Positions 1 through 34,069 of a DNA stretch of 34,069 nucleotides are shown in pieces (the stretch's first letter is position 1; each line of letters begins with the position of its first letter). The notes under the pieces are model-generated. The model was not told the origin of the DNA. It did no database searches and saw only the letters and a program-made list of their open reading frames with translations. The DNA comes from Desulfobacteraceae bacterium. Its GTDB lineage: Bacteria; Desulfobacterota; Desulfobacteria; Desulfobacterales; Desulfosalsimonadaceae. The stretch is taken from assembly GCA_003599885.1 (NCBI GenBank), contig QZKW01000029.1:1-34069 (forward strand). The letters are read 5' to 3'. The translations under genes and the position numbers were made by a program.

Positions 1-1605
1 AACCAGTGTCATTTCGGGTCCACCGGAAGCATGGCCCCTGCCGGATCCAACTGGGTGCATGGCAATAACGATAACCATAAGACCTTTGAAGCCGACCAGG
101 CAGTCTGCAATAAATGTCATATCCTGGATCGCTCTTATGGCAACCCGCCGTCAGATTGCCATGACTGCCATGCGATTATCGCCGACCACCCGTTGGGCCA
201 ACCGTGGATGGATTCAAAAAATGCGCAGTTTCATGGCAAAAGCAACTCGGACTGTGCCTCGTGCCATACCCTATCGACCGATTGTTCTCAATGCCATTTC
301 GGGCCGACCGGGAGTCAGGTGCCGCCGAATTCGAACTGGAATCACGGATATAACGACGCACATCAGACTTTTTCCTTTTATCAGGACGTTTGCGATAAAT
401 GTCATGATGTAAACCGGTTGTATGGGAATCCGCCAGCGGATTGCCATAATTGCCACGGGAACGGCCTCAAACATTCTTTGGGGCAGGCATGGATAGACCC
501 GAAAAGCACGCAATTTCATGGAGAGAGCAATTTGACTTGCGCCTCGTGCCACGATCTGACGGCCGATTGCACCCAATGCCATTTCGGGGCTTCCGGGAGC
601 AAGGTTCCGGCTGGGTCGAACTGGGCCCACGGGAATAATGATGAACATAAAACTTTCGAAGGGTTTCAGGGGGTTTGCAATAAATGTCATGACGTCGACC
701 GGTCTTACGGGAATCTGCCAGCGGATTGTCATGACTGCCATGAGATCGTTGCCAATCATCCGCTGGCCCAGGCATGGCTGGACCCGAAAAGCGCCACATT
801 TCACGGCGGGAGCGGATTGAACTGCGCCTCCTGCCACAACTTGTCCACGGACTGCTCCCAATGCCATTTCGGAGCCAGCGGGAGAAAAGCGCCGGTCGGT
901 TCCTCCTGGTCCCACGGGAATAACACCCAGCATAAGACATTTGAAGCAAACCAGGCCGTCTGTAACCAATGCCACAGCTTAAACCGTTCCTACGGAAATC
1001 CACCGTCCACCTGCCATGACTGTCACGAGATCGTTGCCAATCATCCGCTGGCTCAACCCTGGCTGGACCCCAAAAGTTCCCAGTTCCATGGAAACAGCAG
1101 CTTGACCTGTTCTTCCTGCCATAATCTGTCCACGGATTGTTCAGAGTGCCATTTCGGATCCAGCGGGAGAAAAGCGCCGGTCGGTTCCTCCTGGTCCCAC
1201 GGGGATAACGATCAGCATAAGACGTTTGAGGCAAACCAGGCCGTCTGCAACAAATGCCACAGCCTGAACCGCTCCTACGACAACCCGCCGGCGGATTGTC
1301 ATGATTGTCATGATATTGTCAATCATCCGTTGGGAAAGACCTGGCTGGACCCCAAAAGTTCCCAGTTCCATGGGGACAACAGCTCAAATTGCAGTTCCTG
1401 CCACAATCTGTCCACAGATTGCTCGGAGTGCCATTTCGGATCCACCGGGAGCAAAGCGCCCTCCGGCTCAGGCTGGAAACACGGGAATAATGATCGGCAT
1501 GAGGACTTTGAGGACGATCAGGCTGTCTGTAACAAATGTCACAACCTGAACCGGTCTTATGGCAATGACCCTTCAAGCTGCCACGATTGCCATGATGATG
1601 ACTAA
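1..1605 (+). CDS. Polyhaem c-type cytochrome, tandem tetrahaem repeats (5' end outside window)
   Basis: The reading frame is open from base 1, so the start and signal peptide lie upstream. The visible 534 residues consist of a 95-residue unit repeated five times plus a half unit. Each unit has four CxxCH haem-binding motifs, in the order CNKCH, CHDCH, CASCH/CSSCH and CSQCH/CSECH, giving 22 complete motifs and the tail of a 23rd. Each full unit also has four conserved His outside the motifs (two in W-x-HGNND-x-H, one in NHPL or its equivalent, one in FHG), which matches one distal ligand per haem. The DNA period is 285 bp, except 282 bp between the last two units. Units 4 and 5 are nearly identical around the join, indicating recent duplication. 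The protein ends abruptly after CHDCH plus three Asp. Electron transfer outside the cytoplasm, perhaps extracellular, is inferred. No named cytochrome family is recognised. Confidence 0.9.
   Translation, partial: NQCHFGSTGSMAPAGSNWVHGNNDNHKTFEADQAVCNKCHILDRSYGNPPSDCHDCHAIIADHPLGQPWMDSKNAQFHGKSNSDCASCHTLSTDCSQCHFGPTGSQVPPNSNWNHGYNDAHQTFSFYQDVCDKCHDVNRLYGNPPADCHNCHGNGLKHSLGQAWIDPKSTQFHGESNLTCASCHDLTADCTQCHFGASGSKVPAGSNWAHGNNDEHKTFEGFQGVCNKCHDVDRSYGNLPADCHDCHEIVANHPLAQAWLDPKSATFHGGSGLNCASCHNLSTDCSQCHFGASGRKAPVGSSWSHGNNTQHKTFEANQAVCNQCHSLNRSYGNPPSTCHDCHEIVANHPLAQPWLDPKSSQFHGNSSLTCSSCHNLSTDCSECHFGSSGRKAPVGSSWSHGDNDQHKTFEANQAVCNKCHSLNRSYDNPPADCHDCHDIVNHPLGKTWLDPKSSQFHGDNSSNCSSCHNLSTDCSECHFGSTGSKAPSGSGWKHGNNDRHEDFEDDQAVCNKCHNLNRSYGNDPSSCHDCHDDD
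49..1605 (+). repeat. 285-bp tandem coding repeats of the polyhaem cytochrome
   Basis: Equivalent Trp codons of the W-x-HG motif fall at 52, 337, 622, 907, 1192 and 1474, giving steps of 285, 285, 285, 285 and 282 bp. The repeats are in frame and encode the tetrahaem units. The last unit is cut after its second haem motif. Confidence 0.9.
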
Positions 1606-1633
1606 CGATGGAGTATGTTTGATTTGTCTCTGT

Positions 1634-1786
1634 TTAATTGGCGTCAAAGGAGAATCGGTGTTGAATATGAGCTGCAACAGCGCTGCCGGCAATTAAAACA
1701 GCTTCAGGGATCAGTTGCTGGAAACTGCCTGCCGCTTCCAGTAGCTTTTCGCATGGCAGCAAGTGGTGGTCATTTTTTTTCCCCAT
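1634..1786 (-). pseudogene. Truncated AbiEii-like nucleotidyltransferase remnant
   Basis: The minus-strand frame starting at the ATG at 1786 gives about 50 residues that include PEAVLIAGSAVAAH followed by HRFSFDAN. This resembles the N-terminal nucleotide-binding core of AbiEii/AbiGii-type nucleotidyltransferases, in which a GGSAVALH-like stretch is followed by HRxSxDxDHVL (from memory of the family). The frame stops right after DAN, where the family would continue for well over 150 residues, and nothing downstream resembles the missing part. The start codon overlaps the stop of the upstream remnant as TGATG, a layout typical of a translationally coupled pair. The family assignment rests on a short stretch and is tentative. 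Confidence 0.45.
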
Positions 1787-2093
1787 CAATTTTTTAATCC
1801 CCTGAACGTGAACCAATGGGAAGTGGAAACATCCGGGAGATCGACGCGGGCGAGAGGTTTGTCTGCAACATCCGGATAGGCATGATTTTTTCTATGGACA
1901 TTTTAAAAAATTTAGGAAACCCTTATACTTCTAAATGAGGAATGGCTCTTCTCACAGCATCCGAGGCTTCCGGGTTAGTTTTTACCCGGCGGATGAGCGC
2001 TTTGATTTCTTTATCCGATCAGCGTTCCTATACAGAATGAATGACGGCCACTCCCCATTGTCCGGGCGCAATGTCGATATGCCGATGTTTCAT
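1786..2093 (-). pseudogene. Decayed partner gene upstream of the nucleotidyltransferase remnant
   Basis: From the ATG at 2093 the minus strand reads MKHRHIDIAPGQWGVAVIHS, then in-frame TAG (2028-2030) and TGA (2019-2021). It continues as protein-like sequence (DKEIKALIRRVKTNPEASDA) to a TAA. A frameshifted continuation contains ARVDLPDVSTSHWFTFRG and ends in a TGA that overlaps the next ATG. Three nonsense codons plus a frameshift in otherwise coding-like sequence mark it as a pseudogene. A weak AGGGAAA ribosome site precedes the ATG. It resembles the small partner proteins that often precede AbiEii-type genes, but this is a recollection only. Confidence 0.4.
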
Positions 2094-2249
2094 GCGCTTT
2101 TCCCTTTTGGCACAGGATACTTGTTTTTTATGTTTTGTCGAGCTGTTACGTTGTAGGGGGCATTGGTGCGGTAATAGCCTTTAAATGAACAGTTCTGCAC
2201 TTGGTTCAGTTGTTCTGTGCTATTTTTTGGGCTACCAGAGAAGACGGAA

Positions 2250-2278
2250 GGCTATGCACTGGAGTCAGCCGCATAGCC
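2250..2278 (-). terminator. Hairpin after the exported-protein gene
   Basis: Inverted repeat GGCTATGC (2250-2257) and GCATAGCC (2271-2278) with a 13-nt loop, just beyond the stop at 2295 of the minus-strand gene. It is followed on the minus strand by a moderately T-rich tract, so it is a plausible but not ideal intrinsic terminator. Confidence 0.45.
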
Positions 2279-2294
2279 CTATAAATTAATGCGT

Positions 2295-3080
2295 CTATTC
2301 TTTAAATATGTTTTTTTCCTGGGTATATCCTTTTTCGATTCCCAGTTCCTGGCATACCATATAGTCCTGGGCAATGATCACGGATTTATAGTCTCCGCCG
2401 ATCCATTTTCTTTCAGCATCCCAGTAGTTGTCTTTAACCTGTTTTTCTAAAATTTTGTTGGCCATCAGGGTCAGGAGAATGGCCTGATGACCCTGTTTGT
2501 CAAAACAGTCATTGGGCAAGGCGCCCCATTCATAGACCGTGTCTAAGGGCTTTCCATTACAATCAAACCTGTACGGCTGGTAGTATGGGGGATCATCACA
2601 GGTCAGCGAAAGATCATTTGATGCGCCGAATTTATTCCTCACCACAATCTTTTCTTCCGGCCGATATACCGCTGCGATCAGCGCAAATCCAAAATCTTTT
2701 GCCGAATCAATGCTGGTCATGAAATAGTTTTGAGGCTCTGACACACCCTTGGCCTTTATAACGTTCTGGAGGTAACGCGTCGCAGTGGTCATATCGTTAA
2801 ACTTCTGGCCGGTATCGCCATCCGGCGGGAGGCCTTTGAAGGATTTACCGTATCCGTATGTGTAAACATCTTCAATGGTTACTTTCGCTTTTGCGTTCTT
2901 GAATTCAGTATTGATGACTTCAAGGGAAGTATTGGAATACGCGTAATACGGTAGCGCAGGCGTGCCGACTTCCACTCCCTTCATCATATGATAAGCCGAC
3001 AGCGGGAGGGTAAAATAAAATGCACAGGAGGCGCTGCTTGCGAGTGCGATGATGATTAAAAATTTACTTAAGTTGTTCAT
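2295..3080 (-). CDS. Hypothetical exported or membrane-anchored protein
   Basis: This is a 261-residue protein that I do not recognise. The start at 3080 is chosen over an in-frame ATG 18 bases upstream because AAGGAGA lies 6 to 7 bases before it. The N-terminus (KFLIIIALASSASCAFYFTL) is a hydrophobic segment with a Cys that could be a signal peptide or anchor, though the lipobox is not classical. The mature part has Cys in SLTCDDPPYY, RFDCNGKP, NDCFDK and MVCQEL, which could form disulfides outside the cytoplasm. The gene is preceded by about 230 bp of AT-rich DNA separating it from the cytochrome-rhodanese gene, so it may have its own promoter. Confidence 0.75.
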   Translation of the reverse strand: MNNLSKFLIIIALASSASCAFYFTLPLSAYHMMKGVEVGTPALPYYAYSNTSLEVINTEFKNAKAKVTIEDVYTYGYGKSFKGLPPDGDTGQKFNDMTTATRYLQNVIKAKGVSEPQNYFMTSIDSAKDFGFALIAAVYRPEEKIVVRNKFGASNDLSLTCDDPPYYQPYRFDCNGKPLDTVYEWGALPNDCFDKQGHQAILLTLMANKILEKQVKDNYWDAERKWIGGDYKSVIIAQDYMVCQELGIEKGYTQEKNIFKE

Positions 3081-3312
3081 GATTATCTCCTTAATCACAG
3101 CCTTATATACTTTAAGATAATTAAATCCGGAAAAATTTATTTTTTGAAAGTTACTAACGGTAACCCAATCATGTGTAAAAGGTTAATCACTCTAACTGCA
3201 AAAACAATTTTTATAAAAGAGATATCATCTTATAAATCTATAAAATAATATTGTTTCAGATAGTTAACCATTAAGAAAAATAATGGATACGGGTTTAATC
3301 CAAGGCCGTACG

Positions 3313-4419
3313 CTAGTCGGAAGGCCTGATTTCGGTAGGATACCCTTTATTTTGCCAGAAGAAGAATCCTTCATCAAGAATTGCGACTTTATCATAACCG
3401 GCGGTTTTCAGTTGATCGGCGGCCCTTCCGGATAAGGCGTGGGGGCATACGCAATAGGTGATGATCCAGATGTCCTTCGGCAGCAATCCGACGGCGCTTC
3501 CGATGTCGTAGAAGGGGATGGATATGGCGCCTTTAATGTGTCCCCGGAGATAATCGCTTTGGGGGCGGGCATCGACAATAATTAAGGATTGGCCGGCCTT
3601 ATAGGCTGCATATACAGCATCGGCCGCAGCGTAGCGGTTTTCGATTAATTGAAAATTTGCAGACGGGTTTCCCGGATGAATCACCCCCTTCTCCCGGATG
3701 ATCTTTGCCATATCTTCACTTGCCACAGCAACGGTATCCGGTTGCGCATCTTTTATTTTTAACGTCCTGACAAACGCAACCACATCGTCGATTTCCGCTG
3801 GTTTTAACAATTTTTTATAAGCGGCCATTGGCGTGTCCCGCCGCCCGTATTGAACGGCATAACGGATAAACCCGTCGCTGGCGGTTTCCTGAAATACCGG
3901 GTTACTCAATTTCACGGCATTCCCGTCGGCGCCATATTTGCCATGACACGCCGCACACCACCGTTCATATATTCCGGAACCATTTTCAGCGTTCCCGTTC
4001 ACTTTTTTATTGTTTAAATTAACTGAAGGCTCTTTCTGCCATGAGCGGATGTAAGATAAAAGCGCTGCGGCATCATCTTTCGTGAGCGCCCCGCCCTTTT
4101 CTTTTGCCCACGCGGACATCGGTGTGCCGGGTCTTCCGCGAAGAATGCCGCTTATAATATATGCATCACTGGCGCTGACAAGAAAATCCTGATTGGCCAG
4201 TGCCGGGGCCTCGTCGGCAAGATACCCTTCGCCGTTTGGACCATGACACATTGAGCAGTATTTTTCATACAATCCCGATCCTTTTTTCCTAAGGTCCGAT
4301 GATTGTGTTTCGTCCGGCTTCTGGCCGGCATGGAGATCTATTCGGTTTGCCGAAAAGCAAATGACAAGGACGCTGGCAATAATTGTGATATATATTAATT
4401 TGTTATGCTTTTTTTTCAT
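3313..4419 (-). CDS. Dihaem cytochrome c fused to a rhodanese domain
   Basis: This 368-residue exported protein starts with a basic, hydrophobic N-terminus (residues 1-25). Two class-I-type cytochrome c domains follow: CSMCH at 55-59 with a probable distal Met at 101 (GTPM), and CAACH at 155-159 with Met198 (DTPM). Residues about 255-365 form a rhodanese-like domain with VDARPQSDYLRGHIKGA, an active-site loop C323-V-C325-PHALSGR, and the C-terminal GF-W-GYP signature. The CxCPH loop differs from the usual CxxxxR rhodanese loop. A periplasmic role linking sulfur transfer or thiol chemistry to electron transfer is inferred from the fusion. An AGGGAAG ribosome site precedes the ATG. It is in tandem with, but 232 bp away from, the next gene on the same strand. 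Confidence 0.88.
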   Translation of the reverse strand: MKKKHNKLIYITIIASVLVICFSANRIDLHAGQKPDETQSSDLRKKGSGLYEKYCSMCHGPNGEGYLADEAPALANQDFLVSASDAYIISGILRGRPGTPMSAWAKEKGGALTKDDAAALLSYIRSWQKEPSVNLNNKKVNGNAENGSGIYERWCAACHGKYGADGNAVKLSNPVFQETASDGFIRYAVQYGRRDTPMAAYKKLLKPAEIDDVVAFVRTLKIKDAQPDTVAVASEDMAKIIREKGVIHPGNPSANFQLIENRYAAADAVYAAYKAGQSLIIVDARPQSDYLRGHIKGAISIPFYDIGSAVGLLPKDIWIITYCVCPHALSGRAADQLKTAGYDKVAILDEGFFFWQNKGYPTEIRPSD

Positions 4420-4565
4420 CTTTTGTATCTTCCCTGTCGAAATGAAGACGATCGAATATCCCGGGAACCAAAGTTCTGAAACTCAGTCTATTCACATAAC
4501 CTGAAGTAAATAAGTTTGCCAGAAAAAAGAGCAAATGGAAAATTATTAAATACGACTGGGTGAAA

Positions 4566-5423
4566 TCAGTAGATTTTCCGGCGTGCCAGGTTGGAGCCGA
4601 TCACGGAAAAAGTGTTTTCCGCAATCAGGAGTGCGTGTTCATCGACAGTAAATACAATTTCTTCCAGCCGTTTGAGCTGAATATTATTGATCACGGTGAG
4701 AATGATCTGCTTGGGCTTGCCGGAATGGGTGCCTGTGCCGTTTATAAAGGTGGAACCCATTTTGAGGTTCTCAGTGATCATCCGAACGATTTCCCCGGGT
4801 TTTTCTGATATGATGAGCACGGTTTTTCTCTGGCTGAACATGGACAGCGCATATTCCATGGCAAAAGACGTGCAGACCAGCATGATCATTGATGCGATGA
4901 CCAGATCATTATCCAGAAACAAAAAACTGAAAGCGTATAAAACCGCATTGAAGGCGAAATAGAATTTTCCCAGACCGATGTTGAATTTCTGGTAGAATAG
5001 AACGCCCATGACGTCCAGGCCGCCGTTTGAGCCAAGGGAACGCAGAACGATCCCCGCCCCGATGCCGGACAGCATGCCGCAGGTGATGGCTGCGTAGAGC
5101 TGGTTTTGTATTTTAAAATCAATCCGGAGGATAGTGAAAATAAAAGTAAAAATGATCATCGCGTAAAGCGAATAGAACAGAAAGCGCTTGCTGATAAACT
5201 TCCAGGCAATGAGGAACATCGGAATATTCAGCAGCAGAAACCAGGCGCTGATATCCAGCCTGCCGGTGGTAAAATATATCAGGGATGCCGCGCCGAACAG
5301 GCCGCCGGGAATAAATGCATGGGAATAGGCGATGCCTTTGAGGGCTGCGGCGATTATCGCCGAACCGGTTGTAATCAGAAATAAATTCCACGCCACGGAA
5401 TATGAAAACCGCGTGTCGGTCAT
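4566..5423 (-). CDS. YitT family membrane protein (DUF161 plus DUF2179)
   Basis: This is a 285-residue protein with several hydrophobic segments in residues 10-190, including GIAYSHAFIPGG and LGSNGGLDVMG, characteristic of the YitT (DUF161) membrane domain. A soluble C-terminal domain of about 80 residues (KTVLIISEKPGEI to the end) matches DUF2179. Family function is not established; transport has been suggested. It lies 21 bp after the aspartate kinase stop in the same direction, with an AAGGGA ribosome site, so it is probably the last gene of the ectoine operon. A link to ectoine or ion movement under salt stress is only inferred from this position. Confidence 0.88.
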   Translation of the reverse strand: MTDTRFSYSVAWNLFLITTGSAIIAAALKGIAYSHAFIPGGLFGAASLIYFTTGRLDISAWFLLLNIPMFLIAWKFISKRFLFYSLYAMIIFTFIFTILRIDFKIQNQLYAAITCGMLSGIGAGIVLRSLGSNGGLDVMGVLFYQKFNIGLGKFYFAFNAVLYAFSFLFLDNDLVIASMIMLVCTSFAMEYALSMFSQRKTVLIISEKPGEIVRMITENLKMGSTFINGTGTHSGKPKQIILTVINNIQLKRLEEIVFTVDEHALLIAENTFSVIGSNLARRKIY

Positions 5424-5444
5424 CGGGTTTTTCCCTTTTGTCTT

Positions 5445-6866
5445 TTAGTCTGCATGGACTTTATTTTCTACCAGATGCTGATGCAACGCACAAACCGCTT
5501 TTTCAAAATCATCCTCTTCAATGACGAACTGCACATCGATATCGCGCATGCACTTATGAACGGCGAGTACGCTGATGCCCGCTGTATCAAGCGCTTTGAC
5601 GGCCCTGAAGAAAATGCCCGGATCCGCCATGTTGCTTCCGATGGCAGAAATTAAAGACACTTTTTTCAGTAAAATATCGGCTCCGGGAAACGATTCCTGA
5701 ATGGCGTCGGTTAGTTTTTTGATGACCGTAAGGGGCTCGGCCACATAATGGGTCAGGGTGTTGGCATTGGTGTCTTTGGCCAGGTAACGGATTTTATATT
5801 TGGCAAAATTTTTGAGCATGTCCATGTCATGCGTTACCCGGCCTGCCATTTCCTGGTCCCAGCATTCGATGGCGGTCACTTTTTTCCGGCCGGCGATGAT
5901 TTCAACTTTAGATGATTCACTTTTGTAATTGTTTTTGATGAGAGTGCCCGGGTGTTCCGGTTCAAATGCATTTTTAATTCTTAACGGGATATCGCTTTTT
6001 CGCATTCCTTTGGCTGCCTGGGGGTGTATGGCTTCCATGCCCAGATCTGAAAGCTGGTCGGTGACATCGTAATTGGTTTGTCCGATGGTTCTTACCTTGT
6101 CCGTGCCGATCAGTTTGGGATCGCCGCTGCTCAAGTGAAATTCCTTGTGAATGATGCCTTCCCTGGCTTGGGTCAGGACAGCGATTTTACTGAAAGTGAT
6201 TTCGCTGTATCCCCGGTCATAGGTGGCCATGATCCCTTCCTTGCAGTGCGTATAACCTGTGACAACAGGAAGCTCGGTTTCCAGATTGATATCCTGAAAA
6301 TGATACCGGATCTTATCGTCGAATGAGAAATTCGCTGTTTCGCGCCAGCCACTCAGGTCAACGAGTCTGGCGTTGATGCCTTTTGATGTCAGGATCTGGA
6401 ATGTGTTGTGCGCACTGTGGGCTTCTCCCACGGCGGACAGCATTTCCCGGATGGTCATCAGGTGCTCATCCAGATGAAAATTACCGTAGGAGCATAGGCG
6501 GGTCAAGTCCAGCATGCAGCTCCGGACCCCCTCGATCCGCTCTTTGACGAATTGATCCGCAAAGGTTCTGTCAAGTCCAAGCTCTTCCAATTCCCCATTG
6601 ATCCGGCACATATGGTCGCCTACTTTGGAAATGGCGTCGCTCCAGGCCCAGGAATTGTCGCTGTCTGAAAAAAGCGCATAGACCCCCGCATCCGTCGATT
6701 TTTTATATTCAAGCAGCATGTCGGTCACTCCGCCATAAGCGGACACGACAATGATGCGGTTGTAGAGTTCTTTTTCTGTTTTATTCCCGATTAATATATT
6801 GTCCAGCACATCCTTGAACTGCGACATGGATGTGCCGCCTATTTTTTCTACTGTATGGTTGCCCAT
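5445..6866 (-). CDS. ask: Aspartate kinase of the ectoine pathway (Ask_Ect type)
   Basis: Aspartate kinase phosphorylates aspartate to aspartyl phosphate, the first step toward aspartate semialdehyde, the precursor of ectoine. The protein begins MGNHTVEKIGGTSMSQF, the kinase N-terminal motif, and has two ACT-like regions at the C-terminus (from about residue 385). Its divergence from housekeeping aspartate kinases and its position directly after ectC identify the ectoine-specific type, which in characterised cases is less sensitive to end-product feedback. The start at 6866 is favoured by GAGGGAGA just upstream; an in-frame ATG at 6887 overlaps the ectC stop and is an alternative. It is about 470 residues long. 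Confidence 0.92.
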   Translation of the reverse strand: MGNHTVEKIGGTSMSQFKDVLDNILIGNKTEKELYNRIIVVSAYGGVTDMLLEYKKSTDAGVYALFSDSDNSWAWSDAISKVGDHMCRINGELEELGLDRTFADQFVKERIEGVRSCMLDLTRLCSYGNFHLDEHLMTIREMLSAVGEAHSAHNTFQILTSKGINARLVDLSGWRETANFSFDDKIRYHFQDINLETELPVVTGYTHCKEGIMATYDRGYSEITFSKIAVLTQAREGIIHKEFHLSSGDPKLIGTDKVRTIGQTNYDVTDQLSDLGMEAIHPQAAKGMRKSDIPLRIKNAFEPEHPGTLIKNNYKSESSKVEIIAGRKKVTAIECWDQEMAGRVTHDMDMLKNFAKYKIRYLAKDTNANTLTHYVAEPLTVIKKLTDAIQESFPGADILLKKVSLISAIGSNMADPGIFFRAVKALDTAGISVLAVHKCMRDIDVQFVIEEDDFEKAVCALHQHLVENKVHAD

Positions 6867-6879
6867 TTTCTCCCTCAAA

Positions 6880-7272
6880 TTAATCATCTGCAGGCGGGTA
6901 AACCCCGTCCTCGTCGTGAACTTCTTTTCCAGTCAGCGGCGGATTAAACACGCAGACCATCCGCATGTCCGAAAATGCCCGCAGGTAATGTTTCTCGTGC
7001 CCGTTTAAGGCATACATGGTGCCGTTCCGGATTTTAAAAATTTCCCCGGTTTCAATGAGTTTGATCTCTCCTTCGCCGCCGACACAATAGACGGCTTCAA
7101 GATGGTTTTTGTACCATATCAGGGTTTCGGTACCGGCAAATATCGTCGTGTCGTGAAATGAAAATCCCATGCCGTCATTTTTCAGAAGCATGCGGCGGCT
7201 TGCCCAGGTCCCGGTTTCCGCCTGAATATCATTTTCGGTTCCGATAATTTCTTCCAGCGTTCTTACAATCAT
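6880..7272 (-). CDS. ectC: L-ectoine synthase
   Basis: EctC closes the ring of N-gamma-acetyl-diaminobutyrate to make ectoine, a cytoplasmic compatible solute. It is 130 residues, the usual length, with a cupin fold. Family hallmarks include GMGFSFHDTT, WYKNHLEAVYCVGGEGEI and VCVFNPPLTGKEVHDEDG. By comparison with characterised EctC, Glu59, Tyr87 and His95 are the probable iron ligands. Its start codon overlaps the ectB stop by one base (TAATG), implying translational coupling. No ectD follows, which fits an anaerobe because EctD needs O2. Confidence 0.97.
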   Translation of the reverse strand: MIVRTLEEIIGTENDIQAETGTWASRRMLLKNDGMGFSFHDTTIFAGTETLIWYKNHLEAVYCVGGEGEIKLIETGEIFKIRNGTMYALNGHEKHYLRAFSDMRMVCVFNPPLTGKEVHDEDGVYPPADD

Positions 7273-8546
7273 TACATGGCTCCTGTCAGTTTTTCCTTTT
7301 TTTCTTCAAGCAGTTCGCTGATGGATTGTTCAACAATGGAAATCCCTTTTAAAAGAGTTTCCTCGTCAATAACGAGCGGCGGCAGAAATTTGACGACCTG
7401 GTCGTCTGCCCCGGCAAGTTCAATAATCAGCCCGTTTTCAAAGCATCTTTCCGAAATCTGCGAACAAAATCCCTTTTCCGGAATTTCAAGGCCGTATATC
7501 ATGCCGCGGCCCCGAACGGTTGCCCCGAGTTCCGGAAATTTTTCAGCGATCCCCTCGAGTTCTTTTTTAATGACTTCGGACTTGTATTTAACGGCATTGC
7601 CGAGATCCATGTTGTCCCAGTAGTGAAGGCATTCATAAGACGCCACAAACGCCAGGTTGTTGCCCCGGAAGGTGCCGGTATGTTCCCCGGGTTTCCACTG
7701 GTCCAGGTCCTGCCGGAAAAGAAGCAGCGCCATGGGCAGCCCCCCGCCGATGGCTTTGGACAAAGTCACCATGTCGGGCTTGATGCCGGATTCCTCAAAA
7801 CTGAAAAAATCGCCGGTCCGGCCGTTTCCGACCTGGATATCGTCAATAATGAGCAGGATATCAAAGTCATTACACACCTGGGCCAGCTCCCTGAGCCATT
7901 CGGAACTGGCAATATTGACCCCGCCTTCCGCCTGGATGGTCTCAAGGATAACGGCAGCCGGCAGGTCAAGTCCGCTGCTGTTGTCAGTCAGCATTTTCCT
8001 GAAAAAATCAATGGTGCTGCAATCCGGGCCCATATACCCGTCATAGGGCATAAAGCTGACATTTGACCGGCTGATGTAGGCTTCATCCCGGTAAAAGTTG
8101 TTTCCGGTAATGGAAAGCGATCCCATGGTCAGGCCGTGATATCCATTGGTGAATGCCACGATATTTGACCGTCGCTTGATCATCCGGGCCAGTTTGATGG
8201 CTGTTTCCACCGAGTTGGTGCCTGTCGGGCCGGTAAACTGGACCTTGTAGTCAAGATTTCGCGGTTGAAGGATGGTGTCATTCAGTTTGGTCAGAAACCG
8301 TTTTTTTGCCGTGGTCGCCATATCCAGGGTGTGAAACGGTCCCTTGTTTTTAATGTATTCAATCAGCGCGTTGTTGATGCGTTCATTGTTGTGGCCGTAA
8401 TTAAGTGTACCGGCTCCGGCAAAAAAATCGATGTATTGTCTGCCGGATTCATCGGTCATGGTCGCCCCTTCGGCAGATTCAAATATGACCGGGAAAGAGC
8501 GGACGTATCCCCGAACGCGGGACTCTATCTGTTCAAAAATTCTCAT
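7272..8546 (-). CDS. ectB: Diaminobutyrate-2-oxoglutarate aminotransferase
   Basis: EctB transaminates aspartate semialdehyde to L-2,4-diaminobutyrate. It is a 424-residue class III PLP-dependent aminotransferase. Visible features are GPTGTNSVETAIKLAR (phosphate-binding region), the IIDDIQVGNGRTG segment with the PLP-contacting Asp near 235-236, and TLSKAIGGGLP with the PLP Schiff-base lysine at 264. The length is normal for EctB. An AAGGAG ribosome site lies 7 bases before the ATG at 8546. It starts 30 bp after the ectA stop and overlaps ectC by one base. Confidence 0.97.
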   Translation of the reverse strand: MRIFEQIESRVRGYVRSFPVIFESAEGATMTDESGRQYIDFFAGAGTLNYGHNNERINNALIEYIKNKGPFHTLDMATTAKKRFLTKLNDTILQPRNLDYKVQFTGPTGTNSVETAIKLARMIKRRSNIVAFTNGYHGLTMGSLSITGNNFYRDEAYISRSNVSFMPYDGYMGPDCSTIDFFRKMLTDNSSGLDLPAAVILETIQAEGGVNIASSEWLRELAQVCNDFDILLIIDDIQVGNGRTGDFFSFEESGIKPDMVTLSKAIGGGLPMALLLFRQDLDQWKPGEHTGTFRGNNLAFVASYECLHYWDNMDLGNAVKYKSEVIKKELEGIAEKFPELGATVRGRGMIYGLEIPEKGFCSQISERCFENGLIIELAGADDQVVKFLPPLVIDEETLLKGISIVEQSISELLEEKKEKLTGAM

Positions 8547-8576
8547 AAGTTTTCTCCTTATATTTAAATTGAAAAA

Positions 8577-9083
8577 TTAATCAATCGGGCCGATGTGAAA
8601 AAGCAATTCCGGAGCATGCGTATTTTTTCCAAAATCCGCTGCGGAAAAAAACTCTTTTTCAAATTCAAACGGGGCATCCAGTTCTCTGGCTGCTGCCGTG
8701 AAAAGGTTGATGGATGCGTGGTTTGACGGCGTGATGGTGGCATCCAGGTGCTTAACATTCAATGATTTCATTTTTTTAAAGAGATTGATCAACAAATGAA
8801 GGCCAAGACCCTGACCGCGTTCTTTTCCATTCACCGCCACCTGCCAGACAAACAGTGTATCCGGTGCGTCCGGAGGAATATAGGCAGTGACAAATCCAAC
8901 CACCTCTCCCTGCTTTTCGGCAGCAAGGCAAGTGTTTCCGAAATGACGGCACATGATCAGGTAATGGTAGGGTGAATTGACATCGAGTGTTCCGGATGCC
9001 TTTGCAAGTTCCCAAAAATATTGACCATCCTGGGTGGTCGGATGCCGGAAGACAATGCCGTCTGTTTTCCGCTGGTTTTCCAT
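8577..9083 (-). CDS. ectA: Diaminobutyrate acetyltransferase
   Basis: EctA uses acetyl-CoA to acetylate diaminobutyrate at the gamma-amino group. This 168-residue GNAT-fold protein has RHPTTQDGQYFWELAKASGTLDVNSPYHYL near the N-terminus, the acetyl-CoA loop VNGKERGQGLG, and the TITPSNHASINLF signature of the family. An open frame extends back to 9203 but overlaps hemC; the start at 9083 gives the normal EctA length. GGGAGGG lies 11 bases before that ATG, and an in-frame TTG two codons upstream (9089) has better spacing, so it could be the true start. Confidence 0.94.
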   Translation of the reverse strand: MENQRKTDGIVFRHPTTQDGQYFWELAKASGTLDVNSPYHYLIMCRHFGNTCLAAEKQGEVVGFVTAYIPPDAPDTLFVWQVAVNGKERGQGLGLHLLINLFKKMKSLNVKHLDATITPSNHASINLFTAAARELDAPFEFEKEFFSAADFGKNTHAPELLFHIGPID

Positions 9084-9120
9084 ATTCAAAAAGCCCTCCC
9101 GGTTTTCATCTTTTTTTCTA

Positions 9121-10044
9121 TCATTTTCTGATTTCAGCCAACAATTCTCTTCCTCCGGCTTCAAGGATCTGAAGGCCGGTTTTCTCCCCCAGTCTGGCGG
9201 CATTCTCTATTGTGTCCGTCAGGATTTCTTTTAAAACCTTTTGTCCGTCGATGCCGATAAGCCCTGCGGTCAGGCGGACCATCTCTCCGGCTAATTCCGC
9301 AAGAGCAAAGGCCGGAATGCTGCAACCCCCCCGAAGCGTTTTCAGAAAGGCCCTTTCAGCAATTAAAGCCGCTTCTGTCGGCGGATGATTAATGCATTCC
9401 CGGATTTTTTTCTTCAGGGCCGGGTCAATGGAATCGTAAACCTCTATGGCGATACTCCCCTGGCCTACAGGCGGAACAAATTCGGTTACCGGCAGTTCTG
9501 CAACGATCATGTGCGCATAATCCATTCGTATCACCCCGGCGTACGCCAGTATCAGCGCATCACACGCCCCGGATTCCATTTTTTTTATCCGGGTCTGAAG
9601 ATTCCCTCTCATGTCAACAGGCGTAACGTGCGGATAAAAATGCCGGAGCATGGCCACCCGCCGGACCGAAGAAGTCCCCACACAAAGCGGGCGTTCTTTA
9701 TTTTTCAGGGATGCGGATTTGTCAAAACTCAAGACCACGTCGCCCGGCTTTTCGCGCTCGGTAAACGCGATCAGGCTGAAGCCTTCAGGCAGTTGGGAGG
9801 GCATGTCCTTTGCGCTGTGAACGGCGAGATCGACTTCCCCGCTTTTGAGCATGGCTTCTATCTCTTCAGTAAACACGCCCTTGCTCCCGATTTTGGCGAT
9901 CGGCGTATTGAGGATCTTATCCCCCAAAGTTTCCATGGTGATGATTTCAGTATCGATCCCATTCTGATTGAGCATCGCGGCCACTGTTTCAGATTGCCAG
10001 AGGGCCAGCCTGCTTTTGCGTGATCCGATTTTGATTTTTTCCAT
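9121..10044 (-). CDS. hemC: Hydroxymethylbilane synthase (porphobilinogen deaminase)
   Basis: HemC joins four porphobilinogen molecules into hydroxymethylbilane, feeding haem, sirohaem and cobalamin synthesis. The 307-residue protein is complete. Landmarks are IGSRKSRLALWQ at the N-terminus, AVHSAKDMP with catalytic Asp80, GTSSVRRVAML, RGNLQTR, PPVGQGSIAIE and LRGGCSIP with Cys241, which carries the dipyrromethane cofactor. It ends 37 bp before ectA on the same strand with no visible terminator, so it is probably co-transcribed with the ectoine genes. The combination is unexpected. Demand for haem is high in an organism making polyhaem cytochromes such as the one at the left edge. Confidence 0.97.
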   Translation of the reverse strand: MEKIKIGSRKSRLALWQSETVAAMLNQNGIDTEIITMETLGDKILNTPIAKIGSKGVFTEEIEAMLKSGEVDLAVHSAKDMPSQLPEGFSLIAFTEREKPGDVVLSFDKSASLKNKERPLCVGTSSVRRVAMLRHFYPHVTPVDMRGNLQTRIKKMESGACDALILAYAGVIRMDYAHMIVAELPVTEFVPPVGQGSIAIEVYDSIDPALKKKIRECINHPPTEAALIAERAFLKTLRGGCSIPAFALAELAGEMVRLTAGLIGIDGQKVLKEILTDTIENAARLGEKTGLQILEAGGRELLAEIRK

Positions 10045-10555
10045 TATGTAAATAATGTCCTGTTATTATTAATTATAATTTATTTATAAAGTTGTGCGTA
10101 CGATTCAGGGTGATGGCGAAAGCAGAACAGGGCATCGAGATGTTTTTATTCGGAAAATCGGTGGATCGTGTATTTCAGTACTGGTTGTGCGCGAAAATTC
10201 AAGGGACGCCTGTTTGGGCTGGGGCATGCCGTTAAATGAAGCAGATGCGTATTCTTGTTATGCTTTTACATCGAAAAATATTTTATAGCATATAGAATTT
10301 GTGGGATCAAGTATTTTTTTAAGTAATTTTTAGTTCGTCTATTTTTAAAATTTCGGCAAAATTTTTTACGATTTTATTTGCTGTCAGCAGGAATGGCGAA
10401 AGGAAGTGTGAAAATAAAATAATATTATTAATTTGTTGTGTTGTGATAAAGTCTTATTGAATCAGATGGATTACAGCTATTGATGTGCTGTTTGTTGATA
10501 ATAAGTTTAAAAAATAGGCAATGATAGTAATGATAATTGGGGCACTTTAGTGTTA
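10045..10555. other. AT-rich intergenic region upstream of hemC
   Basis: About 510 bp separate the start of hemC from the end of the penicillin-binding protein gene on the same strand. The promoter of the hemC-ect operon should be here. A minus-strand TATAAT at 10072-10077 is a candidate -10 box but has no good -35 partner, and AGGAC lies 12 bases before the hemC ATG. A 64-codon plus-strand frame at 10094-10288 has no family resemblance and is not called. I see no other structure. Confidence 0.4.
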
Positions 10556-13500
10556 TTATTTGTTCCAGTTTGAGATTTTCTTGCTGTTTTCAGTGCATTT
10601 CTCTTCAATTTCCGAAATTTCCAATTTCGAAATCTCAAGGAGCGGAGCAAGATCGGGGAGCATCATTTTTAAAACCTGAACCGGCAGTCCACTGGAAAAA
10701 GTGAAATCGTCGGCGGATGGGCCTGCGACATAAGCGGTGATGGTGCCGAAAAGCCGGTCGCCGATAAAGAAAACAAATATGGCGGTCCGGTTGACCGCCC
10801 GGGAGCTGATCAGGATACCGCCGGGGCCGAAGGTCTTGTACCGGTTATCGCCCGTCCCCGTTTTTCCGCCAAGAAGGGCGATATGTCCATCCTTTAGTAC
10901 AACCCCGTCCTTTATCCGCCGGGCCGTTCCTTCCGCCACCACGTTCAGCATGGCATTCTTCAGGGTTTTTGCCACTTCTTCACCCAAAACCCGGACTCCG
11001 GGAGGCCCTTCCTGCACCAGCCGGGTCTCATAGGGCGTGTTGACACCGAATTGAAGCGACTGAATGCGCACCATGGGGTTGCGAATCCCGCTGTTTAAAA
11101 TAATCCCGGATAACTCGGCCAAGGCGCCGGGTCGGTCTGCGGAACTCCCGATGGATGTGGCATAAGACGGAACCAGGTAGTCAAACGGGTATCCAAGATT
11201 TTTCCAGGCCCGGTGAATATCCTGAAATGCTTCCAGTTCGATAATTTGCCGGATCCGCTGAAACTGTTTTCTCTGGCTCCGGGATTTAAACAGCCATTTA
11301 TAGACTTCCTGGCGCACATCCTGACTGTCTATAAGGATTTGCTGGATGCCTGCTTCCGGATTTTCCTGGATATACCGGACAATCCACAATTCCAGAGGAT
11401 GCACACTGGAGATATAGCCGATGTCTGCCAGCGTGAATTTGCCCGGAGCATAATCGCCGTAAAGTTTGTATATATAAGATTCCGTCAGTTTGGAGTTCGG
11501 CAGGTGTTCCTTTAAAAATTTCTCAAAAACGTCGATCGGCTCATCCGGGGTTAAAAACCGGAAAACCGCCGCCAGGTGCGGGGGGGTGGGTGAAATGCCG
11601 TCAAATAATAATTGGGCGGCCTCCGCCGGTTCTTTCTGATTGTATTTTTCATGGAACCGCCGGATAAAAAACTTCCCCTCCTTATCGGCAAATGCCGAAA
11701 GCAGGCGCATTTTTTTTGATTCCTCGATTTTTTCAAGATCCCGGGGCGTTGTGCCGTATCTCTGGAATATGTGATAATAGACCATATCCCGCATCATCCG
11801 GATGAACACCAGGTTGACGGACGCCTTGAACGCATCCCGCACCGGCATGATCCTTCTGTTGTCATCCTTGTTGAAGTTGGCAAACGTATGCAACCCGCCG
11901 CCGGTGAAAAACCGTTCTCCGGGGCTGGCCGAATATTTTTTTTCCATTGCGGCATCCAGCATCATTTGGAGGTCCCGCTTCGGGTTCGCGCGCAAATATT
12001 CAATGCCCCACCGGGTCAGGGGATCCAGCGTGTTTTCGGTGTAAAAGGCGGCCATCGCCGAATCGTTCATCCCGGCGTAGATTTTATAAATTTCCTCTAT
12101 AATTTCAAGATAATGCACCAGGGTGCGCAGTTTGGCGGAAGATCCAAGATCCAGCTTGGTCTGCTCGTCAATATTGAACGGGCCCTTGTAGTTATTGGTC
12201 TGAACCCGCAACAGGTTCCCTGCGGAAGTTTTCTCGTAAAGGCTTAAGCTGTAGATGACTTTCATGGGGTCGCCATCCTGCAGGAGATAGGGCGCCAGCA
12301 AGCCGGAATTTTTAACCACATCGGGATTTTGGAGGCTCTCCAGCGTGTCTGTGACTTTTTTCTGAAGATTCAGATCAATGGTGGTTTTAACATTCACATC
12401 GATCCGGTCCAGGTCATAGAACCGCTTGATGCCGAGTTTGCCAAGCAGCCGGGACCGGACGAGGTTGGCGGCTTTTTGCCGGGAAGTGTCGCTCGGATAG
12501 GAAATCCCCGCTTTTTTGAAAAACGGGGGCTTGGCCGCCAGAGCGGCGTCCCGGACGGCGGGCGAAAACAGCCCGTCATTTGCCATGAGCCGCAGGTAGC
12601 TCTGGGTCAGGTCCTCGAGGGCATCGCGGCTGGACAGCAGGTATGCGGACGGACGCCGCTGAGACAGAAAAATGCTGAGTGCGGCCTTGAGCACCGCAGC
12701 CGTCTGTTCGGGCGTGTTCAAGCCCTGGGCCCCCAGTTCCAGATCCCACAATGACCGGTTGACCGTTTGAAAATCCATCCCGTACCAGACCCAAAGGCCG
12801 TCTCCCAGACCGATCACTTCCCCGAAACCCGGAGCTGCAGCCAGGGGGATGGAATTCATGTAATCCAGCACAATGCGTTTCCGGGCTTCAGCCGTTTTTT
12901 CGCCGGTTTTATAGGCCCTCACCGAAGCGGTTACAATCTGCCGCAATTTTTCGATGGCGTTGGTGGTTCTGCCTTCGCGGGAATGCCTGAATTTTTCGAT
13001 CTGGGTCGCCAGCGTGCTGCCCCCGACCACATTATGGGAGTCATCAACAAGACTGATGACCATATCCAGAACCGCTTTCGCCTGGCGTTTCCATTCGATG
13101 GCGGGATTCCGGTACGGCGCTGATTCGTCAAACAGGTCGCGGTTCTCGACGTAAAGAAGCATGCGGGTCAGAATCGGGGGGATATCGCCAAACCCCGGAT
13201 ATACCCGCTGGGGGAAAGAGGTCCGCATGATTTCATAGTTTTTGCGGTCATAAATCGTCATGCCCGTGCACATTTTTTCAGGATAAACCGGAAACAATCC
13301 CAGATCGGTGTATTTGAGCATATCCTCCGACCAGTGGGCCTGGGCCGTGACCGTAAAGCCGTCGGCCGTCAATTTCCCGCTCCATTCGGGAATCCGGACA
13401 TACCCGAGCCGCTGGTCGTAGGGGCCGTATAGGGGGAAACGGATGGCGGAACTTGGGCCGTTGTCGAGCTCATACGTCAATTTTTCGGCAATCTCTGAAA

Positions 13501-13639
13501 AAACCCTGGCCTGGAAGCGGGATGTCTGAAGTTCCCGGACGATGGCCGCAATGCACACGCCCGCAAGAACCAGAAAAAAAAACCAGGCGGATATCCTGAT
13601 GGCTGTTTTGTATTTAGTTGAATTCAAAAGCGTTCCCAC
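10556..13639 (-). CDS. Class A penicillin-binding protein (transglycosylase/transpeptidase)
   Basis: This bifunctional peptidoglycan synthase is anchored by one N-terminal membrane segment (ISAWFFFLVLAGVCIAAIV). The glycosyltransferase (GT51) domain has VENRDLF with catalytic Glu near 165 and GGSTLATQIEK near 206. The transpeptidase domain shows SSAK (SxxK, about 500-503), SVN (about 607) and KTG (about 926). At about 1027 residues it is longer than typical class A PBPs. The extra length lies mostly between SVN and KTG, some 320 residues, a recognised long subtype in some proteobacteria. The frame is open to a TTG at 13690 with no ribosome site; the GTG at 13639, 8 bases after AGACAGG, is preferred but uncertain. 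Confidence 0.92.
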   Translation of the reverse strand: MGTLLNSTKYKTAIRISAWFFFLVLAGVCIAAIVRELQTSRFQARVFSEIAEKLTYELDNGPSSAIRFPLYGPYDQRLGYVRIPEWSGKLTADGFTVTAQAHWSEDMLKYTDLGLFPVYPEKMCTGMTIYDRKNYEIMRTSFPQRVYPGFGDIPPILTRMLLYVENRDLFDESAPYRNPAIEWKRQAKAVLDMVISLVDDSHNVVGGSTLATQIEKFRHSREGRTTNAIEKLRQIVTASVRAYKTGEKTAEARKRIVLDYMNSIPLAAAPGFGEVIGLGDGLWVWYGMDFQTVNRSLWDLELGAQGLNTPEQTAAVLKAALSIFLSQRRPSAYLLSSRDALEDLTQSYLRLMANDGLFSPAVRDAALAAKPPFFKKAGISYPSDTSRQKAANLVRSRLLGKLGIKRFYDLDRIDVNVKTTIDLNLQKKVTDTLESLQNPDVVKNSGLLAPYLLQDGDPMKVIYSLSLYEKTSAGNLLRVQTNNYKGPFNIDEQTKLDLGSSAKLRTLVHYLEIIEEIYKIYAGMNDSAMAAFYTENTLDPLTRWGIEYLRANPKRDLQMMLDAAMEKKYSASPGERFFTGGGLHTFANFNKDDNRRIMPVRDAFKASVNLVFIRMMRDMVYYHIFQRYGTTPRDLEKIEESKKMRLLSAFADKEGKFFIRRFHEKYNQKEPAEAAQLLFDGISPTPPHLAAVFRFLTPDEPIDVFEKFLKEHLPNSKLTESYIYKLYGDYAPGKFTLADIGYISSVHPLELWIVRYIQENPEAGIQQILIDSQDVRQEVYKWLFKSRSQRKQFQRIRQIIELEAFQDIHRAWKNLGYPFDYLVPSYATSIGSSADRPGALAELSGIILNSGIRNPMVRIQSLQFGVNTPYETRLVQEGPPGVRVLGEEVAKTLKNAMLNVVAEGTARRIKDGVVLKDGHIALLGGKTGTGDNRYKTFGPGGILISSRAVNRTAIFVFFIGDRLFGTITAYVAGPSADDFTFSSGLPVQVLKMMLPDLAPLLEISKLEISEIEEKCTENSKKISNWNK

Positions 13640-13722
13640 TCTATTTGCCTGTCTCTTGGTATGCGGTGCGGATGGTTCAAGCGGGACCAATATATACTAA
13701 AACCGCTGCTTATGCACTCGAA

Positions 13723-13753
13723 ATTATATGACAACCGGAATCAAACTTGTCAA
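13723..13753 (-). promoter_or_regulatory. Sigma70-like promoter of the penicillin-binding protein gene
   Basis: On the minus strand there is a perfect TTGACA (13748-13753), 19 bp, then a perfect TATAAT (13723-13728). The spacing is 2 bp longer than optimal. Transcription would start near 13715, about 75 nt before the GTG at 13639. Confidence 0.55.
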
Positions 13754-13908
13754 TCCCATCGATGGCCATATGAAATCAATAAAATCCGGGCTGTTTTTTT
13801 ACCCCTTTGCTTTCTTATTTGTTGATTTACGGTTTCCCCTCACGTATGAATCCATCCGCTTCAACAAACCGGAACAAAACGCCCATCCCTTCAAGAGGAT
13901 TTGACCAT

Positions 13909-15084
13909 ATGAATGGCGAAACAATTTTAAAAGTTGCAGATTATTATGCCCCGGACAGTTTTAATCGCATCAAGGCTCTTGCCGATACGCTGGAAACGCC
14001 GTTTCTGGTGGTGGATACCGCAATCGTCGCCCGCAAATACGATGAAATACGCGCCTGTTTTCCCTATGCCGGGGTTTATTACGCCGTGAAGGCCAATCCC
14101 GCGCCGGAGGTCATTGCCCTTTTGCGTGACAAAGGCGCGAATTTTGACATTGCATCCATCCATGAACTTGAAAAAGTAATGGCCCTGGGTGTGACCAGTG
14201 ATCGCGTCAGCTACGGCAATACCATTAAAAAAAGCCGGGATATCCGGACGTTTTATGAAAAAGGGGTCCGCATGTTCGCCACGGATTCTGAAGCGGATTT
14301 GCGCAATATTGCCAGAGAAGCGCCGGGTTCAAGGATTTATGTCCGCATCCTGACTGAAGGCACGCGAACCGCTGACTGGCCCCTGTCCCGGAAATTCGGA
14401 TGTCAGAGCGACATGGCCATGGACCTGCTGGTTCTGGCCCGGGATCTGGGGTTGGAACCCTATGGCGTATCTTTTCATGTGGGGTCGCAACAGCGGGAAA
14501 TCGGGGCCTGGGATGCCGCCCTCACCAAAGTGAAAGTCATTTTCGAACGCCTGCTCAAAGAAGACGGCATTGAACTCAAGATGATCAATATGGGCGGCGG
14601 ATTCCCGGCCAATTACATCAGCAAAACCAGCGACCTGGAAACCTACTCCAGGGAAATCACCCGTTTTATAAAGGAGGGGTTTGGGGAAAACGGCCCCGGA
14701 ATCATTCTTGAGCCGGGACGTTCGCTTGTGGCCGATGCCGGGGTGCTGGTCAGTGAAATCGTTTTGATTTCCCGCAAATCCAACACGGAACTGTACCGGT
14801 GGCTTTTTACCGATGTGGGAAAGTTTTCGGGGCTCATGGAAACCCTCGACGAGGCGATTAAATTCCCCATCTATACCGGAAAAGAAGGGGAAGTCGGTCC
14901 GGTGGTGATTGCCGGGCCCACCTGCGACAGCGCCGACATCATGTATGAAAAATTAAAATACAGTCTGCCGGAGAATCTGGCCATCGGTGACCGCCTTTAC
15001 TGGTTCACCACCGGCGCTTACACCGTCACCTACAGCTCGGTGGCGTTTAACGGGTTCCCGCCGATAAGAGATTATTATATTTGA
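13909..15084 (+). CDS. Ornithine/lysine-type decarboxylase (alanine racemase fold, group IV)
   Basis: This PLP enzyme probably decarboxylates ornithine or a related basic amino acid to start polyamine synthesis. Motifs: YYAVKANP with PLP lysine 61, FHVGSQ with His190, GGGFP (229-233, phosphate binding), EPGRSLVADAG (268 onward) and GPTCDSAD with Cys339 contributed across the dimer. The 391-residue length matches eukaryote-like ornithine decarboxylases rather than the longer aspartate-aminotransferase-fold type. Ornithine, lysine or diaminopimelate preference cannot be settled by eye; the CDSAD form favours ornithine/lysine. The start at 13909 follows AGAGGA by 9 bases. It is divergent from the PBP gene. 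Confidence 0.9.
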   Translation: MNGETILKVADYYAPDSFNRIKALADTLETPFLVVDTAIVARKYDEIRACFPYAGVYYAVKANPAPEVIALLRDKGANFDIASIHELEKVMALGVTSDRVSYGNTIKKSRDIRTFYEKGVRMFATDSEADLRNIAREAPGSRIYVRILTEGTRTADWPLSRKFGCQSDMAMDLLVLARDLGLEPYGVSFHVGSQQREIGAWDAALTKVKVIFERLLKEDGIELKMINMGGGFPANYISKTSDLETYSREITRFIKEGFGENGPGIILEPGRSLVADAGVLVSEIVLISRKSNTELYRWLFTDVGKFSGLMETLDEAIKFPIYTGKEGEVGPVVIAGPTCDSADIMYEKLKYSLPENLAIGDRLYWFTTGAYTVTYSSVAFNGFPPIRDYYI

Positions 15085-15109
15085 TGATTTTGTAAAAAAT
15101 TTAATTCAC

Positions 15110-15134
15110 CACGAAGCGCACGAAGAACACGAAG
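15110..15134. repeat. Three CACGAAG heptamers at 9-bp steps
   Basis: CACGAAG occurs at 15110, 15119 and 15128, exactly 9 bp apart, 25 bp after the decarboxylase stop. Short direct repeats of this kind are common in proteobacterial intergenic DNA; no function is assigned. Confidence 0.6.
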
Positions 15135-15207
15135 ACAAAAAAGAGATTTCAATAAACGCTTCTCCTGTATCTTGATGCAGCCTCACTGCCTCAGATCATC
15201 CAATCAA

Positions 15208-15237
15208 TTCATCCTGCGGAGCGCTCCGCAGGATGAA
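15208..15237. repeat. Perfect 30-bp palindrome
   Basis: The arms TTCATCCTGCGGAGC and GCTCCGCAGGATGAA abut with no spacer. In RNA this makes a strong stem with a 4-nt tip. No T-run follows on either strand, so it may be a transcript-end stabiliser or a repeat element rather than a classical terminator of the decarboxylase gene. Confidence 0.65.
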
Positions 15238-15309
15238 ATCTGAAATCCGCAAAGCCGAAACCCAGCCGGCTTTCCCTGTCATTTTTCTGATCAGAATTTG
15301 AGAGTGTAC

Positions 15310-15444
15310 AATAAAACCCTTGTGAATCAAGAATAACCTGTGTAAACAAATATATATAAATATCAGGTGGCTTGACTGCGGTTGCAAAAGATACCGATGA
15401 CCGGCCTCGCTTATTGGAGATATGCAGAAACTTTTGATTAGTGG
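15310..15444 (+). repeat. Leader module, copy A
   Basis: The stretch shares with copies at 21.7 and 23.6 kb a TGTAAACA-like block, an ATATAAATAT block, a GGTGGC...GCGGTT block, and the identical core AGATATGCAGAAACTTTTGA at the 3' end. It lies directly before the sensor gene at 15481. It lacks about 20 bp, including the TATAAT present in the other two copies. Confidence 0.65.
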
Positions 15445-15481
15445 TTGGCAGTTACGCTATTTGAAAAGACAGGGGGACTAA
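15422..15481 (+). other. Mini-ORF MQKLL of leader copy A, overlapping the sensor start
   Basis: A 19-codon frame, MQKLLISGWQLRYLKRQGD, begins in the conserved core and ends in TAA whose last base is the first base of the sensor ATG (TAATG). It may be a coupled leader peptide or the fossil start of another gene. The ribosome site (GGAG two bases before the ATG) is badly spaced, so translation is uncertain. Confidence 0.35.
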
Positions 15482-16938
15482 TGCACCGATTTATCAAACT
15501 CTTCATATGTTTCTTTGTCTTTTGCCTGATGCCTTTTGCGGTGGTGAGGTCGTCGTCTACTGCAGACTTACGAGAGGCTACCGGGAGTGGTCATAAGCGG
15601 GTGCTTATCCTCTATGCATACAATAACAACGTACCCACTCTGCAACAGATCGCCGCTGGCATCAATAGTGTAATAAAAATTTTCAATTTGCGATCCGCCG
15701 ATTTCGTTCATGAATATTTGGACATCGCGCCGCCCAAGTACCCCGAACACCGTTCCGAGCTAAGCGAGCTGTTACTTCAAAAATACGCCGGGCAGCAATT
15801 TGATCTGATTGTTACTTACAGTAAAGAAGGGTTGAATTTCCTTCTTAACGAAGGAAAAGGCCTTTCTCCAGGCACTCACTGCATTGCAGTTTTTGGGGAG
15901 CTCAATAAAGAAATCAGACAATCAGAGAGGAACGTTACGTATGTTCCTTTAGAGTTGGACCCGCGCGGTACTTTGGAACTTGGACTGAAGCTCTTTCCAA
16001 AAACCCGCAAGGTGCTTTTTGTGACAGGGACAGTACCAATTGACATGATGTTTGAGAGTAAGGCACGTGCTGAGTTTGCTTCTTGGCAAGGGAAACTGGA
16101 TTTTGAATACACGACTCAACGTTCTGTTGAAGAATTGATGAAGTATGTTGTCAAATTGCCTCCTGATACGCTGATTATTTATTCAAATGTCACGTCCGAT
16201 ATCACCGGGAAGACCTTTGTTCCTCGCGATGTGGTGAAGGCCTTGGCCAGCAAATCCAATGCGCCTATCCTAAGCATGTTTTCAACACAAATCGATACCG
16301 GTGTAATCGGCGGTTCCATGGTTGACATGGAACAGGTTGGCGTGATGATTGGCAATGTTATGCTGGCGCTCGAAAATGGGGAGCCACTCAATATAAGATC
16401 TGTTTCAAATTTCACCAAGCCGATGTTTAATTGGACACAGATTGAGCAATGGGGTCTTAATCCGGATCGCCTTCCCGCTGACAGCATATTTATCAACCGT
16501 CCGCTGACCCTGTGGGGGCAGTATAAGGCAGCGGTTATTTCGACAGTGATAGTGATTCTTCTCCTGAGCAGTATGACTGTCGCTCTGGCAATTGAGAATA
16601 GGCGACGGAAATGCGCCGAAATGTCAGTACGTGAAAGCGCGGCTCAACTCCAAGCAGAGCGCGACCTGCTGGAACAGCGTGTGATTGAGCGTACCGCAGA
16701 TATTAAGAATCAGCATGATCTGCTGGCGCAAAAGAATGAGGAATTGGAAGCTGCATTGTTCCAAATCAAGAGGTTAGAAGGAATCATTCCAATCTGTATG
16801 TATTGCAAAAAAATCAGGGATGATCAGAATACCTGGAATCAGTTAGAGCAATACATTACAGAACATTCTGAGGCTATGTTCAGTCACGGCATGTGTCCAC
16901 AGTGTCTTGAAGAACAGGAAAAATTATTAGGAATATAA
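15481..16938 (+). CDS. Periplasmic-binding-protein-like membrane sensor without kinase domain
   Basis: The 485-residue protein has an N-terminal signal segment (RFIKLFICFFVFCLMPFAVV). A periplasmic region of about 300 residues resembles the ABC substrate-binding (PF04392-like) sensor domain (KRVLILYAYNNNVPTLQQ, GVIGGSMVDMEQVG). A membrane segment follows near 349-371, then a coiled coil (about 378-435) of the kind that precedes histidine kinase domains. It then jumps straight to a C-terminal domain with C439-MYC442-KKIRDD and C472-PQC475, probably metal binding, which usually ends response regulators or PAS proteins in deltaproteobacteria. No HisKA, HATPase, GGDEF or receiver domain is present. 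The start at 15481 follows AGGGGG by 5 bases. Signal output is unknown. Confidence 0.8.
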   Translation: MHRFIKLFICFFVFCLMPFAVVRSSSTADLREATGSGHKRVLILYAYNNNVPTLQQIAAGINSVIKIFNLRSADFVHEYLDIAPPKYPEHRSELSELLLQKYAGQQFDLIVTYSKEGLNFLLNEGKGLSPGTHCIAVFGELNKEIRQSERNVTYVPLELDPRGTLELGLKLFPKTRKVLFVTGTVPIDMMFESKARAEFASWQGKLDFEYTTQRSVEELMKYVVKLPPDTLIIYSNVTSDITGKTFVPRDVVKALASKSNAPILSMFSTQIDTGVIGGSMVDMEQVGVMIGNVMLALENGEPLNIRSVSNFTKPMFNWTQIEQWGLNPDRLPADSIFINRPLTLWGQYKAAVISTVIVILLLSSMTVALAIENRRRKCAEMSVRESAAQLQAERDLLEQRVIERTADIKNQHDLLAQKNEELEAALFQIKRLEGIIPICMYCKKIRDDQNTWNQLEQYITEHSEAMFSHGMCPQCLEEQEKLLGI

Positions 16939-17034
16939 AGACTATTCCTGCATAATTGGAGGAATTCCATCCGACCATATTGTGGGAATAAGGGGATATG
17001 ATAATAGAGTGTCAACTTACCGCTATGGGGCGGT

Positions 17035-17052
17035 GATGAATACGGATTCATC
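17035..17052 (+). other. Short hairpin before the DUF2339 gene
   Basis: GATGAAT (17035-17041) and ATTCATC (17046-17052) with an ACGG loop form a 7-bp stem, extendable by a wobble and a G-C pair, 41 bp before the DUF2339 start. There is no T-run. It could end the sensor transcript or sit in the 5' leader of the next gene. Confidence 0.35.
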
Positions 17053-17093
17053 GCATTTCCGGCAACCCTCATAACCCACAGAAAAGGATGGCC

Positions 17094-19829
17094 ATGGTTT
17101 ATCTCATCTCAGGTGGCATCGGCTGGCTCATTGGCGTAATAGCCCATCGGATTCCCGATGCGTTCTATGGTTTGGTTCTGGGGATTCTGGTGGCTGAGAT
17201 CTATCTGCTGCGCAAACGTCTCACCCGGCTTGAGGGGAGCGCGAAAGGAATCGTTCCGAAGGCCGAAAAAATTGTGGCGGAATCTCCTGTTGAGCGCGAC
17301 GCCCCTGTTCATCCTGTCCCGGAGCCTCCGATTCCTCACGGGCCATTCCGGGAAACACGGGTTGAGGCTGATTATGAAAGGGAGTCGGCCCTTGACCTGC
17401 CCGATGCCCCCGAACCCCCACCCGTTTTTGCCGACGAAACCCTGGCCGCACCCGCCAAAATCCCGGAAACCAAAACAGACACCTTCTCATCACTTCCCGG
17501 CCGGCTGGTGGAATATCTGAAGAATTTTTTCACCACCGGCAATGTGGTCACCAAGATCGGCGTGATTGTTCTCTTTTTCGGCTTTTCCTTTCTGCTCAAA
17601 TACGCGGCCCAGCGCAACCTGATCCCCATCGAGTTCCGGCTGATCGGCGTCTTTCTCGCAGGCCTCGGCATGCTTGGCGCGGGCTGGCGGCTGAGGATGC
17701 GGGAGATGATGTATGGCCTGATCCTCCAGGGCGGCGGCGTCGGGGTGCTGTATCTCACGGTTTTCGCGGCGGCCCGGTTCTATCATCTGCTGCCCTATGG
17801 GTTTGCCTTTGCCGTCATGTTCTGTCTGGTGGCGCTCTCCGGGATTCTCGCCGTGCTTCAGGACGCAAGAGCTCTCGCCGTATCCGGCATTATCGGCGGG
17901 TTTCTCGCCCCGGTGCTCATGTCCACCGGCAGCGGCAGCCATGTGGCGCTCTTTTCCTACTATGCCCTGCTCAATCTCGGCATTGTCGGCATCGCCTGGC
18001 ACAAATCATGGCGGGAGCTGAACCTGATCGGCTTTGGTTTCACTTTTGTCATCGCCTCCTTGTGGGGCGGCAAATATTACCGGCCAGGTTATTTTTCCAC
18101 CACCGAGCCGTTCCTCATCCTGTTTTTTCTTTATTATGTTATTATTTCAGTATTATATGCGCTACGCCAGCCCCTGAATCTTAAGGGCTATGTGGACGGG
18201 ACCCTGGTCTTCGGCGTGCCCCTGGCAGCCTTCGGGTTGCAGTACGGGCTGGTCCGCAATTTCGAATATGGCCTGGCCATCAGCGCGCTCTGTCTCGGGC
18301 TTTTTTATATCCTGCTGGCCACCATCCTCTGGCGGCGTATTTCCGGATTGCGCGCAGTGGTTGAGTCATTTTTGGCCTTCGGCGTCGTGTTCGGCAGTCT
18401 GGCCATCCCCCTGGCCCTGGACGGCCGCTGGACATCCGCTGCCTGGGCCATTGAAGGCGCGGCCATTCTCTGGATCGGCGCCCGCCAGAACCGGATTCTT
18501 CCCCGCATCTTCGGAATTCTCCTTCAGGCAGGCTCCGGCGTTTCCTTTTTGCTGGCCTCCCATTTGCCGTTTCGCCAGATTCCGGTGGCCAACAGCTTTT
18601 TTGTCGGCTGCCTGCTCATCAGTCTGGCCGGTCTCTTCTCCAGCTGGTATCTGACAAAAAAGTCCGAAATCCTGCATCAATGGGAGCGGTATGCGGCAAT
18701 TCCCCTGATGGTGTGGGGGATTGCCTGGTGGTTTGGAGGGGCTTTTCAGGAGATCGACCGCTTTGTGGGCTGGCAGGACCAGGTTTCGGCAGCGCTCATT
18801 CATGCGGCGGGGAGCTTCCTGCTTATGGACATCATCGGCCGCCGACTCGTCTGGAAACAGTTTGCCTATCCGTCGCTCTTTCTGCTGCCGGTGATGGGCC
18901 TTGCCAGCCTTCACCATCTGGGCTCCTCCGGCGATCTGCATCTTTTTGCCCGCATGGGATTTCTTGCCTGGGGCATCAGTTTTTGTGCCCAGTACCGTCT
19001 GCTTTTTACCTGTGAAACCATCTGGCCGGAAAGGATGGTGCGACTTTGGCACCAGTTTACCCTATGGCTCCTGATTTTTGTTCTGGCCCGGGAGAGTGCC
19101 TACTACGTCGATGTTTTATTGCAGGTCGGCTGGACCTGGCAATTCTGCGTCCGGGGGGTGGTGCCGGGTGTTATGGTGATGGCGCTTCTCAGTCAGGGCG
19201 ACCGCCTTTCCTGGCCGGTCCGCCGGTTTCATGACGCCTATTTCGGGATGGGCGCCGGGATTCCGGTATTGTATCTGTTTGCCTGGGCGGTTTTCACCAC
19301 CCTCTATCATGGAGACCCCGCGCCGCTGCAGTTTGTGCCGGTGATCAATCCCATGGAACTCACCCAGATCTATCTCCTTTTTATTGTGCTTCAATGGATC
19401 GGACGCCAGAAGGAATGGCTGCGCCGGTTTGACTTCCAGCCGGATCGCCCGGTTCTGAGCATCATGGTATATGCAGCCGGGTTTCTTCTGTTAAACGCCA
19501 TGGTTGCAAGAACCATCCATTTCTGGGCCGACGTGCCGTACACCATTCCAGGGCTTTACGGATCGGTGCTTTTTCAGGCCGCGATTTCCATCCTCTGGGG
19601 AATGACCGCCCTGATAACGACCCTGGGCGCCACCCGGAAAGGCAGCCGTGTGGTCTGGATCATCGGCGCATTGATCCTGTCGCTGGTGGTTATCAAGTTG
19701 TTTATCGTTGATCTGGCCGGTACCGGCACGGTGGCCAGGATCATCTCATTTCTCGGCGTGGGGTCGCTCATGCTGCTCATCGGCTATTTTTCACCCCTTC
19801 CCCCGGCACGCCATCAGGAGGTTTCATGA
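17094..19829 (+). CDS. DUF2339 multi-spanning membrane protein
   Basis: This is a protein of about 911 residues. After an N-terminal hydrophobic stretch comes a Pro/Glu-rich cytoplasmic-type linker (about 50-130). More than 20 closely packed hydrophobic segments follow, starting with NVVTKIGVIVLFFGFSFLLKY, the typical DUF2339 entry, with LILQGGGVGVLYL and IIGGFLAPVL. Function of the family is unknown. The ATG at 17094 is preferred over the one at 17088 because AAGGA then lies about 5 bases upstream. The stop overlaps the start of the DUF3999 gene (ATGA). This pairing is common and suggests that the two proteins form an envelope complex. Confidence 0.9.
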   Translation: MVYLISGGIGWLIGVIAHRIPDAFYGLVLGILVAEIYLLRKRLTRLEGSAKGIVPKAEKIVAESPVERDAPVHPVPEPPIPHGPFRETRVEADYERESALDLPDAPEPPPVFADETLAAPAKIPETKTDTFSSLPGRLVEYLKNFFTTGNVVTKIGVIVLFFGFSFLLKYAAQRNLIPIEFRLIGVFLAGLGMLGAGWRLRMREMMYGLILQGGGVGVLYLTVFAAARFYHLLPYGFAFAVMFCLVALSGILAVLQDARALAVSGIIGGFLAPVLMSTGSGSHVALFSYYALLNLGIVGIAWHKSWRELNLIGFGFTFVIASLWGGKYYRPGYFSTTEPFLILFFLYYVIISVLYALRQPLNLKGYVDGTLVFGVPLAAFGLQYGLVRNFEYGLAISALCLGLFYILLATILWRRISGLRAVVESFLAFGVVFGSLAIPLALDGRWTSAAWAIEGAAILWIGARQNRILPRIFGILLQAGSGVSFLLASHLPFRQIPVANSFFVGCLLISLAGLFSSWYLTKKSEILHQWERYAAIPLMVWGIAWWFGGAFQEIDRFVGWQDQVSAALIHAAGSFLLMDIIGRRLVWKQFAYPSLFLLPVMGLASLHHLGSSGDLHLFARMGFLAWGISFCAQYRLLFTCETIWPERMVRLWHQFTLWLLIFVLARESAYYVDVLLQVGWTWQFCVRGVVPGVMVMALLSQGDRLSWPVRRFHDAYFGMGAGIPVLYLFAWAVFTTLYHGDPAPLQFVPVINPMELTQIYLLFIVLQWIGRQKEWLRRFDFQPDRPVLSIMVYAAGFLLLNAMVARTIHFWADVPYTIPGLYGSVLFQAAISILWGMTALITTLGATRKGSRVVWIIGALILSLVVIKLFIVDLAGTGTVARIISFLGVGSLMLLIGYFSPLPPARHQEVS

Positions 19830-21244
19830 GAATCTGCAGGATTGTTTTTCTTATCTTTTCCGTTGCCCTTCTTTTCTTATCGGCCACGTCAGCAGCAGCG
19901 CTTACGCCCGCTGATTTTGCTTTTGGTATGCCCATTTCTCTGGAAGAAAACGGGGCTGTCTACCGCCTTTCCATCCCCCCGGAAATTTATGCAACCGTTA
20001 CCCGGAGCGATCTGGGCGATATCCGGATATTCAACAGCGCGGGAGCAGTAGTTCCCCATGCCCTGCGCCTGCCGGAGAAAAAGAACGGGATCACCGAGGT
20101 GGCAAACCCCCTGCCTTTTTTCCCCTTGTACTCGGATAAAACCGGAGAGGGGAAAGACGGCCTTTCGGTGCGCATCGAACAGGGCAAAGACGGCGCCATC
20201 ATCAATGTGGAATCCGATGATACCAAAGCAGACAAGGACCGGAAATTGTCCGGCTATATCATTGACGCCAGCAAACATGCGGGGGGGATTCATGATCTCG
20301 ACATTACCTGGCAGGAGGAAGAGGACAATTTTGTCACCACGGTTTCCGTGGAATCCAGCGACGATCTGACGCACTGGTCGACCCCGGTGCCCCGGGCGAC
20401 GCTGGCCCGGATGCGGTTTTCCGGCCATGAAATCAGCCGGAAACGCATCCGGCTACCCATCCGTCCGGCCCGGTATCTCAGGCTTTCGTGGCCGGCCGGG
20501 GCCACGGGAATCGCGGTGAAAGAGATCATCGGCGTGCAGTGGACCGGGAAACCGGAAAAGGAGCGGATATGGACCGCTTTGAAGGGGAAGCCTGCTCCGG
20601 ACAACGCCAAAAAGGGAATTACGGCCTATGAATACGACAGCGCCGCCCGGCTGCCGGTTGACCGCGTCCGGCTTCGGTTTTCCGAGAAAAACACCCTGGT
20701 CAACGCCCGTGTCCTTTCGCGGCTGGATGGAGGGTCGAATTGGCGGTTCCGGCAGAGCGGCATTTTTTATGATTTAAAAATCGACGATGTCGCCCTGGTG
20801 CAGGACACGGTGTCCATCGGGCAGACCGCCGACCGGTACTGGCGGGTGGAGCTGGGCGGGGACGCGTCTGCTGATCCCGGAAATATGCCGGAGCTTACGC
20901 TCGGGTGGCAGCCCCATGAGCTGCTGTTCGTGGCCCGGGGCAACGGCCCATTCATGCTGGCCTATGGTTCGGCAAGGCTTGGAGATGCGGATCTGGACTC
21001 CAGCCGGTCAGGGCTTCTGTATCAGGTGGTCGGCGCCAATGAGGAGGCGTTGCTTAAAGAGGCCGTGCTGTTGCCGAAAATAACACTCGGCGGCACGGAC
21101 CTGCTGACCCCCGAACCGCCGCCGTTGCCATGGCGGAAATGGCTGCTCTGGGGGGTTCTGGTGTTTGGCGTGGGGATTATCGCACGGATGGCCTTTAGTC
21201 TTGGAAAGGGAATGAATAAAGAGGAAAATATTAACAAATCATAG
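19826..21244 (+). CDS. DUF3999 exported protein
   Basis: A 472-residue protein with a signal peptide (residues 1-25, ending ATSAAA), a large periplasmic region beginning LTPADFAFGMPI and containing DIRIFNSAGAVVPHAL, and a C-terminal membrane segment (WLLWGVLVFGVGIIARMAF) followed by a short basic tail. This is the DUF3999 architecture. Function unknown. It overlaps the DUF2339 gene by 4 bp, so the two are translationally coupled. The periplasmic part probably docks on the DUF2339 membrane protein (inference). Confidence 0.9.
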   Translation: MRICRIVFLIFSVALLFLSATSAAALTPADFAFGMPISLEENGAVYRLSIPPEIYATVTRSDLGDIRIFNSAGAVVPHALRLPEKKNGITEVANPLPFFPLYSDKTGEGKDGLSVRIEQGKDGAIINVESDDTKADKDRKLSGYIIDASKHAGGIHDLDITWQEEEDNFVTTVSVESSDDLTHWSTPVPRATLARMRFSGHEISRKRIRLPIRPARYLRLSWPAGATGIAVKEIIGVQWTGKPEKERIWTALKGKPAPDNAKKGITAYEYDSAARLPVDRVRLRFSEKNTLVNARVLSRLDGGSNWRFRQSGIFYDLKIDDVALVQDTVSIGQTADRYWRVELGGDASADPGNMPELTLGWQPHELLFVARGNGPFMLAYGSARLGDADLDSSRSGLLYQVVGANEEALLKEAVLLPKITLGGTDLLTPEPPPLPWRKWLLWGVLVFGVGIIARMAFSLGKGMNKEENINKS

Positions 21245-21256
21245 GAGGTCATGACG

Positions 21257-21685
21257 ATGGAAGACTTTATTACAAAAGCAGAAGTTCAGCGGGTGTGTCA
21301 GGAGATCGGTATCCGGGACTGGACCCGACTGACCGAAACCAAAGTTCAGGTGGAAGAAGCCAGAATCATTCAGGCGGCTGTCGGGTCGGAAGCGCTGGAA
21401 ATTCCGGTGGAGTGGTTTCAGCAGGGGTTGGAGGTGGAGCTGGAGCATGGGGTGCAGTTTCCGGATGCGAATGTCACCAACAACCATCCCATCCTGACGG
21501 GCAAGATCGTTCTGGCCCATCTCAAGGAAATGCTGGATTATTACCTCCGGCTGGAAGTCGCGGAGCTGGAAGGCGATCTGTTTAAGGCGTCCAGGGCAGG
21601 GGATGCGGAGAAGATGGCCCGGAAGTACAAAAAATTGATTGTGGCGCGGGCGGCGTTGAGTGAGTGGGAAAATTCCGCAGGGTAA
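21257..21685 (+). CDS. DUF5661 family protein
   Basis: A 142-residue soluble protein. The centre, GLEVELEHG followed by NVTNNHPILTGKIVLAHL and LDYYLRLE, matches the DUF5661 family, of unknown function. The start at 21257 is preferred to the ATG at 21251 because AGGAGG then has an 8-base spacing instead of 2. It starts 12 bp after the DUF3999 stop and may share that operon. Its last 11 codons (ALSEWENSAG and stop) recur at 23563, marking the edge of a duplicated unit. Confidence 0.8.
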   Translation: MEDFITKAEVQRVCQEIGIRDWTRLTETKVQVEEARIIQAAVGSEALEIPVEWFQQGLEVELEHGVQFPDANVTNNHPILTGKIVLAHLKEMLDYYLRLEVAELEGDLFKASRAGDAEKMARKYKKLIVARAALSEWENSAG

Positions 21686-21835
21686 AAGAAGTCCTTGTTT
21701 GTTATAAATATACTGTTTAAATAGGTATATATAAAAATTTGATGCCTGATGCCGGTTTATAATGAGAGAGACATTCCGGCTATAGGAGATATGCAGAAAC
21801 TTTTGAATCACTTGTTGGGCTCAAAAAAACATTGA
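21652..21835 (+). repeat. Leader module, copy B (unit 1)
   Basis: The module begins inside the DUF5661 coding end and runs through an AT-rich stretch with GTTTATAATGA (a TATAAT -10-like box near 21757-21762). It ends with the conserved core AGATATGCAGAAACTTTTGA and ACTTGTTGGGC. From the core ATG at 21791 a 14-codon frame (MQKLLNHLLGSKKH) runs to a TGA at 21833-21835. Over the first 36 bases it differs from copy C at only 3 positions. It precedes the hicA promoter region. Confidence 0.75.
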
Positions 21836-21862
21836 CAGACCGAGCAACTATATATTAGTTGC
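21832..21862 (+). promoter_or_regulatory. Probable hicAB promoter and HicB operator
   Basis: TTGACA at 21832-21837 is a good -35 box, although no close match to TATAAT sits at the right distance. A perfect inverted repeat, GCAACTA (21844-21850), TATAT, TAGTTGC (21856-21862), lies where a -10 box would be. This is what an autorepressor site for an RHH-type HicB antitoxin would look like. Confidence 0.5.
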
Positions 21863-21891
21863 AAATATTGCTTTTACCATGGTAGGGTATA

Positions 21892-22146
21892 ATGTCTAAA
21901 AAAGAAAAGCTACTGGCAAAACTTTGTGCCAGCCCGACACCAAAGAATTTCCCTTGGCACGATCTTATAACGCTAATGGGTAGCTTTGGATTTGAAAGCA
22001 CATGCGGTGGTGGGTCGCACTATATGTTTGAACATTCGAGCGGTTTTCGTTTAAGAATGTCCAAAACACACCCGTCAGGAATTTTAAAAAATTATCAGAT
22101 ACAAGACGTTAAAAATGCACTCAGGCACATAGGGGTTATTCCATGA
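21892..22146 (+). CDS. hicA: HicA family mRNA interferase toxin
   Basis: HicA toxins bind and cleave mRNA and stop translation until neutralised by HicB. The 84-residue protein has the double-stranded-RNA-binding-like fold signature DLITLMGSFGFE, then GGGSHYMFEH with the catalytic His, and a C-terminal helix (YQIQDVKNALRHIGVIP). It is typical in length. TAGGGT lies 4 to 5 bases before the ATG. It overlaps hicB by 4 bp. It is AT-richer than the DUF2339/3999 genes before it, which fits acquired cargo. Confidence 0.88.
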   Translation: MSKKEKLLAKLCASPTPKNFPWHDLITLMGSFGFESTCGGGSHYMFEHSSGFRLRMSKTHPSGILKNYQIQDVKNALRHIGVIP

Positions 22147-22601
22147 GCAATCTTACCTATAAAGGTTACACAGGTACAATTGAAGCCAGCATCGAAGATG
22201 GTTGCCTGCACGGCCAACTTCTTTTTATTGCTGATATTATCACCTATGAAGGGGACACTGTTGATAAGATTAAAACCTCTTTTGAGGAAGCAGTTGACCA
22301 TTATCTTGCATATTGCCAGGATAAAGGGAAGCCAGCTAACAAACCTTATAGTGGCACTTTCAACGTAAGGGTTGGGCAAGAGCTTCACAGAAAAGCTGTT
22401 GAGGTCGCTTATCATCAAGGTATTACGCTCAATGACTTCGTTGCTCAATCTATCAAAAATGCTATAGAAAAAAACGGGGTTATAAGGTTAGAGCACACTC
22501 ATCATCACAATATTACCATAACTGATAACCAAGCATCGAAAACCGTTGTTGCTACAATGGAAAAGCCACGTGCGTGGGAGAAATTACATGCAATCCAATA
22601 A
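22143..22601 (+). CDS. hicB: HicB family antitoxin
   Basis: The 152-residue antitoxin has the degenerate RNase-H-like HicB domain at residues 1-75 (YKGYTGTIEASIEDGCLHG, ITYEGDTVDKIKTSFEEAVDHYL). An RHH-type DNA-binding segment follows (SGTFNVRVGQELHRKAVEVA, ITLNDFVAQSIKNAI). A His-rich tail with four His in the HTHHH region is unusual. HicB binds HicA and represses the operon, probably at the palindrome 21844-21862. It is coupled to hicA (ATGA overlap) and overlaps the next gene. Confidence 0.9.
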   Translation: MSNLTYKGYTGTIEASIEDGCLHGQLLFIADIITYEGDTVDKIKTSFEEAVDHYLAYCQDKGKPANKPYSGTFNVRVGQELHRKAVEVAYHQGITLNDFVAQSIKNAIEKNGVIRLEHTHHHNITITDNQASKTVVATMEKPRAWEKLHAIQ

Positions 22602-22878
22602 GCATCATCCAAATAAAACTGTCGATTTTTCGCTTGTTGAACTAACTGAAATTCTTGTTAAACATCAAAAACTTCACGAAGGACTTTATAATTTGTCTGT
22701 AGAGTTTCAAATAGCTGTTGGGGCTGTAGGGCCGACTCCAGAATTAATAAGCCCAGGCGCAATGATAGGCGTTTCTCGCATTGGATTAGCAAAAACTGAA
22801 AAAGAAAAAGCGAATATTCACACTGTTGATGCTGCCAGTGTTAATCCAGCGCCTAAAAAAGCGGGCAAGAAAAAATAA
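22588..22878 (+). CDS. HicAB-associated small protein
   Basis: A 96-residue protein whose ATG lies inside the end of hicB, 8 bases after GGGAG, making a three-gene operon. Core sequence VELTEILVKHQKLHEGLYNLS and VGAVGPTPELISPGAMIGVSRIGL; the tail is Lys-rich (PAPKKAGKKK). I recall similar small proteins following hicAB-like genes in other proteobacteria, but no named domain. Its function is unknown; a third toxin-antitoxin component or RNA-binding accessory is possible. Confidence 0.75.
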   Translation: MQSNKHHPNKTVDFSLVELTEILVKHQKLHEGLYNLSVEFQIAVGAVGPTPELISPGAMIGVSRIGLAKTEKEKANIHTVDAASVNPAPKKAGKKK

Positions 22879-22924
22879 AGCATGAACATGCAAATGGACC
22901 AACCAAGCGCTGCACATTTGCCTC

Positions 22925-22960
22925 AAGGGGCGCGGGCTTATTGCCGCCCCTTTTGTGTTT
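22925..22960 (+). terminator. Intrinsic terminator of the hicAB operon
   Basis: AAGGGGCG (22925-22932) pairs with CGCCCCTT (22945-22952) around a 12-nt loop, followed by TTGTGTTT. It lies 46 bp after the stop of the third gene. Confidence 0.75.
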
Positions 22961-23024
22961 CCGGTGCTTGTTATATAGATCATCCGCTCTAAGGGCACCA
23001 TTCATGATTGGCCCAAGGGTAATA

Positions 23025-23231
23025 ATGGGACGCTGGATCATCGCCGCAGGATTTATATTGATTGTCATCGGGATGATACTGCATTTCGCCCCCTGGTTTT
23101 TAAGCTGGTTCGGCGGGCTGCCCGGCGATATCCGCATTGTGAAAGAGCGAACCACAATATTTATTCCCATCACGTCCATGCTGCTCATCAGCATCGTGGC
23201 AACGCTCCTGATTAATTTTTTTAAGCGATAG
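23025..23231 (+). CDS. DUF2905 small membrane protein, copy 1
   Basis: A protein of 68 residues with two hydrophobic segments (WIIAAGFILIVIGMIL and MLLISIVATLLINF) around the conserved SWFGGLPGDIRIVKE motif, which is the DUF2905 family pattern. The function is unknown. The ATG at 23025 follows AAGGGT; an in-frame ATG at 23004 is an alternative. It closes unit 1 of the tandem duplication. The paralogue at 25323 carries a frameshift, so this copy is the intact one. Confidence 0.85.
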   Translation: MGRWIIAAGFILIVIGMILHFAPWFLSWFGGLPGDIRIVKERTTIFIPITSMLLISIVATLLINFFKR

Positions 23232-23247
23232 GCATCATTGACGACTC

Positions 23248-23436
23248 CGCAAAAAACTCCCTGCCCCGATGGTTTCCGTGGCGTGGGCAAAAACTCGCTG
23301 GAAAAGTGGAATGATGGGGGCTTGTTATTCCAATAGCGTTTGTCGAAACCCGCAGGTTCATTGGCGTTTATCCGCTCAGACAGTTTGCCCCCGTGATCCA
23401 CGGAAACCATCGGGTCAGGGCCGCATCGCAATGGGA
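23248..23436 (-). repeat. Interspersed palindromic repeat, copy 1
   Basis: The outer arms CCCGATGGTTTCCGTGG (23265-23281) and CCACGGAAACCATCGGG (23398-23414) are perfect 17-bp inverted repeats about 116 bp apart. TGGGCAAA and TTTGCCCC extend the pairing. The reverse complement matches 31024-31211 at both ends, with a diverged middle. No transposase is encoded. The short plus-strand frame inside it at 23269-23472 is not called. It lies between the two duplicated units. Confidence 0.75.
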
Positions 23437-23560
23437 ACAACCCTCCGGCGGTGTGGTTCGGGAATCAATTAAATTCGGGCTGTCGTAAGTCGCTTGTTTT
23501 TGATCAAAAAGCAGAAGCTGCTGAGAATTTTTTGCCCATCGCGCAGCATCCCTGACAGTC

Positions 23561-23752
23561 GGCGTTGAGTGCGTGGGAAAATTCTGCGGGGTAAAAAAAC
23601 GCTTGTTAGGAAAAAAAGTGCTGTGTAAACAGTTGGATATAAATATATGGATGGCGATGGCGGTTATAAAATATCCCCGAAGGCCAGTTTATAATGATAG
23701 AGGCTTTTCGATTATTAGAGATATGCAGAAACTTTTGAATTACTTGTTCGGC
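23561..23752 (+). repeat. Leader module, copy C (unit 2), with fossil DUF5661 end
   Basis: It opens with the last codons of a DUF5661 gene in frame (ALSAWENSAG and stop, 23563-23595). An AT-rich block follows with TGTAAACAG, ATATAAATAT and GTTTATAATGA. It ends in the core AGATATGCAGAAACTTTTGA and ACTTGTTCGGC. The upstream boundary with the preceding DNA is sharp. It lies directly before the sulfatase gene. Confidence 0.75.
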
Positions 23753-23800
23753 AATAAGGTGAATCCCGTCGCCAACTTCACCCTATACAAGAAAGGATAA
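23723..23800 (+). other. Mini-ORF MQKLL of leader copy C, before the sulfatase
   Basis: The 25-codon frame starts at the core ATG (MQKLLNYLFGNKVNPVANF) and ends in TAA 3 bases before the sulfatase ATG. Its last codons supply the sulfatase ribosome site AAAGGA. Whether it is translated is unknown. Confidence 0.35.
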
Positions 23801-23803
23801 AGC

Positions 23804-25225
23804 ATGAAACAAACATTAATTGCGTTCCTGCTGGCAACGTTCGCGGGCTGCCTGGTCTGTCAGGCAGCAGAGAAGCCCAACATCGTCCATATCGTTGCGG
23901 ATGACCTCGGCTGGAAGGATGTCGGATTCAACGGATGTAAGGATATCAAGACGCCGAATCTCGACAAGCTCGCCGCAGAGGGGGCAAAGCTCTCAGAGTT
24001 CTACGTGCAGCCGATGTGCACACCGACGCGTGCGGCATTGATGACTGGCCGTTATCCATTCCGCTACGGCCTGCAAACTGCCGTCATCCCTTCCGTCTCT
24101 GACTACGGCCTGGATACGACCGAGTGGCTCATGCCTCAGTGTCTTAAGGAGGCCGGCTACAGAACTGCCATCATCGGCAAATGGCACCTGGGCCATGCCG
24201 ACAGGAAATATTGGCCGAAACAACGCGGCTTCGACTACCAGTATGGCCCGATGATCGGCGAACTGGATTACTTCACGCACGAGGAGCATGGTGTCCTTGA
24301 TTGGTATCGTGACAACGAGCCGGTTCGTGAAAAGGGATATACCACCCAGCTCCTGGGAAGCGACGCAGTCAAACTTATCGAAAGGCACGATATTTCCAAG
24401 CCGCTCTATCTCTACCTTGCCTTTAACGCCCCCCACACGCCCTATCAAGCGCCGCAGGAATATATCGACCGCTATAAGAACATCGAAGACCCCACCCGCC
24501 GCATCTATGCCGGTATGGTTACGTGCCTCGACGACGAGATCGGGCGTGTCGTTGCCGCACTCGACAAGAAGGGCATCCGCGACAACACGCTCATCCTTTT
24601 TCACAGTGACAACGGTGGCACGAAGAACGCCATGTTCGCGGGCGTCATGGCCGACATGTCGAAGGTGCGGATACCATGCGACAACGGCCCGTATCGGGAT
24701 GGCAAGGGTTCTCTGTTTGAGGGCGGGACGCGCGTCTGCGCTTTCGCCAACTGGCCCGGCCATATCAAGGCACAGACCGTGGACGGGTTGATTCATGCAG
24801 TAGATATCTATCCGACGCTGGCCGCCCTGGCGCAGGCATCCACAGCCAAATGCAAACCACTCGACGGCCTCAATGTCTGGGATACCATCGCCCAGGGCAA
24901 ACCATCGGCCCGCTCGGAAATCGTCTATAATATCGAACCTTTCCGTGCGGCACTGCGTCAAGGCGACTGGAAACTCATCTGGCGCACGATGCTTCCTTCC
25001 AGCGTTGACCTCTATGACCTTTCGAAAGATCCGTCCGAGCAGACCAACCTCGCTGCGACCGACCCCGGCCGGGTTGCCGCGATGCAGGAACGCCTGAACG
25101 CATTGGCGAAGGAAGCTGTGAAGCCGCTCTTCCTAGTGGAGCAGTTCAAAGTCGTCATGAAAAACATGAAAGGAGAACCCGTCCTGCCTATTGATGAAGG
25201 ATTTGGCGACCCAGACCTGCCGTGA
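23804..25225 (+). CDS. Secreted type I sulfatase (S1, formylglycine type)
   Basis: The 473-residue enzyme hydrolyses sulfate esters, probably outside the cytoplasm. Residues 1-22 form a signal peptide; FAGC resembles a lipobox but the -3 residue is Phe. C72-T-P-T-R76 is the CxPxR motif whose Cys becomes formylglycine. Metal and sulfate sites are visible: ADDLGW (Asp33, Asp34), GKWHLGH, NAPHTPY and SDNGG. The length is normal for the S1 family; the substrate is unknown. The gene is GC-rich compared with hicAB and the leader, and has a different character from its neighbours, suggesting transfer. No formylglycine-generating enzyme is in the window. It is the cargo of unit 2. Confidence 0.93.
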   Translation: MKQTLIAFLLATFAGCLVCQAAEKPNIVHIVADDLGWKDVGFNGCKDIKTPNLDKLAAEGAKLSEFYVQPMCTPTRAALMTGRYPFRYGLQTAVIPSVSDYGLDTTEWLMPQCLKEAGYRTAIIGKWHLGHADRKYWPKQRGFDYQYGPMIGELDYFTHEEHGVLDWYRDNEPVREKGYTTQLLGSDAVKLIERHDISKPLYLYLAFNAPHTPYQAPQEYIDRYKNIEDPTRRIYAGMVTCLDDEIGRVVAALDKKGIRDNTLILFHSDNGGTKNAMFAGVMADMSKVRIPCDNGPYRDGKGSLFEGGTRVCAFANWPGHIKAQTVDGLIHAVDIYPTLAALAQASTAKCKPLDGLNVWDTIAQGKPSARSEIVYNIEPFRAALRQGDWKLIWRTMLPSSVDLYDLSKDPSEQTNLAATDPGRVAAMQERLNALAKEAVKPLFLVEQFKVVMKNMKGEPVLPIDEGFGDPDLP

Positions 25226-25322
25226 CAAGGCAGGACAATGACGTACGGGCTCAGATTGATTCTTCTCCAGAAAAATAATCACCCACTTTAAAGGCTTTAT
25301 TCATGATTGGCCAAAGGTACTA

Positions 25323-25528
25323 ATGGGGTGCTGGATCATCGCAGCAGGATTCATATTGATTGTCATCGGGGCGATACTTCATTTCGCCCCTGGCTTCTCA
25401 GCTGGTTCGGCAGGCTGCCCGGCGATATCCGTATTGTGAAGGCACGAGCCACCATCTTTATTCCCATCACGTCCATGTTGCTCATCAGCATCGTGGCAAC
25501 GCTTTTGATTAATTTCTTTAAGCGATAG
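25323..25528 (+). pseudogene. DUF2905 gene, copy 2, frameshifted
   Basis: This is closely similar to 23025-23231 throughout, including the flank from TTCATGATTGGCC. From the ATG at 25323 it reads MGCWIIAAGFILIVIG to HFAP. One C is missing from the run that reads GCCCCCTGG in copy 1, which shifts the frame. The rest (WLLSWFGRLPGDIRIVKARA to FKR and TAG) continues in the next frame. The second half is otherwise well preserved, so the frameshift looks recent. Confidence 0.85.
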
Positions 25529-25632
25529 ATATTGACAACCGGTTATCTGGGATACGCGGTTAAAAAATCAATTTAACCAAACTTAACCCTATCAAGAGTG
25601 TGGGCCTGACCCCATTTCCACTCCAACCCGAA

Positions 25633-26244
25633 TCACCAGGCAATATCTTCAGAGCCGACACGAACAACCGGAGGCTTGATCCATTTGCCCCCGGCTTCAA
25701 TCAATATCGTATCCAGAACCTTTTCAAAAAGATTGTCATCTTCATCCATTCTATATTTTTGCAGGGCTTTGTCAGGAAGAAGTTCGTCATCATATGAAGT
25801 TAGAACATACATACGGAGTTTATCGGAATTAAAAAGTAAATCGACAAATCGAAACTTTCTCGTGTACCCATCTGAGCTTTCATCTGAACTTACATACAAA
25901 ATATTTTCCTGGGGCGGCGTTCCCTTTTTTAGTGTATTTGTGCATAGGTCATATGGTTCGGGGACATACTTTTCACAAAACAAATGGACACTGCTAATAG
26001 GATGCTCACCGACCTCAAAATTCTCCCATTTGCCATAAATCAACTTCCAATAGTTCTGATCCGGTTCAATTTCACCCGCGCCGTCTACTGGTAATTTAAC
26101 AGCCACTTTATGGTTTAAAAAAAATCTTGTCTCCATAACCAGTGGCTTATCATTTTCCCAAAATTCATGGCTCGTGAAGTAGCACCCGCAAAACAGTGTT
26201 AAAGTCAACATCAGCAGTGCTTGAAAAACTTTCAATTTCATCAT
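25633..26244 (-). CDS. Putative lipoprotein of unknown function
   Basis: The 203-residue protein has an N-terminal hydrophobic segment ending LFCGC, a lipobox with Cys near residue 21, so it is probably membrane-anchored by lipid on the periplasmic side. The mature part is rich in acidic and aromatic residues (FWENDKP, YWKLIYGKWENFEVGEHP). No family is recognised. GGAGAG lies about 10 bases before the ATG. It is convergent with the duplicated units and about 70 bp from the next minus-strand gene's end. Confidence 0.75.
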   Translation of the reverse strand: MMKLKVFQALLMLTLTLFCGCYFTSHEFWENDKPLVMETRFFLNHKVAVKLPVDGAGEIEPDQNYWKLIYGKWENFEVGEHPISSVHLFCEKYVPEPYDLCTNTLKKGTPPQENILYVSSDESSDGYTRKFRFVDLLFNSDKLRMYVLTSYDDELLPDKALQKYRMDEDDNLFEKVLDTILIEAGGKWIKPPVVRVGSEDIAW

Positions 26245-26314
26245 ATTGATCAGTCTCTCCGATATTAAATTCCGATGGTCCTTATCGATTACCGAAATAC
26301 GCTTTCTGAATCGC

Positions 26315-27835
26315 CTATCCCCCTTTAATCACCCCGGCCGCCACTACATACACCAGCGAGGACGAGGGATTTAACCCCAGCAGACGCCGCGCTTCCCCAT
26401 CATAAATGGCCCCGATCCCGCAGGCCCCCAACCCAAGAGCCGTCGCTCCCAGGTACACCGCATGCCCCAGCCGCCCGGCCGTCAGCATGGCATACCGGTA
26501 TCCCCGTGCGCCCCACTGCCGGTCAAGCACATCCAGATTCGTCATAAACAAAAACTGAACCCCGGCATTGGCCAGCCACTGCTGATCCAGACTGACAGCC
26601 GCCATCTCACCGGTCACATTCCCTTCAAACACCCGGTGAAGCCTCCGCAGCCTCACGTCCACCAGATAAAAGCCGGGAGGCGTTCCGTCCACATTTCCCA
26701 CCAGCAGGCCCACGGCAATGGCGGATGAATACCCCTGCCCGCCATCAGTTGAGACATCCGACGCCCGGCAGATCAGATCCACCATAAACGCCAACTGATC
26801 GCTATGCATGGGCTGCTGCACAAAATTTCTCCGGGACCGGCGGGCAGAAACGGTCCGGGCATAGGAAAGGAGCTGTTTTTCCAGAGCATCCGGAGAGGAG
26901 ACGGCCCCAAAAGGAACAGGCAACAATCCCAAACAGGCGGCCATATCCACAGGCGGCCCGGCGGGCGGGACAATATCGCTCCCCGCCCGGTGAATGTCTA
27001 AAATTTCATGATACCGGATTTCCCTTTCAGATGTTTTACTCGCGCCCCGAATGCTTTCCGGCAGGACCTCGATTCTGAGCCCCGGCGATTTTTTCAGCTC
27101 AACGGCTCCTTTTCCGCTGCCGTATACATAAACGCACCCGATGCTGACCTCCTTTTCCGGATCAAAACCCAGCAAGTGATTTACGGCCGCATCATCAAAC
27201 GCGTATACCAGCCGGCAGGAAAATCCGGCGGCACGAACCGCGAGCCGCAGACTTTCCATGACATGTCCTGCGTCCATCAGCACGTAGCGATACGCCCGCT
27301 TTCTGTATTTCCACGCACTGCGAAAAAATATGCCGGAAACAAAAAAGACCGCGATGGGACCGGATTTCTCATCTTCGGCAAAGGCATGGACTGCCGGTAC
27401 AAAATTTCCGGTCCGCAGCGGTGTGAGGCTTCGGTTGTGAACGCCGTAATGGAAAACACCGGGGGCCAGGCCGCCGCCCCCCGGCCATACCAGATAAATT
27501 TCATTGGGATACAGGGCGCCTGCGGACGGCGCGCTGCGAAAATAAAAATCCGCCCCTCCCTGCCGGGCTTTTCCGGTCAGGCCATTCGCCAGATAAAGAA
27601 TTCTGGACAGGTCTTCCAGACCCGGAACATTTTCGGATGAGGAGAAGCCTTCCCCCTCATAAACCTGGCGCAGGCTTCCGGGATACAAACCGCTGATTTC
27701 CGGCAGATGGACCGGCGCTATCCCCTGATAAGTCTTATACGGCACGGGCTGATGCGCCCAGTCCAGAAAATGGGGCTCCATGCCCTGCCGGTCGTATTCA
27801 GTCCCATAATGATAATCCTGCAAAAAGGTTTTCAT
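26315..27835 (-). CDS. SagB/ThcOx-type nitroreductase, two tandem domains
   Basis: A 506-residue FMN-dependent oxidoreductase-like protein made of two nitroreductase-fold domains. The first (about 60-250) has RSAPSAGALYPNEIYLV, the SagB-type signature, and YRYVLMDAGHVMESLRLAVRAAG. The second (about 325-506) has SARRSRRNFVQQPM, RYAMLTAGRLGHAVYLGATALGLGACGIG and a VYVVAAGV end. SagB-type enzymes oxidise azolines in peptide natural products, but many members have other roles. No cyclodehydratase or precursor peptide is visible here, so such a role cannot be assigned. GGGAGA precedes the ATG. It is divergent from the hydrolase at 28017. Confidence 0.85.
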   Translation of the reverse strand: MKTFLQDYHYGTEYDRQGMEPHFLDWAHQPVPYKTYQGIAPVHLPEISGLYPGSLRQVYEGEGFSSSENVPGLEDLSRILYLANGLTGKARQGGADFYFRSAPSAGALYPNEIYLVWPGGGGLAPGVFHYGVHNRSLTPLRTGNFVPAVHAFAEDEKSGPIAVFFVSGIFFRSAWKYRKRAYRYVLMDAGHVMESLRLAVRAAGFSCRLVYAFDDAAVNHLLGFDPEKEVSIGCVYVYGSGKGAVELKKSPGLRIEVLPESIRGASKTSEREIRYHEILDIHRAGSDIVPPAGPPVDMAACLGLLPVPFGAVSSPDALEKQLLSYARTVSARRSRRNFVQQPMHSDQLAFMVDLICRASDVSTDGGQGYSSAIAVGLLVGNVDGTPPGFYLVDVRLRRLHRVFEGNVTGEMAAVSLDQQWLANAGVQFLFMTNLDVLDRQWGARGYRYAMLTAGRLGHAVYLGATALGLGACGIGAIYDGEARRLLGLNPSSSLVYVVAAGVIKGG

Positions 27836-28016
27836 ACTTTCTCCCTGAAGTTCCGGGCCGGGGCCGGTTTGTTTTACGCTGCCAAATCCATTGACTCGTT
27901 AGGGTGTTTTGAAATATACATATCCCACTTATACGTCAGTCCGCAATGGTTCAATGAACCGGATGCGGCTCCTTTTTGAACGCACGTTTTCATAAAAAAC
28001 AGGTCTGGAACGGATA

Positions 28017-29162
28017 ATGATAGCAATTCCGGGATGGAAACGGAAACACCGGCTGATTGATCAGAAATCGCCTTCAGGGCCCTATTTTCTGGCTGGAGAA
28101 GATTTGTTTTTAAGGGTCGGCAACCGGGAAATTTTTATCAAACATATTTTTTCGGTTGATAAAAACAGGACCCGATGCGGTCCGGTGATTATGGCGCCCG
28201 GAATCTGTGCGAACGCCAACATCTTCCGGATGGACGACCAGGGGGGCCACCTTTCCCTGGAACATAACCGGTCGTTTGCCAATCTGCTGGCAGCGGAAGG
28301 GTTTGATGTATACCTCTATCATCCGGGCTATTGCGACCGGGTGAACAACCGCTATGTCAGCCGCAACTGTCCGCAAAGCATATACTATCAGAAGCGTTAC
28401 CGGGTGAAACCCGAATTCAGCTATGGTGATATTGTAAACGAGGAAATGCCGGCGCTCATAGATTTTGTATGCCGCCACAGCCGATCGAAAACCCTTTCCT
28501 GGGTCGGTTACAGCCTGGGCGGCATGATCGCCTACTCCTATTTAGCCAAAAATCCGGCCAACCCGATTAAAAACCTGATCACCATCGGGAGCCCCATGGC
28601 GCTGAACCAGATTTTCTTCCGGTTTATTCCGTTTATCAACTTCACTTCCCGAATCCTGGGCGTGGAAGAAGATGCGGTTCTGGGGAATCTTTCCCAGAAC
28701 ATGGTGCCCCTGACACGCACCATTCGGGCCCTGCCGAACTGGTTTGTCCGTTTTAACCTGATTACCCCCTATCTCTGCAACCCGTTAAACATCCGGAATT
28801 CAACCATGAGGACCCTGCTGGGCCATATTGTGGAACCTATGCCCAAAGAGCTTCAGCGGTTTTTTTCCCGGTTTATTCAGCGGGGATACTCCTCTCAGGA
28901 AAAAATCACCGCTTATCTGAACCAGTTGCGGCACTTGAGAAAGACCCGGAAAAACTTTCTGTTTTTTTATGCGACCGGCGATCTCATCGCCACCCCTGAA
29001 AGTGTTTTTCTGGCCCGGGAAGTCATTTCGCCCTATGACCCGCTCAACCTGGTGGGGGTGCCGTCCGCCGGTCATGTGGACCTGATTGTCGGCAAAAACG
29101 CCTGTGAAAAGGTGTGGCAGCCCAGCGCTGAGTGGCTGTTGGAAAAAAATAAAAACGATTAG
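28017..29162 (+). CDS. Alpha/beta hydrolase
   Basis: A 381-residue protein with an alpha/beta hydrolase fold. GYSLGG holds the nucleophile Ser166. YATGDLIATPES (about 320-332) offers the acid and SAGHVDLIVG (about 350) the His. Oxyanion-region MAPGICANANIF follows the first strand. The overall shape recalls poly(3-hydroxyalkanoate) synthase/lipase-type hydrolases. There is no signal peptide. Substrate unknown. The ribosome site is weak. The small cold-shock gene follows by 12 bp, suggesting co-transcription. Confidence 0.85.
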   Translation: MIAIPGWKRKHRLIDQKSPSGPYFLAGEDLFLRVGNREIFIKHIFSVDKNRTRCGPVIMAPGICANANIFRMDDQGGHLSLEHNRSFANLLAAEGFDVYLYHPGYCDRVNNRYVSRNCPQSIYYQKRYRVKPEFSYGDIVNEEMPALIDFVCRHSRSKTLSWVGYSLGGMIAYSYLAKNPANPIKNLITIGSPMALNQIFFRFIPFINFTSRILGVEEDAVLGNLSQNMVPLTRTIRALPNWFVRFNLITPYLCNPLNIRNSTMRTLLGHIVEPMPKELQRFFSRFIQRGYSSQEKITAYLNQLRHLRKTRKNFLFFYATGDLIATPESVFLAREVISPYDPLNLVGVPSAGHVDLIVGKNACEKVWQPSAEWLLEKNKND

Positions 29163-29174
29163 AAGTGAGGGGAT

Positions 29175-29570
29175 ATGCGCTATCAAGGCAAGGTGACACG
29201 CTGGAATGAGGACCGGGGTTTTGGATTCATTTCCCCGAACGGCAGCCGCAATCTGGTGTTTATTCATATCAGGGCGTTCATAAACACGCCGCAACGTCCT
29301 GTTCTCAATGAACTTGTTAACTATGAGTTAAGCGATGAGCAGAACGGCCGGGCGCGGGCGGAGAATGTGACGTTTGCGAGCGACGATGCGTTGGATGGCG
29401 CGTCAACCCGCAGATGGCCGTTTCGGGTTATCATGACGGCCGTACTTTTTATTTTTGTCGCTGTTTCGGCCGCCGGCATTATCTATCTTAATAACAGCGG
29501 GCGGTTCCCTGTTTGCCTTGGCCAAACGGGCAACGTTCTGAAAAACATCCTTAACGCCGTACACTTTTAA
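29175..29570 (+). CDS. Cold-shock-domain protein with C-terminal membrane segment
   Basis: The 131-residue protein opens with a cold-shock (OB-fold) domain, MRYQGKVTRWNEDRGFGFIS, where RGFGFI is the RNP1-type nucleic-acid-binding motif. After residue 75 comes one hydrophobic segment (VIMTAVLFIFVAVSAAGIIYL) and a short tail. It resembles cold-shock/DUF1294 fusions, but only one membrane helix is present. It may hold RNA or DNA at the membrane (inference). GAGGGG precedes the ATG. It is 12 bp after the hydrolase gene. Confidence 0.82.
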   Translation: MRYQGKVTRWNEDRGFGFISPNGSRNLVFIHIRAFINTPQRPVLNELVNYELSDEQNGRARAENVTFASDDALDGASTRRWPFRVIMTAVLFIFVAVSAAGIIYLNNSGRFPVCLGQTGNVLKNILNAVHF

Positions 29571-29700
29571 TTTGAACAATTCCAATTTTTTCTATAAAGT
29601 GACGCATCTATAAATCCCGCAGAACCGATAAAATCATTCACCACCCGTGAGGGGCGTCCCACCTGTCAGCATGGGGGATTATTTTAAAACAGGAGTCAAC

Positions 29701-30915
29701 ATGATGATCTGGACATTAAAGAAAAAATTATACCGGGTACAGCATGGCGTGATGAAAATCGCCTCTGAAGTGATCCCCTTTCCGGTGCCTGTTCTGCTGA
29801 CCGGGCCGGGAAGCGTCAGCAAACTGGCGGAAAACATCAAGGCCAGGGGCATCAAAAAGGTGCTGGTGGTGACGGACAAAGTACTGATGGGGTTGAAACT
29901 GCCGGAAGGGTTGCTGGCGTCATTAAAAGAGCATGGCGTAGATTACACGGTATTTGATGATGTGCAGCCCAATCCCACCATTGAAAACGTGGAAGCCGGC
30001 AAAAAAATCTACAAGGCGAACAATTGCAACGGCATTATCGGTTTTGGCGGCGGATCGGCCATTGACTGCGCCAAAATCATCGGCGCCCGCGTGTCCAATC
30101 CCTATCTCACGGTTCGCCGGATGAAAGGCATGTTCCGCGTGATTCTGCCCATCCCGCCGTTCTTTTGCGTGCCCACCACCGCAGGCACCGGATCGGAAAC
30201 CACCGTGGCCGCCGTGATCACGGATGCCGCCACCCATGAGAAATTCGCCATCAGCGACCTGAAACTCATTCCCAAAATCGCGGTGCTGGACCCGGAACTG
30301 ATGATCGGCCTGCCGCCGCACATCACGTCCACCACAGGCATGGACGCCCTGACCCACGCGGTGGAAGCTTATATCGGACTGAACGGCAATGCATTCACCG
30401 ATGAAAATGCCGAAACTGCCGTGAAACTGGTATTTGAAAACCTGGAAGAAGTATACAAAAACGGCAAGAACCTGGAGGCCCGCCACAACATGGCCCTGGC
30501 GTCTTATTACGGCGGGGCCGCATTTACACGGGCTTATGTGGGCTATGTCCATGCCATCGCCCACAATATGGGCGGGCTTTACGGCGTGCCCCACGGACTG
30601 GCCAACGCCATTATCCTGCCCTATATTCTGGAATTCTGCCGGAAAGAAGCGGAGAAAAAACTGGCCGCCCTGGCGGTTGCCGGGGGCATCGGCAAGAAAA
30701 GCGAATCCGCGGAAAAACTGTCCCACCGGTTTATTGACCATATCAAAACCATGAATAAAAACATGGGAATCCCCACATTCATCAAAGAACTCAAAAAAAA
30801 GGACATCCCTCTCATCGCCAAACGGGCGCTGGACGAAGCCCATCCGGATTATCCGGTGCCGAGGATCATGACGCTTTCGGAATGCGAGGAGTTGATCAAA
30901 AAGCTGCTGCCGTAA
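29701..30915 (+). CDS. Iron-containing alcohol dehydrogenase
   Basis: The 404-residue group III alcohol dehydrogenase has GFGGGSAIDCAK for NAD(P) binding, PTTAGTGSETT, and metal-ligand region TTGMDALTHAVEAYIG with HAIAHNMGGLYGVPHGLANAI, where conserved Asp/His residues bind Fe2+. It interconverts an alcohol and an aldehyde in the cytoplasm; the substrate cannot be told. An in-frame ATG at 29647 exists, but the start at 29701 follows ACAGGAG by 5 bases and gives a normal length. The gene stands alone. Confidence 0.93.
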   Translation: MMIWTLKKKLYRVQHGVMKIASEVIPFPVPVLLTGPGSVSKLAENIKARGIKKVLVVTDKVLMGLKLPEGLLASLKEHGVDYTVFDDVQPNPTIENVEAGKKIYKANNCNGIIGFGGGSAIDCAKIIGARVSNPYLTVRRMKGMFRVILPIPPFFCVPTTAGTGSETTVAAVITDAATHEKFAISDLKLIPKIAVLDPELMIGLPPHITSTTGMDALTHAVEAYIGLNGNAFTDENAETAVKLVFENLEEVYKNGKNLEARHNMALASYYGGAAFTRAYVGYVHAIAHNMGGLYGVPHGLANAIILPYILEFCRKEAEKKLAALAVAGGIGKKSESAEKLSHRFIDHIKTMNKNMGIPTFIKELKKKDIPLIAKRALDEAHPDYPVPRIMTLSECEELIKKLLP

Positions 30916-31023
30916 AACCGCTGCTGATATTTTTGTTGATTATAATGGGCTGGAATCCATGGGATTCCGGCCCATTCATTTTTGCACTTCCGGAATTAAA
31001 GAATCCATTCGGGGGCGGGTTTT

Positions 31024-31211
31024 TGCCCATTGCGATGCGGCCCTGAGCCTGATGGTTTTCGTGGATACGGGGGCAAACTGTTTGAGCGGATCGGAATCAA
31101 CAAACCCGTCGCCACCGATAAACAGGATCAGTAGAATCACTCCCGGCCATCCTCTTTATCAGCGAGTTTTTGCCCACGCCACGGAAACCGAAGGGGCAGG
31201 GAGTTTTCCGC
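31024..31211 (+). repeat. Interspersed palindromic repeat, copy 2
   Basis: It matches the reverse complement of 23248-23436 at both ends: GCCCATTGCGATGCGGCCC on the left and GTTTTTGCCCACGCCACGG on the right. The middle 70 or so bases are diverged. The internal inverted arms are less perfect than in copy 1. It sits between the alcohol dehydrogenase and XRE regulator genes, in a stretch without genes (30916-31298). Confidence 0.7.
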
Positions 31212-31234
31212 AGCGCACGGGCGAGTTTCTTATG

Positions 31235-31263
31235 TTAATTTTCTTGGCGGCCAAGAAAATTAA
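31235..31263. terminator. Bidirectional hairpin between convergent genes
   Basis: Perfect 14-bp inverted repeat TTAATTTTCTTGGC / GCCAAGAAAATTAA with one central base. Its AT-rich outer arms would act as a T-run on either strand. It lies between the ends of the alcohol dehydrogenase and XRE genes, which converge here. Confidence 0.65.
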
Positions 31264-31298
31264 AAATGACAGGGGGTTGCCGATGGATTGCCCTGTTT

Positions 31299-31625
31299 CT
31301 AAAGATTTTTATCCGGCAAAATTTTTATTATTTTTACGATTGTCCGGAGGGTGTCTTCGTCGGCTTTCTGGGAAAAATTCTGGATGACTTCTTTCAATTC
31401 TATTTTGCTGACGGTATGCCCGAAATCAAACATTTCCCACATATCTATCGTAAAGGCTTCGCTGAGTTTGATAAGCATGTCAAACGTGGGATTTTCCTTT
31501 CCGCATTCAATTCTGCTCAAATAATTTGAACTAATCCCTGCCTTTTCAGCAACTTGCTCCTGAGAAAGTTGCCTTCGTTTTCTTATTTCCTGAATTCTTC
31601 TGCCGAAAAGTTCCTTGATAGTCAT
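31299..31625 (-). CDS. XRE-family helix-turn-helix regulator
   Basis: A 108-residue DNA-binding protein. Residues 6-62 form a Cro/CI-type HTH (FGRRIQEIRKRRQLSQEQVA, AGISSNYLSRIECGKENPTF). The C-terminal 40 residues, rich in Lys and Ile, probably dimerise. The start at 31625 follows AGGGGGAAG; an in-frame ATG at 31679 is less likely. It is divergent from the secreted MopE-motif protein. The palindromes in the shared 303-bp spacer are candidate binding sites. Confidence 0.9.
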   Translation of the reverse strand: MTIKELFGRRIQEIRKRRQLSQEQVAEKAGISSNYLSRIECGKENPTFDMLIKLSEAFTIDMWEMFDFGHTVSKIELKEVIQNFSQKADEDTLRTIVKIIKILPDKNL

Positions 31626-31706
31626 ATCTTCCCCCTGCTTTATAATCTCATTGAAGCGGGAGGATTTTGAATGAACCAATACAATAAATTTTTATTGAAA
31701 AATTAA

Positions 31707-31790
31707 ACCAATAGATATAGCAATATGCTTATTGCTTTAATTCGATCCATTATAATGTGCCTATTGGTGATACTTATTGTATCGGCCAAT
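31707..31790. promoter_or_regulatory. Palindrome cluster in the xre/MopE-protein divergent region
   Basis: Three dyads occur within about 85 bp. ACCAATAG (31707-31714) pairs with CTATTGGT (31761-31768). AGCAATA (31719-31725), TGCT, TATTGCT (31730-31736) is perfect. GATAC-TTATT-GTATC near 31768-31782 is flanked by TTGG and CCAA. A TATAAT lies at 31751-31756. These are candidate operators for the divergent XRE regulator. Confidence 0.45.
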
Positions 31791-31928
31791 ATCGCTAATT
31801 TCTGGGAAGTGTTTGACTTTTAGTTCTTTGTGCGCCTATCACATATACGATCATTCGTTTCGCAAAGTCTATTTTTTACATATTGTCCATTATTCTTCTA
31901 ATAATTATTTAAATTAAGGAGTTGGCGG

Positions 31929-33587
31929 ATGCGAAAAACGGTTATAGTTATGGCCTTTATTTTTATGGCGTTGCTTATAAGCAATGCTTTTGGTCAGTCT
32001 CAGGAAAAAATTGATCAAAAGGCTTTTGAAAATGCAGAGGCTGCGGCCGTTAAGAATAAAGAGGAGATAAATTTTGACTTATCAATTTTACAAAAAGCAC
32101 AACAGACAATTTTAAAATCTACTTTTCAGAATGAAGAGAAAATAACCTCGGCATCCTCTGAGATTGTTGACTCAAAAGATCCAAATGATTTTAATATGTT
32201 TAAGGGGACAAGGTGGTCTTTGGAATATACAACAACTCAGGATTATGAAAAAATAATAACTTTTTACAATGATGTTATTATTTCTGATGATGGCCGCGTT
32301 AATTTAGCTTTTAAGGACCAGTATGGTAATATTGGAATAATGGGATATACTCTTTCAGGCGGGGAGTTGATTGCAGAAGCTGCAGGGATATATCAGCCAT
32401 ACTATTTTGCAATGATTACGGTTAATTTGATGGATCCAATTAATTCTACGGAGATATATTGTTTTAACGCTATTGGTAATTTTTTGTTACAAGGAGCATA
32501 TGCACGTTTATCTGATGCTACCGATTTTTATCCATTGACGGGAAGCCTACAAAGCTTTGGAACAAATTTTTTTGACGATGACGGAGATGGTTATACCGAG
32601 AACCAGGGCGATTGCAATGATAATAATAATTCCATTTATCCAGGAGCCATTGAAATCTGTGGAGACGGGATTGACCAGGACTGCAATGGGAGCGATTTGT
32701 CCTGTGGAAATCCGCCGCCCGCCCCAACCGCCGTCACCGCTTCGGACGGAACCCTGTCCGGCAAGGTCCAAATAAGCTGGAACCCGTCAACCGGGGCCGA
32801 ATCTTACGATATTTACCGGGCGGATATCCCGGCCTGGGCAGGGGGTGTTCCCAAACGGATTGCCACATCCGTCATCGGAACTTCTTATGACGACACTTCA
32901 GCCGTCAGCGGCAAACAGTATTATTACTGGATCAAGGCAAAAAACACCAACGGCGGCAGCGGTTACAGCATGTTTAATCCGGGTTACTGGGGCGCCAATG
33001 GCTATGTTCCTTCACTGCCGGTCAATGTCGCGGCTTCCGATGGCACCGTTTCCGGTAAAGTGAGCATCACATGGGCCACCGTCCCAAACGCCGTGGTATA
33101 TGAAATTTATCGCGCCGACTACCCGGCGTATCTGGGAGGAAAAATCAAAAACATTGGCACCTCTATCACGACCTCTTATAATGATGCCACCATTGTGAAC
33201 GGTAATCAGTATTATTACTGGGTGAAGGCAAGAAATTCATGGGGCGTGAGCGGATACAGCAAATTTGATACCGGATATATCGGAGCATCTTCTGCCCTGC
33301 CGCCTGCGCCGACCGGAGTGGCCGCCACGGATGGAAATTCGGGCAAAGTGACGCTGACATGGAATGCCGTGTCCGGCTCCTTGATATACGAGGTGTATCG
33401 CGCCACCAAGCCCGCTTATGAAGGTGGTGTGCCAACGCTCCTGGGAACGGTGAAAAGCCCGGCGGTTTCATACAATGATACCGCTATAACCTGTGGACCG
33501 TCCTATTATTATTGGGTGAAGTCCAGAACCTCTTGGGGGTCCAGCGGATACAGCCAATTTGATACCGGGTTTTGCACCGGGCAATAA
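31929..33587 (+). CDS. Secreted protein with MopE metal-binding motif and three fibronectin-III-like repeats
   Basis: The 552-residue protein starts with a signal peptide (residues 1-22, ending SNAFG). Residues 85-210 form a beta-rich domain (FKGTRWSLEYTTT, ISDDGRVNLAFKDQYG). Residues 215-259 carry a MopE-type calcium/metal-binding motif: DDDGDGYTENQGDCND, IYPGAIEICGDGIDQDCNG. Three repeats of about 90 residues follow (from 265, 360 and 460), each with SGKV-x-x-W, YEIYRADYPAYLGG, YYYWVKA and SGYS-x-F-x-x-GY. They look like fibronectin type III domains and are very alike, indicating internal duplication. An extracellular or surface-adhesion role is inferred. AAGGAG lies 7 bases before the ATG. 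The 5' half is AT-rich and the repeat region GC-richer, consistent with a composite origin. Confidence 0.88.
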   Translation: MRKTVIVMAFIFMALLISNAFGQSQEKIDQKAFENAEAAAVKNKEEINFDLSILQKAQQTILKSTFQNEEKITSASSEIVDSKDPNDFNMFKGTRWSLEYTTTQDYEKIITFYNDVIISDDGRVNLAFKDQYGNIGIMGYTLSGGELIAEAAGIYQPYYFAMITVNLMDPINSTEIYCFNAIGNFLLQGAYARLSDATDFYPLTGSLQSFGTNFFDDDGDGYTENQGDCNDNNNSIYPGAIEICGDGIDQDCNGSDLSCGNPPPAPTAVTASDGTLSGKVQISWNPSTGAESYDIYRADIPAWAGGVPKRIATSVIGTSYDDTSAVSGKQYYYWIKAKNTNGGSGYSMFNPGYWGANGYVPSLPVNVAASDGTVSGKVSITWATVPNAVVYEIYRADYPAYLGGKIKNIGTSITTSYNDATIVNGNQYYYWVKARNSWGVSGYSKFDTGYIGASSALPPAPTGVAATDGNSGKVTLTWNAVSGSLIYEVYRATKPAYEGGVPTLLGTVKSPAVSYNDTAITCGPSYYYWVKSRTSWGSSGYSQFDTGFCTGQ

Positions 33588-33622
33588 AAAGCAGGCCAAC
33601 GACCATTAAAAGACCCGTTAGT

Positions 33623-33655
33623 CGGGGTGGTAATGTTTTTGAAATTACCACCCCG
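33623..33655 (+). terminator. Strong hairpin after the fibronectin-III protein gene
   Basis: CGGGGTGGTAAT (33623-33634) pairs perfectly with ATTACCACCCCG (33644-33655) around a 9-nt loop GTTTTTGAA, 35 bp after the stop. No clear T-run follows on the plus strand. Confidence 0.65.
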
Positions 33656-33801
33656 GCTGGAATAAAAGAATGCTTCCATATTTTGGGGGTCCCCTTTTGC
33701 GGGAATGGGTTCGAGCTGCAATCTTGACAGATTCAATGGTGGTTAGATTGATTTTTTAATCGCTATCCCCGATAACCCATTGCCATTTTTACTTTTCTTT
33801 A

Positions 33802-34069
33802 TGGGAATCGCGCCGAGGCAAGCTCGGCATATCTTACGGGGTGGAAGTCCCCGTCGGGTAAGGGTTAGCCACCCACCCGTATCGAGTCTTGCACCTGTGG
33901 CGGAGTCGGCAGAGAGGCCGACGAACAAGACAGGTGAAGCGTAGACAGAGAATCCTGCAGGCCGCAGGGGGTGTCGCGGCCCCTGAAGTGCTGGTACAGC
34001 TTCGAAATGAGTGAGATGCGGACGCCGAGGGTTTTGCCCTTCGCCGAAGGCAACACAGAAGCATCCGTT
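33802..34069 (+). mobile_element. Candidate 5' RNA region of a group II intron (cut by window end)
   Basis: The stretch is G-rich, structured and non-coding, with short hairpins GCCGAG/CTCGGC (33812-33828) and GGGG-TGGAAGT-CCCC (33838-33852). Phrases such as GTCGGGTAAGGGTTAGCCAC, CGGAGTCGGCAGAGAGGCCG and GGTGAAGCGTAGACAGAG resemble domain I of bacterial group II introns upstream of a reverse transcriptase/maturase ORF (from memory). A GTGYG 5' boundary is not evident, so the left limit is approximate. The maturase gene, if present, lies beyond the window. Confidence 0.45.

Follow-up and report, generated by a model that had tools for sequence, protein, structure and literature searches.

What could place unrelated genes between the same two borders, twice in a row on one chromosome? 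The question was raised by two adjacent units (21651-23231 and 23560-25528) of the window, a stretch of 34,069 nucleotides from a Desulfobacteraceae bacterium. The initial annotation had described them as tandem units with the same edges and unrelated cargo, and this was borne out by direct repeats and by alignment of the edges. Repeat pairs were found at the left (21651-21690 and 23560-23599, 90%; 21751-21820 and 23683-23752, 84%) and at the right (22979-23018 and 25278-25317, 80%; 23013-23092 and 25311-25390, 89%; 23090-23231 and 25387-25528, 89%), and the whole edges aligned at 79.9% (135/169) on the left and 87.6% (220/251) on the right. The similarity between the cargoes (21821-22978 and 23753-25277) was limited to one 21-nt stretch, and their GC content was 40.6% in unit 1 and 55.9% in unit 2, as expected from the different base composition that had been pointed out for them.

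All the annotated genes lie on the forward strand. The cargo of unit 1 comprises a hicA-like gene (21892..22146; Pfam HicA_toxin 23.7 bits, under the cut-off of 27), the adjacent hicB gene (22143..22601; Pfam HicB 64.6 bits, above the cut-off) and a third ORF without family match (22591..22878); a PADLOC search of the hicAB genes gave no match. Unit 2 carries a sulfatase gene (23804..25225; Pfam Sulfatase 204.5 bits). Sulfatases of this type are common on plasmids (795 records in a plasmid search).

Upstream of unit 1 is a DUF5661 gene (21251..21685; PF18905 37.4 bits), the last bases of which reappear at the left edge of unit 2 (23560..23599), joined there to the start of the leader module. 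About the first 20 bases of the shared left edge, a limit read by eye from the leader alignment, are private to DUF5661, and the remainder is a module with ten copies in the genome. The right edge of unit 1 contains a DUF2905 gene (23028..23231; Pfam 71.4 bits). Within this gene the offset between the repeats goes from 2298 to 2297, and therefore the copy in unit 2 (25307..25528) is one base short and frameshifted, as had been proposed. DUF5661 was present in three of 60 genomes, including the source genome, and the DUF2905 edge DNA in one of 40, the source genome itself. The idea of a cassette-like port was therefore upheld, but for the leader itself, which precedes unrelated genes, and not for the arrangement DUF5661-leader-X-DUF2905.

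Searches with a model of the leader (R1) demonstrated that it is a dispersed site with ten copies in the source genome. The copy in unit 1 extends over 21690..21820 (+), with its core at 21786-21816 ending in GTT (21814-21816) and an R box GTTGGGC at 21814-21820, and that of unit 2 over 23600..23752 (+), with the core at 23718-23748 and the R box GTTCGGC at 23746-23752; both were delimited by the repeats, the alignment and the model. The first R box fits GTTRRRY and the second has one mismatch. A third copy in the window (15278..15461, +; 140.3 bits, core 15420-15446) has a degenerate end and is followed by an ORF of 497 aa. Conservation and AT-richness mark the left half of the module. Wherever the cargo was annotated, the genes behind the leader were unrelated to one another, and they included AbiU, PIN, HicAB, BrnT-like and restriction-like genes. 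The leader was rejected as an RNA family, because none reached the Rfam gathering score and RNAalifold gave just 14 pairs in three short helices, and as an attC site, because no inverted left box was seen by eye at its 5'-end and it was missing from the attC scans of the window.

This dispersal bears on one alternative, in which the block was duplicated in tandem and its cargo was then swapped by homologous recombination between the flanks, the leader being a mere flank. Both edges are indeed common to the two units, at the percentages given above. However, the source genome has the leader at eight other places, and two genera have it behind nuoI, with other right flanks; the leader of unit 1 was as close to a copy on another contig, C1 (81.0% over 147 aligned positions), as to that of unit 2. 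We regard this alternative as improbable; given a tandem duplication, recombination between the flanks is not needed.

The identity of the site was provided by other genomes. Divergent integrase sequence started 145-221 bp upstream of it in six distinct loci (L171, L174, L185, L187, which is the same as L200, L192 and L201), drawn from 57 loci returned by the core searches, some of them the same place twice. These six loci indicate that the family is an integron attI, the docking site of a bacterial gene-capture system. The best-kept integrase, on contig C12 of genome G064, occupies an open frame of 504 codons divergent from the site and scored 383 bits with TIGR02249 (cut-off 265); its ATG (L148:875) lies 235 bp from the GTT, and from there the protein has 495 aa, the first ~180 of which are without Pfam match. 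Intactness was checked for part of the six, and the integrases of L174 and L185 look interrupted. In L210 and L224 approximately the first 42 residues of the integrase remain, and L183 and L188 contain inner or C-terminal pieces. Two loci were left out of the count of attI with integrase: the match in L208 is weak and lies 1.15 kb upstream, and that in L198 lies downstream. In a tree with ten comparison integron integrases of our choice, the six formed one side of a branch (100/100). A search with model R1 over 30 loci with integrase matches (best E 0.38) did not support the idea that the remaining integron integrases in the order have this same attI. The left half of the source-genome module is unlike that of the integrase-bearing sites, and the two are tied together because a 29-base core is common to both.

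A port without visible recombinase had been described, and locally this was the case: nine of the ten source-genome copies had no recognised part of an integrase next to them, and the tenth (C77) lies at a contig end with 59 bases upstream. In other genomes, though, an integron integrase adjoins the same site. In the source genome (assembly 98.8% complete), TIGR02249 matched three times at 1e-20 or better, each time below the cut-off and without an intact gene; the matches are fragments on contigs C2 (99961-100380), C1 (239445-239699, with a stop) and C16. For the phage integrase family the genome gave 17 matches, of which ten were inspected as ORFs.

The site core was found in 24 of 395 genomes of the phylum, the source genome included. 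In the order to which G065 belongs, 21 of 155 genomes had it; a reversed pattern gave no match in either set. Three of these attI sites stand in tandem on contig C82 of G062, with genes between them. In G007 and G018, which belong to two genera, the site follows nuoH-nuoI, with attI 92.4% and the nuoI flank 88.8% identical and cargo without match, so that the port differs in its contents even within the nuo operon. Two candidates were dropped: a match of R1 to G051 with E 0.0025, which had ten mismatches in the core, and an IMG/VR match (L113) with the core inside a long ORF and without the module. Two others did not count as clean sites, G001:C368 (SIR2 cargo), where just the left half of the module remains, and G000:C5 (TIR cargo), with a degraded core.

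The hallmarks of cassette insertion were evaluated in 78 leader ends, counted separately if 50 bases differed; the set includes related sites, which are not independent, and omits C36:34523, C5, G001:C368, G018:C90 and the copy at 15.4 kb of the window. The four bases behind GTT favoured RRRY, with one mismatch at most at 55 of the 78 sites. An attC-like site was present within 2 kb downstream of 15 and upstream of none, and a scan of single-base shuffles gave four matches in 353 kb. The left box of an attC fitted the start of its own cassette at 19 sites, compared with 0-7 in 20 permutations; one of these (contig C1, 4.3 kb off, box without AAC) looks like chance, and on contig C36 of the source genome the match was perfect and the fold had a z of -4.1. 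The remaining 59 sites, many of them examined over 1.5 kb downstream, were without matched attC. The first ORF of at least 80 aa was on the same strand as the site in 64 cases and on the opposite one in eight (six were not judged), and the median distance from the edge of the site to the ORF was 20.5 bases. These features demonstrate the marks of cassettes across the set.

In the window, the scans recognised less. An attC-like end of the unit 1 cassette (GACCAAC ... GTTATAT; 22897..22976, +) was among the eight best of a looser scan, which also included unrelated stretches. Its left box is one base off the prediction from the cassette start and its boxes end two bases ahead of the shared right edge; its fold (z -0.45) was no better than that of shuffles, and it was missing from the stricter attC scans. 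A stricter palindrome scan marked three places of the window (six rows on both strands), none at the end of a cargo. No attC was recognised in unit 2, where 25151-25310 contained neither GTT nor the predicted left box within one mismatch.

Another explanation is transport of attI and cassette units by a miniature element; the candidate is a 180-bp repeat that has inverted ends. The repeat lies between the two units (23250-23430), and copies of it were seen about 17 bp before the module at C36:27076, on either side of the site on source-genome contig C12 (at ~0.2 kb and at 2.1 kb) and, on C2, 1.2 kb past the site. At least 36 copies in 4.5 Mb span at least 129 of the 181 bases (40 of 71 candidates scored). 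However, the other five of the ten attI copies have no listed repeat within 2.5 kb, and the association was spotted post hoc; we consider it unlikely. In a further alternative the leader would be a promoter or 5' UTR, mobile or shared, that was copied before unrelated genes without site-specific recombination. The conserved AT-rich left half, the short distance and common strand of the ORFs (64/72) and the 59 sites lacking matched attC would suit it, but it is very unlikely in view of a divergent integrase of one clade, whose distance from the site varies little among six loci, the RRRY rule and the cassette-matched attC.

It is therefore very probable that the left edge is an integron attI without its integrase, that cassettes were inserted at it and that the block was duplicated in tandem. 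A long-clade integron integrase would recombine at G^TT of attI, inserting circular cassettes; insertion at this point would explain why the gene begins immediately after the site and points away from it, and a promoter within the attI module would probably drive its expression. In unit 1 the cassette would consist of hicA-hicB-ORF3 and an attC that is probable but decayed. The whole block, from the DUF5661 tail through attI and cargo to DUF2905, would then have doubled, and the right edge would be common to both units because of this duplication; a further cassette taken up at one attI site, or at both, would account for the difference in cargo. We infer this order of insertion and duplication from the sequences. 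The hicAB genes were likely brought in by the integrase, and the sulfatase gene may have been.

The known kind to which the site belongs is the integron attI; what is new is attI without integrase spread through chromosomes, for which no paper was among the top-ranked matches in the open-access literature searched. The six loci with a divergent integrase, and those sites whose cassettes have a matching attC, resemble a complete chromosomal integron, unlike the source genome, where ten attI copies, one of them at a contig end, were seen without integrase and each is followed by other genes. CALINs are, in the available text of PMC9024848 and PMC8618304, attC clusters without integrase, with two attC sites as the default minimum for reporting, and are proposed to arise by integrase loss or off-target insertion. 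So described, they share with the source-genome loci the cassettes without adjoining integrase, but the latter are defined by attI and often have one attC or none in our scans; the window, with at most one weak attC-like cargo end, did not reach two. The accessible part of PMC12901181 describes Delta-attI-type cassettes (attI-ORF-attI), in which attI or a remnant replaces the 3' attC in mobile integrons, and attG, divergent and non-classical sites for cassette insertion into genomes. As outlined there, the former recall the tandem attI of G062, but ours are dispersed and upstream of genes; the latter resemble our case in that cassettes sit in ordinary parts of the chromosome, an operon among them, but our sites form one conserved attI family. 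The integrase of G064 is likened by length, and by its N-terminal region without Pfam match, to the clade 15 long integrases, ~120 aa longer on average in the portion available of PMC2426708.

Integrons are usually sought via their integrase and attC sites. A conserved attI that outlives its integrase provides a third handle, a fixed and alignable mark of the left end of a cassette, and it points to cassettes otherwise taken for ordinary accessory genes. In the source genome, integrase sequence was seen just as fragments that do not adjoin the sites, and the ports therefore look frozen at present. We hold it possible, though doubtful, that the multiplied attI copies serve a trans-acting integrase as separate ports of a distributed integron. 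Single accessory cassettes, some of them with defence genes, would then each sit immediately downstream of a promoter at dispersed positions, a housekeeping operon included, and would not have to queue in one array. Provided that the copies of attI remain functional in trans, a genome would have many expression ports rather than a single array.

The initial annotation had proposed two tandem units with common edges and unrelated cargo, and this was borne out, as both edges repeat and the cargoes lack general similarity. A direct-repeat search of the window located the left-edge repeats at 21651-21690/23560-23599 and 21751-21820/23683-23752, and the right-edge repeat at 22979-23231/25278-25528; the offset of the latter shifts by one base within the second DUF2905 copy, confirming the frameshift described for this gene in unit 2 (23560-25528). 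Pfam named the DUF5661, HicB, DUF2905 and sulfatase families in the units, HicA of unit 1 (21651-23231) being below its cut-off. The cargoes differ in GC content (40.6% in cargo 1 vs 55.9% in cargo 2), and their comparison gave as sole common part a 21-nt stretch, 90% alike, at 22866-22886 (end of cargo 1) and 23788-23808 (just before the sulfatase start). The leaders preceding the cargoes were 79.9% identical; since that of unit 1 was 81.0% identical to a copy on contig C1, the leader alone does not prove tandem duplication. This duplication is proven by the DUF5661 tail and DUF2905.

BLAST detected copies of the unit 1 leader on other contigs of its own genome. A covariance model (R1), built after alignment of eight copies, matched 5 of the 60 genomes searched, counting this one, which holds 10 copies; G001 and G007 (same genus) have two copies each and G018 (same family) has one, and a match in G051 was later discarded (E 0.0025, ten core mismatches). 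The core was kept with at most two mismatches in 7 of the 10 copies, among which likeness ends at ...CTTGTT or similar. Degraded copies lie on C5, at C36:34523 and at 15.4 kb of the window; this last one (15278-15461, model R1), a third, degenerate attI copy by the identification presented below, precedes a 497-aa ORF, which matches no Pfam family, and a gene for a DUF2339 membrane protein. The window also contains a SagB-type dehydrogenase gene (26315-27835, minus strand; TIGR03605, 164.2 bits) and the start of a group II intron (33844-34069; RF02005, 91.7 bits), cut by the window end. Genes behind the leaders of this genome encode HicAB, a sulfatase, an O-methyltransferase, a YfbU protein, a TIR protein (C5) and nameless ORFs; AbiU/AIPR follows one G001 leader, and in a second G001 case a SIR2 gene lies behind a site reduced to its left half.

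A core scan of genome_contigs returned 10 stretches, whose record titles were Syntrophaceae (4), Desulfobacteraceae (2), Deltaproteobacteria (2), Desulfobacterales (1) and Proteobacteria (1). In one of these, JACQWR010000014.1, an open, divergent integron integrase frame adjoins the site, with its ATG 235 bp from GTT; this 495-aa integrase (L148:875-2359) has no Pfam family over about its first 180 residues, and a long branch leads to its clade. A pattern search located the core in 24 of the 395 genomes from the phylum, this one included, and in 21 of the 155 from the order of G065; the reversed-pattern control had no match in either set. Among the 57 loci returned, six distinct ones had divergent integrase sequence beginning 145-221 bp upstream of the site. 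Two other loci (L210 and L224) retain only about the first 42 residues and a further two (L183 and L188) inner or C-terminal pieces; no integrase was counted within up to 1.5 kb upstream in the remaining loci. The six site-associated integrases fell on one side of a branch (support 100/100) versus ten others of our own choice. Integrons as such are known, and attI is the site at a near-fixed distance from a divergent intI, ahead of the cassettes. With the site in this position in the six loci, the leader family is shown to be an attI family.

Cassette hallmarks were examined at 78 sites, these being merged leader ends counted apart where their 50 bases differed (C36:34523, C5, G001:C368, G018:C90 and the 15.4-kb window copy were left out). 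RRRY after GTT had 0, 1, 2, 3 and 4 mismatches in 24, 31, 15, 7 and 1 sites, respectively, the chance expectation for at most one mismatch being about 24 of 78 (5 in 16, by our own arithmetic). An attC-like arrangement occurred within 2 kb downstream at 15 sites and upstream at none, and single-base shuffled downstream DNA gave 4 hits in 353 kb. The left box of an attC is expected to be complementary to the first bases of its own cassette; at the chosen threshold, such a match was found at 19 of the 78 sites, whereas 20 permutations yielded 0 to 7. Three of these lie in this genome: C36 (perfect box match, fold z -4.1), C2 (one mismatch) and C1, where the match, 4.3 kb from the site, is probably due to chance. 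In 64 cases the first ORF reaching 80 aa pointed away from the site and in 8 towards it, with 6 unjudged. The attI module probably carries a promoter. Taken as a set, the cargo of the family was shown to obey integron rules.

In G007 the leader lies inside the nuo operon, between nuoH-nuoI and nuoJ-nuoK, with an 81-aa ORF and then a well-folded attC-like hairpin (z -6.2) behind it. The G018 leader is likewise behind nuoH-nuoI, with different cargo including a PIN gene. The two leaders are 92.4% alike and the nuoI flanks 88.8%, only the left flank being comparable as the G018 contig stops before any nuoJ; sequence comparison of the two cargoes gave no match.

In unit 1 the attI ends in GTTGGGC, and cargo 1 ends in GACCAAC...GTTATAT (22897-22976), which differs by one base from the left box predicted and stops 2 bases before the right edge common to both units. 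A cassette would have to end at this place, but the stretch folded no better than shuffles (z -0.45) and was listed only by a looser attC scan, among eight places, unrelated ones included. It is probably a decayed attC, and the hicAB cargo is likely to be of cassette origin. The unit 2 attI ends in GTTCGGC; behind the sulfatase no attC could be seen, and a cassette origin of this gene is no more than possible. Both cargoes may have entered via an integrase. As a whole, it is very probable that the shared left edge is an attI without its intI, that one or both sites received another cassette and that the block was duplicated in tandem; swapping of cargo by homologous recombination between the repeated flanks, after tandem duplication, is an unlikely source of the differing cargoes.

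Three attI sites with differing cargo are in tandem in G062 (contig C82; L105:1-5400), and between them are genes for HicA and for a UPF0150 (HicB-like) protein as well as a gene pair with BrnT and CopG matches below cut-offs. The 3' end of a PIN gene upstream recurs before the third site (97.4% over 227 bp), so that the plan is the same as in the window units, fossil 3' gene end included; these sites are reminiscent of the attI-ORF-attI cassettes described in PMC12901181. Candidate sources of the 10 attI places are several old integrons, each without intI after its loss, tandem duplication (observed twice), attI-ended cassettes, and carriage by a 180-bp repeat, a lead noticed afterwards. This repeat, which has inverted ends (window 23250-23430, with a further copy at 31031-31207), occurs in the genome in at least 36 copies that cover 129 or more of its 181 bases, out of 53 listed matches, and within that list lies near 5 of the 10 attI copies (C36:27076, C12, C2, and units 1 and 2).

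Integron integrase queries found none beside 9 of the 10 leaders of this genome, the tenth (C77) having only 59 bases upstream. TIGR02249 matched at C2:99961-100380 (C-terminal part only), at C1:239445-239699 (interrupted) and, on C16, within an ORF read as XerC/D type; the C2 and C1 pieces, both decayed, were closer to short-type integrases than to the long one. Tyrosine recombinases are otherwise present (17 family matches), and the ports of this genome look frozen now. Integrase decay is known, nearly one third of intI genes being pseudogenes according to PMC2426708, and CALIN, attC clusters without integrase, are covered in PMC9024848 and PMC8618304; among the papers listed by searches of the open-access literature, none described attI sites dispersed in this way and lacking intI. 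The series from whole intI to fragment to none suggests a route by which orphan attI arise.
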